Shown one piece after another: positions 1-63,283 of a DNA stretch of 63,283 bases (position 1 is the first letter of the stretch; each line of letters starts with the position of its first letter). The notes under the pieces were generated by a model, which worked only from the letters and a program-made list of their open reading frames with translations, ran no database searches and was not told the DNA's origin. The stretch is from a bacterium (lineage in GTDB: Bacteria; JAMCPX01): assembly GCA_021792615.1 (NCBI GenBank), contig JAJYUJ010000015.1:1-63283 (forward strand), written 5' to 3'. The position numbers and the translations under genes were made by a program.

Positions 1-76
1 CATTTTTCTGGTTAACCGGGAAAAAGTAATAGAGAGGTTTTCTCGTTCCTGCGATCCATGCGATATCGATACGCAT
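1..76 (-). CDS. Partial unknown protein, N-terminus only
   Basis: An open frame begins with ATG on the minus strand 11 bases after the stop of the radical SAM gene and stays open for 25 codons to the window edge. It reads MRIDIAWIAGTRKPLYYFFP followed by VNQKN. A GGAAGG purine run lies directly against the ATG, which is poor spacing, so the true start may differ. No family is recognisable from so little sequence. Radical SAM proteins of the neighbouring type are often followed by a partner gene of the TIGR03915 family, but the visible residues do not let me claim that. Confidence 0.3.
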   Translation of the reverse strand, partial: MRIDIAWIAGTRKPLYYFFPVNQKN

Positions 77-87
77 CCTTCCGGGTT

Positions 88-1209
88 TCATTCGAAAATC
101 ACGTACTGCTGTGCCTTTTCGAGCCGTTTACCTTTTACTCCGAGGTCTTCGAGGCTTTTTATCTTCCCTGACCTGCGCGTTTTGAGAATGGTCTTGACGC
201 TTTCGGGTCCCAGACCCGGGACCCTGAGCAATGCTTCTTTATCAGCCTTATTGATTATGACAGGATAGAATTCCGGATGCCTTCGCGCCCATTCATCTTT
301 CGGGTCTTTGTCCAGATTTAAATTGCCATTGCTGTCCAGAAAAATATCGTCACTCTTAAATCCATATTTACGGAGGAGAAAATCCACCTGATACAGGCGG
401 TGTTCGCGTATCAGCACGTCATCCGGATTCAGCAGGAACGACTTCTCCCCGGGTATGTCCCTGGAACCAAGGCCCTTTTGATAGGCAGAAAAGTATACCC
501 TGTGGAAGTTCAGCCGGTCGTATAAGCCGAACATGTAATCGATGATTTCCGAGTCTTTCTCGTCCGCTGCGCCGACCACGAACTGCGTGGTGCACTTCAC
601 CCTCGAATACCTGCCTTCTTTCGCGGTAAGCCTGCTCATGAGCTTTATGGGGCGGATGATATCGTTCATATAATGTTTTTTTCCGGAAAGTAGTTCGAGG
701 TGCCTGCTGCCGGTGGTCTCGATATTCAAAGATACGGCACTTGCAAGGGAAACGGAGTCTTCGACAGCGGCATCCGAAGCACCCGGAATAATCTTAAGGT
801 GTATATATCCCTTGAAGTGGTATTTGTATCTCAGGATACGTGCTACGGCATTGATCCTGTCCATGGTATAGTCCGGGTTGTTTATAACGCCGGAACTCAG
901 GAATAAGCCGAATACCTGCTGCTGCCTGACATAGTCCATGAATATATTCGCCGTTTCTTCCGGGCTGAGGGTAAAGCGCCTGATGTTGGTATCCGATCGC
1001 AGGGGACAGTATTTGCAGTCGTTGGAACAGGCATTCGAGAGCAGGGTTTTTAAGAGGATGGAATATCCGCCGTTCGGGAGTGTTACCGGATAGAGCCATT
1101 TCCCTTCACCCCCTCGTTCCCTGTGCTCGTCTTTCGTTGTCCCGCACGCGCATGCGAGATCGTACTGCGCATCCCCTGAAAGAAGTCTCAGTTTTTCTAT
1201 CGTGTCCAT
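88..1209 (-). CDS. Putative DNA modification/repair radical SAM protein (TIGR03916-like)
   Basis: A 373-residue protein with the radical SAM cluster motif CSNDCKYC (Cys-x3-Cys-x2-Cys) near residue 60 for the SAM-binding 4Fe-4S cluster. The N-terminus (LRLLSGDAQYDLACACGTT) and the overall pattern match the radical SAM family often paired with a uracil-DNA-glycosylase-like protein. The C-terminal 50 residues form helix-hairpin-helix repeats (RVPGLGPESVKTIL), consistent with nucleic-acid binding. ATG at 1209 is preceded by AGAGGA at good spacing. It lies last in a minus-strand series but is 142 bases from ubiA, so it may be transcribed separately. Substrate is unknown; the DNA repair role is a family-level inference. 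Confidence 0.85.
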   Translation of the reverse strand: MDTIEKLRLLSGDAQYDLACACGTTKDEHRERGGEGKWLYPVTLPNGGYSILLKTLLSNACSNDCKYCPLRSDTNIRRFTLSPEETANIFMDYVRQQQVFGLFLSSGVINNPDYTMDRINAVARILRYKYHFKGYIHLKIIPGASDAAVEDSVSLASAVSLNIETTGSRHLELLSGKKHYMNDIIRPIKLMSRLTAKEGRYSRVKCTTQFVVGAADEKDSEIIDYMFGLYDRLNFHRVYFSAYQKGLGSRDIPGEKSFLLNPDDVLIREHRLYQVDFLLRKYGFKSDDIFLDSNGNLNLDKDPKDEWARRHPEFYPVIINKADKEALLRVPGLGPESVKTILKTRRSGKIKSLEDLGVKGKRLEKAQQYVIFE

Positions 1210-1351
1210 GCAAGTTCCTCTGACGGTATTTTATATCCCTGCGGACAGAAATTGCAAGCTGCAGATCGAAATAAATATCTTACTACCTAATCAATACAAT
1301 ATTGCACTTATTATTGCTCCATTTCAATAGGAGTGACTTGCAAGAGATGCA

Positions 1352-2227
1352 CTAAAATCTTAGTTTCAAAAAGATGTCGAGGGCCGAGAAGAAGAGCATA
1401 ATGCTGCTGACGCCGATGTTGGTTTCATAGAATGCCTTTTCCACTTTCGAGAAGTCATCGGGACTGATGAGGCTGTGCTCGTACACAAGCAGGATGACCA
1501 CGAATACTATGCCGGTGAAGTACAGGACATGCATAGGGTAAAGAACCCCGAACAGGATTAAAGCGGCAACCATGAGTGTATGCATGAGCCGCGACAGGAA
1601 AATGGCCCTTTTCACGCCGAATATGACCGGTATGGAAAACAGGTGTTCTTTCCTATCGAAATCAAGGTCCATCAATGAGTACAGTATGTCAAAGCCTCCA
1701 ACCCAGAGGATGACAGCGCCGCTCAACAGGATGATGCTGAAGGGCAGGTCCCCTCTGATTGCGATCCATGCACCTGCCGGTGCCATGGCGTCCACGAACC
1801 CGAGTACGAAATGGCTGAGCCAGGTAAATCGCTTGAGGTAGGAATACAGGAAGATAACGAGCAGGGCAGGGAAGCTCAGGATGAAACTCAGACTGTTCAG
1901 CATGTATGCGGAGAACACGAATACGATGCAGGAGATGAGCAGCATGACCGCGGCAGACCTGACGGAAACAAGCCCTTTGGGTATTGCCCTGTTCTTAGTC
2001 CTCGGATTGCGCGCGTCTACCTTTGCATCCACGATCCTGTTCCAGAGCATGGCAACGGTCCGTGCAAAGGTCAGGGCTATCAGGATCCAGAACATCTGAT
2101 ACAGCGTGGGAATGACATTGGCAGCGAGCATCATGGCTATGATTGCAAAGGGAATTGCAAACAGCGTGTGCTCGAACTTGATCATCTCAAGCAGTGTTTT
2201 TGTTTTATTGATAAGATTTTTCAGCAT
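1352..2227 (-). CDS. UbiA-family prenyltransferase (menaquinone/ubiquinone type)
   Basis: An integral membrane prenyltransferase of 291 residues. The first Asp-rich motif is NRIVDAKVDARNPRTKNRA and the second is YSLMDLDFDRKEH; both bind the Mg-diphosphate of the polyprenyl donor. About eight hydrophobic segments follow the UbiA pattern. In quinone synthesis this enzyme attaches the isoprenoid tail to 4-hydroxybenzoate or to a futalosine-pathway naphthoate precursor (UbiA/MqnP); the sequence does not decide which. I prefer the ATG at 2227 (MLKNLINKTKTLLEMIKFEH) because family members begin there; another ATG at 2251 would add eight Cys-rich residues. The gene is downstream of the O-antigen-ligase-like gene by about 46 bases, probably in one transcript. 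Confidence 0.85.
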   Translation of the reverse strand: MLKNLINKTKTLLEMIKFEHTLFAIPFAIIAMMLAANVIPTLYQMFWILIALTFARTVAMLWNRIVDAKVDARNPRTKNRAIPKGLVSVRSAAVMLLISCIVFVFSAYMLNSLSFILSFPALLVIFLYSYLKRFTWLSHFVLGFVDAMAPAGAWIAIRGDLPFSIILLSGAVILWVGGFDILYSLMDLDFDRKEHLFSIPVIFGVKRAIFLSRLMHTLMVAALILFGVLYPMHVLYFTGIVFVVILLVYEHSLISPDDFSKVEKAFYETNIGVSSIMLFFSALDIFLKLRF

Positions 2228-2273
2228 TCTTTCACAACAGAGGCAATGCATGGATTACCCCTGCTCTGTTTAT

Positions 2274-3482
2274 TTATGGAGTTAATTCCTTACGCACCCG
2301 GTCCGATATGCTGAGTGCAATCAGGAACATCATGCCCCGTAAGAGCATGGTATTGAAGAACATGGGTTCAAATGCGCCGCCGGCAGCGAAGACCAGAAAT
2401 GCGGCAAGCACTGCATTGGAGAGTGCATCATGGGTCGTGAACAATACAGAGAATATGCCGGCATACAGTATGAAAAAACCCAAAAACCCAATCGCACCGG
2501 TCGTTGCAAGGAATTCTACGGGATCGCTGAACGTCCTTTTCCATCCGGCATCTCCCGGCCTGTTCACCTTTGTCCATTCACCATAACAGTTAAACCCGGC
2601 GCCGGTGAACGGATGCTGTTTTAATATCTGCTCCGTGTTTTCGAGCATATGTATCCGTGCAAGGTTGGAGCCGTACCGAACCCCTGATGCCTTTGTAGGA
2701 TGAATGGTGCTGTAGAACAGCTTGGAAAGTTCTGTATGAGGAAACACGAATACAAACGACAAACCAAGCAGCGTTACGATAATAGTACCGTAGAGTATCG
2801 GTCTTGCCCTGAGAAGACCGAATACGATGAAAGAAGACCACAGACCTGCTGCTCCGCTCCTGGCATAGGCAAAATAGGTCGTTGCAATTGACACTATTGC
2901 CGGGATGATACTCCGGACGATATGCATCAACCCCTTCCCGAAGTAGGCAAAAACAACGACAAATGCGAACAACACAGCATAGTACTGTCCAAACCTCAGC
3001 GCTATCCTGTCAGACAGGTTGTTATTGGCAGCATCAACTGTTTGGTACACATCGAATTTATACGGCACTATTGTTTTACCGAGAAGGTGCTGTGCAATTA
3101 AATACAGTGCAAAAACGCCCGATATCGTCAACAGCACATTGAGCAATCGCTTCGATGTTTTCGAATCGATGCCGAGATTGGGGATGACGTAGGGGAACAG
3201 CAGCCATCGTACAATGGCGAATTTTCGTATGCTGAGTGCCGGGTCCAGTGAAAAAGGGATTGTGATACTTGCAAGCACGAGAAAAGCTGCCAGTGCAATC
3301 GTATAAGCCTTCGGCGGCAGGTGTACATGCTTGTTCCATGCGGCCCTGGCGATCGCTGCCAGTAAGGCCGCATCAAATCCTGCCTCGGACAAAGCAGGAG
3401 AATAAGGCATGGCTATCACAAACAAAAAGAGACCGGCCAATCCCAGGGTATAGAAAAGTCTGTCAGTTTTTTTCATATTCAT
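2274..3482 (-). CDS. O-antigen ligase / Wzy-like polytopic membrane protein
   Basis: A 402-residue protein with roughly ten hydrophobic segments. The large periplasmic loop near the C-terminus contains HPFTGAGFNCYGEW followed by an SDPVEFLATTGAIG stretch, the pattern of Wzy_C/WaaL proteins that ligate O-antigen or polymerise polysaccharide at the periplasmic face of the inner membrane. The usual His-Asn pair before the last loop (HN..L) is replaced by SDP, so exact chemistry is uncertain. It starts four bases after the DegT-like stop, and translation is probably coupled. ATG at 3482 and another two codons later are both possible starts; neither has a strong ribosome site. Confidence 0.75.
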   Translation of the reverse strand: MNMKKTDRLFYTLGLAGLFLFVIAMPYSPALSEAGFDAALLAAIARAAWNKHVHLPPKAYTIALAAFLVLASITIPFSLDPALSIRKFAIVRWLLFPYVIPNLGIDSKTSKRLLNVLLTISGVFALYLIAQHLLGKTIVPYKFDVYQTVDAANNNLSDRIALRFGQYYAVLFAFVVVFAYFGKGLMHIVRSIIPAIVSIATTYFAYARSGAAGLWSSFIVFGLLRARPILYGTIIVTLLGLSFVFVFPHTELSKLFYSTIHPTKASGVRYGSNLARIHMLENTEQILKQHPFTGAGFNCYGEWTKVNRPGDAGWKRTFSDPVEFLATTGAIGFLGFFILYAGIFSVLFTTHDALSNAVLAAFLVFAAGGAFEPMFFNTMLLRGMMFLIALSISDRVRKELTP

Positions 3483-3486
3483 ATTA

Positions 3487-4653
3487 TTAACGTGCGTACC
3501 TTTTTACTACATCGATGACCGTTTGTGCAACATAGACGGCATCGTCATCACTTAACTGTGAATAAAGCGGCAGGCTTACGTCGGAGGTGTAGATGTCGTA
3601 GGTATTGGGTAGTATGTTGTACGTATACTTGTATTTTTTAGAATAATACGGATGAATATGAAGGGGTATATAATGAACCGAAGCTTCAACCCCCTTCTGC
3701 TTCAACTCATGGATAAATTCATCCCGGTTGAGCAGGATAGAATCCTTTATGATTCTTAGGGTGTACGACTGCCATGTATGCGATACGTCTGATGCCGCAA
3801 ACACGGGAAGCAGTACCCGGTCCTGAAATGGCTGCAGCAGGCTATGGTAAATTCCAGCTCTCTGCCTGCGCCGCTCCGTAGAGTGACCTGTTTTTTTCAG
3901 GTAAACCGAGTATAAGGCACATTGTATACCGGTCATCATGCAATCAAACCCGGGACTTATAATCTCATAATACCAGTTACTATAGGGGGGCGGTTCGTTG
4001 CTGTTTTTTGATACCTTTATGCCGTGCTCCCTGAGGCTTTTAATCGACGACTGGGTCTTTTCCATATCTGTCGCTATTATGGCGCCTTTTGTGAACGGAT
4101 CATTATTCGCGAATATGGTTATTTGCGGATAGGTGCCCGGGGCTTTATGTCTGTATTCACGGAATGGATTATAAGAGGTATAGTGGATGACGTACACACC
4201 GTTTGCAGCGGCAAGCTGGAGTATGGGTTTTACGTCTGTGGCAAAGCCTGCGGTATCAAAAACGACGATAGCCTTTGTTTTATGACCGATTCCTGCGGTC
4301 ACCGATTCCATGGAAAGGGTAAGACTCTGCCGGTCTATGTCCGCAAATACCGCCGAGGCCCCCGAATGTTCCACAGCCTCCCCGATGTCCGGGCCGGCAT
4401 ACGAGGGTATGATGACCTCGTCACTTTCCCGGACACCGAGAGATCGAAGGGATAATAAGACTGCCTGCATGGCCGTATTCACGGCAATGGTAAAGGGAAA
4501 ATTTGTAATCCCTGCAAAGTTTTGCTCACACCCTCGTACGAGTCCGGAGGTATCCTTATCCGAATCTCTGATGATACCAGCCGCCTGCTGTATATCTTCG
4601 TCTGTTATGTCCGATCGTGTAAAAGGTATGTATCGAAGGGCCTCGTTACTCAT
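3487..4653 (-). CDS. DegT/DnrJ/EryC1-fold protein, apparently without the PLP lysine
   Basis: A 388-residue member of the sugar aminotransferase fold family: the N-terminal PFTRSDITDEDI, the VNTAMQAVLLSLRSLGV substrate loop and the DEVIIPSYAG strand are typical. Family members bind PLP with an Asp in an ED-A motif and a Lys in SFHxTKN. Here the first is VIHYTSYNP (about residues 155-163) and the second is IFANNDPFTKGAIIATD (about 180-196), so both the Asp and the Schiff-base Lys seem to be lost; the only nearby Lys (189) falls six positions late by alignment from the right. The gene sits four bases from purC and from the ligase-like gene. It may be a dehydratase-like variant, a regulator or a non-catalytic relative. 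Confidence 0.75.
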   Translation of the reverse strand: MSNEALRYIPFTRSDITDEDIQQAAGIIRDSDKDTSGLVRGCEQNFAGITNFPFTIAVNTAMQAVLLSLRSLGVRESDEVIIPSYAGPDIGEAVEHSGASAVFADIDRQSLTLSMESVTAGIGHKTKAIVVFDTAGFATDVKPILQLAAANGVYVIHYTSYNPFREYRHKAPGTYPQITIFANNDPFTKGAIIATDMEKTQSSIKSLREHGIKVSKNSNEPPPYSNWYYEIISPGFDCMMTGIQCALYSVYLKKTGHSTERRRQRAGIYHSLLQPFQDRVLLPVFAASDVSHTWQSYTLRIIKDSILLNRDEFIHELKQKGVEASVHYIPLHIHPYYSKKYKYTYNILPNTYDIYTSDVSLPLYSQLSDDDAVYVAQTVIDVVKRYAR

Positions 4654-4657
4654 GCAG

Positions 4658-5554
4658 CTATTGCAGACTTTTACCCGTTATCCGGGTATACGCCTCGAGG
4701 TATTTCTCCCGAGTTTTATTGACGATGTCATCCGGCAGTGACGGTGTTGGCGGCTTCTTGTTCCAGTTTATCGATTCGAGCCAGTCCCTCAGGAACTGTT
4801 TGTCGAAGCTCTTTTGCGGCCCGCCGGGTTTATATTCGGCCATGGACCAGAATCGCGAAGAGTCGGGTGTCAGCATCTCATCTATGATGATGAGCTCATC
4901 TTTGTCTGTTAAACCGAATTCAAATTTCGTATCCGATATGATGATACCTTTCGTATACGCATACGCGTAGGCCTTTTGGTAAATGGCGATGGTCTTTTCA
5001 ATGATCGCTGAAGCATATTTTTTACCGACAATTTCTTCAAACCGTTTCAGATCGACATTTTCATCATGACCTGCAGCAGCCTTGGTCGAGGGCGTAAAAA
5101 CAGGCTCGGGCAATTTGTCCGATTCGACAAGGCCAGGCTTGATGCCGATGCCGCATATCTTCCCCGTTTCTTTGTATTCTTTCCAGCCTGAGCCCGAGAG
5201 ATACCCTCTTACAACGCACTCTGCCGCAAACGGCTTTGCTTTTTTTACAATCATGGATCTTGCCTTGAGCATGTCCAAATAAGGCTTTAGTCCGGAAGGA
5301 TACTCCTTTATATCTGCAGTGATAACATGGTTCTTGATAATATCTTGCGTATAGTTAAACCAGAACAGGGAAAGCCCGTTCAGGATCCTTCCCTTGTCCG
5401 GAATACCGTTCGGCATAATATAATCGAAAGCGGATATCCGGTCTGTTGCTATGATGAGCAGTGTGTCTCCCAGATCGTATATGTCCCTGACCTTGCCTCT
5501 TCCCTTTAAGGTTAAACCTTTGATGTCCGTTTTTAATACAACTTCGCCTGCCAT
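4658..5554 (-). CDS. purC: Phosphoribosylaminoimidazole-succinocarboxamide synthase
   Basis: SAICAR synthase, 298 residues, joining CAIR and aspartate with ATP in purine synthesis. Hallmarks are [13 protein letters not shown] at the N-terminus (nucleotide loop), [20 protein letters not shown], the [14 protein letters not shown] segment and [12 protein letters not shown]. It is the longer form (about 300 residues) rather than the 235-residue type. ATG at 5554 is preceded by GGAGAAAGGAC. This is the first gene of a five-gene minus-strand series and is not with the other pur genes of the window (17.9-22.4 kb and purB at 54.7 kb). Confidence 0.95.
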
Positions 5555-5580
5555 TGTCCTTTCTCCTCTCTAAAATGTTT

Positions 5581-5677
5581 TACCCCGTCAGAAAACCCGG
5601 CATGTATTCCGGGATACCATACGGTTACGTCATTATGCGGAGGGCGGACTTTTGTGCCCTGTCCTTTCTAACGGGGG
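5581..5677. repeat. Dispersed palindromic element, copy A (in the purC leader)
   Basis: Imperfect inverted repeat: ACCCCGTCAGAAA at the left end and TTTCTAACGGGGG at the right end with about 70 bases between. The right arm GTCCTTTCTAACGGG (5661-5675) recurs exactly at 28966-28980 in a second palindrome. Inside is a smaller stem-like stretch (cccggcatgtattccgggat). The repeat lies within the predicted purC 5-prime untranslated region, so it could affect purC mRNA folding. Confidence 0.5.
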
Positions 5678-5686
5678 TGCGGTAAG

Positions 5687-5713
5687 ATTATAAGCTTTTC
5701 CTGTGCAGGTCAA
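5687..5713 (-). promoter_or_regulatory. Candidate purC promoter
   Basis: On the minus strand TTGACC (5708-5713) and TATAAT (5687-5692) are separated by 15 bases, which is shorter than the ideal 17. The -10 is a perfect consensus hexamer. Transcription would begin near 5680 and yield a leader of about 125 nt that contains the palindromic element. No purine riboswitch consensus was recognised in that leader. Confidence 0.4.
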
Positions 5714-5745
5714 ATAAAATAACAATGTTTGGGTTTCCGTGAAGG

Positions 5746-5775
5746 TTGACTTTTGACGGCACGGTATTGTATAAA
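5746..5775 (+). promoter_or_regulatory. Promoter of the TPR-kinase gene
   Basis: TTGACT at 5746-5751 and TATAAA at 5770-5775 with an 18-base spacer. The predicted start of transcription is around 5782, only some nine bases before the ATG at 5791, and no Shine-Dalgarno sequence precedes that ATG. The transcript is therefore predicted to be nearly leaderless. Confidence 0.5.
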
Positions 5776-5790
5776 ATTTTAATATAAACC

Positions 5791-8151
5791 ATGGATACAA
5801 TTGTTGACACTGCGACTTCCCTGCTTGGCGGATTGATCAATCTGCTCTCGTATCTTTTCTCTACGGATCCTTACAGTACCATCATAAAGGTTGCCGGTGC
5901 TGCTCTCGCCTTTTATGTCCTGGTCATGATCGCCAAAAAACTTCTGTTTTCCGGCGGCGGGAAAGGAACGAATTTCTCGAGCTCTGCGCGCAATGCACTC
6001 AAGCGCGGCGATTATGTAGGGGCAGGGGACTTCTATCAGTATGATGGAAAGCTTTCGAAGGCATATGACCTCTATATGAAGGGTGGTGCAAAGAAAAAGG
6101 CGTCGGAGGTTGCAGTGCGTATGAACAATATCGAGACCGCCATTAATCTCCTTCTCGAATCCGGAGATTCCGGTGCTGCGGCACGGCTTGCAAAAACAAA
6201 CGGCAGCTTCAAGCGGGCAGGGGACATCTATAAATCCATAAAAAGTTACACAGAAGCTGCCTCTGCATACGAACAGGCAAAAGACTACACACAGGCCGCA
6301 CAGATGTATGAGGACGCTGAAATGTTTTTGCCGGCGGGGGAGTTATATTTGAACTCGGGCAATATAAAGAAGGCCGCACAATGTTATCTAGGTGCTTTTA
6401 ACAGCGATTATGCAACGGATAAAATGGAGATGGACCAGGAATATAATGCGAGAATGACGGAACTTGCAAAAAAAACGGGCACGTTATTGACGAAGGTAGG
6501 TATGCATGAACGGGCTGCAAAGGTATATGCTGCAATGAAGCTTTACGAATCAGCAGCACAGGCGTCAAAAGCAGCAGGAAAATTCCTCGAGGCCGGGGAG
6601 TATTTTGTAAGGGCAAACAGACCGGTGGAAGCGGCCCAGCTTTTTGAAAAGGCCGGTGATCCCGTCAGGGCGAATACCGTGAGGGCAGAGTATTACCGGG
6701 GCACGGGTGAGACCGAAAAGGCGGCGCAGTGTTACGAAACGATAGAAGAATTCATGAATGCGGCCGAACTTTATTCCGGCTCGGGTAATTATCCCAAAGC
6801 AGGTGAGATGTATGAAAAAGCGGGTTCATATGAGCTTGCGGCACAGATGTATGAAAATACAAACAGCGCGCAAAAGGCCGCGGAACTCTATGGGAAGGCG
6901 GGGAACCTCGAGAAAGCCAAGTATCTGTACAAGCACATAGGGGATGAGAAGAACCTCATCGGCACGCTCATCAAGGAGAAAAAATACATCGAAGCTGCGG
7001 AACAGTATATAAAATTCGGCGACAGAGACAGTGCCATACAATCGCTCCAGATGGTGCGGGCTTCCGATGCGTCCGGTTACTACCGCGCGTGCGTGATGCT
7101 CGGCGACATCTTTATCGACAAGGGGATGTTCGTTCAGGCCATGGAAAAATATAAAAAGGCCATTGGGAATAAACCCCTGGACATAGCAACCGTGGATGCA
7201 TACTACGGTATTGCCGTAGCATTCGAGAAGACCGGCAAGACCGCAAAGTCGCTCATGATATACGATAAGATCCTTGCAGAGGATTATAATTACAAGGACA
7301 TCAAAATCAGAATAAAAAACCTGAAAGAGCAGCCGCAAAAGCCGCAGCAGATAGTTGCTCCTCCTGATGTGCGGTACAGCATCGTCAAAGAGATAGGGCG
7401 CGGCAATATGGGCAAGGTGTACGAGGCATACGATAACGTCCTTGAACGGAAAGTAGCGTATAAAATACCGAGCCTGGATCTGACCCACCACCCGGAGCTG
7501 GTGAATGATTTTTTACGGGAGGCAAAATCAGCAGCATCCCTGAATCACCCGAACATCGTCATTGTTTATGACGCAGGAAAACAGAGCGGTGATTATTATA
7601 TAGCCATGGAATTGATCCAGGGCAAAACCCTCAAGGATATGCTCCATGAAAAGACCAGACTCTCGACGCAGGAGTCTATGAAAATATCGGAGCAGCTTGT
7701 GCGGGCGCTGGTATATGCACATGCCGGCAATCTTATTCACCGGGATATAAAACCCGGGAACATCATGATAACGGATGACGGCACGGTCAAATTGATGGAT
7801 TTCGGGCTTGCCAAGATCATTCACGATACCGCACAGTACGCCACCAAGATCATCGGAACGCCATTTTATATGTCGCCGGAGCAGATCAAGGGTGAAAAGA
7901 TAAGTTTTGAGACGGATATCTACGCATTCGGTGTGGTGCTGTACGAAATGTTGACCGGCGCACCGCCGTTTCAGAAAGGGGATATTTATTATCATCATTT
8001 GCATACACAAGCGCCTTCCCCAAAAGATGCCGTACCGGAAATACCTGACAAACTGAGCGGCATTGTGTTGAAGTGTTTGCAGAAAGAGCCTGAACGGCGT
8101 TTCCAGAGCACGTCGGAACTGCTGTCCGCGCTCCTTTCGCTGCATGCATAG
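5791..8151 (+). CDS. Membrane-anchored TPR protein with C-terminal Ser/Thr kinase domain
   Basis: A 786-residue protein with three parts. Residues about 25-52 form one hydrophobic segment. Residues about 65-510 are a long solenoid of TPR-like helical pairs with repeated A..YE.A...A.AA.MYE patterns. Residues about 527-786 are a eukaryote-type protein kinase: glycine loop IGRGNMGKVYEAYD, ATP Lys in VAYKIP (about 557), catalytic HRDIKPGNIM (Asp about 652), DFGLAK (about 670), the APE-like MSPEQIKG and SFETDIYAFGVVLYEML. All catalytic residues are present. The kinase comes after the repeats, unlike the common PknB order. It is monocistronic or precedes the PtsN-like gene after 176 bases with two hairpins. 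Its targets are unknown. Confidence 0.9.
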   Translation: MDTIVDTATSLLGGLINLLSYLFSTDPYSTIIKVAGAALAFYVLVMIAKKLLFSGGGKGTNFSSSARNALKRGDYVGAGDFYQYDGKLSKAYDLYMKGGAKKKASEVAVRMNNIETAINLLLESGDSGAAARLAKTNGSFKRAGDIYKSIKSYTEAASAYEQAKDYTQAAQMYEDAEMFLPAGELYLNSGNIKKAAQCYLGAFNSDYATDKMEMDQEYNARMTELAKKTGTLLTKVGMHERAAKVYAAMKLYESAAQASKAAGKFLEAGEYFVRANRPVEAAQLFEKAGDPVRANTVRAEYYRGTGETEKAAQCYETIEEFMNAAELYSGSGNYPKAGEMYEKAGSYELAAQMYENTNSAQKAAELYGKAGNLEKAKYLYKHIGDEKNLIGTLIKEKKYIEAAEQYIKFGDRDSAIQSLQMVRASDASGYYRACVMLGDIFIDKGMFVQAMEKYKKAIGNKPLDIATVDAYYGIAVAFEKTGKTAKSLMIYDKILAEDYNYKDIKIRIKNLKEQPQKPQQIVAPPDVRYSIVKEIGRGNMGKVYEAYDNVLERKVAYKIPSLDLTHHPELVNDFLREAKSAASLNHPNIVIVYDAGKQSGDYYIAMELIQGKTLKDMLHEKTRLSTQESMKISEQLVRALVYAHAGNLIHRDIKPGNIMITDDGTVKLMDFGLAKIIHDTAQYATKIIGTPFYMSPEQIKGEKISFETDIYAFGVVLYEMLTGAPPFQKGDIYYHHLHTQAPSPKDAVPEIPDKLSGIVLKCLQKEPERRFQSTSELLSALLSLHA

Positions 8152-8177
8152 CATCATCCCCCGCGGGTTCAATGGGT

Positions 8178-8282
8178 GTTCGCCGCAATACCTCCCGCCT
8201 ATGACGGGAGAGTCAAGGCGAACTCTACGATTAACATGTTCCATACCAACGAAGAACCACGCTGTCTACAACGAGGTTCTTC
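8178..8282. repeat. Two stem-loops between the kinase and PtsN-like genes
   Basis: GTTCGCC (8178-8184) pairs with GGCGAAC (8217-8223) and encloses a second stem TCCCG/CGGGA (8193-8209). A further pair GAAGAACC (8251-8258) and GGTTCTTC (8275-8282) follows. There is no T-run after either, so they are not simple terminators; they may be REP-like or may separate expression of the flanking genes. Confidence 0.4.
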
Positions 8283-8327
8283 AATTCTTTATTGCCATAC
8301 GCCCTGTTTTATATTAAACATAGTCTC

Positions 8328-8783
8328 ATGGTACTGAGACTTATCGATATTACCGATGAAAGACTTATAAAAGTAGGTTTTCCCGAAAAAAAGCGTGATG
8401 CTGTCTTCATTGAACTGATCGGCCTGATTACCGCTGCACATCCCTCCGAAGAAAGTCAGGCATTGTTCAAGCGGTTCATAGAGCGGGAAGATGTCATGTC
8501 AACCGCAATAGGCTCTGCTATAGCAATTCCCCATATCATATCAGGGGAAATCGAAGCCCCGTTACTCGCAATCGGCATAGATAAAGACGGCATACAGTAC
8601 GACGCGGCATCAGGACCCGTAAAACTGATATTCATGTTTGTCGGTCCTTCGCAGAATCGGGAGCCTTATCTTGAGTCACTGGTGCGAGTATCAAGATTGC
8701 TGAAAGTGGAACAGAACAGAACCATGCTGATCAATGCCGGTACACCTTCGCAGGTATTGTCCATAATAAAAGAGCTGGACTGA
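8328..8783 (+). CDS. PTS IIA-type (PtsN-like) regulatory protein
   Basis: A 151-residue EIIA-fructose/nitrogen fold protein. The phosphorylatable His lies in STAIGSAIAIPHII, matching the TGIGxGxAIPH motif of PtsN/IIA proteins, with the GPVKLIFMFVGPSQN strand and ESLVRVSRLLK helix also conserved. I start it at the ATG at 8328 (MVLRLIDITDERLIKVGF); a TTG at 8292 in frame would add 12 residues without a ribosome site at the right distance. No PTS transporter genes are nearby, so a regulatory role is more likely than sugar transport. It is two bases upstream of mutM. Confidence 0.85.
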   Translation: MVLRLIDITDERLIKVGFPEKKRDAVFIELIGLITAAHPSEESQALFKRFIEREDVMSTAIGSAIAIPHIISGEIEAPLLAIGIDKDGIQYDAASGPVKLIFMFVGPSQNREPYLESLVRVSRLLKVEQNRTMLINAGTPSQVLSIIKELD

Positions 8784-8785
8784 TC

Positions 8786-9550
8786 ATGCCGGAACTACCT
8801 GAAGTTGAAGTGCGGCGAAGGGCAATAGAAAGGTCGTTTAAAACGAGTGTCCTGGTATCGCTCGATATATACAAAAAGGGTATCGTAAAACACGGGGCTG
8901 CCAGCGTACAGAAGCGTATCATAGGCGAAACCCTGCGTTTCGTCGACAGGAGGGGAAAGTATCTGGTCTTCGTGTTCCCGGATGCTTTGGAGCTTACACT
9001 CCATTTCGGTCTTTTCGGCGAGATGGCCATAGCCGGAGCGAAGGAGCAATTCCCGTCGGTATGCGCACGCTTCGTTTTCGATAATAACCGGGCACTGTTC
9101 CTTTTGAAATGGGCGGGCATCTGGTTCGGCAGGGGTGTGGAATCCCTTAACAAGCTCGGGCCTGATCCGGTTGCCGGACCCGCTGAATTTACGCTCGGGT
9201 ATCTTGAAAGCTCCCTGTCGAAAAAGAAAACAAAGATAAAACAATTCCTCATGGATCAGGCAATCATAGCAGGTATCGGCGCTGTTTATGCGGATGAAAT
9301 ACTTTTCAAATCCGGTCTGCTTCCTACGAGAACGGCAAACGATCTCAGCAAAGATGAGACTTCGAAGCTTTACCATGCAACAATCAAGACGTTGAAAACT
9401 GCCATAGAAAAAACCGGTGCAAGCGGGGATGAAAGCAGGTCTTTCCTGACGCTCGAAGGCAGGGAAACCTGTCCGGTGTGCGGCACAGAGATTGTCAATA
9501 CAAGGCTTGCAGGCAGAAGAACGCTCTATTGCCCCTCCTGCCAGCATTGA
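8786..9550 (+). CDS. mutM: Formamidopyrimidine-DNA glycosylase
   Basis: Fpg/MutM, 254 residues, a bifunctional glycosylase/AP lyase that excises 8-oxoguanine. The N-terminus is MPELPEVEVRRR, with Pro2 as the Schiff-base nucleophile and Glu3; RRGKYLVF holds the catalytic beta-F-type Lys. The helix-two-turn-helix is around IAGIGAVYADEILF, and the C-terminus carries the zinc finger CPVCGTEIVNTRLAGRR then LYCPSCQ (four Cys). It is slightly shorter than the usual 270 residues. The start codon is three bases after the PtsN-like stop, suggesting translational coupling. Confidence 0.93.
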   Translation: MPELPEVEVRRRAIERSFKTSVLVSLDIYKKGIVKHGAASVQKRIIGETLRFVDRRGKYLVFVFPDALELTLHFGLFGEMAIAGAKEQFPSVCARFVFDNNRALFLLKWAGIWFGRGVESLNKLGPDPVAGPAEFTLGYLESSLSKKKTKIKQFLMDQAIIAGIGAVYADEILFKSGLLPTRTANDLSKDETSKLYHATIKTLKTAIEKTGASGDESRSFLTLEGRETCPVCGTEIVNTRLAGRRTLYCPSCQH

Positions 9551-9841
9551 TCAAATAACGTCCTTGACTCTGACAGCTGGTTCAAAAGAAACCAGCCATC
9601 ATTTGTCAAAATGAAACAGGCTTTTGAAAAACTCGAATTACTGTCATTGCGAACGCGGGTACTCAGCGGAGATGGGGCTAGCAATCCCGGTTTTTATAAA
9701 CCCGAAAAATGCAATAAGGAGGTTTACTTATTCGCTCAATCCCGCGATCGACCTGTTATCCATACGTTTCCTTAGGCATTTTTTAAAAGCCTGGAAAGAT
9801 TTGCCCCTGTTTCTGCCTTCTATGTTCTGAAGGTTACTGGT
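9551..9841. other. Intergenic region with a REP-like sequence
   Basis: Convergent spacer between mutM and the esterase gene. It holds a hairpin GCTGGTT/AACCAGC (9576-9596) without a T-run and, at 9641-9690, the sequence CTGTCATTGCGAACGCGGGT followed by ctagcaatccc, which resembles the TGTCATTGCGA...AGCAATC interspersed repeats common in environmental Proteobacteria and Nitrospirota. A 68-codon open frame here has no ribosome site or recognisable content. Confidence 0.4.
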
Positions 9842-11983
9842 TTAATTCAAAACACTCGCAGGTACGACCGGCAGCACGATGCTCGAGGGATGCAATGCAT
9901 CGTTATAAATCGTTGTCACATTGCCGTTGGCGCTAGCTTGGTCCGGTTTTGACCACACACCTTCCACCTGGTTGCTGGAACTGATGGCGATTTGCAGCTT
10001 GTGCCCGGGACGGATCAATGCCGCAGCCGGGAACACTTCCACGCGTACCAGCACCGGCTGGTTCGGTACCAGCGGCTGTTTGGATGCAAGGGTAAAAGGA
10101 TGCCATGGCTGGATCATCACACCGTCGATATACCGGGACCGGCTGGTATCGACTGCCCGGAATGCGGCTGACTGGATACCCGTGGAAAGCGGGGTTGCAT
10201 TGCCGGAAGCGTCGACATCGTCGACACGGACGGCTATGGCGGCCTCGGAATTGGTCGCTGACATCCAGATGTCTGCCTCTATGGGGCCGTTAATATAGAA
10301 GTTCGAGGTGTACGGCGCCGTCGTGAAGACAAGAGCATGTTGAGATTGTTCAACCGTGGTATCGTTATTATAACACGTCAGGGGGAGCAGGCCCGCGATC
10401 CCCAGGGTCCACTGCACTTCACTGCTGGAGCAGCCGCTACCGTCATTCGGGGTTACCAGGGCGTCAAGCATGGTCCCGACAAGAAGCGTACTTATAGAAA
10501 TAGAAGCTGGTGAAGAAGGCTCGGCAATGGTATGACCGGCCTGATCAGAAGTTGGTGCAGTTATGTTAAGGCTCATGTCGCCGTGCAGGTACATACGCAG
10601 CGGCTGCGCAAGCGGGGACGGCCAGTCGGTGGTGCTGGAATACCGCTCGACACCATCGAGGCCGTAGCCCTCGATATACTGGGTAACATTGGGCATCGAT
10701 GCTGCCCCGGTATGTATCCCTTTCACGTATTGATCAAACCATTGCAGCATGAGGGACTCGGCATCCGGTGCTCCGTTCGATAGGAAATTGTTATGATCGA
10801 TCAGCGAATCGAGAATGGCTTCCACATGCCCGCCGGGCAGGATGAGTAATTTTGTGGTAACATTCCGTTTCAACTGCTCGTACAGCAAGGGTTCGTCGCG
10901 CTGAAAAAGGTCGTTGCTCCCGCCAACAATAAAGGTAGGCACCGTGATAAACCGTGCATTTTCCAGGGGTGAGCGTACCGCCCAAAAAGACCCGTCATCG
11001 GTTGCGTAGCCGGTAACACCATCAAGGGACTGGTCAATAGTCGGCAAATACCAGTCATTGATGGCTTCCACATGCTGCTGGGTCGCAGCTGCAATCTGCA
11101 AGAAATACTGCGGATATGCCAGCTCGGCCGGGATATTGGCAACACTGAGGTTCTGGGTCAATGACAGCCAGATGCTGATAAAATTGGCGTTGAGCAATCC
11201 GCCGGGTGCGACAGTGGCGCGGAATGGATCTCCCATGGGGACTTCGGCAAATACTGCCTTGACTGCAGGGTTCTGCTGTTCTGCGGTCAGCAAAGAGGTA
11301 ATACCTAGATATGAGGTACCGGCAACGCCGATATTGCCATTGCACCATGACTGCCGGGTTATCCAGTTCACGGTATCCCCATAGTCCGCTTGTTCCTGAA
11401 CACCCAGGAGGTGAGTGACACCGGAAGACATGCCGGTGCCGCGAACGTCCACCGCAACCGTGATGTAACCGCGTTCGATCATGAATTTATCTTGTCCGCC
11501 GATCAGCAATGTCGTATCAGCTGGTACTATGGTGCCCAGCAAATTGCCCAGATCGATCCGGTAAGCCGTCTGTGTCAGGATGACCGGGAATTTACCGGGA
11601 ACCGGATGACCGTATGCATCTGCCGGGACCGACACCAGCACAGCCAGTTTATCACCGCTTTTTGTGGTAATGAACTGCAGAGGCAGGGTAACCGCACCCG
11701 GGTAATCCGGACCGCGTGAATAGCTCGTCCACGAAGCATTTGCATTGGAGGTTATCGGAGGATTGGGTTGACTGACCGACGATCGCGTGCCCAGAGTGGT
11801 TGTCTGTAATGATGAGGTCGTCGCAGATGGCGTCGCAGCACCCTGCGCACCCTGGCTTCCGGCTGTTCCCTGCGAACCGATGAGACCGTCTGAACCCGAA
11901 CATCCAGCCATGACCAGCGTGACAAAAATTCCCATAATCATACTGCCAAAAAATGCACTGCGCTTTCTTCCTGCTTGAATCAT
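9842..11983 (-). CDS. Secreted CocE/NonD-family hydrolase (X-Pro dipeptidyl-peptidase S15 fold), lipoprotein
   Basis: A 713-residue acyl esterase or peptidase. The signal peptide ends in a lipobox VMAGC (Cys28), followed by a short collagen-like stretch of Gly-x-x repeats (GLIGSQGTAGSQGAQG). The alpha/beta hydrolase domain has the nucleophile Ser in GVAGTSYLGITS and a candidate catalytic His in LPGGHVEAIL; the C-terminal third is the S15 jelly-roll domain (FYINGPIEADIWMSA, RPGHKLQIAISSSN). I choose the second ATG (11983), six bases after a run of eight G on the coding strand that acts as the ribosome site; the ATG at 11989 touches that run. It lies alone between convergent and divergent neighbours. 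Confidence 0.85.
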   Translation of the reverse strand: MIQAGRKRSAFFGSMIMGIFVTLVMAGCSGSDGLIGSQGTAGSQGAQGAATPSATTSSLQTTTLGTRSSVSQPNPPITSNANASWTSYSRGPDYPGAVTLPLQFITTKSGDKLAVLVSVPADAYGHPVPGKFPVILTQTAYRIDLGNLLGTIVPADTTLLIGGQDKFMIERGYITVAVDVRGTGMSSGVTHLLGVQEQADYGDTVNWITRQSWCNGNIGVAGTSYLGITSLLTAEQQNPAVKAVFAEVPMGDPFRATVAPGGLLNANFISIWLSLTQNLSVANIPAELAYPQYFLQIAAATQQHVEAINDWYLPTIDQSLDGVTGYATDDGSFWAVRSPLENARFITVPTFIVGGSNDLFQRDEPLLYEQLKRNVTTKLLILPGGHVEAILDSLIDHNNFLSNGAPDAESLMLQWFDQYVKGIHTGAASMPNVTQYIEGYGLDGVERYSSTTDWPSPLAQPLRMYLHGDMSLNITAPTSDQAGHTIAEPSSPASISISTLLVGTMLDALVTPNDGSGCSSSEVQWTLGIAGLLPLTCYNNDTTVEQSQHALVFTTAPYTSNFYINGPIEADIWMSATNSEAAIAVRVDDVDASGNATPLSTGIQSAAFRAVDTSRSRYIDGVMIQPWHPFTLASKQPLVPNQPVLVRVEVFPAAALIRPGHKLQIAISSSNQVEGVWSKPDQASANGNVTTIYNDALHPSSIVLPVVPASVLN

Positions 11984-12399
11984 AAACATCCCCCCCCTTT
12001 ATTTATAGGCACAGTTTCTATGGTTTGCTATGACGTGGCATAATTTCGTTTTGTAACGACATTCTACCCTAAAACTATTACTCCAGTAAATCCCCCATTC
12101 AGAACATAGTGAAACATTTTCGGGTATAGGGTTCTTTTAAGTCGTTTTATATCAGCCGGTCAACAAAATCAGTTATCAGACTTCATCCCTGACACCTGGC
12201 TTCCCTTTCTCTGAGAAATAATAGTACTATGACCAACAACCCGCCCATGGTCGTGAAGATCGGCGCGGAAAACTTGCCGTTTCATTTGTATCAACAATAA
12301 TTCTATTCGTCTTCTCCATAGGCCGCAGATAAAACATTCAATGTCGCTTGATTGACATCCGCAGACTATTCCTGATAAATGTGTCCAAGGAGGTCGGTC
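11984..12399. other. Divergent intergenic region, esterase / hydrolase
   Basis: A 416-base AT-rich spacer. The left end carries the eight-C run (11990-11997) that forms the esterase ribosome site and TATAAA-like sequence just behind it. No convincing gene is seen; an 85-codon minus-strand frame at 12169-12426 overlaps the next gene start and looks fortuitous. The right end has the hydrolase promoter listed separately. Confidence 0.5.
12352..12380 (+). promoter_or_regulatory. Promoter of the alpha/beta hydrolase
   Basis: TTGACA (12352-12357) and ATAAAT (12375-12380) are separated by 17 bases. Transcription would start near 12387, giving a short leader that contains the AAGGAGGT ribosome site at 12387-12394. 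Confidence 0.5.
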
Positions 12400-13170
12400 A
12401 TGACAGACACGATAGTTATGATTCATGGCATGTGGGGCAGCAGCTGGTATTGGGAGCGCTACAAGAAGTTTTTTGAATCCAAAGGGTATACCTGCATAAC
12501 GCCGGTTTTAAGATACCATGATATGGATCCAAAGGCAGTACCAGAGGAACAACTCGGGAGTACAAGCCTGCTTGATTATGTCGAAGACCTTGAAAAAGAA
12601 ATAAAGAAGCTTCCTTCAAAGCCCATACTCATGGGGCATTCGATGGGCGGCCTGCTTTCGCAGATGCTTGCTGAAAGGGGACTTGCAAAGGCAATAGTAT
12701 TGCTTACGCCTGCATCGCCATCGGGCATCCTTGCACTCAGAATGTCGGTCATAAAAAGTTTCTGGAGTGTGATGGCACGATGGGGGTTCTGGAAAAAGCC
12801 CATGCGCCAGACGTTTGATGAGGCCGTATACTCCATGATGCACCTTCTGCCTCCTGAGGAACAAAAGAGCTCGTACGAGAAATTTGTTTATGAATCGGGA
12901 CGCGCAGCTTTTGAAATAGGGTTCTGGCTTTTTGACGGAAGGGGGGCATCCAAAGTCGATGAGTCCATGGTCAAGTGCCCTGTACTGGTCATTGCAGGCA
13001 AAGAGGACAGAATTACCCCTGCCGCTGTTGTAAGAAATGTTGCAGAGAAGTACAAATCCGTGTCAACGTATAAAGAGTTTGAACACCATGCACACTGGGT
13101 CGTTGCAGAACCGGGCTGGCAGGATGTAGCCGGTTATGCAGAAGAATGGCTGAAGACGCATGTTCAATAA
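12400..13170 (+). CDS. Alpha/beta hydrolase
   Basis: A 256-residue single-domain alpha/beta hydrolase. The oxyanion loop is VMIHGMWGSSWYW, the nucleophile elbow is MGHSMGGLL (Ser81), the acid is in IAGKEDRITP and the His is in FEHHAHWVVAEPGW, so the catalytic triad is complete. There is no signal peptide, so it is cytoplasmic. The ATG at 12400 follows AAGGAGGTCGGTC; an upstream ATG seven codons earlier would ignore that ribosome site. It precedes the bd-type oxidoreductase genes by 43 bases and may share their transcript. Substrate is unknown. Confidence 0.85.
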   Translation: MTDTIVMIHGMWGSSWYWERYKKFFESKGYTCITPVLRYHDMDPKAVPEEQLGSTSLLDYVEDLEKEIKKLPSKPILMGHSMGGLLSQMLAERGLAKAIVLLTPASPSGILALRMSVIKSFWSVMARWGFWKKPMRQTFDEAVYSMMHLLPPEEQKSSYEKFVYESGRAAFEIGFWLFDGRGASKVDESMVKCPVLVIAGKEDRITPAAVVRNVAEKYKSVSTYKEFEHHAHWVVAEPGWQDVAGYAEEWLKTHVQ

Positions 13171-13213
13171 GATAAACGCAATAAATTTATCATAATCATA
13201 GGAGGTATTTCGT

Positions 13214-14533
13214 ATGTATCCAGTATGGCAGTTTCCCGCAATTGGTTCCGCGCTTGTCATTGCATTCATTGCATCATTCCATATCCTGCCATCGCACCTT
13301 GCAACCTCTGCATTCTGGTTCAATGTGTATGTCGAAAACAAGGCGTATAAACAGAACCGTCCCGAGCTTCTTGAATTTATTAAAAAATACGTTCTTACCA
13401 TCCTGATTTTCTCTTTTGTGTTCGGTTCTCTGTCCGGTGTGGGGATCTGGTACAGCATAACGGTTTCAAACCCAAAAGGTATTTCTGCTCTCATCCACAA
13501 TTATGTTTGGGGATGGGCCACGGAATGGGTGTTTTTTATCATCGAGGTCGTTGCCATCTATGTTTATTACTATACGTTCGGCAAGGTAGATAAAAAGACC
13601 CATCTGACCATAGGATTGATCTATGCATTAAGCGCGTGGATCAGCATGATCATCATAACCGGCATTATTGCGTTTATGCTCTCTCCCGGCAAGTGGCTCA
13701 AAACCGGTGGGTTTTTTGACGGCTTTTTTAATCCGACCTACGTACCGCAGCTGCTCATGAGAACGTCCTTTATGTTCGCGGTTGCAGCGCTGTACGCCAT
13801 TGTCGTTGCCGCGACCCTGAAGAACAAAGAGGTAAAATCGTTTATCATACGCAAGGCATCGCTCTGGGGCATTGCAGGAACGCTCCTGGGCTCGGGATTC
13901 TTCGTCTGGTATTATAAGGCACTTCCGGATGCAGCACGGGAGGTTGCGGGCATGACACCGCTGATACCGGCAATCATGCCGCATATTGTTATCGGGAGCC
14001 TTATCGTCCTGATGCTGTGGTTTATCTTTACCCTGATAAAACCGAACTGGGCGAAATTGGTACCGGGCGTTCTTGCCATCTTACTATTGCTGGCCGGTAT
14101 ATTTTCGGCGGAGAGTATGAGGGAGCGCGTCAGAAAACCGTATGTCATTGACCATTATATGTATTCGAACCAGATCATCGCAAACGATATGGCTGCAAAG
14201 CACGTAAAGAGTAATTTGGCCGCTATAGATGCTCAGGGCATCCTCCATTACGCGTATTTTGTACCTGCAGGTCTCAGGGACATCACCGACAGTAACATGC
14301 TGCAGGCCGGAAAGGTTATCGCACAGATAGAGTGTTCTGCGTGCCATACGCTCCAGGCAGACGGCTGGTTAAGGCCCCTGCCTGCAATGGTAAAAAAGGC
14401 CGGGCTGAGCAACGTTGATGATGCGCAGGCGCTGATCGGTTTCCTGAATGCTTTCCCGTATATGCCGCAGTTTGCAGGTACGGAAATGGAGAAGAAAGCA
14501 CTGGCAGTGTACCTTGTAAGTCTTTATAAATAG
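13214..14533 (+). CDS. bd-oxidase-superfamily membrane subunit with C-terminal cytochrome c site
   Basis: A 439-residue protein with about eight transmembrane helices and a C-terminal soluble part. Helix 1 contains FHILPSHLATSAFWF, with His23 at the position of a bd-type axial heme b ligand. The conserved loop MLSPGKWL and helix VPQLLMRTSFMFAVAALYA follow. The C-terminal tail has a single heme c motif CSACH (Cys374, Cys377, His378). The quinol-oxidase GRQPW signature of CydA is absent. This set of traits fits the cytochrome-c-bearing, non-quinol branch of the bd oxidoreductase superfamily (OR-C type). GGAGGT sits upstream of the ATG. The next gene encodes its partner. Confidence 0.75.
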   Translation: MYPVWQFPAIGSALVIAFIASFHILPSHLATSAFWFNVYVENKAYKQNRPELLEFIKKYVLTILIFSFVFGSLSGVGIWYSITVSNPKGISALIHNYVWGWATEWVFFIIEVVAIYVYYYTFGKVDKKTHLTIGLIYALSAWISMIIITGIIAFMLSPGKWLKTGGFFDGFFNPTYVPQLLMRTSFMFAVAALYAIVVAATLKNKEVKSFIIRKASLWGIAGTLLGSGFFVWYYKALPDAAREVAGMTPLIPAIMPHIVIGSLIVLMLWFIFTLIKPNWAKLVPGVLAILLLLAGIFSAESMRERVRKPYVIDHYMYSNQIIANDMAAKHVKSNLAAIDAQGILHYAYFVPAGLRDITDSNMLQAGKVIAQIECSACHTLQADGWLRPLPAMVKKAGLSNVDDAQALIGFLNAFPYMPQFAGTEMEKKALAVYLVSLYK

Positions 14534-14545
14534 GTGGAGGCTTTT

Positions 14546-15739
14546 ATGAATATTCCCGAGATGTTAAAATCATTGCAGGACCCCATGGGCGTACCGTTTT
14601 ATCCGCAGGTATTCCGGATACTCCTCGTGGTGACGTTTGCCCTGCATATTATTTTTGTCAATTTTGTTATCGGCGGTTCATTCATGTCTGTGTATGCTTA
14701 CTTCCGTCACGGTGCATTTTACAAAAACTTATCAAAGGCATTTGCAAAGGCTACAACAATCAACCTGTCCCTCGCAATCGTCCTTGGCGTTGCACCCCTG
14801 CTTTTTACGCAGGTCATCTATGACCCGTTCTGGTATACATCGAACGTACTTTCAGCATCGTGGATGATCGGCATCGTGTTTGTCCTGATGACCGCTTTTG
14901 CTTTTGCATATCTGTTTTATCTGAAATCCAGTACCGGCAGGCGTCATATTGCGCTCTGGGGTATCTTCTCGTTCATCTTGATCATTCTTGCCGCGGTCAT
15001 CATGCACGCCGTTTCTTACCAGGCGCTGCAGCCCGGGAAATGGCTTGCATGGTATATGAACAACAACAGCGTGGATCTCTATGGCGCGCATCTGCACGCG
15101 TTCCAGCTTCCGCGGTTTCTCCACTTTATCGTTGCGTCGTTCGCTCTCACCGGCGTTTTTATGATGCTGTATGCATGGTATTTCTGGGAACGCGAGGACA
15201 TGGACAGGAAGTATCTTGCATGGGCAGGCAAAATGGGCGCACGAATGGCTGTGGATTTCACGGTCCTGCAGATGGGTGTCGGTGTGTGGTGGATGCTGAG
15301 CTTACCCGCCACTTTCCATTTTTACACTAATTATATGTTTTTGACCGGTGTACCGTTTGCCGTTGTCCTGCTGCTCGTGCTTATCAGGGCGCAGTCGGAT
15401 CCCAGAAAATATGCGCTGCCTGTCGCAGCGCTCATGGCGGTTACCGTCTTTGCCATGTCATCGTTGCGAGAGGTGCTCCGCATGCTGTACACAGGGAAAT
15501 ACGATTACTCCGTGTCCAACTATACCTTGAACATCAGTTATGGGAGCACGGCCCTTTTCCTGGCAAGCTTTGTGATGGGCATTGTTATCGTTGGATATAT
15601 GATCTCCGTTGTTTTCAAGATGGGCAGGTCTGCAAAGCCCATCGACCTTTCATCGTTGAAGCTGAGAACATGGAGCGTCTATCTGATGATCGCCTGGATC
15701 CTGATGATGATCGGTATCGGCGTGGTTATAGCGTCCTGA
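14546..15739 (+). CDS. Second bd-superfamily membrane subunit, paralogue of the preceding one
   Basis: A 397-residue protein with about nine transmembrane helices. It shares with the preceding subunit a His-containing first helix (FALHIIFVNFVIGGSF, His34), the PGKWL loop and the FxPRFLHFIVASFALTGVFMMLYA helix, so the two subunits look like duplicated relatives rather than a CydA/CydB pair. It lacks the cytochrome c tail. The ATG at 14546 follows GGTGGAGG; a GTG at 14534 directly after the upstream stop is less likely. The two proteins probably form a heterodimer in the inner membrane reducing O2 or another small acceptor, with electrons entering at the heme c. Confidence 0.72.
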   Translation: MNIPEMLKSLQDPMGVPFYPQVFRILLVVTFALHIIFVNFVIGGSFMSVYAYFRHGAFYKNLSKAFAKATTINLSLAIVLGVAPLLFTQVIYDPFWYTSNVLSASWMIGIVFVLMTAFAFAYLFYLKSSTGRRHIALWGIFSFILIILAAVIMHAVSYQALQPGKWLAWYMNNNSVDLYGAHLHAFQLPRFLHFIVASFALTGVFMMLYAWYFWEREDMDRKYLAWAGKMGARMAVDFTVLQMGVGVWWMLSLPATFHFYTNYMFLTGVPFAVVLLLVLIRAQSDPRKYALPVAALMAVTVFAMSSLREVLRMLYTGKYDYSVSNYTLNISYGSTALFLASFVMGIVIVGYMISVVFKMGRSAKPIDLSSLKLRTWSVYLMIAWILMMIGIGVVIAS

Positions 15740-15744
15740 TCGGG

Positions 15745-16158
15745 TCAGGGAGCGTTTACCTGTTCCGTGGTAGCTATCGCGAGCTTGTGCAATCCTGCGG
15801 AGCGCGCGGCCTCCATGACCTGGACGACCCGCCCGTGGAGGACATCCTTGTCCGCTGCTATGATAACCAGGGTGTCGGGTGCTTTTTTTGCGGCCGATTC
15901 AAGGGCTGTTTTTAATTCTGCAATATCCACCTGTTTCTTGTCGAAAAAAATGGCTCCTTTTGCATCGATATAGAGCCGTATATCCCCCTTCGGCTTTATG
16001 ATAACATCGCCTTTGCCGTGCGGCAGGTTTATCTTGATGCCGGGTGACGAAATAAATGAAGTGGACAGCATGAAGAATATCAAAAGGTTGAGAAACACGT
16101 CGACCATGTTGATGACGTCTATATGAAGTTCATGTTTTTTCTTTATCGAGAAATCCAT
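15745..16158 (-). CDS. exbD: ExbD/TolR-family biopolymer transport protein
   Basis: A 137-residue protein: short cytoplasmic N-terminus, a single transmembrane helix with the proton-path Asp (IDVINMVDVFLNLLIFFML) and a periplasmic ExbD domain (DIRLYIDAKGAIFFD, VIIAADKDVLHGRVVQVMEA). With ExbB/TolQ it converts proton motive force into movement across the envelope. It is the last gene of the purine/pyrimidine series on this strand, six bases after exbB, and converges with the bd-type operon. No TonB or TolA/TolB gene is present in the window. Confidence 0.9.
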   Translation of the reverse strand: MDFSIKKKHELHIDVINMVDVFLNLLIFFMLSTSFISSPGIKINLPHGKGDVIIKPKGDIRLYIDAKGAIFFDKKQVDIAELKTALESAAKKAPDTLVIIAADKDVLHGRVVQVMEAARSAGLHKLAIATTEQVNAP

Positions 16159-16164
16159 AATAAA

Positions 16165-16779
16165 TTAAAAGGAATCGGTGTCCCTGGGAGGCAGTATCGA
16201 CAGGATCCTCCCGGCTGCTCCGGAAAGCGCCACGGAAATCTTGGTCACTTTGCCGTCGATATATTTATACGCTATGTAGGAAATGACCGCTGCACCGAGT
16301 CCTGCGGCGGTCGCAGATAGTGCCTCGGATATGCCGTTTGCGAGGAGAGACGGGTTCCCGATACCCCCGGCTGCTATAACATTAAATGCCTTGATGATGC
16401 CGAATACGGTCCCGAGAAGACCGAGGAGCGGGGTCGTTGCAGCCACAGCTGAAATGCCCTCTTCAAACCTGCTCAGTCTTATAATCTCCTCTTTGCCGGC
16501 AGATTCGAGGAGTCCTTTTATTGTTTCGGCATCTTTACCGATATTGTTTATTGCCACGAGCATGATCCTGGCGATAGAGCTGTCGTCTTTTTTGCAGAGC
16601 TCCAGCGATTTCTCGAAGTCCCGGTTCCTTAAGAGGCCCTCCAGCGCTATGATAAAATTGTCCGGAATGATCTTTGATGCCCTCAGCGACCAGAGCTTCT
16701 CTATGAATATACCCATAGAGAATATAGAAAATACCAGTATCAGATAAACAAAAATTCCACCCTTTGATAGTAGTTCCAC
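16165..16779 (-). CDS. exbB: MotA/TolQ/ExbB proton channel protein
   Basis: A 204-residue membrane protein with three helices and the family core GISAVAATTPLLGLLGTVFGIIKAF plus the Gly/Ala-rich last helix GISEALSATAAGLGAAVISYIAY. It forms the pentameric channel around ExbD. The start is GTG at 16779 (VELLSKGGIFVYL), since AAAGGAGG lies five bases before it on the coding strand; longer readings into the preceding lipoprotein gene lack such a site. It follows the lipoprotein gene by 11 bases. Confidence 0.9.
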   Translation of the reverse strand: MELLSKGGIFVYLILVFSIFSMGIFIEKLWSLRASKIIPDNFIIALEGLLRNRDFEKSLELCKKDDSSIARIMLVAINNIGKDAETIKGLLESAGKEEIIRLSRFEEGISAVAATTPLLGLLGTVFGIIKAFNVIAAGGIGNPSLLANGISEALSATAAGLGAAVISYIAYKYIDGKVTKISVALSGAAGRILSILPPRDTDSF

Positions 16780-16790
16780 CGCAGCCTCCT

Positions 16791-17360
16791 TTAAAAATCC
16801 GTTTCGCCCTTGCCGAGTATTCCGGTAACGATAAACTTTATTCCGGCCTTGTATCCGGACTGTTGTTTCTTGAACCTTACAAGATAAACGGTATCCCATG
16901 AGCTAATCCACGGGAAAAATCCCTTTATGAAATCTCTCTGTGCATTGATCTCATTGACCGATACGGGAGGTTCGATAGTTCCGTCTGCATCGAGGTACAT
17001 TTTCCATAAGGAGTCCGTGCTGTCCAGCGATGATCCTATACCCGGTGCTGTGTAGACGATAAGATAAAAGGCCTCCCATTGTTTGTCCTGTTCCATCTGC
17101 TGCTGAAGCATTTTGTTCTTTTCCTTCGTTGAGAGCAGATAGAGCCTCGCGTATTCATCGACGTAAGCCTTCCGTACCTGATCATTGATATGGATTACGT
17201 CCATGGAAAGGACAACCGAGAAATCTCTTTCTATAGAAATGCGTTTTGCGTTGTCGTCTATGGTATTTTTGAAATTGTTCGATGCGGCATTGCGCGTCAC
17301 GACATTGCATCCCATCAGCAAGATGATAAAAACTATGAATGAGGATCGCAACCTATTCAC
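16791..17360 (-). CDS. Unrecognised lipoprotein between pyrE and exbB
   Basis: A 189-residue protein starting with GTG that overlaps the pyrE stop by eight bases. The N-terminus VNRLRSSFIVFIILLMGC is a lipoprotein signal with the lipobox LLMGC. The mature part is mixed alpha/beta with a conserved-looking Trp-rich C-terminal half (WEAFYLIVYTAPGIGSSLD, FFPWISSWDTVYLVRF). I do not recognise a family. Its position between pyrE and exbBD suggests it is an envelope partner of the ExbBD complex rather than a metabolic enzyme, but this is inference. Confidence 0.7.
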   Translation of the reverse strand: MNRLRSSFIVFIILLMGCNVVTRNAASNNFKNTIDDNAKRISIERDFSVVLSMDVIHINDQVRKAYVDEYARLYLLSTKEKNKMLQQQMEQDKQWEAFYLIVYTAPGIGSSLDSTDSLWKMYLDADGTIEPPVSVNEINAQRDFIKGFFPWISSWDTVYLVRFKKQQSGYKAGIKFIVTGILGKGETDF

Positions 17361-17907
17361 CAAGGTCCGCCTTTGTGAACAGCGAAAATAATCTATATCC
17401 TTTTGATTCGATGAGTTCCCTGCCGCCCTCAAGTCTGTCGACGATCGCTATGATGCCGAGCACCTTGAGCCCTGCATCCTGCGCCTTTTCGACCGCCTTG
17501 ATCGCCGACCCGCCCGTTGTTACGACATCCTCCACGATGACAACCCGGTCTCCGGTCTGAAAACCCTTCAGGCCTTCGATCCATGCTCCGGTGCCATGCC
17601 CCTTGGCTTCTTTCCTGACGATAAAGCCTTTGAGCCGCAGTCCCCGCGTATAGCCGGCGATCATGACAGCCGATATAATGGGGTCTGCTCCAAGGGTGAT
17701 TCCCCCGACGCCGTTTGCCTCTCTGAATTCTTTTTTGATGATGTCCGTAAACAACTCTCCGGTAAGGTAGGCTCCCTCCGGATCCAGGGTCGTTTGTTTT
17801 CCGTCGATATAATAGCTGCTTTTTTTCCCGGATGTCAGCGTGACCTCTCTCTTTTCATAGGACAGTAGTTTTATGAGTTCAAGCAACCTCTGCTTTTTAT
17901 CCGCCAT
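17353..17907 (-). CDS. pyrE: Orotate phosphoribosyltransferase
   Basis: A 184-residue OPRTase converting orotate and PRPP to OMP. The PRPP-binding motif is RVVIVEDVVTTGGSA; the N-terminus LTSGKKSSYYIDGKQ and RKEAKGHGTG dimer loop are typical. The ATG at 17907 is chosen because GGGAG lies five bases upstream; the reading then overlaps the end of purF by 11 bases. It is embedded in the purine cluster, so pyrimidine and purine synthesis are co-transcribed here. Confidence 0.92.
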   Translation of the reverse strand: MADKKQRLLELIKLLSYEKREVTLTSGKKSSYYIDGKQTTLDPEGAYLTGELFTDIIKKEFREANGVGGITLGADPIISAVMIAGYTRGLRLKGFIVRKEAKGHGTGAWIEGLKGFQTGDRVVIVEDVVTTGGSAIKAVEKAQDAGLKVLGIIAIVDRLEGGRELIESKGYRLFSLFTKADLGE

Positions 17908-19315
17908 GTAATCTCCCTTCATCGAATAGTATGAGCTGATGGTCCCGCTTTGCGAGTTCGAAAGGTTCGGGATAGTCTCCGGTAAAGCACGCGTAACAGT
18001 AGTTGTCCGCGTCCTGGCCGATGACCGACCTCAAGCCCTCTATGCTGAGATATTTCAGAGAGTCTGCACCGATGAACTGTTCTATCTCTTTTACCGTATG
18101 GCTTGAAGAGATGAGCTCGGAACGTGTCGGTGTGTCAATGCCGTAGTAGCATGAATAATCTATCGGCGGAGAACTTATGCGCATATGAACCTCTTTAGCA
18201 CCTGCATCGCGCAGCATCTTCACCAGCGTTTTACTGGTCGTGCCCCGCACAATGGAATCGTCTATGACCACGATGCGTTTCCCGGATATAACGCCCGATA
18301 TCGGATTGAGCTTGACCTTGACATTGAAATTCCGTATGGCCTGATACGGTTGAATGAATGTCCTTCCCACGTAGTGATTACGTATGAGCGCCATTTGAAA
18401 CGGGATGCCTGTTTGCTGTGAAAAACCTATGGAAGCAGGCACACCGGAATCAGGGATCGGGAGCACCATGTCGGCTTCAACGGGAGATTCTATGCCGAGG
18501 ATCCTGCCCATGGCTGTCCGTGTGCTGTAAACGCTTTTGCCGAATATGATACTGTCGGGCCGTGCGAAGTATATGTGCTCGAACACACACTGCGACTGAC
18601 GTGTGACTCTGGTTGAAAACATGTAGCTGCGAACGCTGTTTTCGCCTATAACGAGCATTTCTCCCGGCAGTACATCCCTGATATACCGTGCTCCGATGAG
18701 ATCGAGTGCACAGGTCTCGGACGCAAAAACGAGCGCGCCGTTGAGCTCTCCTATAACGAGGGGTCTGAACCCGTAGGGGTCCCGTGCGGCTATGAGCTCT
18801 TTTTCCGTAAGCAGGACGATGGAATATGCACCTTTTAGTTCATTCAAGGCGGAGGCGAGCCTCTCATGGGTCGTCTGACCGTCTGATTTTGCTATCAGAT
18901 GAACGATGACCTCCGTGTCCATGGTCGATTGGAATATCGAGCCCTCTGCTTCGAGCCTCGAACGAATGGTCTCGTAGTTCACGATGTTGCCGTTATGCGC
19001 GATGGCAAGGCTGCCGTCTTTGTATTCAACCGCAAACGGCTGTGCATTCCGCAGTTCGCTGGACCCGTAGGTGGAGTACCTGACATGTCCTATTGCATGC
19101 CTGCCGTGGAGCAGGGAAAGTACATGTTCGTTGAACACATCGTTTACAAGGCCCATCTGTTTATAGGAGTATAACTTGCTGCCGTCCGATATTGCTATAC
19201 CGGCACTTTCCTGTCCGCGGTGCTGAAGCGAGTAGAGGCCGAGATAGGTAAGCCTTGCCGCGTCCGGATTGTTCCATATGCCGAATATCCCGCAATCTTC
19301 TTTTAATTCATCCAT
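17897..19315 (-). CDS. purF: Amidophosphoribosyltransferase
   Basis: A 472-residue glutamine PRPP amidotransferase, first step of purine synthesis. After a short propeptide (MDELKED) comes CGIFGIW, where the Cys becomes the N-terminal nucleophile. The PRPP motif is RIVVIDDSIVRGTT. It is the Bacillus-type enzyme with an iron-sulfur cluster: cysteines occur in CVFEHIYFARPDS, SCYYGIDTP and YCYACFTGDYP at the expected places, implying oxygen sensitivity. It is three bases downstream of purL and overlaps pyrE. Confidence 0.95.
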   Translation of the reverse strand: MDELKEDCGIFGIWNNPDAARLTYLGLYSLQHRGQESAGIAISDGSKLYSYKQMGLVNDVFNEHVLSLLHGRHAIGHVRYSTYGSSELRNAQPFAVEYKDGSLAIAHNGNIVNYETIRSRLEAEGSIFQSTMDTEVIVHLIAKSDGQTTHERLASALNELKGAYSIVLLTEKELIAARDPYGFRPLVIGELNGALVFASETCALDLIGARYIRDVLPGEMLVIGENSVRSYMFSTRVTRQSQCVFEHIYFARPDSIIFGKSVYSTRTAMGRILGIESPVEADMVLPIPDSGVPASIGFSQQTGIPFQMALIRNHYVGRTFIQPYQAIRNFNVKVKLNPISGVISGKRIVVIDDSIVRGTTSKTLVKMLRDAGAKEVHMRISSPPIDYSCYYGIDTPTRSELISSSHTVKEIEQFIGADSLKYLSIEGLRSVIGQDADNYCYACFTGDYPEPFELAKRDHQLILFDEGRLHGG

Positions 19316-19318
19316 AAT

Positions 19319-21499
19319 TTAAAGTCCTCTATGATAGGCGTTCCTCAGGTCTTCGACGGATACGGAAACTCTGTTGTTTACGATCAACCGTCTCCCGCCG
19401 ACCATGCCTATCATCTTGCATGCTATGTCGTTCTGTTGTGCCATTTTCTTTATTTTATCAACATGCTTATGCGCGGCCGTTATTATGATCCTGTGCTGGG
19501 ACTCGGAAAACAATTCCAGGTCCGGCCGATAACGCCACTGCATGTTGAGTTTTGCACCCTTGTTGCCGGCAATTGCACACCGTGCAACGGTAACGGCCAG
19601 TCCGCCTTCCGAGCAATCGGAGGCCGATTTGACCATGTGCATCTTGTTCATTGCATGGAGCAGATCAATAACCCTCTTTTCCATTTCAGGAGATACCCTC
19701 GGAGGTCTCCCGGATATTTTTCCGGTAACCAATTTAAGATACTCACTGCCCCCGCACTCATCAAGAGTCTCCCCCAGCAGTATGATCGAATCGCCATTGT
19801 CCTTGAAATCCGGTGTTATCCTTTCCCGGAGAGTATCCATAATACCGACCATCCCAATGACCGGGGTCGGATAGATCGATGTGCCCTCGGTCTCGTTGTA
19901 AAAACTCACGTTGCCGCTCACGACGGGGATACCCATGGCAAGGCATGCAGAGGTTATGCCGTTGATGGATTCTATAAACTGCCACATCACGTCTGGATTC
20001 TCGGGGTTGCCGAAGTTCAGACAGTCGGTAACTGCGAGCGGCCGTGCGCCGATGCAGGCGATATTCCGTGCTGCCTCGCATACGGCGATCCCGGAGCCAG
20101 CGTAGGGGGAAAGGTATGTATACCTCGAATTGCCGTCTGTTGTTATTGCTATGCCTTTTCGTGTTCCCTTGATCCGTATCAGTGCCGCATCAGCACCGGG
20201 CTTTATGACAGTATCGGTGCCAACACTGTGGTCGTACTGTTCGTACGCCCATCGTTTGCTGCCGATGGTCGGAGATGAAAGCAGTTGTATGAATATGCTG
20301 TCATAGTCTTTCGGTTCCGGTATCTCTTCCGATGCGTTCGTTGTTGCTGTTGTCGTTACGGAAACCGGCATGCGTGCATACCGTGTGTAAACAGGCGCCT
20401 CATCCACGAGCACAGTGAGCGGTAACCGTGCCTGAACGCGATTGTTCGCCTTAACGATGATCTCCGGGGATTCGATAAGCCTGCCGATCTGGCTGACATC
20501 GAGGTTCCATTTCCTGAATACGGCCTCTACAGCTTTCTCGTGCCCCTTCTTTGCTATGAGCAGCATCCTCTCCTGCGATTCGGACAGCATAATCTCATAC
20601 GGCAGCATGGCTTCTTCCCTCTGAGGGACCTTGTCAAGATCGATCTCGATGCCGAGTCCGCCCTTAGCAGCCATTTCCACGGACGATGAAGTTAGGCCTG
20701 CTGCACCCATGTCCTGAATTGCGACGATATGGTTGGTTTTCATGAGTTCGAGGCATGCCTCCATCAGGAGTTTTTCCATAAAAGGGTCTCCTACCTGCAC
20801 AGTCGGTTTTAAGACCGCAGTCTCGTCCGTGAAGCTTGCAGATGCCATGGTTGCCCCATGGATACCGTCCCTGCCTGTTTTTGAGCCGACGTAGAACACC
20901 GGATTCCCTGCACCGGATGCCTTTGCCAGGAAGATCCTGTCATCCGGTACAACACCGACGGCCATAGCATTTACCAGGATATTGTCCTTGTATGCCGCGT
21001 CGAAATAGATCTCTCCGCCGACTGTCGGTATACCCATGCAGTTGCCGTAACCCGCTATGCCGGCGACGACACCGTCGATAAGGTATTTCATTTTATCATC
21101 ATCCGGTTCTCCGAACCTTAAAGAGTCAAGAATGGCAACAGGCCGGGCTCCCATGGTAAAGATATCTCTGAGGATGCCGCCGACACCGGTTGCAGCCCCG
21201 TTGTAGGGTTCTATGAACGAAGGATGGTTATGACTTTCCATCTTGAAAACGACGGCGAGTCCGTCTCCTATGGAAACCACGCCTGCATTTTCTCCGGGGC
21301 CTATGAGGACGTCTTTGCCGGAGGAAGGCATGCGTTTCAGGTACGGCCTTGAACTCTTATAGCTGCAGTGTTCGCTCCACATTGCGGAGAATATCCACAG
21401 TTCCGTGATGTTCGGTTCCCTGCCTATATACCCGGTGATCTTTTTATACTCGTCGCCGGTAAGATTGAGTTCTTTCAGAATTTTTTCCACGTTATCCAT
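19319..21499 (-). CDS. purL: Phosphoribosylformylglycinamidine synthase, large subunit
   Basis: A 726-residue small-type PurL that works with PurQ and PurS to make FGAM. Recognisable elements are the N-terminal [40 protein letters not shown] and a second half-repeat with [12 protein letters not shown] start at the ATG at 21499 ([11 protein letters not shown]), one base after the purQ stop; upstream in-frame residues overlap purQ and are unlike the family. Its length is that of the bacillus/archaeal three-subunit system. Confidence 0.95.
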
Positions 21500-21500
21500 A

Positions 21501-22199
21501 TTATGACAGTGCCTTTTTGATAGAAAGGAATATCTTCCTGCCCTCATCGTTTCCGAGTGTACTGTCCGATGCCCGTTCCGGATGGGGCATCATGGCAAGA
21601 ATCGTGGTTTCGCTATTGCATAAACCGGCAATATTGTGCAGGGAGCCGTTTGGGTTGGATTGCTCCGTTGTATTGCCCGATTCATCGCAATACCGGAACA
21701 CGATCTGGTTCTGTTTCTCGAGAGAGGCGAGTGTTTGCTCGGAACCATAATAATTGCCCTGTGCATGCGCAATCGGAATTTGTATTCTGTCGCCCTTTTT
21801 ATACAGGAGAGTAAAGGGCGTATCGTTTCGTTCAACCCTTACCTGTACATCTTTGCATATGAATTTCAGGGTATCGTTTCTCTGCATTGCACCCGGGAGC
21901 ATCATTGCTTCGAGCAGTATCTGGAAGCCGTTGCATATACCGAGAATGAGCCCCTTTTTTTCCGTGTATTCCCTGAGCGCTTCCATGACAGGAGAGAAGC
22001 GTGCCAGTGCTCCTGCTCTCAGATAATCTCCATAAGAAAACCCTCCGGGTATCACGATCAGCTGGTACTTCCGGAGTGTTTTTGTTTCATACCACACGGA
22101 ATCAACCTCACACCCCATGGTCTGTTTGAGTGCGTAATACGTATCCCTGTCGCAGTTCGTCCCCGGGAACACTATAACACCTGCTTTTATTTTCGGCAT
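21501..22199 (-). CDS. purQ: Phosphoribosylformylglycinamidine synthase, glutaminase subunit
   Basis: A 232-residue class I glutamine amidotransferase supplying ammonia to PurL. Catalytic Cys lies in [11 protein letters not shown] and the His-Glu pair in [10 protein letters not shown]; the N-terminus [15 protein letters not shown] is diagnostic. The ATG at 22199 follows GAGGAATAAGC and overlaps nothing; the purS stop is two bases upstream. Longer readings run back through purS in another frame. Confidence 0.95.
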
Positions 22200-22201
22200 G
22201 C

Positions 22202-22447
22202 TTATTCCTCTGCAATTTCGAAGGTGAAATCCTCGATTACCTTGTTGACCAGGAGTGTCTCGCACATACTCCGGACGTCGGATTGCGCTGTATCCGTATC
22301 CCCGGCGTCAAACTTGATCTCGATATATTTCCCGATCCTGACATCCTGAATGCGGTTAAAGCCGAGCCTGGCAAGAGCGCCGGATACCGCTTTCCCCTGA
22401 GGGTCAAGTATGCCTTTTTTCGGTTTAATAAATATTTTTGCGAGCAT
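22202..22447 (-). CDS. purS: Phosphoribosylformylglycinamidine synthase, PurS subunit
   Basis: An 81-residue PurS, the small scaffold joining PurQ and PurL. It reads MLAKIFIKPKKGILDPQGKA then LARLGFNRIQDVRIGKYIEI, the standard PurS pattern. ATG at 22447 is preceded by GAGAGGA; the in-frame ATG 12 codons upstream gives a Lys/Glu-rich extension unlike the family and is rejected. First pur gene of the cluster, 42 bases from the PHP-membrane gene. Confidence 0.93.
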   Translation of the reverse strand: MLAKIFIKPKKGILDPQGKAVSGALARLGFNRIQDVRIGKYIEIKFDAGDTDTAQSDVRSMCETLLVNKVIEDFTFEIAEE

Positions 22448-22489
22448 GTTCCTCTCCTCTTTTCTCTTCTTTCCTTCTATCACTCTTTT

Positions 22490-23932
22490 TTATGTCTTTT
22501 TCTTCAAGGTGCTTATATAAAGCCAGAGAACCACCACTACCAGCACACCAAATGAATAAAACAATATTCCATATATAACTGTCAATAAAAGTGTATTCTC
22601 GACAGGTATAAAGGTAAACTCAGCTATCATCCGTACGGCATAGAACAGCGACAAAAGTCCTGCCGCTATAAAACATACGTAGGGCAGCAAAGCCGGTTTA
22701 TCGGAAAAAAACATCGTATGAATTTTGCGGTACAGTGTAAAGGATGACCACAGCAGCAAGGTCCATACCACCCACGATATATAATCTGCAAAGGGCAGGG
22801 TGGAGAAGTAATAATAGAAATCGAAAAACGGGGCAAAGAGATATCTCGCTGTGCCGCGGTACTGGCGGGGATAATCGTAGATGACGGGTACGATCCCGTT
22901 GTTTTGTTTGCTCCGCAGCATCGAGATGATGATATGCTGCAGCTGCGGCAGGTTGTATGCCGAAAAGCCGGTTATGGGAAACGCCGTCCATGTGTAGGCA
23001 TAATTGCCCCAGCCGTGCCAGTCGCTTGAGGCAAGCAAGGGGACATGATATTTTTGAGAAACCCGGTAAGCCATGGTCCTGACCCGGTTGGTGAGTTTTT
23101 GTTTGTGGCCTGCATTTGCGATTTCAAAGGCATCGACCCCATCGTGGATATAATGCACGAGATCGATTTTACCGTCCATCCACCAGAGGGCGAGAACCAG
23201 TGCTCCTCCCTGCTTGTGTACAGCATTGGCAAGGTCCCTAACCGTAGAAGGGCAGTTGTCCGGACACCACCCTGCGACAGAACCGGTGATACCGAGCGCC
23301 AGAAAATAATGGGGATCATTTTTTACCCTTACCTCTTCACCGATCATGGACTTGTACGGGGTTGTCATGGAAAGGTCCTGCTCTGCTATGCCGCCTTTTA
23401 TATTGTAATGTTCCGTTACAAACCATGCGTCGAATCCCTGGTTTACATGCCAGTTCAGGTTTTGCAGAGGACTTACTAGTCCGTCATGGGAATAAAATGT
23501 ATGAGAATGTGGGTCAACGATGCAATAGTTGTTGTCCGGTACGATCTTCAACAACGGGAAAGGCGTAAAGAGCAGGTAAACGACGAACAGGGAAAATGCA
23601 ATTATATAGCCAGCGATGTACACCGGCAATTTTGTGTACCGCTTTTTTATGACGGCAAAGAATACAACAAACAGGAATCCCCATGAAAACAATGCAATGC
23701 TCTCCCGCTTGATGGAGTGAGCGGTGCTCAAGTAAACAGGAATGCCGATAAAAGGCGCAAACACATGATTCATTTCGGGGACCGCTAACCTGAGGTTATG
23801 GATAGGCAGCATGGTTGCGGCATTGATCAGGCCGTACGTACCTGCCGGCAGCAGCTCAAGCACGCTGATTGCAGCAAGAAAGAGAACGAGGTAAGGATGC
23901 TTTTTGATAAATGCTGTAAGAGAGGATTTCAC
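22490..23932 (-). CDS. Polytopic membrane protein with an embedded PHP domain
   Basis: A 480-residue protein starting with GTG. About four hydrophobic segments occupy residues 10-130, then a PHP metal-dependent phosphoesterase domain (about 140-320), then three or four hydrophobic segments. PHP motifs present are DPHSHTFYSHDG, TEHYN, GEEV, DAFEIANAGH and ASSDWHGWG, giving the His, Glu and Asp ligands for a metal site. The domain would face the periplasm or cytoplasm depending on helix count. It is the promoter-proximal gene before purS. Substrate is unknown; PHP domains hydrolyse phosphoesters including histidinol phosphate and nucleic acids. Confidence 0.8.
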   Translation of the reverse strand: MKSSLTAFIKKHPYLVLFLAAISVLELLPAGTYGLINAATMLPIHNLRLAVPEMNHVFAPFIGIPVYLSTAHSIKRESIALFSWGFLFVVFFAVIKKRYTKLPVYIAGYIIAFSLFVVYLLFTPFPLLKIVPDNNYCIVDPHSHTFYSHDGLVSPLQNLNWHVNQGFDAWFVTEHYNIKGGIAEQDLSMTTPYKSMIGEEVRVKNDPHYFLALGITGSVAGWCPDNCPSTVRDLANAVHKQGGALVLALWWMDGKIDLVHYIHDGVDAFEIANAGHKQKLTNRVRTMAYRVSQKYHVPLLASSDWHGWGNYAYTWTAFPITGFSAYNLPQLQHIIISMLRSKQNNGIVPVIYDYPRQYRGTARYLFAPFFDFYYYFSTLPFADYISWVVWTLLLWSSFTLYRKIHTMFFSDKPALLPYVCFIAAGLLSLFYAVRMIAEFTFIPVENTLLLTVIYGILFYSFGVLVVVVLWLYISTLKKKT

Positions 23933-24078
23933 GGTTTCCGTCCTTCTCCGATGAAAGGCGTGAAGTACCCCTTCTCAAGTACGTTTCCATCCTTCTTTTT
24001 TTTATCATGCAGGGACAGCCGGTGAGGAATATATTTTCTTGCCGGGACAGCAACAATGCATATATTTTTCATAGTACA

Positions 24079-24107
24079 ATAATATTATATAAAACAGGAA
24101 ACTGCAA
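24079..24107 (-). promoter_or_regulatory. Candidate promoter of the PHP-pur-pyr-exb series
   Basis: On the minus strand TTGCAG (24102-24107) and TATTAT (24079-24084) lie 17 bases apart, in a very AT-rich stretch. Transcription would begin near 24071 and give a leader of about 140 nt before the GTG of the PHP gene. No PurR-type operator was recognised. Confidence 0.35.
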
Positions 24108-24175
24108 GGGCTTGTTTGTAACACATTATAAAATTTGATCATTTTTATGTGGTATTTTTAATTCAAAAAATACTG
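24108..24175. other. AT-rich centre of the PHP / nrdJ divergent region
   Basis: Part of the 311-base gene-free interval 23933-24243. This central stretch holds no open frame of note and separates the minus-strand promoter from the nrdJ promoter. The minus-strand leader (23933-24070) has no recognised riboswitch. Confidence 0.4.
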
Positions 24176-24235
24176 TTGACATGGATTAAAATAACTATAT
24201 ATAGTTATGCACGGTTGAAGTTATACTATATATAG
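24176..24235 (+). promoter_or_regulatory. nrdJ promoter with tandem NrdR boxes
   Basis: Two identical decamers CTATATATAG occur at 24195-24204 and 24226-24235, exactly 31 bases apart. The first is the core of an 18-base perfect palindrome (24191-24208). NrdR boxes have an ATATAT-centred palindrome and come in pairs about 31-32 bases apart, so this is a strong match. TTGACA at 24176-24181 is the -35; the -10 (TATATA or TATAGT, 24198-24205) falls inside box 1, and box 2 reaches the GGAGGG ribosome site. Binding would block transcription when dATP is high. Confidence 0.8.
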
Positions 24236-24243
24236 GAGGGTGT

Positions 24244-26580
24244 ATGGGAAGAGATACAGACATAAATATAAAACATTTGGTTCCGCCGTTTGCATTGGAC
24301 CTTACGGAAAATTCCAAGAAAGTACTCGAAAAAAGGTACCTGAAAAGAAACGAATCCGGCATTCCCGTGGAAACGGCGGAAGAAATGTTCTTGCGTGTTG
24401 CATATACGATCGCGAAAGTCGATGCCAACTATGATCCGTCTGCCGATATCGAACAACTGACCTACAAGTTTTATGAGAGGATGGCAAATCTCGAGTTTCT
24501 GCCGAATTCCCCTACCCTGATGAATGCAGGCAGGGAGCTCGGTCAGTTGTCTGCGTGTTTCGTTTTGCCTGTGGAAGATTCGATGGAAAGCATATTCGAG
24601 ACCATAAAAAATACGGCATTGATACATAAGAGCGGCGGCGGCACAGGTTTTTCCTTTTCAAGGATACGGCCCAAAAATGATGTCGTCCTTTCTACCAAGG
24701 GCATATCGAGCGGTCCGATATCCTTTATGACCGTGTTTGATGCCGCAACCGAGACCATAAAACAGGGTGGGACGAGAAGGGGTGCGAATATGGGGATACT
24801 CAGGGTGGACCATCCCGATATCCTCGAATTCATACATTCGAAAGAAAAGACAGATAAGCTGAACAACTTTAATATATCCGTAGCAATCACCGAAGATTTT
24901 ATGAAGGCTGTCGAGGAGAACGGCGATTACGAGCTTTTGAATCCGAGGACAAAACAATCAGGAGGAAGATTGAACGCCCGGGAGGTGTTTAACAGCATAA
25001 TACATCATGCATGGCTTACCGGAGAACCGGGCATTATATTCCTTGACCGCATCAACAGGGTAAATCCAACGCCACACATCGGTGAGATAGAAAGTACCAA
25101 CCCATGCGGTGAACAGCCCTTGCTACCGTACGAGTCGTGCAACCTCGGATCCATAAACCTGTCTTTAATGGTAAAGGACAAGAAAATAGATTTTGACAAG
25201 CTTGGGAAGATCTCAAGAGAGGCAGTCCATTTTCTGGATAATGTTATAGATGCCAACAAATTCCCGCTTTCGAGGATCGAGGAGATGACGAAGGCGAACA
25301 GAAAGATAGGACTCGGGGTAATGGGGTTTGCTGATATGCTTATAATGCTGGAGGTTCCGTATGATTCCGGAGAAGCGATAGAACTTGCGGGCAAGGTAAT
25401 GAAAACGATACAGGAACAGGGCAGAGAGGAGTCGTATGAACTTGCAGAGAAAAGAGGTGTATTCCCGAACTTCAAAAGAAGTTCTTATGACGTCCCGGGT
25501 GCCAAGCCCCTGCGTAACGCAACGATCACGACAATAGCTCCGACCGGTACACTCAGTATCATTGCCGGCGTATCGAGCGGCATTGAACCCGTGTTTGCAC
25601 TCGCCTATACGAGGAACGTTCTGGAGAACACCAAACTGCCCGAGATACATCCCTTGTTTTTCAGCACGGCAAAAAGGGAACATTTCTATTCGGATACCCT
25701 CGTAAAAAAGATAGCCGAGAAGGGGAGCGCCAGGGGGATGGATGAAGTGCCTGCCCACTGGCAGAAGGTCTTCGGGGTCGCCCATGACATTACACCCGTC
25801 TGGCATATAAAGATGCAGGCGGCATTCCAGAACTATGTGGATAACGCAGTGAGTAAAACGGTTAACTTCCACCACGATGCAACCGAGCATGATGTCGAGG
25901 AGGTTTACTGGCTCGCGTATAAACTCGGATGCAAAGGTGTGACTGTTTACCGGGACGGCAGCAGGGAAAGTCAGGTGCTTACCGTTATGGGCAGCAAGCA
26001 GAAGCCAAAAGATGAAGTCGGCATACAAAAAGAATCCTCATCTCCGAAGCCGAGGCCCGAGGTCATTTCAGGTACGACAAGGAGGATGACAACGGGGTGC
26101 GGAAACCTTTACGTTACGATAAATGAGGATGAAGAAGGTCCTTTTGAGGTCTTTGCAGCCATGGGAAAGGCAGGAGGATGCAGTTCGTCCCAGACCGAGG
26201 CCATATCCCGGCTCATATCTCTTTCTCTGAGGTCCGGCATCGACAGGGAAACGGTCATAAAGCAACTCAAAGGTGTACGGTGTCCGGCACCCGCACGGGA
26301 AAGAGGAGGAGGCGTTATCCTGTCGTGTGCGGATGCAATAGCGAAGGCGATCGAGAGGCATCTTGAAGAAAGACAGGGCAAACAGACCGAAAATAAATTG
26401 ACCTTCTCTCTCGATGCGTCAAATATATCCGGGGTCAATCCAAAACATAACATAAAAGAAACGCCGTATGTGCTGGAAGGGGACATGCTGTATCCGTCCT
26501 GTCCTGAATGCGGGAGTGTTATGATGCCTTCGGAGGGCTGCTATACCTGCCCAAGCTGCGGATATTCGAAGTGCCTGTAA
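24244..26580 (+). CDS. nrdJ: Adenosylcobalamin-dependent (class II) ribonucleoside-diphosphate reductase
   Basis: A 778-residue class II reductase making deoxynucleotides with B12 and no separate radical subunit. Motifs: FLPNSPTLMNAGRELGQLSACF, SGGGTGFSFSRIRP, NPCGEQPLLPYESCNLGSIN (active-site Cys, Glu, Asn) and the nucleotide-binding APTGTLSIIAGVSSGIEP. A TSCPD-like domain (GCGNLYVTINEDEEGPFEVF) and a C-terminal zinc ribbon (CPECGSVMMP, CYTCPSCGYSKCL) follow; the terminal Cys pairs recycle the active site. No ATP-cone is visible at the N-terminus. GGAGGG lies just before the ATG. It stands alone under NrdR-type control. Confidence 0.95.
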   Translation: MGRDTDINIKHLVPPFALDLTENSKKVLEKRYLKRNESGIPVETAEEMFLRVAYTIAKVDANYDPSADIEQLTYKFYERMANLEFLPNSPTLMNAGRELGQLSACFVLPVEDSMESIFETIKNTALIHKSGGGTGFSFSRIRPKNDVVLSTKGISSGPISFMTVFDAATETIKQGGTRRGANMGILRVDHPDILEFIHSKEKTDKLNNFNISVAITEDFMKAVEENGDYELLNPRTKQSGGRLNAREVFNSIIHHAWLTGEPGIIFLDRINRVNPTPHIGEIESTNPCGEQPLLPYESCNLGSINLSLMVKDKKIDFDKLGKISREAVHFLDNVIDANKFPLSRIEEMTKANRKIGLGVMGFADMLIMLEVPYDSGEAIELAGKVMKTIQEQGREESYELAEKRGVFPNFKRSSYDVPGAKPLRNATITTIAPTGTLSIIAGVSSGIEPVFALAYTRNVLENTKLPEIHPLFFSTAKREHFYSDTLVKKIAEKGSARGMDEVPAHWQKVFGVAHDITPVWHIKMQAAFQNYVDNAVSKTVNFHHDATEHDVEEVYWLAYKLGCKGVTVYRDGSRESQVLTVMGSKQKPKDEVGIQKESSSPKPRPEVISGTTRRMTTGCGNLYVTINEDEEGPFEVFAAMGKAGGCSSSQTEAISRLISLSLRSGIDRETVIKQLKGVRCPAPARERGGGVILSCADAIAKAIERHLEERQGKQTENKLTFSLDASNISGVNPKHNIKETPYVLEGDMLYPSCPECGSVMMPSEGCYTCPSCGYSKCL

Positions 26581-26596
26581 TCTGCGGCTGTGCGGG

Positions 26597-27295
26597 TTAA
26601 GGTTTGTTCTTATACTCGTTCGAAAGTGACTCTTTGAATTCTTCGGCGGTGAAAATGCCCTTTTTTATGAGGAGCGCTATCAATGCCTTGATAAAGGGCA
26701 GGAGTTTGTCTTCTTTTGGTTCTTGTCTTTGTTGTTGCGGGTCGCCTTCAACCGGTATATCACGGATATTCCCTTGCTGCAATTCGGCGGAAAGTTCCTC
26801 GTCTCTTTGCGTCACCGGTATGTCTATTGTTTGTTTGGGGACCTCTTTGCCTTTGTAATAAAAATTGATAAAATCTATTAAGCTCGAATCAAGTGCAAGC
26901 ACGGGTTGTATCTTGTATCCCGCGGTAAACTGTATTGTATCTATTGCTCCGAGGTTTGTCGGGTCGGACATAGCTATGTAGAGCAGCGGTTTGCCGGATA
27001 TGACCTTTATGGCAAGGGGCAGGATATTGTACTTTTCCGCCACATCTGCGGGAATAAGATCGATTATGTTCGGTCCCACGACTATCTTGTGAAGATCTAC
27101 CATTTGCATATTGAGTTGTTTGCTGAGGAACTTGAGCATGTCGATGTCTTTTAAAAAGCCCATCTTGACCAGGACGCTGCCGAGTCTTCCTCCATAGCTT
27201 CTCTGGTTGGACAGAGCGGCTTTGAGCTGTGATTCGTTGATGAGACGTGCCTCTATTAAAAGTTCCCCAAGTTTTTTATGTTGTGCAGGGCTCAT
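26597..27295 (-). CDS. Stand-alone MshEN (GspE N-terminal) domain protein, A
   Basis: A 232-residue protein with a GspE/PilB N-terminal (MshEN) domain and no ATPase. Two c-di-GMP-type motifs are visible in residues 7-60: KLGELLIEARLINESQLKAA and RLGSVLVKMGFLKDIDMLKF. A T2SSE_N-like alpha/beta part follows (ILPLAIKVISGKPLLYIAMS, DPTNLGAIDTIQF). The tail is Gln/Glu-rich, then ends in a helix LIALLIKKGIFTAEEFKESL that is shared with the next gene. Its ATG overlaps the upstream stop (ATGA), so translation is coupled. It may sense c-di-GMP; no secretion ATPase or pilus gene is adjacent. Confidence 0.82.
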   Translation of the reverse strand: MSPAQHKKLGELLIEARLINESQLKAALSNQRSYGGRLGSVLVKMGFLKDIDMLKFLSKQLNMQMVDLHKIVVGPNIIDLIPADVAEKYNILPLAIKVISGKPLLYIAMSDPTNLGAIDTIQFTAGYKIQPVLALDSSLIDFINFYYKGKEVPKQTIDIPVTQRDEELSAELQQGNIRDIPVEGDPQQQRQEPKEDKLLPFIKALIALLIKKGIFTAEEFKESLSNEYKNKP

Positions 27296-28092
27296 TGTAG
27301 ACGCTGTTTAAGGTCAGCCTCTTTCAATATGCCTTTCGTGATCAAGAGTTCGATCAGTATATTCAAAAGCTCTCTGGTTTCTTTATTCATCAGGAGGTTT
27401 GTCAATTCCTGCGATAATGCCGTCTTTATACCGAGCGTTGAGTTGAGTATGGCTTTTGCTTCTTCGGGCAATTCCGAATCAAGGGAAGGTGGCGGGGACG
27501 GCTGCTGCATACCGCCCGGCTCATCACGGATAATAACCATTTCATCTTTTGAAGACTGCGGTGGCTGTGGTATTCCTGTCGGTTCGATGGAAAGAGCGTT
27601 TGCGTTGTCAATCGGTATTGAATTTTCCGTTGCAGGCTGCTGGGGCATGGGGTTGTAGTAATCCCGAATGCCTTTTGAAATAGCCGTATCCGCGGCGAGA
27701 ATGGGTTTTACGGTGTATCCCGTTAAAAACTGAATCTCATCAATCGCCTCTAAATTCGTAGGATCCGATGTAGCTATAAACAATGTTTTTTTTCCGCCCT
27801 CAACCTTTACGCCGAGGGGGAGAATGTTATGCTTTGTGGATACCTCTTCCGGTATGAGCTCAATCGAGGAAGGTGCTATCTTTATTTTGGTTATGTCGAC
27901 ATACTGAATCTTCAACTGCTGGCTCAGGAATTTAATGAGTTTTTCCTCGGTGATGAATTTTAAGCGTACAAAATGATTTCCAAGCCTGCCTCCCCATTTC
28001 TGCTGTTCGGACAGGGCCGACCGTAACTGAAATTGATCTATCAGGCCCGCTTCAACGAGTAAATCTCCCAATCTTTTTTTACTTTCACTCAT
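27292..28092 (-). CDS. Stand-alone MshEN (GspE N-terminal) domain protein, B
   Basis: A 266-residue paralogue of the following gene with the same layout: RLGDLLVEAGLIDQFQLRSA and RLGNHFVRLKFITEEKLIKF motifs, the ILPLGVKVEGGKKTLFIATS and DPTNLEAIDEIQF core, a Pro/Gln-rich linker (about 180-210) and a C-terminal helix LIELLITKGILKEADLKQRL. The start ATG at 28092 sits six bases after a TATAAT, so the message may be leaderless; another ATG five codons upstream overlaps that -10. The tandem pair most likely arose by duplication. Confidence 0.82.
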   Translation of the reverse strand: MSESKKRLGDLLVEAGLIDQFQLRSALSEQQKWGGRLGNHFVRLKFITEEKLIKFLSQQLKIQYVDITKIKIAPSSIELIPEEVSTKHNILPLGVKVEGGKKTLFIATSDPTNLEAIDEIQFLTGYTVKPILAADTAISKGIRDYYNPMPQQPATENSIPIDNANALSIEPTGIPQPPQSSKDEMVIIRDEPGGMQQPSPPPSLDSELPEEAKAILNSTLGIKTALSQELTNLLMNKETRELLNILIELLITKGILKEADLKQRLQ

Positions 28093-28098
28093 AATACT

Positions 28099-28126
28099 AT
28101 TATACATAATAAATAAAATAATTCAA
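28099..28126 (-). promoter_or_regulatory. Promoter of the MshEN pair, predicted leaderless
   Basis: On the minus strand TTGAAT (28121-28126) and TATAAT (28099-28104) are 16 bases apart. The ATG at 28092 begins seven bases after the -10, which is where transcription would start, and there is no Shine-Dalgarno sequence. Confidence 0.5.
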
Positions 28127-28153
28127 CAATTATGGATACGATAAACATAGTGC

Positions 28154-28182
28154 TTGACCTTTCGCATTCAACTAATTAAATT
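28154..28182 (+). promoter_or_regulatory. Candidate promoter of glutaredoxin-groES
   Basis: TTGACC (28154-28159) and TAAATT (28177-28182) are spaced by 17 bases. The transcript would have a leader of about 150 nt before the glutaredoxin ATG. No CIRCE element (TTAGCACTC inverted repeat) was found, so control differs from classical HrcA-regulated groE. Confidence 0.35.
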
Positions 28183-28338
28183 TTTAGGTGATTTTATTCA
28201 CGTTCGGAATGGCCCGGTTTTGAGCCGTGTACTTTTTAGCAGGGTAATACCGGGAAATAGTTGCAAGGGAAAGTACAGCAGCTTTACTAAAATAAGGGAG
28301 CCTGAGATATCGGGCGAATAATACAGGAGGTTAAAAAT

Positions 28339-28596
28339 ATGTCAGAAGAGGTAAAACAGCCGCCGGTCGTTGTATTTACGACGCCGACATGTTCGTGGTG
28401 CAAAAAAACAAAACAGTATTTAACGGAGCACAGAATAAGGTTTAAAGAGGTTGACATATCAAGGGATCAACAGGCAGCCAGGGACCTTGTGCGAAGGACG
28501 AATCAAATGGGGGTTCCGGTAACGCTCATCAACAACAGGCCTATTGTTGGTTTTAACAAAGGGGAAATAAATAGATTGCTAAATATAAAAGAATAA
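28339..28596 (+). CDS. Glutaredoxin-family protein
   Basis: An 85-residue thioredoxin-fold protein. The redox motif is TPTCSWCKKTKQYL (Cys-Ser-Trp-Cys), followed by the cis-Pro segment MGVPVTLINNRPIVGF and the C-terminal helix FNKGEINRLLNIKE. It is of the NrdH/YruB-like short type rather than a classical glutathione-dependent glutaredoxin, but the donor cannot be told from sequence. CAGGAGG precedes the ATG. Sixteen bases separate it from groES, so the two form an operon. Confidence 0.9.
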   Translation: MSEEVKQPPVVVFTTPTCSWCKKTKQYLTEHRIRFKEVDISRDQQAARDLVRRTNQMGVPVTLINNRPIVGFNKGEINRLLNIKE

Positions 28597-28612
28597 TATA
28601 AAAGGAGGTAGT

Positions 28613-28885
28613 ATGAAAATACAACCATTAGAGGACAGGGTTTTAATAAAACCCATGGAAGAGAAGGAGAAGAAGCAGGGATCCATTATCATTCCGGAAA
28701 CAGCCAAGGAAAAGCCACAGATAGGTACCATAGAGGCTGTAGGAACGGATGAAGAACTGCAAAAGATCGTAAAGGTCGGGGATAAGATTATTTATGGCAA
28801 GTACAGCGGCACCGAAATCGAGCTCGGTGGGATCAATTATCTCATTATCCAGAAAGCAGACCTGCTCGGAGTTTTAAAAGATTAA
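28613..28885 (+). CDS. groES: Co-chaperonin GroES
   Basis: A 90-residue co-chaperonin (Cpn10): MKIQPLEDRVLIKPMEEKEK, the mobile loop GSIIIPETAKEKPQIGT, GDKIIYGKYSGTEIELGG and YLIIQKADLLGVL. It caps the GroEL ring. AAAGGAGGT precedes the ATG. It is directly followed by a strong terminator and an unrelated cluster, so groEL is not downstream as in the usual groESL operon. Confidence 0.95.
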   Translation: MKIQPLEDRVLIKPMEEKEKKQGSIIIPETAKEKPQIGTIEAVGTDEELQKIVKVGDKIIYGKYSGTEIELGGINYLIIQKADLLGVLKD

Positions 28886-28891
28886 AAAAGT

Positions 28892-28917
28892 GTCCCGCCA
28901 ACGGCGGGACTTTTTTT
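28892..28917 (+). terminator. Intrinsic terminator after groES
   Basis: Perfect eight-base stem GTCCCGCC / GGCGGGAC with a three-base loop, followed by seven T. It begins seven bases after the groES stop codon. Confidence 0.92.
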
Positions 28918-28981
28918 ATCCCGTTAGAAAGTCTCTGAGAGCGGGAATGTGCTGGTTGAGCCACGTCCTTTCTAACGGGAT
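28918..28981. repeat. Dispersed palindromic element, copy B
   Basis: A perfect 14-base inverted repeat, ATCCCGTTAGAAAG at 28918-28931 and CTTTCTAACGGGAT at 28968-28981, spaced by 36 bases. The right arm plus its left neighbour (GTCCTTTCTAACGGG) is identical to the right arm of the element at 5581-5677. It lies between the groES terminator and the FlgT-like gene. Confidence 0.6.
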
Positions 28982-29003
28982 TTATTCGCGCGAGGGAGGT
29001 AGC

Positions 29004-30272
29004 ATGACTATTAAAAAGGTTGCGTTCGGCATATTTCTTGGCTTATTCATAATGTCCTTGCCGCTCAAGGCATTTGCCGGGAAAGCTGCGGAAAGCACGA
29101 ATCCCGGTGCCGGAGTACAGAAGGGGATAAAGGTTGTTACTGCTCAGGGAACGGCCATGATAAACAACGGTGATGAATCCTCTGCACGGAATGCGGCAAT
29201 ACATGATGCGCTGAGAAAGGCTGTTGAACAGGCAGTCGGGACGATCGTTTCATCGCAGACGACGGTGGAAAACTACACCTTATTGAGCGACAAAATATAT
29301 TCCAATACTTCCAGTTATGTCCATGATTACAACATCATCAAGGAAGGCCCCAACAACAATCTTTATACGGTGACCGTGCAGGCAACCATAGGTACAAAAC
29401 ACCTGAAAGACGATCTTGGAGCCATCGGACTGCTCATGAAACAAAAAAGGATGCCCAGTATCGCGGTAATTATTCTTGAACAGAACATAGGGCAGAAGAT
29501 GTTGGAGTCCGCATTGTTCTATGCTCCTCCGTCAGCGTATGAGGGAGATACAATCACAGAAGTTCATACGCTCCATGAGGCCGGGGATATGTCTATAGCC
29601 GAGAATGAGATGATCAAAAAGCTCCTCGATAGCGGGTTCAATGTCGTGGATGAAGCAGTGCTTTTACACGATATAAAACTGGCTTCCGGATACAGACTGC
29701 AAAGCCTCGACGATACCACCGTAAAAAATATCGGCAAACTTGCGAATGTCGATATCATTCTCTATGGGAAGGCTGTTGCAAAGCTTTACGGGAGAGTTGC
29801 TGGTTCCGAGATGAGATCCGCTCAGGCCGATGTCTCGCTCAGGGCTGTCGATACGGACGATGGGAGGGTGCTTGCATCCGGCGAACAACACGCCGCCTCT
29901 GTTCATATCGACACTATGACAGCGGGTAATGATGCGCTGAAAAAGGCGACGGATAAGCTTGCGGACAGTATGATAGCAACAATCCTGAATACCTGGAAGC
30001 AGCAGGTCAACAACGGCAACCTCATTACGCTGAACATTCTGGGTATTCATACTCCGGGGGACCTTGTTGAGTTGAAGGATCAGCTCATGTCCACGAGCGG
30101 TGTCCAGGAGGTGTATCAAAAGGAAATCGGTAACGGACAGGCCACCATGGACGTCAGTTACCAGGGAAATACCCAGGGACTCGTGAATTCTTTGCTTTCC
30201 AATAAAACCGTTACGGCGTTGTTTACCATTACTGCAACGACCATGAATACGGTTACGTTCCAAAAGAAATAA
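29004..30272 (+). CDS. Secreted FlgT-like protein
   Basis: A 422-residue exported protein. Residues 1-26 are a signal peptide ending LPLKAFAGKA. The N-terminal domain has the FlgT/LPP20 pattern (VTAQGTAMINNGDESSARNA then AIHDALRKAVEQAVGTIVSS), followed by a middle domain typical of FlgT/CsgG-like periplasmic assemblies and a C-terminal repeat of it. In Vibrio, FlgT forms the H ring of the flagellar basal body; no flagellar gene occurs here. The ATG at 29004 follows GAGGGAGGTAGC; a longer frame upstream runs through the groES terminator. First gene of a four-gene envelope operon. Confidence 0.78.
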   Translation: MTIKKVAFGIFLGLFIMSLPLKAFAGKAAESTNPGAGVQKGIKVVTAQGTAMINNGDESSARNAAIHDALRKAVEQAVGTIVSSQTTVENYTLLSDKIYSNTSSYVHDYNIIKEGPNNNLYTVTVQATIGTKHLKDDLGAIGLLMKQKRMPSIAVIILEQNIGQKMLESALFYAPPSAYEGDTITEVHTLHEAGDMSIAENEMIKKLLDSGFNVVDEAVLLHDIKLASGYRLQSLDDTTVKNIGKLANVDIILYGKAVAKLYGRVAGSEMRSAQADVSLRAVDTDDGRVLASGEQHAASVHIDTMTAGNDALKKATDKLADSMIATILNTWKQQVNNGNLITLNILGIHTPGDLVELKDQLMSTSGVQEVYQKEIGNGQATMDVSYQGNTQGLVNSLLSNKTVTALFTITATTMNTVTFQKK

Positions 30273-30284
30273 AATACGTTATAG

Positions 30285-30887
30285 ATGAAGAAGACTTTTA
30301 TTTTTATAGGTTCATTGGTGGCAGCGGTTGCCCTGTTGGCCGGCTGTGCTGGTAAACGTGCCGCGTCAATTCCGAATTATGGTCCGCCCATGCCGGACAG
30401 CATAGCCGTTATGCCGGTCATGAATGAGACCGTTGATATGAAGGCCCCGGGTGTTGTAAGACCGATTGTTTATCAAAAGATAATCGATTGGGGTTATGCA
30501 TCTCCTTCTCTCCAGACGGTCGATGAAATTCTTGTGCAGCACCATATTCACGAGGCAGGGGAGATAAACCAGTTTACGGCACAGCAGCTTGGCGAAATGT
30601 TCAGTGTTGATGCGATTCTGTATACAACGATAACAGACTGGTCTACGACATGGCTTGCCATCTATGCATCCCAGACAGTCGGCTTGCGGTTTGAATTGAG
30701 AAGTACAAAGGATAATCAACTCTTGTGGGATGGGCACGATACGGTGACAGAAAGGTCTATTGCCGGCAATGAACGTCAAATCGTGGGCCTTGCAGTCGCT
30801 GCCTCTCTATCCCCGTACCAGCCCCTTGTCCATAAAACAGTGAATCGTATATTCAGGAAATTGCCGTATGCACCGCATCATGACTAA
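30285..30887 (+). CDS. DUF799 / GNA1162-family lipoprotein
   Basis: A 200-residue lipoprotein with lipobox LLAGC (Cys21) and a DUF799 core: SIAVMPVMNETVDMKAPGVV, VDEILVQHHIHEAGEINQF, FSVDAILYTTITDWSTTW and LLWDGHDTVTERS. The fold is that of TolB-N-like anticodon-binding-type lipoproteins known from Neisseria GNA1162, encoded next to a CsgG homologue. It follows the FlgT-like gene by 12 bases without a clear ribosome site, so coupling is likely. Confidence 0.82.
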   Translation: MKKTFIFIGSLVAAVALLAGCAGKRAASIPNYGPPMPDSIAVMPVMNETVDMKAPGVVRPIVYQKIIDWGYASPSLQTVDEILVQHHIHEAGEINQFTAQQLGEMFSVDAILYTTITDWSTTWLAIYASQTVGLRFELRSTKDNQLLWDGHDTVTERSIAGNERQIVGLAVAASLSPYQPLVHKTVNRIFRKLPYAPHHD

Positions 30888-30923
30888 ACGAAATAAAAAG
30901 TTTCTCTACATAAGGAGGGCAGG

Positions 30924-31868
30924 ATGAGAAAACGTGGTGTTTTAAAATTTATTTTACAGGTAGTAACAATAAGCTTTGTTTTTACAAGTTGTGCAACAAC
31001 CTACAGGGAAACAAGGGTGCCGGGTCCGGCACAAGAGCCTGTTCAAGGAAGGATCCAAAACTACACAGGTCCAAAGAAGCGGGTATGCATCGTTGATTTC
31101 GTAAATAAGAGCGAATATGGCCAGGGCCGGCTTGGAAGGGCCGCTTCGGACATACTGGCGACAGAATTATTCAAGTCCGGTGCATTTATTCTGGTCGAAA
31201 GGGAGAAAATGCAGCAATTGCTCAATGAACAGTCGCTCGGACAATCGGGGGCCGTTAATCCTGCAACAGCCGCAAAAGCAGGCGAGTTGCTGGGCTGCGG
31301 AGCAATTGTAACGGGTTCTATTTCTCAGTTTGGCGTAAAAGTCCTTGGTTCTGATTACGGTGTTTACAAGCAAAAGGTGCAGAAGGCCGATTGTACGGTT
31401 GATGTGAGGGTTGTGGATACCACGACCGGACAGGTGCTTTTTGCTGACTCGGGCAAGGGTGAATATGAGAAAAAGGCAACCCAGGTGTTCGGCATGGGAC
31501 AATATGCCGGCTATGATGAGACGCTTGGACAGGAAGCTTTACGGGCTGCAATCACAAAGTTTATCGATAACCTCATTCAGCAATTACAAAGCGTGGAGTG
31601 GAGCGGAAGGATTGCAGGAATTCAGGGAAACAGGGTCTATCTGAATGCCGGCCAGAAAACAGGTCTCAAAAAAGGAGATGTACTTATTGTAACATCGCTT
31701 GGTGAGGAGATACGGGACCCACAAACAGGGCTTGTCATAGGCAGGGCACCGGGTCCGGTACTTGGCAGGTTGAGAATCATAGGATTTTTTGGTGATGATG
31801 GTTCTGTTGCTACCGTTGAATCCGGTGGCGGATTTAAGATAGGGGATCAGGTTAAATTGCCAAAATAA
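30924..31868 (+). CDS. CsgG-family outer-membrane lipoprotein
   Basis: A 314-residue lipoprotein (signal ends VFTSC) with a CsgG domain: RVCIVDFVNKSEYGQGRLGR, DILATELFKSGAFILVEREK, the Ala-rich helix and AIVTGSISQFG. CsgG proteins form a ring pore in the outer membrane for curli subunits or act in ring assemblies such as FlgO. The C-terminal 80 residues (GRIAGIQGNRVYLNAGQKTG) form a separate flagellar-T-C-like beta domain. AAGGAGGGC precedes the ATG. No curli subunit genes (csgA/csgB) are present. Confidence 0.87.
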   Translation: MRKRGVLKFILQVVTISFVFTSCATTYRETRVPGPAQEPVQGRIQNYTGPKKRVCIVDFVNKSEYGQGRLGRAASDILATELFKSGAFILVEREKMQQLLNEQSLGQSGAVNPATAAKAGELLGCGAIVTGSISQFGVKVLGSDYGVYKQKVQKADCTVDVRVVDTTTGQVLFADSGKGEYEKKATQVFGMGQYAGYDETLGQEALRAAITKFIDNLIQQLQSVEWSGRIAGIQGNRVYLNAGQKTGLKKGDVLIVTSLGEEIRDPQTGLVIGRAPGPVLGRLRIIGFFGDDGSVATVESGGGFKIGDQVKLPK

Positions 31869-31878
31869 GGAGGCAGTG

Positions 31879-32196
31879 ATGCAGAGAAAATTCATAGTAT
31901 TGATGTCTGTAGTGTTTCTCTTCTTCATGGGGTGTGCTTCGGAGACGTTGAAGGCTGTCAGCAATGACGGCCTCGTTAAAATAGTTGCGGAGCCAGGCAA
32001 TGCAAAGGTTTATGTTGACGGTAATGCCGTGGGACGGGCCAGGGAATTCAATGGGAATCCCGGTCTGCTCAGATTATCGCACGGTACGCATACTATAGAG
32101 TTGAAGAAGGACGGTTACCAATCATACATCCGAAGGGTGTTTGTCGGTAATGAGGCGATTGAGCCGATACATATAATGCTTATAAAGAATCAGTAG
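31879..32196 (+). CDS. PEGA-domain lipoprotein
   Basis: A 105-residue lipoprotein (lipobox FFMGC) whose mature part is a single PEGA domain: VKIVAEPGNAKVYVDGNAVG, then LRLSHGTHTIELKKDGYQSY. PEGA domains are small surface-layer-like beta modules. I use the ATG at 31879, five bases after AGGAGG; the adjacent GTG is too close. It ends the envelope operon, and a terminator follows. Confidence 0.8.
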   Translation: MQRKFIVLMSVVFLFFMGCASETLKAVSNDGLVKIVAEPGNAKVYVDGNAVGRAREFNGNPGLLRLSHGTHTIELKKDGYQSYIRRVFVGNEAIEPIHIMLIKNQ

Positions 32197-32201
32197 TTTC
32201 T

Positions 32202-32230
32202 GAGGGGAGCGTTCCCGTTCCCCTCTTTTA
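32202..32230 (+). terminator. Intrinsic terminator of the FlgT/DUF799/CsgG/PEGA operon
   Basis: Stem GAGGGGA (32202-32208) and TCCCCTC (32219-32225) with a ten-base loop, followed by TTTTATTAT. Confidence 0.8.
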
Positions 32231-32240
32231 TTATACATTT

Positions 32241-32795
32241 ATGACCATACCAAATCTTCTTTCTTTATTAAGAATTCTGTCTTTACCGTTTCTATTTTAT
32301 CTTATAAAAGATAATTATCCAACAGCAGCACTCTGGCTGCTCATAGGGAGCTGGTTTACGGATTTCTTGGATGGATTTATAGCAAGGACGTTTAATCAGA
32401 GATCAAAACTCGGCTCATACCTGGACCCGATAGCGGATAAGTTCGTCACCGCATCTTTATTTATTTTTCTGACCATCTATGACCGGATCCCTCTGTGGCT
32501 TACGGGCATAGTCGTCGGCAGGGACATAGTCATATTTGTAGGGCTGCTGGTAGTTTTTATACCGCAGAAATTTCCGGTTGCCGCCCCATCTTATCTTGGT
32601 AAATTTACAACCTTTTTTCAGGCCCTAACCCTGCTTATGGTAATGTCCGACAGGGTTCCGTCGTTAAAGGGATATCTAACCACGTTTTATTCTCCGGTAT
32701 TGTATGCGACAGCGGCACTCACCGTGCTCTCGTTTGTCCAGTATATTTCCCGGGGTATTTCCATGCTCAACAACGGGGTAACGACGGACAAATGA
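32241..32795 (+). CDS. pgsA: CDP-alcohol phosphatidyltransferase (phosphatidylglycerophosphate synthase)
   Basis: A 184-residue membrane enzyme with MTIPNLLSLLRILSLPFLFY and the metal-binding signature DFLDGFIARTFNQRSKLGSY LDPIADK, i.e. DG-x2-AR-x8-G-x3-D-x3-D. It transfers phosphatidate from CDP-diacylglycerol to glycerol-3-phosphate. About five hydrophobic helices. No ribosome site is visible before the ATG, which lies ten bases after the preceding terminator; the message may be leaderless. Close relatives use other alcohols, so pgsA is the likely but not only option. Confidence 0.85.
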   Translation: MTIPNLLSLLRILSLPFLFYLIKDNYPTAALWLLIGSWFTDFLDGFIARTFNQRSKLGSYLDPIADKFVTASLFIFLTIYDRIPLWLTGIVVGRDIVIFVGLLVVFIPQKFPVAAPSYLGKFTTFFQALTLLMVMSDRVPSLKGYLTTFYSPVLYATAALTVLSFVQYISRGISMLNNGVTTDK

Positions 32796-33293
32796 GTGGG
32801 GATCCTGTTGAACAAAAAAGACACAAATGATCTGTTTATTCCCGGACTCGGCGGGATCAGGATCACGGTCTCTGACAGGGGGGTTACCGGCATTCAGTTC
32901 ATGCGGCGCACTTCTCATACTCGCAGGAAAGCGGGATTAGCACGCCCGTCCCCGGAAATACTGCGTACAACGATAAAAGAATTACGGCTCTATGCCCTGG
33001 GCAGGTTGAAAAAGTTTTCCGTGCCTGTCGATATATCCCGTGTCTCAGACTTTACAAAACTTGTTTTGCAGAAGACAAAAAAAATACCCTACGGCAGGAC
33101 ACTCAGTTATAAGCAGCTCGCGTCTGCTCTCGGCCGTCCGAACGCAAGCAGGGCTGTCGGCAACAGTCTCGGCAAGAACCCGGTACCGATCATCATTCCC
33201 TGCCACAGGGTTATAAAGACCGACGGCTCACCCGGCGGATACAGTTCCGGCGCGGCAATGAAAAAGAAATTGCTGGGGATCGAGAAAAATTAG
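32796..33293 (+). CDS. ogt: Methylated-DNA-protein cysteine methyltransferase
   Basis: A suicide alkyl-acceptor protein of about 165 residues. The active site is PIIIPCHRVIKTDGSPGGYS with the acceptor Cys in PCHRV; the helix-turn-helix and Arg/Asn finger lie in YKQLASALGRPNASRAVGNS. It repairs O6-methylguanine. The first codon is GTG (32796) directly after the pgsA stop; a TTG at 32808 has a better-placed GTGGGGAT ribosome-like sequence and may be the real start. Confidence 0.9.
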   Translation: MGILLNKKDTNDLFIPGLGGIRITVSDRGVTGIQFMRRTSHTRRKAGLARPSPEILRTTIKELRLYALGRLKKFSVPVDISRVSDFTKLVLQKTKKIPYGRTLSYKQLASALGRPNASRAVGNSLGKNPVPIIIPCHRVIKTDGSPGGYSSGAAMKKKLLGIEKN

Positions 33294-33332
33294 TTTGAAC
33301 CTGCTCTCTTCTATTGTAAGGGTAAGTGTTAT

Positions 33333-34013
33333 TTACTGCTTTTGAGCAGTCAGTTTAAGGATCTTTTTATAGACCTGTGCGTCTTTGCCGGGTTGGTTGA
33401 ACGCCAGTTCTCCTAAGAATTTTCTGCCGAGCAATAAGGACAGGGTATGTGCATTTGTCTTTTTTGCAATGGTGTTTTTGGGTGATGTATTGTTCAGGAC
33501 AACGCCGGTCAGCTTCAACCCGTGCGCTTTGATATAGTCAACGGTGAGCAGGACGTGATTCATGACGCCCAGTTTGTTTGCAGCTACGACGAGGATGGAA
33601 AGTGAAAGTCCGCGTGCCAGATCGGCATAAGAATAATTCTTTGTAATGGGCACCAGTAAACCACCCGCGCCTTCGACGACAACGAGATCGTGTTGCAGGG
33701 AGAGTCTCCGGTAAACTTTTTTAATGGTACCCAGGCGAACACTCCTGCCTTCGAGCCTTCCGGCAACATACGGTGCAACCGGTGTTTTGAAACGGCTTGG
33801 ATTTACCCTGTCTATATCATTCATGCCACAAGCTTTCATAAGCCGCATGGCGTCTGACGGAATAAGCCGGTTGCCGGAGTGTCTGCATCCGGTTTCCCAT
33901 GGCTTCATTGCTGTAACTTTTATACCGTTGTCCTTCGCAAATTCTATTATTCCCAATGCGGCATATGTTTTACCCACACCCGTATCCGTACCTGTTATTA
34001 AAATTCCCTTCAC
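33333..34013 (-). CDS. bioD: Dethiobiotin synthetase
   Basis: A 226-residue ATP-dependent enzyme closing the ureido ring of dethiobiotin. P-loop ITGTDTGVGKTYAAL, substrate Lys in TAMKPWETGC and the VVEGAGGLLVPI loop are all present. The start is GTG at 34013, seven bases after GGTGAGGTG. It is 20 kb from bioF and bioB, which are also in the window, and it diverges from thrC. It converges with ogt. Confidence 0.93.
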   Translation of the reverse strand: MKGILITGTDTGVGKTYAALGIIEFAKDNGIKVTAMKPWETGCRHSGNRLIPSDAMRLMKACGMNDIDRVNPSRFKTPVAPYVAGRLEGRSVRLGTIKKVYRRLSLQHDLVVVEGAGGLLVPITKNYSYADLARGLSLSILVVAANKLGVMNHVLLTVDYIKAHGLKLTGVVLNNTSPKNTIAKKTNAHTLSLLLGRKFLGELAFNQPGKDAQVYKKILKLTAQKQ

Positions 34014-34080
34014 GCTTTTTCACCTCACCGGGATTATTTAGCAAATATATTGATTTTATACAATTGCTTGACTATAAATT

Positions 34081-34110
34081 TATAATGTATACTTAATAGT
34101 TGAGTATACT
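34081..34110. promoter_or_regulatory. Operator-like inverted repeat between bioD and thrC
   Basis: TATAAT at 34081-34086 is followed by GTATACT (34087-34093) and AGTATAC (34103-34109), an inverted repeat with a nine-base gap. It lies in the thrC promoter region. It does not match the BirA consensus arms (TGTAAACC / GGTTTACA) closely, so the regulator is unknown. Confidence 0.35.
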
Positions 34111-34136
34111 ACTAAAGATTAGGAAAGGGAGGTAAA

Positions 34137-35378
34137 ATGAGCTTTGTGAAAGGTTTGAGATGCAGAGAATGCGGCGAGATATATCATGTAGCTCCAATAC
34201 ATGTATGCGAGCTATGTTTCGGACCGCTCGAAGTGGTATATGATTACGAAAAAATTAAAAAGGCTATTTCTAAAGAAGCAATAGTGTCAAGAAAAAAGGG
34301 CATGTGGAGATATAAGGAACTTCTTCCAATCGATGGAGAACCTGTCGTCGGCATAGATTCGGGGTTTACGCCGCTTGTTCGATCGAATAAGCTTGCAAAG
34401 GTTCTCGGCGTAAAAGAGCTCTACATAAAAAACGATACGGTCAATCATCCAACTTTTTCATTTAAAGACAGGGTTGTTTCTGTCGCCGTTTCCAAGGCAA
34501 AAGAATTTGGTTTTACTACAGTCGCTTGTGCATCGACCGGCAATCTTGCAAACTCGGTTGCTGCCAGTGCTGCGGCATGCGGAATGAACAGCTACATATT
34601 TATTCCGTACAACCTCGAGCAGGCAAAGGTGCTGAACACGCAGATTTATGGTGCCAATGTCGTTGGGATACGGGGTAATTATGACGAAGTGAACAGGTTG
34701 TCTTCCGAGATAGCGGGTAAATACGGCTGGGCATTTGTCAACATCAATATCCGGCCTTATTATGCAGAGGGCTCAAAGACGCTCGGATTTGAGGTCGCGG
34801 AACAGCTTGGCTGGCGTGTGCCTCAGAATATCGTCGTACCGATGGCAAGCGGTTCGCTTCTGACGAAGGTTTACAAGGGATTCAAAGAGCTCCACGAACT
34901 CGGTTTGGTCCCGGACCTCGATGTTAAACTCTACGGTGCCCAGGCTACCGGATGCTCTCCGATTTCCATGGCAGTGAAAGAACATCAGGAGCTGTTCAAA
35001 CCGGTCATTCCGAAAACGATAGCAAAGTCGCTTGCAATAGGTAATCCTGCAGACGGGTTTTATGCTATTGAAGCCATCAATAAAACAGGAGGATGGTCCG
35101 AGGATGTGTCGGATGATGAGGTTATAGAAGGTATCAAGCTGCTTGCCGAGACCGAGGGTATTTTTGCTGAAACAGCAGGGGGTGTTACCGTGGGAGTTGC
35201 AAAGAAACTCATAGAACAGGGCAGGTTACCGAAGGATGAATCCATCGTATTGCTGATAACAGGGAATGGACTGAAGACCCAGGAAGTTTTATATGACAAG
35301 GTTGAGCCGCTCAAGATTATACCGGCAAAGCTTGCCGCGTTTGATGAGCTCGTAAAAGGAAAGGAAAAAACAAAGTAG
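34137..35378 (+). CDS. thrC: Threonine synthase
   Basis: A 413-residue PLP enzyme that converts O-phosphohomoserine to threonine. The N-terminus has a zinc-ribbon-like pair of Cys motifs (CRECGEIY, CELCFGPL). The Schiff-base Lys is in PTFSFKDRVVSVAVSKA and the phosphate loop in CASTGNLANSVAA. AAGGGAGGT precedes the ATG. It starts the sulfur-carrier cluster, with the cysM start 12 bases after its stop. Given that context it may also be a relative using a different nucleophile on O-phosphohomoserine; threonine synthase remains the main reading. Confidence 0.88.
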   Translation: MSFVKGLRCRECGEIYHVAPIHVCELCFGPLEVVYDYEKIKKAISKEAIVSRKKGMWRYKELLPIDGEPVVGIDSGFTPLVRSNKLAKVLGVKELYIKNDTVNHPTFSFKDRVVSVAVSKAKEFGFTTVACASTGNLANSVAASAAACGMNSYIFIPYNLEQAKVLNTQIYGANVVGIRGNYDEVNRLSSEIAGKYGWAFVNINIRPYYAEGSKTLGFEVAEQLGWRVPQNIVVPMASGSLLTKVYKGFKELHELGLVPDLDVKLYGAQATGCSPISMAVKEHQELFKPVIPKTIAKSLAIGNPADGFYAIEAINKTGGWSEDVSDDEVIEGIKLLAETEGIFAETAGGVTVGVAKKLIEQGRLPKDESIVLLITGNGLKTQEVLYDKVEPLKIIPAKLAAFDELVKGKEKTK

Positions 35379-35390
35379 ATTGTAAATACT

Positions 35391-36320
35391 ATGAAGTTAT
35401 CGAACATTGAAGTAGAAGATGTTGTAAAGGGTACCATACTTGAGATGGTGGGGAATACACCGCTGTACAAACTCAGAGGTTTTTTCCAAAAGAAAACAAA
35501 CTCAACTATCTATGCAAAGCTCGAAAAATATAACCCCGGCGGCTCGGTGAAAGACCGGCCTGCTCTGCGGATGATCCTCGAAGGCATAAAATCAGGCCAG
35601 CTTGCAAAATCGAAGGTCATTCTCGAATCGACATCCGGTAACACGGGCATAGCCCTTGCAATGATAGGAGCCGTTCTCGGTTACCGCGTGAAGATCTATA
35701 TGCCCAAAAACGTCAGCGATGAGAGAAAAAAGACCTTGAACGCCTTTGGTGCCGAGGTCGTATTGACAGACCCTGTCGAGAGTTCCGACGGTGCTTACCG
35801 GGAATGCATTCTCGAGTATGAAAGAAACAGTGAAAAGTATTTCAAGCCCGATCAGTATAACAATCCTGCGAATCCACTCTCTCATTATGAAACGACAGCA
35901 CCTGAAATCATAAAGCAGACGGACGGAAAGATCACGCATTTTATTGCAGGTATAGGTACGGGCGGCACCCTGGTAGGTACCGGGAAAAGATTGAAAGAGT
36001 ACGACCCTTCCATAGAGATAATCGGTGTCGAGCCGGATTCTCCGTTTCACGGGCTTGAAGGGCTCAAACACATAGAAAGTTCGATCGTACCGGGTATCCT
36101 CGACAAAACGTCATACGACCGCGTTATCCATGTGAAAACTGAAGATGCCTACAATCTGGTCAGAGAAGTCGCACGAAAAGAGGGTATACTGGTCGGAGAG
36201 TCTTCCGGAGCGGCACTGTGGGCTTGTTTAAAGGTTGCGCGGGAGATAAAAGATGCTCATATCGTTACCGTATTTCCGGACGGCGGGTCAAATTATTTCA
36301 GTACGAGATTGTGGGAGTAA
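35391..36320 (+). CDS. cysM: Cysteine synthase (CysM-type)
   Basis: A 309-residue fold-type II PLP enzyme. The PLP Lys is in NPGGSVKDRPALRMI, the substrate loop is ESTSGNTGIALAMIGAV and the phosphate-binding loop is GIGTGGTLVGTGKRLK. The NPANPLSHYETTAPEI region resembles thiocarboxylate-using CysM more than classical CysK. It lies between thrC and the JAMM/carrier/moeB genes, so the sulfur donor is probably a carrier-protein thiocarboxylate rather than free sulfide. The acceptor could be O-phosphoserine, O-acetylserine or O-phosphohomoserine. Confidence 0.87.
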   Translation: MKLSNIEVEDVVKGTILEMVGNTPLYKLRGFFQKKTNSTIYAKLEKYNPGGSVKDRPALRMILEGIKSGQLAKSKVILESTSGNTGIALAMIGAVLGYRVKIYMPKNVSDERKKTLNAFGAEVVLTDPVESSDGAYRECILEYERNSEKYFKPDQYNNPANPLSHYETTAPEIIKQTDGKITHFIAGIGTGGTLVGTGKRLKEYDPSIEIIGVEPDSPFHGLEGLKHIESSIVPGILDKTSYDRVIHVKTEDAYNLVREVARKEGILVGESSGAALWACLKVAREIKDAHIVTVFPDGGSNYFSTRLWE

Positions 36321-36321
36321 T

Positions 36322-36729
36322 ATGAAGCTGGGACACACAATGCTCAATCAGATGAAACAGCATCTCGAACAGACATACCCTTACGAGGGTTGCGGTGTGA
36401 TGCTCGGCAAGGATAATACAGCGACGGAAATATACAGAGGTACGAACATCAGACAGGAAAGGCAGGAAGACAGGTTCGTGCTTGATCCCGCGGATATCGT
36501 GCAAGCGGAAAAATATGCAAAACAACGGGGCATCGATGTTTTGGGTTTTTATCATTCTCATCCCGACCATCCTGCCAGACCGTCGGCAACGGATCTGGAG
36601 AGCGCATGGGAAAGCTATTACTACATCATAGTTTCTATAGAAAAAGGGAAGATGGGCACCATAGGATTATTCAGATTATCGGAGCAGGGTAACAGTTTTA
36701 TTGAAGAAACAATAACTTTTGAAGATTAA
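36322..36729 (+). CDS. JAMM/MPN+ metalloprotease (Mec/HcyD-like)
   Basis: A 135-residue JAB1/MPN+ zinc peptidase. The complete motif is visible: Glu22 in PYEGCGVMLG and HSHPDHPARPSATD with His78, His80, Ser88 and Asp91. Bacterial relatives such as Mec cleave a C-terminal amino acid from CysO-cysteine, and HcyD trims a residue off HcyS to bare its Gly-Gly. The ATG lies one base after the cysM stop, and a longer in-frame reading inside cysM is rejected. Next comes the carrier, the likely substrate. Confidence 0.9.
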   Translation: MKLGHTMLNQMKQHLEQTYPYEGCGVMLGKDNTATEIYRGTNIRQERQEDRFVLDPADIVQAEKYAKQRGIDVLGFYHSHPDHPARPSATDLESAWESYYYIIVSIEKGKMGTIGLFRLSEQGNSFIEETITFED

Positions 36730-36743
36730 TGAAGGAGGAAGAT

Positions 36744-37274
36744 ATGGCAATTACAGTCAGGATACCAACACCTTTGAGAAAGTACACCGGCGGTAAAGAT
36801 GAGGTTTCGGCGGAAGGGAAGATACTGAAAGAACTTTTGCAGGACCTCGAGAAGAATTACAACGGCATTGGTGCAAGGATTATGGATGAGAAAGGCGCTA
36901 TACGCCGGTTCGTAAATATTTATCTGAACGATGAAGACGTCAGATTCAAGAGTAACCTCGATACGCCGTTAAAGGACGGAGATGTAATATCGATCATCCC
37001 GGCTATTGCGGGCGGTGCGCCTGCAAAAAAGGGCAAGGTTAAAAAAAAAGTATATCTGACCTATCAAAAAAGACTTTTGAATAAACCCGTTATATGGGAG
37101 GCAAGCAAGAAGTTCGACGTCATAATCAATATAGGAACTGCGTCGGTATCCGGTGACCTCGGACTCGTAGGGGTTGAATTGGAAGGTTCGGGCAGCGAGG
37201 TTGAATCCCTGATAAAGTGGTTTAAAAAGAAAGGCGTAAAAGTAGAGCCTATAGAGCAGACAGTACTGGAGTAA
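36744..37274 (+). CDS. ThiS/MoaD-like sulfur carrier fused to a NIL domain
   Basis: A 176-residue fusion. Residues 1-91 form a ubiquitin-like MoaD/ThiS domain (MAITVRIPTPLRKYTGG, FVNIYLNDEDVRF, LKDGDVISIIPAIAGG) ending in Gly90-Gly91. A basic linker APAKKGKVKKK follows, then residues about 102-176 form a NIL domain (LTYQKRLLNKPVIWEASKKF, VGVELEGSGSEVESLIKWF), the domain found at the C-terminus of the MetN transporter ATPase where it senses methionine. The Gly-Gly can only be adenylated by MoeB after the linker is cut. GGAGGA precedes the ATG at 36744. Flanked by the JAMM protease and moeB. Confidence 0.85.
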   Translation: MAITVRIPTPLRKYTGGKDEVSAEGKILKELLQDLEKNYNGIGARIMDEKGAIRRFVNIYLNDEDVRFKSNLDTPLKDGDVISIIPAIAGGAPAKKGKVKKKVYLTYQKRLLNKPVIWEASKKFDVIINIGTASVSGDLGLVGVELEGSGSEVESLIKWFKKKGVKVEPIEQTVLE

Positions 37275-37281
37275 TCGTATC

Positions 37282-38079
37282 ATGTTGACGAATTCACAGA
37301 TAGAGAGATATGCACGCCATATTATACTCGACGGCGTTGGCGGCAAAGGGCAGGATAAGCTGCTCAAAGCAAAGGTGCTTGTGATAGGCGCGGGAGGGCT
37401 CGGCTCTCCCATTATCATGTACCTTGCTGCAAGCGGTATTGGGACGCTCGGCATTGTCGATTTCGATGTCGTCGACATATCGAACCTCCAAAGGCAGATC
37501 ATGCACTCGACCGCTACCATCGGTATGCCCAAGGTCGATTCTGCGGAAGCGGCCGTCAAATCAATAAACCCCGATGTTTCGGTAATCAAGTATAACATGA
37601 AGCTCACCTCTGACAATATACTGGACGTCATAAAAGATTATGATGTTATTATCGACGGTACGGATTCATTCCCTGCACGGTATCTCATAAACGATGCCTG
37701 TGTTTTGTCCCGTAAAAAGAACGTCTATGGAAGTATTTTCAAATTTGAAGGTCAGGCAACCGTCTTTTCTTCACCGGACGGGCCATGCCTCAGGTGCCTT
37801 TATCCGGAACCTCCACCTCCGGGTATGGTGCCGAGTTGTCAGGAAGCAGGTGTCTTTGGCGTGCTTCCCGGCTTTATCGGTGTCATCCAGGCGACAGAGG
37901 CCATTAAACTGATACTCGGCATTGGAAAACCCCTGATTGGCAGGATGATGCTCTATGATGCATTGCGCATGGAAGTCCGCCAGGTAAAGGTCAGGAAAGA
38001 CCCTGAGTGTCCGGTGTGCGGTGAACATCCTACGGTTACGCACCTTATTGATTATGAGGAGTTTTGCGGTATCAGATGA
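37282..38079 (+). CDS. moeB: MoeB/ThiF-family adenylyltransferase
   Basis: A 265-residue E1-like enzyme that adenylates the C-terminal Gly of a ubiquitin-like carrier. The nucleotide loop is VLVIGAGGLGSPIIMYLAAS, then DFDVVDISNLQRQ, DGTDSFPARYLINDAC, and two zinc Cys pairs CLRC and CPVC. There is no C-terminal rhodanese domain, so sulfur must come from another protein. It follows the carrier by seven bases and overlaps the next gene by four (ATGA). Its likely partner is the NIL-fused carrier. Confidence 0.92.
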   Translation: MLTNSQIERYARHIILDGVGGKGQDKLLKAKVLVIGAGGLGSPIIMYLAASGIGTLGIVDFDVVDISNLQRQIMHSTATIGMPKVDSAEAAVKSINPDVSVIKYNMKLTSDNILDVIKDYDVIIDGTDSFPARYLINDACVLSRKKNVYGSIFKFEGQATVFSSPDGPCLRCLYPEPPPPGMVPSCQEAGVFGVLPGFIGVIQATEAIKLILGIGKPLIGRMMLYDALRMEVRQVKVRKDPECPVCGEHPTVTHLIDYEEFCGIR

Positions 38080-38372
38080 AGCTCTGTATACTTGTTGCAA
38101 TATCCGGCCGTGCCATCATAACCACCGTGCAGAGACTCTACGACGATCACGATAATGAGATACGTTTGTTTCTGTACAATGATGGCGTTTTGCTTTTACA
38201 GGATCCTGCCTTTATGGAGCTGGCAAAGCGTATGCAAGCAACATTGTGCAGTGTAAGCGCGGAAGAGCGCCACATGCAGAAGAATGACAGCATCACCTTC
38301 GGCAGTCTTTACGACTTTTCCCGCATGGTTGCAAAGTCCGATAAGCTCATTTCTTTTACCAGGGAATCATGA
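38076..38372 (+). CDS. Small DsrE/TusD-like sulfur relay protein
   Basis: A 98-residue DsrE-fold protein: ILVAISGRAIITTVQRLYDD, FLYNDGVLLLQDPAFMEL and ATLCSVSAEERHM, where the Cys takes the place of the active persulfide Cys of TusD/DsrE. Similarity is at the fold level. ATG at 38076 overlaps the moeB stop and its own stop overlaps the next gene by four bases, so moeB and the two small genes are coupled. Confidence 0.6.
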   Translation: MKLCILVAISGRAIITTVQRLYDDHDNEIRLFLYNDGVLLLQDPAFMELAKRMQATLCSVSAEERHMQKNDSITFGSLYDFSRMVAKSDKLISFTRES

Positions 38373-38680
38373 AGATTACTGTTTTGATAAAAGACGGTGA
38401 TGGTGCACGGTTGACCGACGGAATAAGGCTGGTACTCGGTCTTACGATCGATCACAGGGTATCGTTGCTGATAACGGATAAAGGTTCTGAAGCCATTTCC
38501 CATGCCATGAAGAGTCCTGCCTTCAAAACTCAATTTCTCGAATCCATGGAGCTTATCAGCAAGATGTCGGGTATTATAAAGACTGAAAAGCCCATTGAGG
38601 ATGCCGAAGCGATAGAAACTATCTCAAGGGATGACTTTACAAAACTTCTTCTTACCGCAGATTCCATAGTAGTTTTTTAA
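38369..38680 (+). CDS. Small DsrF/TusC-like protein
   Basis: A 103-residue protein with alternating strands and helices: MKITVLIKDGDGARLTDGIR, VSLLITDKGSEAISHAMKS, and a C-terminal strand DSIVVF. This resembles DsrF/TusC partners, but it has no cysteine at all, so it would be structural rather than sulfur-carrying. It pairs with the preceding DsrE-like gene through an ATGA overlap. Confidence 0.5.
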   Translation: MKITVLIKDGDGARLTDGIRLVLGLTIDHRVSLLITDKGSEAISHAMKSPAFKTQFLESMELISKMSGIIKTEKPIEDAEAIETISRDDFTKLLLTADSIVVF

Positions 38681-38757
38681 TTTAGGTGAAAGCCCACAGA
38701 CGCTGATGGCGGTAGTGTATGTCTGGCTATACCCTTCAGAGTAAACAAAGATATTTC

Positions 38758-38855
38758 TTGACAAGAAGACTAATAATTAGTTACTTATATATATAAGTAA
38801 AATACTTGTGTATAGAAAAGCATTGTATTCAAGATAGTTGAACTTGTTAGTTGAA
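38758..38855 (+). promoter_or_regulatory. Promoter/operator region of the cysH-DsrE2-tusA genes
   Basis: TTGACA (38758-38763) is followed by a 20-base perfect palindrome TTACTTATATATATAAGTAA (38781-38800) that overlies the expected -10 position. Further on, TTCAA/TTGAA form an inverted repeat (38828-38842) and TAGTTGAA is repeated at 38835 and 38848. The layout suggests a repressor site over the promoter and a second regulator-binding region in the leader. The regulators are not identified. Confidence 0.45.
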
Positions 38856-38901
38856 TTTAAACCAGAGCTTATAAATAAATATGTTATGTATGGAGGATAA
38901 G

Positions 38902-39588
38902 ATGTTTGACAAAGAACGGATTCAGGAACTTTCATTGGAGTTTGAAAATGGTAAGCCGCAGGACACAATTTCATGGGCTTTTAAAACCTTTAACAAAGAT
39001 ATGGCTTTTGCATGCAGCTTTGGCATGGAGGATATCTGTATCATAGATATGCTTTTAAAAGAGTCTCCGGATGCCAGGATATTTTACCTGGATACATCCT
39101 TGTTTTTTAAAGAGACTTACGAGCTGATCAGAAAGCTGGAGGACAGATATAAAACAAAATTTGAATGCGTAAAATCCGATTGCCCGCTTGAGAAGCAGGC
39201 GCAGCAGTACGGAGACGAACTATGGAAGATTACCCCTGACCTCTGCTGTAACATAAGAAAGGTCGCCCCGCTCAAAAAGAAGCTTTCAACGCTGCAGTCA
39301 TGGATGACCGGCATACGGAGAGAGCAGACACCGACACGCGCGAACGCAAAAACCGTGGAGTGGGATGAGAAGTTCAACCTCGTCAAAGTGAATCCTATCG
39401 TAAAATGGGCATGCAACGATGTGCTTGGTTATCTGCTGGAATATGATATACCATACAACCCGCTCCATGATAAAGGGTATCCGAGTATTGGATGTCAACC
39501 CTGCACGTATCCGGTAAACCCGGGTGAAGATTCCCGGGCAGGCAGATGGAGAGGGTTTAATAAAAACGAGTGCGGCCTGCATAAATGA
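38902..39588 (+). CDS. cysH: Adenylyl-sulfate / phosphoadenylyl-sulfate reductase
   Basis: A 228-residue assimilatory reductase making sulfite. The PP-loop region is FACSFGMEDICIIDML and the active Cys is in ECGLHK at the C-terminus. The Cys pairs LCCNIRK and GCQPCTYPV bind a 4Fe-4S cluster, which marks the APS-using (bacterial APR) rather than the PAPS-using enzyme. The ATG at 38902 is seven codons after a possible earlier start and follows TGGAGGAT. It opens the second part of the sulfur cluster. Confidence 0.93.
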   Translation: MFDKERIQELSLEFENGKPQDTISWAFKTFNKDMAFACSFGMEDICIIDMLLKESPDARIFYLDTSLFFKETYELIRKLEDRYKTKFECVKSDCPLEKQAQQYGDELWKITPDLCCNIRKVAPLKKKLSTLQSWMTGIRREQTPTRANAKTVEWDEKFNLVKVNPIVKWACNDVLGYLLEYDIPYNPLHDKGYPSIGCQPCTYPVNPGEDSRAGRWRGFNKNECGLHK

Positions 39589-39702
39589 CACCTGTTGGAG
39601 AGAAGCCAGAAGCAGATGAGTACTGATGGTAAGGTACAGTGAATTTATAGTATTACCAGAGTGAAGGGTAATTACCTTTTAACGGGGTAAAAGGAGGTTA
39701 AA

Positions 39703-40191
39703 ATGGATAAAGCAACACCGGACAAGGCCACGATTGTTGTGTTTTCCGGAGATATGGATAAGGTGATGGCTGCATTCAACATTGCAGTCGGAGCGGCATC
39801 TTCGGGTATGGAGGTTACCATGTTGTTTACCTTCTGGGGATTGAATATTCTGAGGAAGGATAAAATGGGCAGCCAGTCAAAGGGGATCCTTCAAAGGCTC
39901 TTTACGCTCCTCAACAAGGGAGGAACAGAAAAGCTCCCGATGTCACGGTTTAACATGTTCGGCATGGGCCCATGGATGATGAAGAAGCTTATGAAACGGT
40001 ACAGCATGCCGAGTGTAAAGGAGCTCTACTCTGCTGCAAAACAACTTGGTGTTAACGTGATTGCATGCACCATTACCATGGGAGTTATGGGACTCACCAA
40101 GGAGGACCTTGTAGATGATATCGATGAATTCACAGGCGTGATTACCTATATAAAAGATGCAAGGGAATCGAAGATAAATCTTTTTGTATAA
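39703..40191 (+). CDS. DsrE2-like sulfurtransferase (DsrE/DsrF/DrsH family)
   Basis: A 162-residue DsrE-family protein of the DsrE2 kind: ATIVVFSGDMDKVMAAFNIA, EVTMLFTFWGLNILRKDK, MGPWMMKKLMKRYSMPSVKE and the Cys-containing strand VIACTITMGVMGL. DsrE2 proteins hand sulfur to or from TusA and are typically encoded beside it, as here (ten bases). AAAAGGAGGT precedes the ATG. It is membrane-associated in some relatives because of the Met/Trp-rich loop. Confidence 0.85.
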   Translation: MDKATPDKATIVVFSGDMDKVMAAFNIAVGAASSGMEVTMLFTFWGLNILRKDKMGSQSKGILQRLFTLLNKGGTEKLPMSRFNMFGMGPWMMKKLMKRYSMPSVKELYSAAKQLGVNVIACTITMGVMGLTKEDLVDDIDEFTGVITYIKDARESKINLFV

Positions 40192-40201
40192 GGAGGGATG
40201 T

Positions 40202-40432
40202 ATGAATATAAACAAGACCGTGGATGCTGTGGGAATGCTGTGTCCTATGCCGATATTGAAAACGGTTCAGGCTGTAAAGGAGATGAAGGTCGGCGAAGTA
40301 CTCGAGATCGCTGCTACTGATGAAGGGATTAAGAAAGATATTAAGAACTGGTGCGACATGATGGGACACGAACTTATTGATATCCAGGATAAGGATAACA
40401 AGATTATCGTGCATCTGAAAAAGCTGAAATAA
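40202..40432 (+). CDS. tusA: Sulfur carrier protein TusA
   Basis: A 76-residue SirA/TusA protein with DAVGMLCPMPILKTVQAVKE; the Cys of CPMP carries the persulfide. AAGGAGGG lies before the ATG at 40202; an earlier in-frame ATG overlaps the DsrE2 stop. TusA would shuttle sulfur among DsrE proteins and could supply the MoeB-activated carrier, since MoeB here has no rhodanese domain. Confidence 0.93.
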   Translation: MNINKTVDAVGMLCPMPILKTVQAVKEMKVGEVLEIAATDEGIKKDIKNWCDMMGHELIDIQDKDNKIIVHLKKLK

Positions 40433-40700
40433 GGCAGGGGTTACCTTAGGAGAGACTATCAGGAAAGAGTTGTTCGCCTCTGCTCGTAAAATAACGCTCT
40501 ATCGGCTAAAGGAGATTGTCATTACAAGATGCATTAGGTATCCTTTGACTTGGAAAGAGAAGCTGTCCACGCAGAATAGAATGAAAGTATTGCAAGTAGT
40601 TCACAATATTTTACTTCGCATCGTCTCAAACTCTTTCCTTTCTATCCTATAAACACTATATTACTGGTGCGAGAAGAACTGAAATAAAGAGGAGGATTAT

Positions 40701-41657
40701 ATGAAAGCTATGGTTATTACCGCGTTCGGCGGGCCCGAGGTTTTTCAAGAACAGGATGTACCGAAACCAAAGCCAGGAGAAAGAGACGTGCTGGTAAAGG
40801 TGTACGCAACATCCGTGAACCCGGTCGATTATAAAATAAGGAAGGCAGGTGCCTGGGCAGGGGTCAAGCCGCCCGCGATTATCGGTTATGACGTTTCAGG
40901 CGTTGTAGAGGCAACAGGCAGCCGGGTAAAAGATTTTAAGGTTGGCGATGAGGTTTACTATACACCGGAGATCGCAGGAGGAGGGCAGGGCAGCTATGCA
41001 GAGTATCATGTAGCGAATGAGGCAATTGTTGCGCGCAAGCCTTCGAACCTGAATCACCGTGAAGCTGCAAGCATCCCTCTCGCGGGATGCACTGCATTTG
41101 AAGCCCTTGTCGGCGTCGCCGATATAAAATCAGGCGAGTCAGTATTGATCCAGGCTGGTGCCGGCGGTGTCGGATCTCTTGCGATACAGATTGCAAAGGC
41201 CCTCGGTCTCTTTGTTTTTGCGACCTGCGGCTCTTACAATAAAGACCTTGTCAGGCAATTGGGTGCCGATCGCGTCATAGACTACAGGGCCGAAGATTTT
41301 GTCGATGTTATTCTCAAGGAGACAGCGCAAAAAGGAGTCGATGTCGTTTTCGACACCGCGGGTGGAGAGGCCTTGTCAAAGAGTGTAGGTGCAGTAAAAC
41401 ACTCGGGAAGGATTGTCAGCATCGTATCGTCGAACGTAAATCTCGATGAAGCTAAAAACAAAAATATCAGTGTTAATTACCTATTTATGAAGCGTGAGCG
41501 CTCGAAACTTGATGCCCTGCGTGCATTGATAGAAAAGGGCAGGGTAAAGCCGGTTATCGACTCGGTCATGCCGCTCAAGGATGTGGCGCTTGCCCAGCAA
41601 AGGCTGGAAAAGGGCGGGGTCAGGGGAAAGATTGTTTTGAAGGTCGTTGAAGAATAA
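40701..41657 (+). CDS. Zinc-independent quinone oxidoreductase-like dehydrogenase
   Basis: A 318-residue medium-chain dehydrogenase of the zeta-crystallin/QOR type. N-terminus MKAMVITAFGGPEVFQEQDV, substrate loop SVNPVDYKIRKAG, nucleotide-binding AGAGGVGSLAIQIAKALG and the ATCGSYNKDLVRQLGADRVID strand. Zinc ligands of alcohol dehydrogenases are absent. It probably uses NADPH and acts on quinones or enones. AGAGGAGG precedes the ATG. Twelve bases separate it from the peroxiredoxin gene, so both may be one operon. Confidence 0.87.
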   Translation: MKAMVITAFGGPEVFQEQDVPKPKPGERDVLVKVYATSVNPVDYKIRKAGAWAGVKPPAIIGYDVSGVVEATGSRVKDFKVGDEVYYTPEIAGGGQGSYAEYHVANEAIVARKPSNLNHREAASIPLAGCTAFEALVGVADIKSGESVLIQAGAGGVGSLAIQIAKALGLFVFATCGSYNKDLVRQLGADRVIDYRAEDFVDVILKETAQKGVDVVFDTAGGEALSKSVGAVKHSGRIVSIVSSNVNLDEAKNKNISVNYLFMKRERSKLDALRALIEKGRVKPVIDSVMPLKDVALAQQRLEKGGVRGKIVLKVVEE

Positions 41658-41669
41658 GGATGGTGGATC

Positions 41670-42164
41670 ATGAGTGATAAGGACAAATCAAAGAAGGGAA
41701 ACGTCGGGATCGGGGACAAAGCGCCGGATTTTACGCTCGGTTCCCAATCCGGAGATACGGTAAGTCTCAGGGATTTTATCGGTAAAAAGATCATTGTCCT
41801 GTATTTTTATCCCAAGGACGGAACGCCGGGCTGTACAGCGGAGGCATGCAGTTTCAGGGACAATTATGATGTGTTTAAAAAGGCAGGTGCCGAGGTCATC
41901 GGTATCAGTTCCGATTCTGTTGAGTCTCACGGTGCATTTGTTGTGAAGCATGGCCTGCAGTTTACGTTACTCAGTGATAAAGACCAGGCAGTCAGGAAGC
42001 TCTATGGCGTGCCTTCAACGCTGGGACTCCTGCCGGGCAGGGTGACCTATGTTATCGACAAGAAAGGTGTTGTACGGCATATATTCTCGTCCCAATTCAA
42101 TGCAACCAAGCACATCAGCGAGGCACTGGGCGTGATCCAGTCATTGAACCAGGGCGCAGCATAA
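41670..42164 (+). CDS. bcp: Peroxiredoxin, BCP/PrxQ family
   Basis: A 164-residue thiol peroxidase. The peroxidatic Cys is in PKDGTPGCTAEACSF and the resolving Cys lies five residues on (CTAEAC), the atypical two-Cys arrangement of PrxQ. APDFTLGSQSGDTVSLRDF is the typical N-terminal part. It reduces peroxides at the cost of thioredoxin. It ends just before the IS110 region. Confidence 0.92.
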   Translation: MSDKDKSKKGNVGIGDKAPDFTLGSQSGDTVSLRDFIGKKIIVLYFYPKDGTPGCTAEACSFRDNYDVFKKAGAEVIGISSDSVESHGAFVVKHGLQFTLLSDKDQAVRKLYGVPSTLGLLPGRVTYVIDKKGVVRHIFSSQFNATKHISEALGVIQSLNQGAA

Positions 42165-42169
42165 CTCCC

Positions 42170-42369
42170 CGGTATGCCGGGTCCGTCGATTGTTTGCCGG
42201 CGGGCAGGACACTGAGTGATCCCCAGTAGTCTTCCCTGTATTGCTGGAGGTAATTTTTGACAGCAAAGTACGTGCTTTCCCATAAGACCTTATGTTTAAA
42301 GCAAGCCCCAACCTTGTTATATAGATTATGTTTAAGGGTAACAAAAAATATAAACAAAGGAGGCTTGCT
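42170..42369 (+). ncRNA. Candidate IS110 bridge RNA region
   Basis: The 200 bases before the transposase have no gene but several internal repeats: the hairpin CCCCGGTATGCCGGG-like stem at about 42167-42182, and a direct repeat TTATGTTTAA (42290-42299 and 42326-42335). IS110-group elements carry a structured bridge RNA of about 150-200 nt in the non-coding end upstream of the transposase. I infer its presence by position only; loops that pair with target and donor were not worked out. Confidence 0.3.
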
Positions 42370-43531
42370 ATGAAGAATAGTAAAGGATTGGATTTCACTG
42401 GTCAATCGATTTTCGTCGGTATCGACATTGGCAAACGTAGTTGGGAGGTATGCATTCTTACCGAGCATCACGAGCATAAAGTATTTACCCAGTCACCCCA
42501 GGTAGATGTGCTGGTTAGGTATCTGAGGCGGATGTTTCCCGGAGCTATCTACTCGTGTGTGTATGAGGCAGGGTTCTGTGGCTTCTGGATCCACGATGAA
42601 CTGGAACGCCAGGGTGTTCGATGTATGGTGGTGAATCCTGCCGATGTGCCGACCAAGCACAAGGAACAGGTCACCAAGACGGACCGGGTAGATGCCCGTA
42701 AGCTTGCGCGGGGGTTAAGGAATGGGGAATTCGAGTCTATTTATGTTCCTCCAAGAGATGCGCTTGAAGACCGTAGTCTAGTCAGAACACGTCTGCAATT
42801 TATCAGGAAACAGACCCGCTGTAAGAACCAGATCAAGGCCATGCTCTATTTCTATGGGATTACCCTGCCTGAAAACGCTGCACGGAATTGGTCCAAACGA
42901 TTTATAACATGGCTTGAACAGGTACGCATGGAACAGGCAAGCGGAGACCAAATATTGAAACTCTTACTTGAAGAACTCCATCATCTCCGAGACACGATAG
43001 CGAACCTTACGAAACAAATCAGGGTGTTGGCATTCAGCAACAAGTATGGTGAGTCAGTTCAGTATTTGTGTTCTATCCCCGGTATCAGCCCATTAATTGC
43101 GATGACTCTCCTCACAGAACTTGTTGATATAAACCGTTTTGAAAGCCTGGATAAGCTTGCCAGCTATGTCGGCTTAATACCCGGGCAGCATTCCAGTGGC
43201 GAGGAAGAAATGATGACCGGGCTTGTCACGCGCATAAACGCTTTTCTGAAGTATGTGCTTATAGAGAGTGCCTGGGTTGCCGTGAAAAAGGACCCTGCAC
43301 TCATAATGGCGTTTAACAAATTGGCGCACCGGATGCCAAAGAACAAGGCGATTATCCGTATTACGAAAAAATTATTAAGCAGGATTATGTTTGTTGTTAA
43401 ACATAAACAGCCATACCGTTTCAGTATGGTTGCATAACCTGTGGACACAAACTATTGCATCGGTATTTTTGAGCAAACGCTATAATCTTTCTGCAGCTCT
43501 TAAGATATAAGATGTCTGCTTTCCATAAGAC
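42273..43531 (+). mobile_element. IS110-family insertion sequence (boundaries approximate)
   Basis: The element contains one intact transposase gene. Near-identical 15/16-base sequences flank it: TGCTTTCCCATAAGAC at 42273-42288 and TGCTTTCCATAAGAC at 43517-43531. TTATGTTTAA upstream has an inverted copy TTAAACATAA at 43397-43406 inside the end of the gene. IS110 elements lack classical terminal inverted repeats, so exact ends cannot be fixed; the left end may extend back to about 42170. Insertion lies between the peroxiredoxin gene and an AT-rich secreted-protein block. Confidence 0.55.
42370..43437 (+). CDS. IS110-family transposase (DEDD recombinase)
   Basis: A 355-residue transposase. N-terminal RuvC-like DEDD domain: FVGIDIGKRSWEVC (Asp), YSCVYEAGFCGFWI (Glu), VTKTDRVDARKLARGL (Asp, Asp). 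C-terminal Transposase_20 domain: LCSIPGISPLIAMTLLTELV and SYVGLIPGQHSSGEEEM, with the serine nucleophile in the HSSG stretch. The gene is full length and without frameshift, so the element may be active. The ATG at 42370 follows AAAGGAGG. Confidence 0.93.
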   Translation: MKNSKGLDFTGQSIFVGIDIGKRSWEVCILTEHHEHKVFTQSPQVDVLVRYLRRMFPGAIYSCVYEAGFCGFWIHDELERQGVRCMVVNPADVPTKHKEQVTKTDRVDARKLARGLRNGEFESIYVPPRDALEDRSLVRTRLQFIRKQTRCKNQIKAMLYFYGITLPENAARNWSKRFITWLEQVRMEQASGDQILKLLLEELHHLRDTIANLTKQIRVLAFSNKYGESVQYLCSIPGISPLIAMTLLTELVDINRFESLDKLASYVGLIPGQHSSGEEEMMTGLVTRINAFLKYVLIESAWVAVKKDPALIMAFNKLAHRMPKNKAIIRITKKLLSRIMFVVKHKQPYRFSMVA

Positions 43532-43999
43532 TGCGTTGCTCATTACTATTACCTGATCGAGGTAATGCAGCTGCCAGAATGTAGGCATGTCTGCTGATAA
43601 AAGAGTGATGATATAGTTTTGGCACACAGGAAAGTGAATAGGCCGATTTTCAATGTCTTTATTGATATAAAAGGAATGGGGGAAGGGAATAAGACAACGT
43701 TCAATGATTTGACTTTTCACATAAAAGAAAGATTATGTCAACTATTATTCCTATCTTCTATAAAATATGAATGACGGCTCCACCCGGGCCTCCTCGTTGC
43801 CACTTAATTATCCCATCCACGGCGCTGCCCTTTGCTCGAAGACCATCCAGCAAGCTTCTTATTGACAAATGAATTATTTTATAATTTAAAAAAACATATA
43901 AAGTTTGTACCTCCTTGTTTTTTATCATCTTGTCAGGCAAAGCAGGTTGATTTTAAATTGACCCAGTAACGGGTTAAAGATAGATTTAACGGAGGGTTC
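43438..43999. other. Intergenic region, IS110 right flank to secreted block
   Basis: 562 bases without a supported gene. The first 100 hold the probable right end of the IS110 element. The remainder is AT-rich; a 60-codon minus-strand frame near 43758-43940 and a 99-codon one at 43421-43720 have no family features. Near the right end TTGACC and the repeat-like CCCAGTAACGGGTTAAAG may be promoter sequence for the small open frame at 44000. Confidence 0.4.
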
Positions 44000-44101
44000 A
44001 TGAAAAACTTAGTAGGTGTGTTTCACACAGAGGGTAATTCTAGCCTTTTGTTTACTCAACGCTGTTTCATTGGTTATTCCACTACAACAAACGAAATGTA
44101 G
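44000..44101 (+). CDS. Small ORF with good ribosome site, 33 residues
   Basis: ATG at 44000 is preceded by GGAGGG at 43991-43996. It encodes MKNLVGVFHTEGNSSLLFTQ followed by RCFIGYSTTTNEM. There is no signal peptide or known domain. It ends 49 bases before the C39-like gene and could be a leader peptide or a remnant. Support is only the start signal and position. Confidence 0.35.
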   Translation: MKNLVGVFHTEGNSSLLFTQRCFIGYSTTTNEM

Positions 44102-44150
44102 AATTTCACCTTTTCATTAAATGAAACTTATACAAAGGAGGGCTTTTATT

Positions 44151-45569
44151 ATGAGGAACGCTTTTCTTAAATTGTTATTTTGCTTCGGATGTACTCTAAT
44201 ATTCCTGTCTATATTTTTAATACCTACATCTCACGCACAAAATACATCTTCTCTTATCCAGAATAACGGTATACGCATAGGAACAACGCATAAGTCCATT
44301 GGTCCATTCAGAAACATCAATGATGCAATGAGATATTTCAAAAAGTATGGTATTCAAATAGCACAAAATTCCACACAGTCATCTGAGAACGCTCCTCTTA
44401 TCAGTCCAGGTATTGCAGCTTTACAACCCAACACTACGGCACCTGCTGCTCCAGATCCTCCGGCCTGCTGTGCCGGGATACCATGGGATTATCAAACAAC
44501 AATAGCTTTGGGTATTCCTGATTGGGCAGCAGGTATGGATATGGTCAAAGAAGCAGGTTATATTAGCTATAATGGTATTCCGGGGCAAGGAGCACATCCA
44601 TATAATGCTATCTGGAATCCAGATTATATTATGGATCAAAATAACGGGAGTTTGGGAATATTTGATTATTGGTGGCTTCCTTCTCAGGAAACCATCAATA
44701 TCCCCAGTATGGTAAGTTTTTATGCAACAATTGATGCCCGTACTTGCGTATCAGAAAGTTGTTATTATCCTCCCATGTGGTTTATTGTATCTTATTTTTA
44801 TCAATATGGACCCCAATCTTGGGAAACTACAGGATGGGTAGACCCAGTTTATTTTAGTGGTGGCTACGGACCTCCAGAAATCACTTATTTCATGTATCTT
44901 CCTGGATGCAGCCTAAACGATCTGGATATTGACAGGGATGGATGGGCGGTATGCGACGGAGATTGCAATGATTACGATCCTTCAATACATCCGGGGGCAT
45001 CGAGTGCTGGTGAAATATGTACGGGGATAGACTATAATTGCGATGGAATTATCGGTGAGAATACCTATCTAAATGTGCCCTTTATAGATCAGGCTACTCC
45101 ACCGTGGGGACCGGATCCTTACAACTCTCTTGGTAACGGGATTACCATCCAAGACAAAGGATGTGCACTTGCATCATTTAACATGGTCTGGAACTATTAT
45201 TTCCCTAATAATTCACAAACGCCGGATACTATTAATGGGATATTAAATGGGATACCCGGAGGATATGCGGAAGGGAATTTTAATTGGCTTAAGGCATGTG
45301 AATATGCAAGCGGCTCCTATAATAAAATGTGCACTGAAGCTAAAGCATCATATGATCCCAATCTAATAGATCGAGAGTTATGTGCAGGACACCCTGTTAT
45401 AGTGAAAGTCCCGGGCAATCCTTCTCATTTTGTTGTAATAACAGGTAAAGATAGCCAAGGAAATTATGTTATGAACAATCCAGGGAATAGGTCTGGGTCT
45501 GGTGGGAACTTTTCAGGAACTTATCCGGGTGGAGGCAAAAGTATAAGGATTATTACACCCGTTCAGTGA
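44151..45569 (+). CDS. Secreted protein with MopE-like metal-binding motif and C39-like peptidase domain
   Basis: A 472-residue exported protein; signal peptide about residues 1-30 ending PTSHAQ. The middle carries a calcium-type/MopE motif DLDIDRDGWAVCDGDCNDYD with later CTGIDYNCDG, known from secreted proteins of myxobacteria and Desulfobacterota. The C-terminal 150 residues form a papain-like C39-family domain: YLNVPFIDQ, KGCALASFNMVWNYY with the candidate Cys, PGNPSHFVVITGKD with the His and YVMNNPG. AAAGGAGGGC precedes the ATG at 44151. The neighbourhood is AT-rich and next to an IS110. Function is unknown; surface proteolysis is possible. Confidence 0.75.
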   Translation: MRNAFLKLLFCFGCTLIFLSIFLIPTSHAQNTSSLIQNNGIRIGTTHKSIGPFRNINDAMRYFKKYGIQIAQNSTQSSENAPLISPGIAALQPNTTAPAAPDPPACCAGIPWDYQTTIALGIPDWAAGMDMVKEAGYISYNGIPGQGAHPYNAIWNPDYIMDQNNGSLGIFDYWWLPSQETINIPSMVSFYATIDARTCVSESCYYPPMWFIVSYFYQYGPQSWETTGWVDPVYFSGGYGPPEITYFMYLPGCSLNDLDIDRDGWAVCDGDCNDYDPSIHPGASSAGEICTGIDYNCDGIIGENTYLNVPFIDQATPPWGPDPYNSLGNGITIQDKGCALASFNMVWNYYFPNNSQTPDTINGILNGIPGGYAEGNFNWLKACEYASGSYNKMCTEAKASYDPNLIDRELCAGHPVIVKVPGNPSHFVVITGKDSQGNYVMNNPGNRSGSGGNFSGTYPGGGKSIRIITPVQ

Positions 45570-45580
45570 AAGGAGGCATT

Positions 45581-47602
45581 ATGAAAAAGATAATAATAAT
45601 ATTGTTCACAATACTGTATCCTACAATTGGCTATACCCAAAACCTCGCCGGTATGGAAATGCATGTAGGGAGTTCTATAACCGGCACTTATACTTCTGTA
45701 TATCCATTGTTAATGTTAATAGCACCTGGTGCGAATGGGTTAGAATGTGGATACGACCTTAATAGGCCTTATACATACTTTGAGAATAAAGCTGTAGAAG
45801 GAAATTTAAATTCCAATATGAGTGAAATTCCTGGCTGTAGCGGTGCGGAGGATACCGTTGGTAATAATACAAATCCTGCCGATCAATCAGTTATTGACAG
45901 TGCTTATATAACTGCAAATTATCTTACAACCGGCACCTATATACTCACTTTATTTGCGAGTCCTGTTTCACAACCTACTGGATATTGGTTAGAAGGGAGT
46001 ATAGATAATGCAAATGGTACAGACATATCACCCCCCAAAATACAAGGCTATATAGGTTCAGGTGGTGTAGACACATATACCTTCGATTTTTATCCCACAA
46101 TGACCACAGCTCCGGTGATCACGAAACAGGTAACTCTTGATAGTGTCCTTAGCACCATTCAAGGCGCTTTTGGAGCAGCGTGCATAAAAACAAACGCTGT
46201 GGAGAATGACCTTACAAGCAGAATCAATCAGGCACAAACTGACCAGGACGCGGGAGACACGCCTGGTGCAATAGCCGTCATGGATGGTTATATAAGCGCG
46301 GTGAATGCCGGGCAATCGCAGGGTACCATAGGTAGTCCATGCAGTACGGTACTGGTTTCAGATGCACAATCTCTGAAGGAGTCTCTCCAACAGGGTTACG
46401 TTCCTCCTCCACCTCCGCCAAAGTTGACGCTGACACCTGCAAAGGCAACGTTACCGCTTGGTGCGTATTATACTATGACTGCAACACTTACCCAGGGTGA
46501 TACCCCTGTATCAGGTTCCCTCATTACTGTTGGTGTAATATCAGGCCCAAATCAAGGGCTCGTATTGCAAGGAAATAGGACCGATTCGAGCGGGCAGACC
46601 ATACTGCGTTATACAAGCAAGATAACAGGAACTGATTATCTTGTGGCATACGCAATGGCTGGGAGATTGAGCTGGGATCAGCCCGTAGGAAAGGAAATTA
46701 AGCTTGCGCTGAACATGTTGATACAGCCGGACATTCCCTTTGCGCTGGTGGGGCAGCCGGGAAGTGAAGGCGTTGCATCAGTACCTGTTCAGGTAACGTG
46801 GTCTGGCGGTCCTGACCTTGCAGTGGATTATTTTTATCCCCAGTTTATCCGGGCAAAGGCAGGTGACACAATTACCCTTGAGGATATTACGGGAAATTAC
46901 GGAAATGTCGCTGCAGGCCCTTCTATTACCAGATACTATATCACACAAGGTCTGGAGATAAGTCCTGCAACGGACCAATCCCTTGGACAAAGGCCTATAC
47001 CAACGCTTTCTCCGCAGCAAACCAGCAAAGGAGGGCTTGAGGTAACACTGCCCACCAGCCTTACAGATACCACCTATCATTTGTATGCGTGTGCCGATGC
47101 AGATAATCAGGTAGTCGAGACTAACGAGACAAACAACTGTCAGAGAAACAGGCTGGTTGGGTATTTCATTCCCGCTCCCGGGTCTGTTGCTATGCAGAGT
47201 ATCGCAACGTATTGCCGCTCTGCAAAGGCAAAGGTAACAATAACAGGACATAAGGATAAGAGGGTGGCCACAGTAACCATCATCGGCGTCAATGCGCCGA
47301 CCGTAATTATCTATGTAATTAGGCTCAGACATGGAAAACCCACCAAAATAAAAGGGTCTTATGTTTCCGGTGTAGGAACACCGACAGTGCAGATCAAGCT
47401 TAAGAATGAGGAGCAATGCGGTGGGGAGAAAAACTGTGATTACGTTATAGGCTATTTCAGGAATGATTCACAGGGTGGAATATGTGGTGGCACAGTTACG
47501 GTTAACCTGTGCAAGAAAAAACACGAAAAAGAGCATGAAGACAAAAACTATAAAAAAGAGAAAGATAGGTCTGTACATCACGAGGAAAGAGATGAAAATT
47601 AA
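45581..47602 (+). CDS. Secreted protein with Ig-like/Big and CARDB-type domains
   Basis: A 673-residue exported protein starting MKKIIIILFTILYPTIGYTQ. After an unrecognised N-terminal part comes a Pro-rich linker (YVPPPPPPKLTL), an Ig-like Big_1-type domain (TLPLGAYYTMTATLTQGDTP), a CARDB-type domain (DLAVDYFYPQFIRAKAGDTI and the VVETNETNNCQRN signature) and a Cys-containing beta domain. The last 30 residues are extremely Lys/Glu/His-rich (KKKHEKEHEDKNYKKEKDRS). AAAGGAGGC precedes ATG 45581, and the gene starts 11 bases after the C39-like gene. It is probably a surface adhesion or assembly protein. Confidence 0.72.
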   Translation: MKKIIIILFTILYPTIGYTQNLAGMEMHVGSSITGTYTSVYPLLMLIAPGANGLECGYDLNRPYTYFENKAVEGNLNSNMSEIPGCSGAEDTVGNNTNPADQSVIDSAYITANYLTTGTYILTLFASPVSQPTGYWLEGSIDNANGTDISPPKIQGYIGSGGVDTYTFDFYPTMTTAPVITKQVTLDSVLSTIQGAFGAACIKTNAVENDLTSRINQAQTDQDAGDTPGAIAVMDGYISAVNAGQSQGTIGSPCSTVLVSDAQSLKESLQQGYVPPPPPPKLTLTPAKATLPLGAYYTMTATLTQGDTPVSGSLITVGVISGPNQGLVLQGNRTDSSGQTILRYTSKITGTDYLVAYAMAGRLSWDQPVGKEIKLALNMLIQPDIPFALVGQPGSEGVASVPVQVTWSGGPDLAVDYFYPQFIRAKAGDTITLEDITGNYGNVAAGPSITRYYITQGLEISPATDQSLGQRPIPTLSPQQTSKGGLEVTLPTSLTDTTYHLYACADADNQVVETNETNNCQRNRLVGYFIPAPGSVAMQSIATYCRSAKAKVTITGHKDKRVATVTIIGVNAPTVIIYVIRLRHGKPTKIKGSYVSGVGTPTVQIKLKNEEQCGGEKNCDYVIGYFRNDSQGGICGGTVTVNLCKKKHEKEHEDKNYKKEKDRSVHHEERDEN

Positions 47603-47667
47603 TAACATGTTCCAAAGAAATCAAGAAGTGCGATCATTAAGTTAAAAACATAAAAAAAATGTTTTAT

Positions 47668-48507
47668 ATGAAAATAAAGAACTTAGAGCCTGCATGGCTA
47701 CTTGTATTATTAACACTACTGATCAATATAGTGGTATTCACCAGCAGTAGTAGCATATCATTTGCCGGAAGTATAAAGAAGGTAGCAAATGTACCCGGCA
47801 TGGTTTACATTCCAGCAGGCTGGTTCTGGATGGGATGTAACCCAAAGGATCCTTATTGTGCCAATGTTGTAACTCCTCCTAATAGAGTATTAACTGATGA
47901 GAAGCCATATCATGAGGTATATCTTGATGCTTATTACATAGATAAGAATGATGTTACAGTTTCAGAATATAAGAAATGTGTAGATGCACAAGGATGTACT
48001 CCGCCTGTTATGAGAAAATATGGTAACTGGAATGGAGCGGGGAGAGAAAATCATCCGGTAACCTGGATGAATTGGTATCAGGTAAAGGCATATTGCAAAT
48101 GGGCCGGGGAGACTCTTCCAACCGAAGCACAGTGGGAGAAAGCAGCACGGGGAACGGATGGGAGATTCTATCCATGGGGCAATCATTGGGATGCATCAAA
48201 AGGATGCTTTGATAAATCATCCACTTGTGTAGTGGGAAGTTATCCGCAATGGGCAAGCCCTTACGGGGTGATGGACATGTCAGGTAATGTCTGGCAATGG
48301 GTGAACGATTGGTATGATGAGCATTATTACAGTAATTCACCCGATCATAATCCGAAGGGACCCATGAGTGGATATCAACATATTTTTCGGGGTGGTTCTT
48401 GGACTGCGGGTAGTGCTTCACTTCGGTCAGCTCTCCGTTTCGCTATCGAACCTCCTTTTAAAAACCTCAACATCGGATTTCGTTGTGTGCGTAATGTTTC
48501 TCAATGA
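47668..48507 (+). CDS. Secreted FGE-sulfatase/SUMF1-fold protein
   Basis: A 279-residue exported protein with a hydrophobic signal (residues 10-35). The formylglycine-generating-enzyme fold is complete: GMVYIPAGWFWMGCNPKD, HPVTWMNWYQVKAYCKWAGE, LPTEAQWEKAARGTDGR, MDMSGNVWQWVNDWYD, IFRGGSWTAGSASLRSALRF and IGFRCVR. The copper-binding Cys of true FGE, expected near RGGSW...RSA, is replaced (TAGSAS), so sulfatase activation is unlikely; many such proteins are binding modules or act in other oxidations. No ribosome site is visible; ATG at 47659 is an alternative. Confidence 0.8.
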   Translation: MKIKNLEPAWLLVLLTLLINIVVFTSSSSISFAGSIKKVANVPGMVYIPAGWFWMGCNPKDPYCANVVTPPNRVLTDEKPYHEVYLDAYYIDKNDVTVSEYKKCVDAQGCTPPVMRKYGNWNGAGRENHPVTWMNWYQVKAYCKWAGETLPTEAQWEKAARGTDGRFYPWGNHWDASKGCFDKSSTCVVGSYPQWASPYGVMDMSGNVWQWVNDWYDEHYYSNSPDHNPKGPMSGYQHIFRGGSWTAGSASLRSALRFAIEPPFKNLNIGFRCVRNVSQ

Positions 48508-48839
48508 CTCTGATTTTGAGATCTGAAATCAATCATGTTCGATGTTGTGGTGAATAAACGTCCCTTTATTTACCACCATTTTTAAATCAGCTTTTCAGAG
48601 GGAAACTATTCGGCTGTTTTTTGTACCCTTTTTTGGAACGCCCATATATCGGTATAAAAAAATTTGTTGCCATAGGGAATCAAAAAAAGGCGTGATATTC
48701 TGAAGAGGTTTTATTCCCTGTTCAGTTTTATTATTATCTTATGCTTTGAGCCCGGGGATCGCCCAGGTCAGAGGAGTAATTCTGCTGACAACTGCCTCAA
48801 GCTGTGATAGAAAAATGATTCAAGGGAGGTGGTGTAGCT
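48508..48839. other. Intergenic region before the GMC oxidoreductase
   Basis: 332 bases with no supported gene. It contains AT-rich sequence and the GGGAGGT ribosome site at its right end. No terminator with a clear stem and T-run and no confident promoter was recognised. Confidence 0.4.
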
Positions 48840-50726
48840 ATGAACAGACGTAAACTCTTTTTGAGCCTGCTTGAAGCCATGATCCAGAAACCGGATATGC
48901 CCGACAGCGTAAAACAACAATCACTCGCCAAGCTTGAGACCTATCTGAAAGATGCCCCGTTCATTGTCAAGTTTGTATTTCCGTTTTTATTGTATACGGT
49001 CGAATACCTGCCCGTGTTTACCAGATTTTCGAGACTCTCTAAAATGGATGTGGAATCGCGGGCCGGATATATCGCGGGACTCCATGGCAGGATCGGTGGT
49101 AGTATCCTGATGGTATTGAAGCTTTTTGTAACACTTTCGTACTATTCGGTGCCGGATATCGAGACCAGCCTCGGGTTCACCCGCCACTGTGAAGGGATCA
49201 GGGGAAGGATCAAAAAACCCGTCTTTGTCGACGGTTCGCGGTCAGACAATGATATCAGCCTGGAGGCAGATGTTTGCATCATCGGCTCCGGCGCCGGCGG
49301 TGCTGCCGCTGCTTATGCAGCTGCAAAATCCGGCATGAAGACAGTCATCCTTGAAGAGGGGAGATACCTGACCGGAGAAGATTTTACTCAGAAACCGGTT
49401 GAAGCATTAAGTACCCTGTACCGCGACCATGGATTCATAACATCCTTCGGGACACCGCCGATCATAATACCGCTGGGCAGGTCAGTCGGCGGTACGACGA
49501 CCATTAATTCCGGTACCTGTTACCGGACGCCTCCTTCGGTCGTTAAACTCTGGCACGACCGGTATGGTATTCCATGGCTGACCGGCGATGAGTATGCTCG
49601 GCTTGCCTCGTTTGTGGAGAAAGAAATCCACGTGGAACCGGTGCCTGAAAGGATATTCGGCAAAAACAGCGGACTTTTCAGACAGGGAACACAGGCTCTG
49701 GGGCTCTCCGGTGCTCCTATCCCGAGGAATACTCTTGAGTGCGACGGATGCTCGTTCTGCGCATTCGGTTGTCCGCGCGATGCAAAGTACGGCACCATGC
49801 TGAATTTTATCCCCGATGCACTTCAGCAGGGAGCAACACTGTATTCGAATACAAAGGCCATCAAGCTCGTCGTGAGGAACAACCGGGTAGAAGGGTTGGA
49901 GGGTGTTTTTGTCGATGCCCATGGAAGACCGCTGTCGAAAAATATTTCCGTCAAAACAAAGCGCGTGGTTGTCTCGGCAGGTGCAATCTACACCCCTGCT
50001 TTTCTGAAAAAAAACGGATTGAAACACCCGCGAATCGGCAAAAATCTGCACATCCATCCCGCGGCCCGGGTGTCCGCCTTATTCAATGAACGGGTGGACG
50101 GGTGGGACGGTGTGCCGCAGGGATACAATATCGACCACTATGTGGACGAAGGGATATTCATTCAGGGACAGTTCGTTCCCCCGTCGTTACTTTCACAGTC
50201 CGTTCCTTTTTCAGGAAATCGGCATTCAGACTTGATGGAAAAATACGCGTATATGGCTTCTTTCGGGGCATTGATATCGGATACAGGATCGGGAAGGGTC
50301 GTGCCGGGTGCCGGCAGGATGTCCAGCCCTGTCATCTTTTATTCTCTGTCGCCGGAAGACCACAAAAAAATGGTTAAATCGATCGCGATAACGGCGAAGG
50401 TCTGGTTTGCAGCAGGGGCAGCGGAGGTCCATACACAGGTTGCCACACGGCCAGTTGTCCATAGTGAGAAAGAAGCGGATGAGCTGCTCGAAAACCTGCC
50501 GCCTGCATGGTCGCTCGAGCTCATGGCATTTCATCCCATGGGCACTGCCATGATGGGCGGTGATGAGAAGGAGGCAGTGGTAAAACCGGACGGAGAAACG
50601 TACGAGGTTAAAGGCCTCTACGTCGCAGATGCTTCTCTGTTTCCGACGTCGACAAAGCTGAATCCCCAGGTCACCATTATGAGTATGGCGACAAAAATCG
50701 GGGAGGGGATTGGCAAGGGATTATAA
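48840..50726 (+). CDS. GMC-family FAD-dependent oxidoreductase
   Basis: A 628-residue flavoprotein. About 130 N-terminal residues form a helical region ending near GLHGRIGGSILMVLKLFV, followed by the FAD motif ADVCIIGSGAGGAAAAYAAA. The ECDGCSFCAFGCPRDAKYG segment resembles the Cys-rich loop of long-chain alcohol oxidases. C-terminal GMC residues are in ELMAFHPMGTAMMGG (His) and YVADASLFPTSTKLNPQVT (Asn). It likely oxidises a hydroxyl group of a lipid-like or long-chain substrate. AAGGGAGGTGG precedes the ATG. Its last six bases overlap the convergent TPR gene. Confidence 0.88.
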   Translation: MNRRKLFLSLLEAMIQKPDMPDSVKQQSLAKLETYLKDAPFIVKFVFPFLLYTVEYLPVFTRFSRLSKMDVESRAGYIAGLHGRIGGSILMVLKLFVTLSYYSVPDIETSLGFTRHCEGIRGRIKKPVFVDGSRSDNDISLEADVCIIGSGAGGAAAAYAAAKSGMKTVILEEGRYLTGEDFTQKPVEALSTLYRDHGFITSFGTPPIIIPLGRSVGGTTTINSGTCYRTPPSVVKLWHDRYGIPWLTGDEYARLASFVEKEIHVEPVPERIFGKNSGLFRQGTQALGLSGAPIPRNTLECDGCSFCAFGCPRDAKYGTMLNFIPDALQQGATLYSNTKAIKLVVRNNRVEGLEGVFVDAHGRPLSKNISVKTKRVVVSAGAIYTPAFLKKNGLKHPRIGKNLHIHPAARVSALFNERVDGWDGVPQGYNIDHYVDEGIFIQGQFVPPSLLSQSVPFSGNRHSDLMEKYAYMASFGALISDTGSGRVVPGAGRMSSPVIFYSLSPEDHKKMVKSIAITAKVWFAAGAAEVHTQVATRPVVHSEKEADELLENLPPAWSLELMAFHPMGTAMMGGDEKEAVVKPDGETYEVKGLYVADASLFPTSTKLNPQVTIMSMATKIGEGIGKGL

Positions 50727-52454
50727 CGTATCGATGAGCATCTTCAGGGTCTTGACATCCGGCTGGTGCGGGTTCAGGCGATACGATAGTTCGAAATATT
50801 TTTTTGCCGTTGCAGGGGCGTTGTAGAATTTCAGGTACAATGCGCCGACAGCCCTGCACGCCATGTACTGCTCCGGTGCTTTAATACCGGCCATGCGTTT
50901 GAGCAGCGGAAACGCCTCTTCATAACGGCCGCTGTCCACATACATCATGCCCAGATTCCAGAGGGCCGGGACAAAGTCATCATCGTATTCGAGTGCGAGC
51001 TTGTACTCCTGTTCTGCAGTCTTCGGTTGCCCGTGATTTTTATAGTATACCCCGATGTTATTCAGGGCAACGGGACTGTGCGGCTGGAGTGTCAGTGTAT
51101 AGCTCCACAATGCAGAGCTCTTTGCCCAGTGCAGAGATTGCCGGTAGGAAAGAAAGGCAAGCATGACGGCGATAGCTATGAACAGGACACCGGCCGCCTG
51201 TTTTTTTGCCGTACGACGGTAGAGGTCTGATGCCCAACTTCCGGCAATGAGGAATACACCGAAGGCACCTTCATACACATAGCGGTCTGCCATTTTTGTC
51301 GGGAGCGGAATGATGTTGCTGACCGGAATAAAGTTGGCCAAAAACCACGACAGGCCGAACAGCACCAGCCAATCCCTTTTTTTGAAAAGACGGATAATCC
51401 ATATCACGAGCACCACGAGAAAGATCAGCGATGCGGCAATGAGGCCGGTATCGGAAAGGGAAGGCACTGTATAAACGGGGGCAAGGTCAAACGGCAGAAC
51501 AAGCTTTCTCGCATACAGAAAAAGTGCCTCGGGTATAAACAGAAAGGTCCACAGTACGCCCTTAGTATCGACAAATGCAGTACCGCCTTTATGGTAGTAC
51601 CACAGAGTATACGGTACATAGACGAGGAGCACGACGACATACGGCAGGAGTTTTTTCAGGGTGGATCTCCATGAATTTTTATTGATGAACAGCCCGTATG
51701 CAGCCAGCACGCCGGGGATGATGACGCCCTGAAATTTGCTCAGGATGGCAAGAATGAAGCACGCGAATGAAATTGAATACCAGAGGATTGCAGAGTTTCC
51801 CGGGGAATGCTGTCCTGAGAGACCGCGCTGTTCAGTACGCATGCCCTTTGCTGCGGGCGCTGGACCTCCGGCAGTATTCTTCTCCTGATGTGCATCGGCA
51901 AGAGATGATGATTTCATAAAGGATATGAACCACAGGAGCAAGAACATCATGAGCAGAAGATCTTTTCTTCCCGAGAGCCACGCCACGTTCTCGGTCATCA
52001 GGGGATGTACGGCAAACAGCATCGCGGTAAAAAATGCCGTCACCTGCACGGTCCCGGAGTCTGCTTCCGCAGGAGCGGCAGCCTGCTCTACCAATCCGGC
52101 CCGGCGCAGCAGCATGCCGACGGCATAAAAGATGAGTACGACATTGATCATGTCCAGCAGCACATTGTCCAGGTGAAATCCCTGCGGATAGTCCTTCCCG
52201 TAGAAATGCCATTCGATCATATAGGTCAGATCCGTTACCGGAAAGTATTCATAGTAGTACTGCCCCCGGAATATGCCGAAGGGATTGAACAGATGTACGA
52301 CAGAGGCAGGGGTGAGTTGTTGTATCCTCGGCTTATTGAGAACATCCTTGTCATCATCCCATCCTATGAAGCCATACCGGGCTGTGTGGGCATAGATGCA
52401 CAGGGTCGTCGTAATCAGGATCGCAGCATATAACCAAATCTTTGAACGGGCCAT
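50721..52454 (-). CDS. Polytopic membrane protein with C-terminal TPRs (TMTC-like)
   Basis: A 577-residue protein with about ten hydrophobic segments: YGFIGWDDDKDVLNKP near the N-terminus is like the first luminal loop of GT-C glycosyltransferases and TMTC proteins, with two acidic residues (DDD). Transmembrane helices run to residue about 440, and then three or so TPR motifs (SPVALNNIGVYYKNHGQPKT, FVPALWNLGMMYVDSGRYEE). It is probably a GT-C-type enzyme modifying envelope glycans or proteins. It lies last in the tpx/purB/bio series, 41 bases after bioF, and overlaps the convergent GMC gene. Confidence 0.72.
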   Translation of the reverse strand: MARSKIWLYAAILITTTLCIYAHTARYGFIGWDDDKDVLNKPRIQQLTPASVVHLFNPFGIFRGQYYYEYFPVTDLTYMIEWHFYGKDYPQGFHLDNVLLDMINVVLIFYAVGMLLRRAGLVEQAAAPAEADSGTVQVTAFFTAMLFAVHPLMTENVAWLSGRKDLLLMMFLLLWFISFMKSSSLADAHQEKNTAGGPAPAAKGMRTEQRGLSGQHSPGNSAILWYSISFACFILAILSKFQGVIIPGVLAAYGLFINKNSWRSTLKKLLPYVVVLLVYVPYTLWYYHKGGTAFVDTKGVLWTFLFIPEALFLYARKLVLPFDLAPVYTVPSLSDTGLIAASLIFLVVLVIWIIRLFKKRDWLVLFGLSWFLANFIPVSNIIPLPTKMADRYVYEGAFGVFLIAGSWASDLYRRTAKKQAAGVLFIAIAVMLAFLSYRQSLHWAKSSALWSYTLTLQPHSPVALNNIGVYYKNHGQPKTAEQEYKLALEYDDDFVPALWNLGMMYVDSGRYEEAFPLLKRMAGIKAPEQYMACRAVGALYLKFYNAPATAKKYFELSYRLNPHQPDVKTLKMLIDTL

Positions 52455-52495
52455 AGAATGGTCTTACAACAAGATGCTGCGGCTGTAAACAGAGG

Positions 52496-53683
52496 CTAAA
52501 GGACAGTGCTGGCCCGTTTCATTTCATCGATTACCTGCTCGAGCATTTCCCGCGTGTGTGCTGCGGTGACCGTCATCCGGAGGCGTGAAGTTCCCCGGGG
52601 AACCGAGGGAGGCCGTATGCCGGAAACAAAGATTCCGCGTTCGAACAGCAGGGATGATAATTTCATGGTCTTTCCGGCATCGCCGATGAGTACCGGTATA
52701 ATGGGTGTTGGGTCGTTTGAGACAGGAAACCCGAGGTTTCTCAGACCGGTTCTTAGAAAAATGATATTATCCTCGAGCCGTTTTCTTAATCCGGGATGAT
52801 TTTGTACAATATCGATTGCCTTTGAACTTACGGCACAGACAGCGGGCGGCAAGGCTGTGGTAAAGATAAAAGCGCGGGATTTATTGATAAGGTATTCGGT
52901 CAGTACTTTACTGCCCGCAGCATAGGCACCGAAACTGCCAAGTGCTTTGCCGAGGGTTCCCATCTGAATGTGGATTCTGCCGTTCACACCCAGCATCTCA
53001 GCGGCACCTCTGCCGTTTTTTCCGAGGACACCGGTTGCATGTGCCTCATCTACCATGATCAGCGCATGATATTTTTCTGCAAGCGTAACCAGTTCCTTCA
53101 AAGGCGCGATGTCTCCGTCCATACTGAAAACGCTGTCTGTTACGATGAGCGTCTTTGCCGGTTTATTCCTGTTCCCTTTCCGGGCGATCGAACGGAGTAT
53201 ATCTTCAACCATGGTCGTGTCTCGGTGTTTGTATATGCGGAGCGAGGCCCTGCTGAGCCTTATTCCGTCTATGATCGATGCATGGTTCAGCTCGTCCGAC
53301 AGGACTACCGAGTCTTTGCCGGCCAGGGCAGATATGATACCTGTATTTGCGTGGTAACCGGAATTAAAGACAAGCGCGGAGCCGGTTTTTTTAAATCTGG
53401 CGATGTCCTGTTCCAGTTGTTCATGCGGCGTCATATTCCCGGACACCAATCTCGATGCGCCTGCAGAAACACCGTAGTGTCTGATAGCGGCTATTGCCGT
53501 TTTCATAAGCTCCCGGTTATCCGCAAGTCCGAGATAATTATTCGAACACATGAGAATGACATCCCTGCCGTTTATCCTGACGACCGGTTTTTGCATACCT
53601 TCTATGGTGCGCATAAACCTGAAGAGCTTGTTCGATTTTGTTTCTTCGAGCTCCTGAGACAGAATATGCAGGGGATCCTTCAT
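52496..53683 (-). CDS. bioF: 8-amino-7-oxononanoate synthase
   Basis: A 395-residue alpha-oxoamine synthase joining pimeloyl-thioester and alanine for biotin. The family marks are CSNNYLGLADNRELM, GSALVFNSGYHANTGI, VDEAHATGVLGKNGRGA and the PLP Lys in MGTLGKALGSFGAY. The closely related Kbl enzyme cleaves aminoketobutyrate, but coupling to bioB by an ATGA overlap makes BioF the better call. bioA and bioC/bioH were not found in the window; bioD lies at 33.3 kb. Confidence 0.9.
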   Translation of the reverse strand: MKDPLHILSQELEETKSNKLFRFMRTIEGMQKPVVRINGRDVILMCSNNYLGLADNRELMKTAIAAIRHYGVSAGASRLVSGNMTPHEQLEQDIARFKKTGSALVFNSGYHANTGIISALAGKDSVVLSDELNHASIIDGIRLSRASLRIYKHRDTTMVEDILRSIARKGNRNKPAKTLIVTDSVFSMDGDIAPLKELVTLAEKYHALIMVDEAHATGVLGKNGRGAAEMLGVNGRIHIQMGTLGKALGSFGAYAAGSKVLTEYLINKSRAFIFTTALPPAVCAVSSKAIDIVQNHPGLRKRLEDNIIFLRTGLRNLGFPVSNDPTPIIPVLIGDAGKTMKLSSLLFERGIFVSGIRPPSVPRGTSRLRMTVTAAHTREMLEQVIDEMKRASTVL

Positions 53684-54660
53684 ACTGCTACCGGTTTTGA
53701 TACCTCGAGACCGAGGTCGCGGATCATTCTCAGATCATCTTCCGGCGGCCTGCCCGCTGTTGTCAGATATCCTCCGGTCATCATGCCGTTTGCGCCTGCG
53801 TAGAAGATCATGGACTGCATGTCCCTGAGGTTGACCTCCCGTCCACCGCATATAACGATGTCCTTATCCGGCAGGATTAACCTGAACATGGCGATTATTT
53901 TCAGGCACTCTATCGGGGTCAAAGTGGTTGTTCCTTCAAGAGGTGTTCCCTTAACAGGATTTAAAAAGTTTACCGGTATGGAATCGACATCGAGTCCTTT
54001 CAGGGTAAACGCAAGCTCGATGCGGTCTTCCCATGATTCCCCGATTCCAAAAACGCCGCCGCTGCATATCGATAACCCGGCTGCCTTTGCGGCTTTTACG
54101 GCAGCGATGTCATCATCATAGGGATGTGTCGTGCATACGGAAGGGAAAAAAGACCTCGATGTTTCAAGGTTATGATGGTACTTGGTCAGTCCCGCGGCTT
54201 TCAGATAATTTAATTCCTGCTCGCTCAGGATACCGAGGGATGCACAGCGGTAAAGGGGAGTTTTTTCACAAATTGCTTTTATGGCGTCCGCAATACCGTC
54301 AAGCTCTGTCTTGTTGTCAATGCCGTACCCGCTTGTTACGATCGAAAATCCCCGTGCTCCTGCACCGGCCGCGTTCACGGCCTTTTCTGCGATGGTCGTG
54401 GTCCGGAGGAGAGGGTAACTCTTTGCCTCTGTTCTGTAATGAGCCGACTGTGCACAAAACTTGCAGTCCTCGGGACACAAGCCGGATTTCGCATTTACTA
54501 TAGAGCAGAGGTTGACACTGTTTCCTTTAAAATGCTGCCGCAGCTCGTTTGTTGTTTCAAAAAGCTTTACGATATCACCGGAGGAAAGTGTACCGAGTTG
54601 TTGCGCTTCCTGCGGTGAGATACCGTTGTGCTGCAGAATAGAATCGAACGATGGAATCAT
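53680..54660 (-). CDS. bioB: Biotin synthase
   Basis: A 326-residue radical SAM enzyme inserting sulfur into dethiobiotin. The SAM cluster motif is CPEDCKFCAQSAHY, and the second-cluster ligands include Cys in YRCASLG, FFPSVCTTHP and SICSGGVFG. The sulfur-source 2Fe-2S Arg is in REVNLRDMQ. ATG at 54660 follows GGAGACCACT; a reading 16 codons longer is rejected. It is 40 bases after purB. Confidence 0.95.
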   Translation of the reverse strand: MIPSFDSILQHNGISPQEAQQLGTLSSGDIVKLFETTNELRQHFKGNSVNLCSIVNAKSGLCPEDCKFCAQSAHYRTEAKSYPLLRTTTIAEKAVNAAGAGARGFSIVTSGYGIDNKTELDGIADAIKAICEKTPLYRCASLGILSEQELNYLKAAGLTKYHHNLETSRSFFPSVCTTHPYDDDIAAVKAAKAAGLSICSGGVFGIGESWEDRIELAFTLKGLDVDSIPVNFLNPVKGTPLEGTTTLTPIECLKIIAMFRLILPDKDIVICGGREVNLRDMQSMIFYAGANGMMTGGYLTTAGRPPEDDLRMIRDLGLEVSKPVAV

Positions 54661-54700
54661 AGTGGTCTCCTGTGACTGAATAAATTTGTTTCTGCAGGTC

Positions 54701-55993
54701 CTATGCAAACACCTGCTGATAAATGTAATCTATATATTTGAAGTGTGCGTTCAGATCGAGCATGTTCTGGAGCTCAGGTTTTGTCAAAAGTTTGGATACC
54801 TGCTTGTTCACCAGGAGCGCATCAATGAAATCCGTGCCCGTATCGAAGGCCGTAAATGCGGCTTTCTGAATGATTGCATAAGCGTCCTCCCGTGCCATGC
54901 CTTTATCGATCAGTGCAAGCATGACCTTTTCAGAATCATACAACCCTTTCGTTATATCCAGGTTGGCTTTCATTCTGTCCTCGTGTACGACAAGGTTGTC
55001 CACGAGCCAGGTGACCCGGGTCAGCATAAAATCAACAAGGGTAGTTCCATCGGGAGCTATGATCCTTTCTACGGATGAATGGCTGATGTCCCGTTCATGC
55101 CAGAGGGGGATGTCTTCCAGTGCGGCTATCAGATAAGACCTGACAACCCTTGATAATCCCGTGAGGTTCTCGGAAAGTATGGGATTGCGCTTGTGGGGCA
55201 TGGCTGACGAGCCTTTCTGTCCCTGGGTGAAGTATTCCTCTGCCTCCCGTACCTCGGTTCGCTGGAGGTGGCGTATCTCCAGTGCGATCCTTTCGATACC
55301 CGCTGCGAGTATTGCCAGTACGGAAAAAAATTCGGCGTGCCTGTCCCGTGCTACCACCTGTGTTGAATACGGCTCCACGTTCAATCCGAGTTTCCTGCAG
55401 ACATAACTCTCTATGGACGGATCTATATTCCCGTATGTGCCTACAGCGCCTTTGATCTTCCCGTATCGTATATTCTCGAGCGCCCGCTCAAACCTGATTC
55501 TGTTCCTCTTTGTTTCTTCGTACCAGGAAACGAACTTCAGGCCGAAGGTAACAGGCTCTGCGTGTATGCCGTGGGTTCTTCCTATCATGGGCAGGGATTT
55601 GTATTGCAAAGCCTTGTCTTTCAGAACCTTCATCAGCGCATCGATGTCCCCGAGGATGAGATTGCCTGCCCTGACAAGCTGGATTGCAAAGGCCGTATCG
55701 AGCACATCCGACGAGGTAAGCCCCATGTGGATGAACCGTGCATCTTCGCCGACCTTTTCTTTGACGGCGGTCAGCAGCGCAATGACATCGTGTTTTACGA
55801 CGAGCTCTATTTCGTCGACCCTTTTTGTGTCAAACGATGCATGTTTTTTTATATGTTCTAAAGAGTTCCTGGGTATTTTGCCGGCCTCCGCATACGCCTC
55901 GCATGCCGCGAGTTCCACATCGAGCCATATCCTGTACTTGGTTTCGTTTGTCCATATGCCGGCACACTCCCTCCTGCTGTAGCGTTCAATCAT
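54701..55993 (-). CDS. purB: Adenylosuccinate lyase
   Basis: A 430-residue fumarase-superfamily lyase acting twice in purine synthesis. The signature loop is QKGSSAMPHKRNPILSENLT; HMGLTSSDVLDTAF and MIGRTHGIHAEPVTFG hold the catalytic His and substrate loop. ATG at 55993 follows GAGGAGTTTTCGT. It lies apart from the other pur genes, ahead of bioB and bioF. Confidence 0.96.
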   Translation of the reverse strand: MIERYSRRECAGIWTNETKYRIWLDVELAACEAYAEAGKIPRNSLEHIKKHASFDTKRVDEIELVVKHDVIALLTAVKEKVGEDARFIHMGLTSSDVLDTAFAIQLVRAGNLILGDIDALMKVLKDKALQYKSLPMIGRTHGIHAEPVTFGLKFVSWYEETKRNRIRFERALENIRYGKIKGAVGTYGNIDPSIESYVCRKLGLNVEPYSTQVVARDRHAEFFSVLAILAAGIERIALEIRHLQRTEVREAEEYFTQGQKGSSAMPHKRNPILSENLTGLSRVVRSYLIAALEDIPLWHERDISHSSVERIIAPDGTTLVDFMLTRVTWLVDNLVVHEDRMKANLDITKGLYDSEKVMLALIDKGMAREDAYAIIQKAAFTAFDTGTDFIDALLVNKQVSKLLTKPELQNMLDLNAHFKYIDYIYQQVFA

Positions 55994-56041
55994 ACGAAAA
56001 CTCCTCTCATCGTGTTTCCACTGTTTGTATGACGGGAGTGT

Positions 56042-56557
56042 TTATTTTGTCAATGCCTTCACCGCTTCAAGTGTTTTCGTATAATCGGGGTGGCTCGTTA
56101 TGTCGGGCACTATCTCCATGTAGCGTATAGTGTCGTTTTTGTCGACGACAAATATCGATCGTGCGAGCAAACGCAGTTCTTTGATGAGAACGCCGTAGGC
56201 ATTGCCGAATGAAGCATCCCGGTGGTCCGATAATGTCCTGATTTTATCTATGCCACCTGCGGAACAGAATCGTGATATGGCAAAAGGCAGGTCCATGCTC
56301 AGGTTTATAATCGCGATATCGGCGGGCAGTTTGCCTGCTTCTTCGTTGAACCTGGTTGCCTGCAGGTTGCATACAGGGGTATCGAGAGACGGTGTAACGC
56401 TGAACACCTTTACCTTTCCTGCAAAGTCCTTGAGACCGACCGGAGTCATGTCTTTGTCGAGAGCAACAAAATCGGGTGCTTTGTCCCCGACCTTGAGTGC
56501 CGTGCCTACCAGCGTGAGCGGATTACCTTTTGAAGTAACGATATTTTTTCTTTCCAT
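56042..56557 (-). CDS. tpx: Thiol peroxidase Tpx
   Basis: A 171-residue Tpx-type peroxiredoxin. The peroxidatic Cys is in SVTPSLDTPVCNLQATRF and the resolving Cys in ISRFCSAGGIDKIRTLSDHR, the normal Tpx arrangement. It removes lipid and organic peroxides. The ATG at 56557 follows AAAGGAGGATGT; a long upstream in-frame extension is rejected. With bcp it makes two peroxidases in the window. Confidence 0.95.
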   Translation of the reverse strand: MERKNIVTSKGNPLTLVGTALKVGDKAPDFVALDKDMTPVGLKDFAGKVKVFSVTPSLDTPVCNLQATRFNEEAGKLPADIAIINLSMDLPFAISRFCSAGGIDKIRTLSDHRDASFGNAYGVLIKELRLLARSIFVVDKNDTIRYMEIVPDITSHPDYTKTLEAVKALTK

Positions 56558-56751
56558 ACATCCTCCTTTTCGATTCGGTTTGGTAGCTTCTGAGAAGATC
56601 ATAATCACGATAAAATTCCGAAGCAATAGCCTGGTATATTCTGTCCTCCTCGTGCGATATTCTCTGTCTCTGCTTGACATCGTCGAAATGTGCTGATAGC
56701 TCTTTAAAGATAATGAGTTGCATTAAAAAAAATACAATCGAATATGCATGC

Positions 56752-56826
56752 AGGCACGTAGCTCAGGGGGAGAGCGCTGCTTTCACACAGCAGAGGTCGA
56801 CGGTTCGAAACCGTCCGTGCCTACCA
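56752..56826 (+). tRNA. tRNA-Val (anticodon CAC)
   Basis: A complete 75-base cloverleaf with encoded CCA: acceptor AGGCACG/CGTGCCT, D stem GCTC/GAGC, anticodon stem CTGCT/AGCAG with loop TTCACAC, T stem GACGG/CCGTC with loop TTCGAAA. Anticodon CAC reads GTG. Confidence 0.97.
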
Positions 56827-56897
56827 CTTCGCTTCAGGTTAATCCGTTTCGACCACCCGGACATTTCCCGTATGTATGGAGAGAACGGAGGTCTTAC

Positions 56898-56972
56898 AGG
56901 CACGTAGCTCAGGGGGAGAGCGCTACCTTGACACGGTAGAGGTCGGCGGTTCGAGACCGCCCGTGCCTACCA
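56898..56972 (+). tRNA. tRNA-Val (anticodon GAC)
   Basis: A second 75-base cloverleaf with identical acceptor arm and D arm; anticodon stem CTACC/GGTAG, loop TTGACAC, T stem GGCGG/CCGCC. Anticodon GAC reads GTC and GTT. The CCA is encoded and ends eight bases before the thrS start codon. Confidence 0.97.
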
Positions 56973-56979
56973 TTCAATT

Positions 56980-58890
56980 ATGCTTACCATTACCTTTGAA
57001 AATAACCAATACGAAGTACAGGAAAATACTACGGTTAAGGCTTTTCTCGATGGCATCAAAAGGCTTAAGCCTGATTTCATCGTTGCAAAAATGAACGGCC
57101 GGTATGTGGATCTTTCGTACAAGATCAAAGAGGACAGGGCCGTACTCCAGCCCGTATCAATCGCGGACCCCGATGCGTTGCCGGTTATCAGACATTCTGC
57201 TTCACACCTCATGGCGCAGGCCGTAAAAGAATTGTTCCCTGAAGCAAAAATGACGATTGGCCCGTCAATCGACGATGGTTTCTACTACGATTTTTCTCTT
57301 GCAACCCCTTTTACCCCGCAGGATTTAGAAAAGATAGAGCAGCGCATGAAAGAGCTGGTAAAAAAGAATATTCCTATAGAAAGAAAAGAACTTACAAAGG
57401 ATGAGGCAGAAAAGTTATTCCGGGACAAGCATGAAGATTACAAGATCGAGATCCTCAAGGATATTCAAGGTGCAATCTCGGCGTATCAGCAGGGAGATTT
57501 TGTCGACCTCTGCTTCGGCCCCCATGTGCCGTCAACGGGATATCTGAAAGCGTTTAAGCTGCTTTCTACTGCGGGTGCTTACTGGCGCGGAGACGAGCAC
57601 AATGAAATGCTCAGAAGAATTTACGGCACCGCATTCCCCGACAAGGAATCTCTGAAGGCACATCTTGAAAGAATCGAAGAGGCAAAAAAGAGAGACCACC
57701 GGAAACTCGGAAAAGAACTGGATCTGTTTTCCCTGGAAGACGAGATCGGACCCGGGCTTGTTCTCTGGCACCCCAAAGGTGCGATCCTGAGAAATGTCAT
57801 AGAAAATTACTGGAAGGATCTGCATAATGCATCGGGTTATCAATTTGTCTATACACCGCATATAGCCAAGCTATCGTTATGGAATACCAGCGGTCACCTC
57901 GGTTTTTACCGGGAAAATATGTTTCCATCCATGGAGCTTGAGAGCGTGGATTATCAGTTAAAGCCCATGAATTGCCCGTTCCATATAGCCATATATAAAA
58001 CGGATACACGAAGCTATAAAGACCTGCCGTTACGGTGGGCCGAGCTCGGGACGGTCTATAGGTTTGAACGGTCTGGTGTTATGCACGGTCTCATGAGGGT
58101 ACGCGGCTTTACGCAGGATGATGCGCATATATTTGTTACCCCTGAAAAACTTGAAGATGAGGTCGTTAAAATACTCGAACTTGCACTGCACTATCTCAAA
58201 ACGTTTGGATTTGAGCACTATAATATCTATCTTTCCACGAGGCCGGAAAAGTACGTCGGCAGTCTCGAGAATTGGGACAAAGCGGAGTCGGCCCTCAAGG
58301 GTGCCCTGGAATCAAGGTCCCTCGCATACTCGATAGATCCCGGAGAAGGAGTCTTCTACGGGCCTAAAATAGACATAAAAATAAAAGATGTTCTGGGCAG
58401 GGAATGGCAGTGCTCGACGATTCAGATTGACTTTAATTTGCCGGAAAGGTTTGATGTCAGTTACATCGGCGATGATAACCAGAAGCACAGGACCATTATG
58501 GTTCACCGTGCCATCATGGGGTCGCTGGAGAGATTTATAGGGGTTCTTATCGAACACTATGGCGGTGCATTTCCTTTCTGGCTTTCACCCGTCCAGGCAA
58601 AAGTTATTGCCATAAATACGAGAAATGTTGATTATGCGAACGAAATAGTGTTAGCTCTTAAGAACAAGCAGATAAGGGCAGAAGCCGATTATCGCGATGA
58701 AACGTTGTCCTATAAGATCAGAGAGGCAACTTTACAAAAGATCCCTTTTTTGTTAATAGTGGGCGACAAGGAACAGCAAACAAACACGGTCACGATACGG
58801 CAATACAAAGAAACGAAACAATCGTCTCTTTCGGTTGATGAACTGATGGAGTTGTTGTATAAAAAAAATAGAGAGAGGACAAATACATAG
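56980..58890 (+). CDS. thrS: Threonyl-tRNA synthetase
   Basis: A 636-residue class II synthetase with N-terminal TGS domain (LTITFENNQYEVQENTTVKA), the editing domain (HSASHLMAQAVKELFPEAKM) and the catalytic core including MNCPFH (zinc Cys), RFERSGVMHGLMRVRGFTQD and MVHRAIMGSLERFIGVLIEH. The C-terminal anticodon domain is complete. The ATG lies eight bases after the CCA of tRNA-Val with no Shine-Dalgarno sequence, so either the transcript is processed at the tRNA end or translation is weak. It heads thrS-infC-rpmI-rplT. Confidence 0.96.
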   Translation: MLTITFENNQYEVQENTTVKAFLDGIKRLKPDFIVAKMNGRYVDLSYKIKEDRAVLQPVSIADPDALPVIRHSASHLMAQAVKELFPEAKMTIGPSIDDGFYYDFSLATPFTPQDLEKIEQRMKELVKKNIPIERKELTKDEAEKLFRDKHEDYKIEILKDIQGAISAYQQGDFVDLCFGPHVPSTGYLKAFKLLSTAGAYWRGDEHNEMLRRIYGTAFPDKESLKAHLERIEEAKKRDHRKLGKELDLFSLEDEIGPGLVLWHPKGAILRNVIENYWKDLHNASGYQFVYTPHIAKLSLWNTSGHLGFYRENMFPSMELESVDYQLKPMNCPFHIAIYKTDTRSYKDLPLRWAELGTVYRFERSGVMHGLMRVRGFTQDDAHIFVTPEKLEDEVVKILELALHYLKTFGFEHYNIYLSTRPEKYVGSLENWDKAESALKGALESRSLAYSIDPGEGVFYGPKIDIKIKDVLGREWQCSTIQIDFNLPERFDVSYIGDDNQKHRTIMVHRAIMGSLERFIGVLIEHYGGAFPFWLSPVQAKVIAINTRNVDYANEIVLALKNKQIRAEADYRDETLSYKIREATLQKIPFLLIVGDKEQQTNTVTIRQYKETKQSSLSVDELMELLYKKNRERTNT

Positions 58891-59396
58891 AAAAAGAACT
58901 GCGTTTTAATAGGAAGATCACTGCACGAGAGGTGTTACTCATAGATGCGAATGGTTCCCAGCTTGGAAGTATGTCTTTAGGACAGGCATTATCGATAGCA
59001 GAACAGGTTGGTCTCGATGTTGTGGAAGTATCTCCGAACAGTAATCCGCCTGTTTGCAAGCTGATGGATTTCGGCAAATACAAATACCAACTGAAAAAGA
59101 AGAGCAGGGATTCGAGAAAGTCCCAGGTTGTTATAAAAACAAAGGAAGTTAAGTTAAGACCTACGACAGATGAGCATGATGTAAATGTTAAGATAGGGAA
59201 AATAAAGGAACTTTTAAAAGATGGTAACAGGGTTAAGGTGGGAGTATTTTTAAAAGGCAGAGAGATGATGTATACAGACAGAGCTTATGCAATGCTCGAC
59301 AAATTGGTCAAGATGCTTGTTGATGATGCCGTCGTGGCAGAGGCACCAAAGCATTTCGGCAAAACCGTTTATGCGGTTTTAGCAGCTAAAAAATGA
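58887..59396 (+). CDS. infC: Translation initiation factor IF-3 (AUA start)
   Basis: A 169-residue IF-3. The first in-frame ATG lies well inside the domain, but reading from ATA at 58887 gives IEKELRFNRKITAREVLLID, which matches the conserved IF-3 N-terminus; the ATA overlaps the thrS stop as ATAG, and AGAGG lies eight bases upstream. A GTG at 58932 would remove the N-terminal strand. IF-3 genes often start at rare codons because the factor rejects non-AUG initiation and so limits its own synthesis. The linker and C-domain (DANGSQLGSMSLGQALSIAE, GREMMYTDRAYAMLDKL) are normal. Confidence 0.88.
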   Translation: MEKELRFNRKITAREVLLIDANGSQLGSMSLGQALSIAEQVGLDVVEVSPNSNPPVCKLMDFGKYKYQLKKKSRDSRKSQVVIKTKEVKLRPTTDEHDVNVKIGKIKELLKDGNRVKVGVFLKGREMMYTDRAYAMLDKLVKMLVDDAVVAEAPKHFGKTVYAVLAAKK

Positions 59397-59420
59397 TAAA
59401 TTCTCAAGGAGATATTTGAT

Positions 59421-59618
59421 ATGCCAAAGATAAAAACAAAATCAGGAGCTAAGAAAAGATTTGCTGTAACGGGCACCGGCAAGGTAAAAGCAAAGAGGCC
59501 GGGTATGCGGCATTTACTCGAACATAAGACAAAGAGCAGAAAGAGAAGACTAAAGCATGACGTGATATTTGCGGGTTCGATAAAAAAACAACTGAAAAGG
59601 CTTATACCGAGTGCTTAA
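59421..59618 (+). CDS. rpmI: 50S ribosomal protein L35
   Basis: A 65-residue basic protein, [20 protein letters not shown] then [20 protein letters not shown], the L35 pattern. AAGGAGATATTTG precedes the ATG. It is the third gene of the thrS-infC-rpmI-rplT operon. Confidence 0.96.
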
Positions 59619-59634
59619 TAGAGAAATTCAAGAA

Positions 59635-59675
59635 TCAAAATTAAAAACTCAAAATTAAAAAAATCAAAATTAAAA
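59635..59675. repeat. Three AT-rich direct repeats upstream of rplT
   Basis: TCAAAATTAAAA occurs three times, at 59635-59646, 59649-59660 and 59664-59675, with a period of 14-15 bases. It lies in the rpmI-rplT gap, the place where L20 autoregulation often acts, though a repeat of this kind is not the known L20 target. Confidence 0.5.
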
Positions 59676-59730
59676 TTTCGACGGTAAAAAATAAAACAAT
59701 GATATTCAGGAGAATACAAAGAGGTGTTAT

Positions 59731-60090
59731 ATGAGGGTAAAAAGAGGAGTGACAGCTAAAAAAAGGCATAAAAAATATTTAAAACTTGCAAAGGGATACT
59801 GGGGCAAAAAGCATCTTCTCTATAAAACTGCCCGAGAAGCTGTAGAAAAAGCACTCAAATACAGTTATAGGGACAGGAGGGCCAGAAAAAGAGATTTCAG
59901 ATCCCTCTGGATTATAAGGATCAATGCAAAGACGAGAGAATCTGGCATAAGCTATTCAAGCTTTATTTCAGGATTAAAAAAAGCAAATATCGAAATCAAC
60001 CGGAAGATGCTTGCAGAGCTTGCAGTAAATCAACCGTCGGATTTTCAGAGCCTTGTGGATGCATCGAAAAAAGCACTTGGGCAGGCGTAA
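59731..60090 (+). CDS. rplT: 50S ribosomal protein L20
   Basis: A 119-residue L20: [40 protein letters not shown] and [20 protein letters not shown] are characteristic. It binds 23S rRNA early in assembly and in several bacteria represses its own operon. AGAGGTG precedes the ATG. The 112-base gap to rpmI contains the AT-rich repeats. Confidence 0.96.
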
Positions 60091-60171
60091 GATACGCTTG
60101 AGAATAAGAAACATATTGACACAGGGAAAAGGGTATGCTACAAAATAAAAATTTCATTTTTGGAGAGATAA

Positions 60172-60546
60172 GTGACAACAATTAATCAGCTTATACGGGG
60201 AGCAAGGAAGAGGATGAAGTCGAAGAGTAAGGCGGCAGCTTTACAGAGTAATCCTCAGAAGAGAGGTGTGTGTGTAAGGGTTTATACGACGACACCGAAG
60301 AAACCGAACTCCGCCTTAAGAAAAGTTGCAAGAGTAAGATTGACGAACGGGATGGAAGTGACGGCTTATATACCGGGCATAGGGCATGAGCTTCAGGAAC
60401 ATGCCGTTGTGCTTGTACGGGGCGGAAGGGTAAGGGACCTGCCCGGAGTTCGTTATCATATCATACGGGGTTCATTGGACACAACCGGAGTTAAAGAGCG
60501 GAAAAAGGGGCGTTCGAAGTACGGCGCCAAGAAACAAAAGGCATAA
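60172..60546 (+). CDS. rpsL: 30S ribosomal protein S12
   Basis: A 124-residue S12 starting with GTG at 60172 ([20 protein letters not shown]); GGAGAG lies just upstream. The streptomycin/decoding loops [18 protein letters not shown] and [16 protein letters not shown] are present, with the wild-type Lys residues at the usual resistance positions. First gene of the str operon. Confidence 0.96.
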
Positions 60547-60556
60547 AGGAAATTAG

Positions 60557-61027
60557 ATGTCGAGAAAAAAGAAAGTTATACATGAGTTTGTTTTACCGGA
60601 AGCAGGATATAACGAAGAGTTAACGGCTAAATTTATCCGGTATATAATGAAACAGGGAAAGAGAATAACGGCCCAGAGGATATTCAATTCCGTCCTGAGT
60701 GAACTGCAAGTGAAGAAAAAAGACGACCCTGTGAGCGTATTTGTAAAAGCCGTTGATAATGTAAAACCAGTGCTTGAGACCAGATCAAGACGGGTAGGAG
60801 GAGCAACATATCAGGTACCGGTCGAGGTGCGTGAAAACAGGCAGATTGCACTTGCTTTCAGATGGATACTTCTGTCTGCACGTTCAAGAACAGAAAAAAC
60901 GATGGTGAATAAACTTGCAGGTGAGATACTCGATGCTTACGAGAACAAAGGGAATGCTATAAAGAAGAGAGAAGACACCCACAAAATGGCAGAAGCGAAC
61001 AGAGCTTTTGCGCACTACCGCTGGTAA
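60557..61027 (+). CDS. rpsG: 30S ribosomal protein S7
   Basis: A 156-residue S7, MSRKKKVIHEFVLPEAGYNE, then KFIRYIMKQGKRITAQRIFN, VGGATYQVPVEVRENRQIAL and RAFAHYRW at the C-terminus. It nucleates the 30S head and binds the str mRNA in some bacteria. Ten bases downstream of rpsL. Confidence 0.96.
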   Translation: MSRKKKVIHEFVLPEAGYNEELTAKFIRYIMKQGKRITAQRIFNSVLSELQVKKKDDPVSVFVKAVDNVKPVLETRSRRVGGATYQVPVEVRENRQIALAFRWILLSARSRTEKTMVNKLAGEILDAYENKGNAIKKREDTHKMAEANRAFAHYRW

Positions 61028-61081
61028 TATTCAAGGTCAGCATAACGAATAACAGGGAGCTTATTCTTTTAATAATTTTAT

Positions 61082-63148
61082 ATGGATAAAAAACTTATAA
61101 GAAATATTGGTATAATGGCGCATATAGACGCTGGTAAAACAACGACTACAGAGAGGATTCTGTATTATACCGGGGTCAACTATAAAATTGGTGAAATAGA
61201 TGACGGGACCACAACCATGGACTGGATGGAGCAGGAGCGGGAACGCGGTATTACCATTACGTCGGCATCCACGACCACGGTATGGAAAGGTTATCAGATC
61301 AATATTATCGACACGCCGGGTCACGTGGATTTTACGGTAGAGGTTGAGCGGTCGCTTCGTATTCTTGACGGTGCGATTGCAATTTTCGATGCCGTGAATG
61401 GAGTAGAACCTCAGTCCGAGACCGTTTGGCGTCAGGCAAACAAGTACAATGTACCAAGGCTTGCTTATATCAATAAAATGGACAGGGTTGGTGCGGACTT
61501 TAACATGTCGGTCGATATGATCAAGAAGAGGCTGAACGCAAATCCGGTCCCGGTGCAGATACCGCTCGGCAAGGAAAGTGATTTTAAAGGCGTCATAGAT
61601 CTTATTTCGATGAAGGCCATTGTATACGATGAAGATACGCTCGGTGCCAAATTTAGAGAGACGGAAATACCGAAAGAATATCTTATGGAAGCTGAGTTAA
61701 AAAGGGCACATACCGTAGAAATAATAGCGGAACTCGATGAAAAACTGACAGAAAAGTATTTATCGGAATCGCCGATAACCGAAGACGAACTGAAACAGAC
61801 TTTAAGAAAGGCTACGCTTGAGTTCAGGGCAGTGCCGGTTTTATGCGGTTCTTCCTTTAAGAATAAAGGTGTCCAGCCGCTTCTCGATGCAATTGTCGAT
61901 TATCTGCCGTCTCCAGCAGATCTCCCTCCCGTACTGGGCAAGGACATGGCCGGTAAGGAGCTGGCAAGAAAGATATCGGATGATGAACCGTTTTCGGCCG
62001 TTGCATTCAAAATCATGAACGATCCTTTTACCGGTCAGTTGACCTACATAAGGATATATTCAGGTATACTGTTATCGGGAAGCTATGTCTACAACTCCTC
62101 AAAAGATAAAACAGAACGGATCGGCAGGATAGTAAGAATGCATGCAAATGCGCGGCAGGACGTCAAGAAAGTGGAATCCGGGGATATCGTTGCAATCATA
62201 GGTTTGAAATACACGATGACCGGGGATACCCTTTGCACAAAGGAACAGCCCATCATACTCGAATCGATGGAGTTTCCTGAACCGGTGCTTTCGATATCCA
62301 TAGAACCAAAGACAAAGGCGGATCAGGACAAACTGTCGGGCTCGCTGTATAAACTTGCTACAGAAGATCCATCGTTTAAGCTGAGAGTCGATCAGGATAC
62401 GGGACAAACGATAATATCGGGAATGGGCGAATTACACCTTGAAATCATCATTGACAGGCTGAAAAGAGAATATGGTGTAGAGGCAAACGTCGGTAAACCG
62501 ATGGTTGCCTATAAAGAAACGATTACAAAAGAAGCGGGTGCAGAGGGCAAGTATATAAAACAGACAGGTGGAAGAGGCCAATATGGTCATGTTGTTTTCA
62601 AGGTAAGACCTGTATCGCTTGACAATGGTGTAAAATTCATAAACAAAATAGTCGGAGGTTCGATCCCGAGAGAATATATACCAGCGATTGAAAAGGGAGT
62701 TAAAGAGGCCGCTGAAAACGGTGTCCTGGGCGGGTATCCGGTTCTTGGTATCGAAGTAGAGGTTTACGATGGTTCATACCATGAAGTGGATTCATCGGAG
62801 ATGGCCTTTAAAATAGCTGCTTCAATGGCGTTTAAAGATGCCGTGGGAAGTGCTGCTCCTGTTTTGCTTGAGCCGGTCATGAAGATCGAAGTTACCGTTT
62901 CGGAAGAGTTCATGGGAGAAGTAATAGGAGATTTAAGTTCAAGGCGCGGAAAGATAATGGGTATGGAAATGCGGTTGAACATGCATATTGTAAGGGCAGA
63001 AGTGCCGTTATCGGAGATGTTTGGTTATGCCACGGATCTGCGTTCAAGTACTCAAGGACGGGGCGTGTTTACAATGGAATTTTCTCATTATGAAGCGGTA
63101 CCGGCGGCTATTGCTACCGGCATTCTTGAGAAATTGCAAGGTATTTAA
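61082..63148 (+). CDS. fusA: Elongation factor G
   Basis: A 688-residue translocase. G1 is [16 protein letters not shown]2 [11 protein letters not shown]3 [15 protein letters not shown] and G4 NKMD; domain IV loop [17 protein letters not shown] and the C-terminal [13 protein letters not shown] are normal. The ATG follows an AT-rich stretch without a well-placed ribosome site; GGGAGC lies about 25 bases upstream, so efficient initiation may depend on the rpsG message. Third gene of str. Confidence 0.96.
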
Positions 63149-63173
63149 TAAAGGGTAGGAGGTAGACAAAAAA

Positions 63174-63283
63174 ATGGGAAAAGCAAAATTTGAAAGGACG
63201 AAACCGCATCTGAACGTCGGGACCATCGGTCATATCGACCATGGGAAGACGACATTGACCGCGGCAATAACGAAGGTATTATC
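63174..63283 (+). CDS. tuf: Elongation factor Tu, 5-prime part only
   Basis: The first 36 codons of EF-Tu: [20 protein letters not shown] then [16 protein letters not shown], holding the G1 loop [15 protein letters not shown] (63158-63164) precedes the ATG. It is 25 bases after fusA in normal str order and is cut by the window end. Confidence 0.96.

Follow-up and report, generated by a model that had tools for sequence, protein, structure and literature searches.

The window, a 63,283-nucleotide stretch of bacterial DNA, contains a compact run of genes on the forward strand. The run begins with a threonine-synthase paralogue of 413 residues (positions 34137 to 35378; PALP/thrC match), designated ThrC2, and continues with a CysM-like PLP enzyme (35391 to 36320; cysM and cysKM models), a metalloprotease of the JAMM/Prok-JAB family (36322 to 36729; PF14464, E = 6.9e-23; PDB relatives 2kcq and 5ld9/5lda), a sulfur carrier fused to a NIL domain (36744 to 37274), and an E1-like adenylyltransferase of the MoeB/ThiF family (37282 to 38079; PF00899, E = 1.1e-84), which has two CxxC motifs and no rhodanese domain. 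The CysM-like enzyme is presumably a carrier-dependent cysteine synthase. The active-site motif of the JAMM protein is intact (HSHPDHPARPSATD, HxH-x10-D, plus Glu), and the locus therefore combines a carrier-Gly-Gly-partner chain with a JAMM protease retaining its active site.

Sulfur genes follow the cluster on the same strand (38064 to 40432). They encode a small DsrE/DsrF-like protein, possibly a sulfur relay (38064 to 38372; PF02635, E = 6.5e-6; conserved in family f1), a 103-residue open reading frame, the APS/PAPS reductase CysH of sulfur assimilation (38881 to 39588; profile matches), a DsrE2-family protein (39703 to 40191; PF13686, E = 3.4e-49), and a TusA-like sulfur carrier (40184 to 40432; PF01206, E = 3.8e-23). 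These proteins could relay sulfur to the rhodanese-less E1. Just downstream, the open reading frame at 42328 to 43440 resembles, by eye, an IS110-type transposase.

The carrier-NIL gene encodes 176 residues (ATG at 36744, stop codon at 37272 to 37274), although an alternative in-frame ATG at 36729 is possible. The earlier note had described the protein as a ThiS/MoaD part with a buried Gly90-Gly91, a basic linker, and a NIL domain, an architecture borne out by Pfam, an AlphaFold model, and Foldseek. The carrier domain, of the ThiS/MoaD (CysO) type, spans residues 1 to 91 (36744 to 37016) and ends in Gly90-Gly91; PF02597 matches residues 5 to 91 (E = 1.7e-18, 67.4 bits for a cut-off of 22.5). 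APAKKGKVKKKV comes directly behind the two glycines, and the basic linker, in which the predicted cleavage region lies right behind Gly91, extends over residues 92 to 101 (37017 to 37046). The NIL domain occupies residues 102 to 176 (37047 to 37274) and is matched by PF09383 over residues 103 to 168 (E = 1.9e-9, 37.7 bits for a cut-off of 24). In the AlphaFold model, a β-grasp domain is joined by a stretch of low confidence (low pLDDT at residues 88 to 93) to a β-α-β-β-α-β domain. The top PDB folds were CysO (4n6e, 3dwg) for the carrier part and the NIL domain of MetN (3tui, 3tuz) for the C-terminal part, so that profile and fold agree for each half.

The same fusion was present in all seven relatives of the genus or family where it was found (78–93% identity) and in unrelated genomes (about 50–57% identity). 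Both glycines were invariant in 17 of the 17 aligned fusions, and the linker varied in length and sequence. The fusion is therefore genuine, neither a chance event nor a product of assembly. As encoded, the protein has no free C-terminal Gly-Gly, since the motif is located at residues 90 and 91 of 176 and can be freed only by cleavage. In the NIL domain, Asn129 aligns with Asn295 of MetN, a residue important for regulation by methionine; it was kept in 54 of 55 sequences. The domain also has a conserved C-terminal tail, VEPIExxVxE. Its identity as NIL and the link to homocysteine that had been claimed for it are both supported. No second NIL domain was detected in the window's genome (99.55% complete).

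Fused and split carriers and the distribution of JAMM

A scan of GTDB genomes for related loci provided a best-scoring sample of at least 80 loci. Among the matches listed, thrC2 and ThiS formed the pair of genes that varied least, as a rule with NIL behind it, and spanned Verrucomicrobia, Planctomycetes, Zeta- and Deltaproteobacteria, Nitrospirae, and one Chloroflexi MAG. The cysM gene, present in many but not all related clusters, and the JAMM and E1 genes were less constant among these matches. In most relatives, NIL was encoded by a separate gene right behind a carrier ending in Gly-Gly or in Gly-Gly plus one or two residues, and parsimony required three changes between the fused and split states on the tree. 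Thus, NIL appears to be a conserved partner acting in trans, the ThiS-NIL fusion being a derived or alternative state. No NIL gene was found nearby in several genomes harboring thrC2 and the carrier (Planctomycetes, Aquificaceae), indicating that the core reaction can proceed without NIL; its frequent separation and its absence from these neighborhoods make a regulator or helper more likely than a catalytic part. In two loci (L138 in genome G046, and L089), the NIL gene lay behind JAMM or cysM instead of beside the carrier.

Extension of the carrier beyond Gly-Gly was associated with JAMM. A genomic JAMM was found in 23 of 25 lineages with tailed or fused carriers, the two exceptions being incomplete MAGs (G038, 86% complete; G039, 89% complete), whereas 5 of 13 carriers ending exactly in Gly-Gly were in genomes with JAMM and 8 of 13 in genomes lacking a convincing one (Fisher p = 0.0009, kinship ignored). 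The Verrucomicrobial carrier ends precisely in AIAGG*, NIL is encoded separately, and 8 of 10 genomes have no convincing JAMM. Verrucomicrobial Prok-JAB matches of 21–24 bits and about 240 residues look RadC-like and were left out of this count; G089 and G090, with Prok-JAB matches above the cut-off, were counted as JAMM-positive. The joining of the Verrucomicrobial carrier and NIL by tblastn had suggested fusions, which were rejected on the basis of the stop codon located exactly behind Gly-Gly.

Release of the product from the CysO carrier is a known role of JAMM proteases, and the occurrence of JAMM beside bare Gly-Gly carriers is consistent with such a further role. The JAMM protein of the window may therefore cut after Gly91, release an amino acid from the carrier, or both. 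The linear MoaD-MoaE fusion of Deinococcus is cut by DRJAMM, leaving a C-terminal glycine (PMC8832034). This precedent, together with the correlation between JAMM and carrier tails, makes it likely that the window protein is cut behind Gly91; its Gly-Gly probably has to be bared in this way, and the neighboring JAMM is the likely protease.

We also considered that the uncut ThiS-NIL protein might be the functional form, with the Gly-Gly a relic. A MoaD-DUF1952 fusion from Thermus (PDB 1v8c), in which a buried Gly-Gly is followed by a small domain as in the window, albeit DUF1952 instead of NIL, was crystallized as a two-domain chain. However, a permanent fusion is very unlikely given the invariance of both glycines, the correlation of tails and fusions with JAMM, and the MoaD-MoaE precedent. 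A Thermus-like lineage in our sample (L026, genome G027) has the architecture of 1v8c; its MoaD-DUF1952 fusion contains an internal VAGG and, at the extreme C-terminus, a second GGG. If cleavage is the correct reading, carriers with a bare Gly-Gly, a short tail, or a full fusion form a natural series for studying the processing of carriers by JAMM.

ThrC2, SAM riboswitches, and the route to homocysteine

ThrC2 is the second threonine-synthase paralogue of the window's genome, which encodes its canonical ThrC elsewhere (C48:26758-27717). Another ThrC was kept in nearly every genome harboring ThrC2, and ThrC2 alone was detected in G005 (92% complete). ThrC2 shares the fold and the PLP lysine of threonine synthases (1uim, 2zsj, 6cgq) but differs from them at all four substrate-site motifs tested, which were replaced in all ThrC2 sequences: T(L/F)SFKDR (TFSFKDR in the window) in place of TGSFKDR, ASTGNL in place of ASTGNT, N(I/V)RP(Y/F)Y(A/G)EGSK (NIRPYYAEGSK in the window) in place of SVNPYRLEGQK, and PMASGSL in place of PVGNAGN. 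A profile built for ThrC2 gave at least 700 bits for ThrC2 and at most 386 bits for all other ThrC matches in 46 genomes. Several of the changed positions presumably contact the substrate phosphate in the threonine synthase of Thermus, and an ordinary threonine synthase activity is therefore unlikely for ThrC2. If the homocysteine role proposed below is right, a widespread "threonine synthase" annotation would be corrected. An N-terminal Cys4 knuckle (CRECG...HVCELCFGP; 34137 to 34230 in the window) was conserved among ThrC2 sequences, whereas canonical ThrC lacks it.

Searches for regulatory RNAs revealed a SAM-I riboswitch at the head of 34 of the 39 thrC2 operons of relatives that were searched (46–96 bits for a cut-off of 44.4). 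None of the 20 canonical thrC loci searched had one (p = 1.9e-11, uncorrected). In 32 of the 34 operons, the riboswitch was located directly 5' of thrC2, 80–201 bases ahead of the ThrC2 match. G019 also has a SAM riboswitch. SAM riboswitches control methionine genes, not threonine genes, and the assignment of the thrC2-carrier operon to the methionine pathway is well supported. No SAM riboswitch was detected in the window or its family, nor any Rfam element in the window's cluster, loose thresholds included. In two loci, the gene behind the SAM riboswitch is not thrC2 but cysM-MoeB or MoeB (L039, 3171 to 3283; L089, 7798 to 7910), so that SAM control extends to E1 and CysM-like genes.

The earlier note had proposed a pro-carrier with an inhibitory NIL tail, the binding of methionine to this tail setting cleavage by JAMM and hence maturation of the carrier. 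The location of the buried Gly-Gly beside a JAMM gene, the equivalent of MetN Asn295, the low-confidence and probably flexible junction, and the lack, in the window's family, of the riboswitch found in most related operons, which leaves room for feedback at the protein level, are all compatible with such gating. However, a NIL domain encoded by a separate gene, as in most relatives, cannot mask the Gly-Gly; other carriers have short non-NIL tails in the presence of JAMM; and the SAM riboswitch is retained in fused lineages (L033, L035–L037, and L048). Thus, the notion of a pro-carrier is supported by the association between JAMM and tails or fusions, but gating of its maturation by the tail is quite improbable.

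The window's genome encodes MetH. A family-by-family search of this genome (99.55% complete) identified no full-length Cys_Met_Meta_PP enzyme (MetB/MetY/MetZ type) and no HcyBio, MetX, or MetA. Weak PF01053 matches in G000 were considered as MetB/MetY candidates and rejected, all being partial (they cover about 110–180 of the 381 positions and score no more than 39 bits) and resembling other PLP enzymes; a very divergent enzyme could escape this search. Of 22 other genomes with thrC2, 18 lacked both Cys_Met_Meta_PP and HcyBio. In a sample of 52 families, both were lacking in 7 of 11 families with ThrC2 versus 6 of 41 families in which ThrC2 was absent (p = 0.0025). Classical enzymes were kept in some thrC2 genomes (G036, G039, G046, G054, G061, G065, G066, and G074), and MetX or MetA was restricted, among ThrC2 genomes, to those also having a Cys_Met_Meta_PP enzyme. 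Six genomes (G010, G011, G021, G037, G041, and G057) had neither ThrC2 nor Cys_Met_Meta_PP nor HcyBio; they may belong to auxotrophs or use yet another route to homocysteine.

Since no acyl-homoserine would be made in the absence of MetX and MetA, O-phosphohomoserine is likely to be the activated substrate of ThrC2, although the loss of phosphate-contacting residues makes this assignment uncertain and calls for caution. Price et al. (2018) concluded that at least one further homocysteine pathway was still undiscovered and named Aquifex aeolicus, Pyrolobus, and Acidimicrobium (PMC5764234). The Aquificaceae genomes examined encode both the carrier and ThrC2, and the ThrC2-carrier(-NIL) set could fill this gap, being a candidate for Aquifex and others. 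If correct, this would provide a testable gene set and reduce false predictions of methionine auxotrophy.

A pathway limited to cysteine would require only that the carrier serve CysM, as in Mycobacterium, with thrC and NIL as incidental neighbors. The carrier is indeed closest to CysO, it adjoins cysM, JAMM, and E1, and actinobacterial loci have the order JAMM-ThiS-cysM with no thrC. This explanation is nevertheless quite unlikely to be correct: the thrC2-ThiS(-NIL) set persists in Verrucomicrobia and Planctomycetes without a neighboring cysM, SAM riboswitches mark a methionine operon, and a route to homocysteine would otherwise be missing.

Proposed pathway and relation to known systems

The ThiS-NIL protein may be likened to a ubiquitin fusion, combining a CysO-like sulfur carrier with a NIL domain that would act in trans. 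Cleavage after Gly91 by the neighboring JAMM would free the two parts, and the neighboring E1 would adenylate the new C-terminal glycine of the carrier, leading to the thiocarboxylate. ThrC2, the proposed thiocarboxylate-dependent homocysteine synthase, would transfer sulfur from carrier-COSH onto an activated homoserine, most likely O-phosphohomoserine. The resulting homocysteine would leave ThrC2 directly or after hydrolysis by JAMM and be converted into methionine by MetH. CysM may draw on the same carrier for cysteine. NIL, which accompanies ThrC2 and the carrier as a conserved partner, would bind methionine or homocysteine, and it is a reasonable guess that it is an allosteric sensor. We consider it probable that this model is correct as a whole, that is, that a cleavable CysO-like carrier-NIL fusion supplies carrier-COSH to ThrC2, which provides homocysteine for MetH.

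Alternatively, ThrC2 might form homocysteine with free sulfide, or by some other mechanism, and the carrier would then be a modifier or regulator instead of supplying the sulfur. The thrC2 and carrier genes are not adjacent in the Thermocrinis and Hydrogenobaculum genomes, and no E1 gene was found near the Verrucomicrobial operons in the gene neighborhoods of the matches listed, as might be expected if the carrier were not the donor. We regard this possibility as unlikely, since the thrC2-carrier adjacency is tight across phyla and the Gly-Gly is strictly conserved.

The types of components required by the carrier-COSH model are each known: CysO carriers, carrier fusions cut by JAMM, NIL domains in homocysteine synthesis, and thiocarboxylate-dependent methionine synthesis in Wolinella. 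In the open-license literature, including surveys of SAM riboswitches, we found no report of a ThrC2, carrier, and NIL set under SAM control, which may have been published elsewhere. In our estimate, the chances are about even that the set represents a homocysteine pathway without earlier description, present in many phyla, in which ThrC2 draws on O-phosphohomoserine and a protein thiocarboxylate, a dedicated NIL senses methionine, and, in some lineages, carrier and NIL are made as a single pro-protein cut by JAMM.

The nearest systems by carrier fold and sequence are CysO-CysM-Mec+ of Mycobacterium (3dwg, 3dwm) and BexX/CysO of Amycolatopsis (4n6e), which also have CysM and JAMM neighbors. 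In contrast to these, the carrier of the window has NIL behind it, its main partner appears to be ThrC2, and the operon of its relatives is controlled by a SAM riboswitch. Krishnamoorthy and Begley, cited in PMC5764234, reportedly described in 2011 a synthesis of homocysteine from a protein thiocarboxylate in Wolinella, involving HcyS-HcyD-HcyF and an O-acetylhomoserine sulfhydrylase, in which JAMM is said to trim the carrier tail. The pathway proposed here would likewise proceed through a protein thiocarboxylate. The Wolinella pathway differs by its Cys_Met_Meta_PP enzyme, a PLP enzyme of a different fold, and by the lack of NIL; the window's genome has neither this sulfhydrylase nor MetX.

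In the HcyBio (DUF39) and NIL/ferredoxin pathway, a NIL protein participates in homocysteine formation, as proposed for the window, and homoserine is not an intermediate (PMC5764234); the window's genome lacks HcyBio, and its sole detected NIL has no ferredoxin domain. The MoaD-MoaE protein of Deinococcus (PMC8832034) resembles that of the window in the fusion of a sulfur carrier to a partner freed by JAMM, as predicted for the window, but the partner is MoaE, of molybdopterin synthase, instead of NIL. Finally, the window NIL has the fold and the Asn295 position of the C2/NIL domain of MetN (3dhx, 3tui), from which it differs by its conserved VEPIExxVxE tail and by its location on a carrier protein with no ABC transporter attached.
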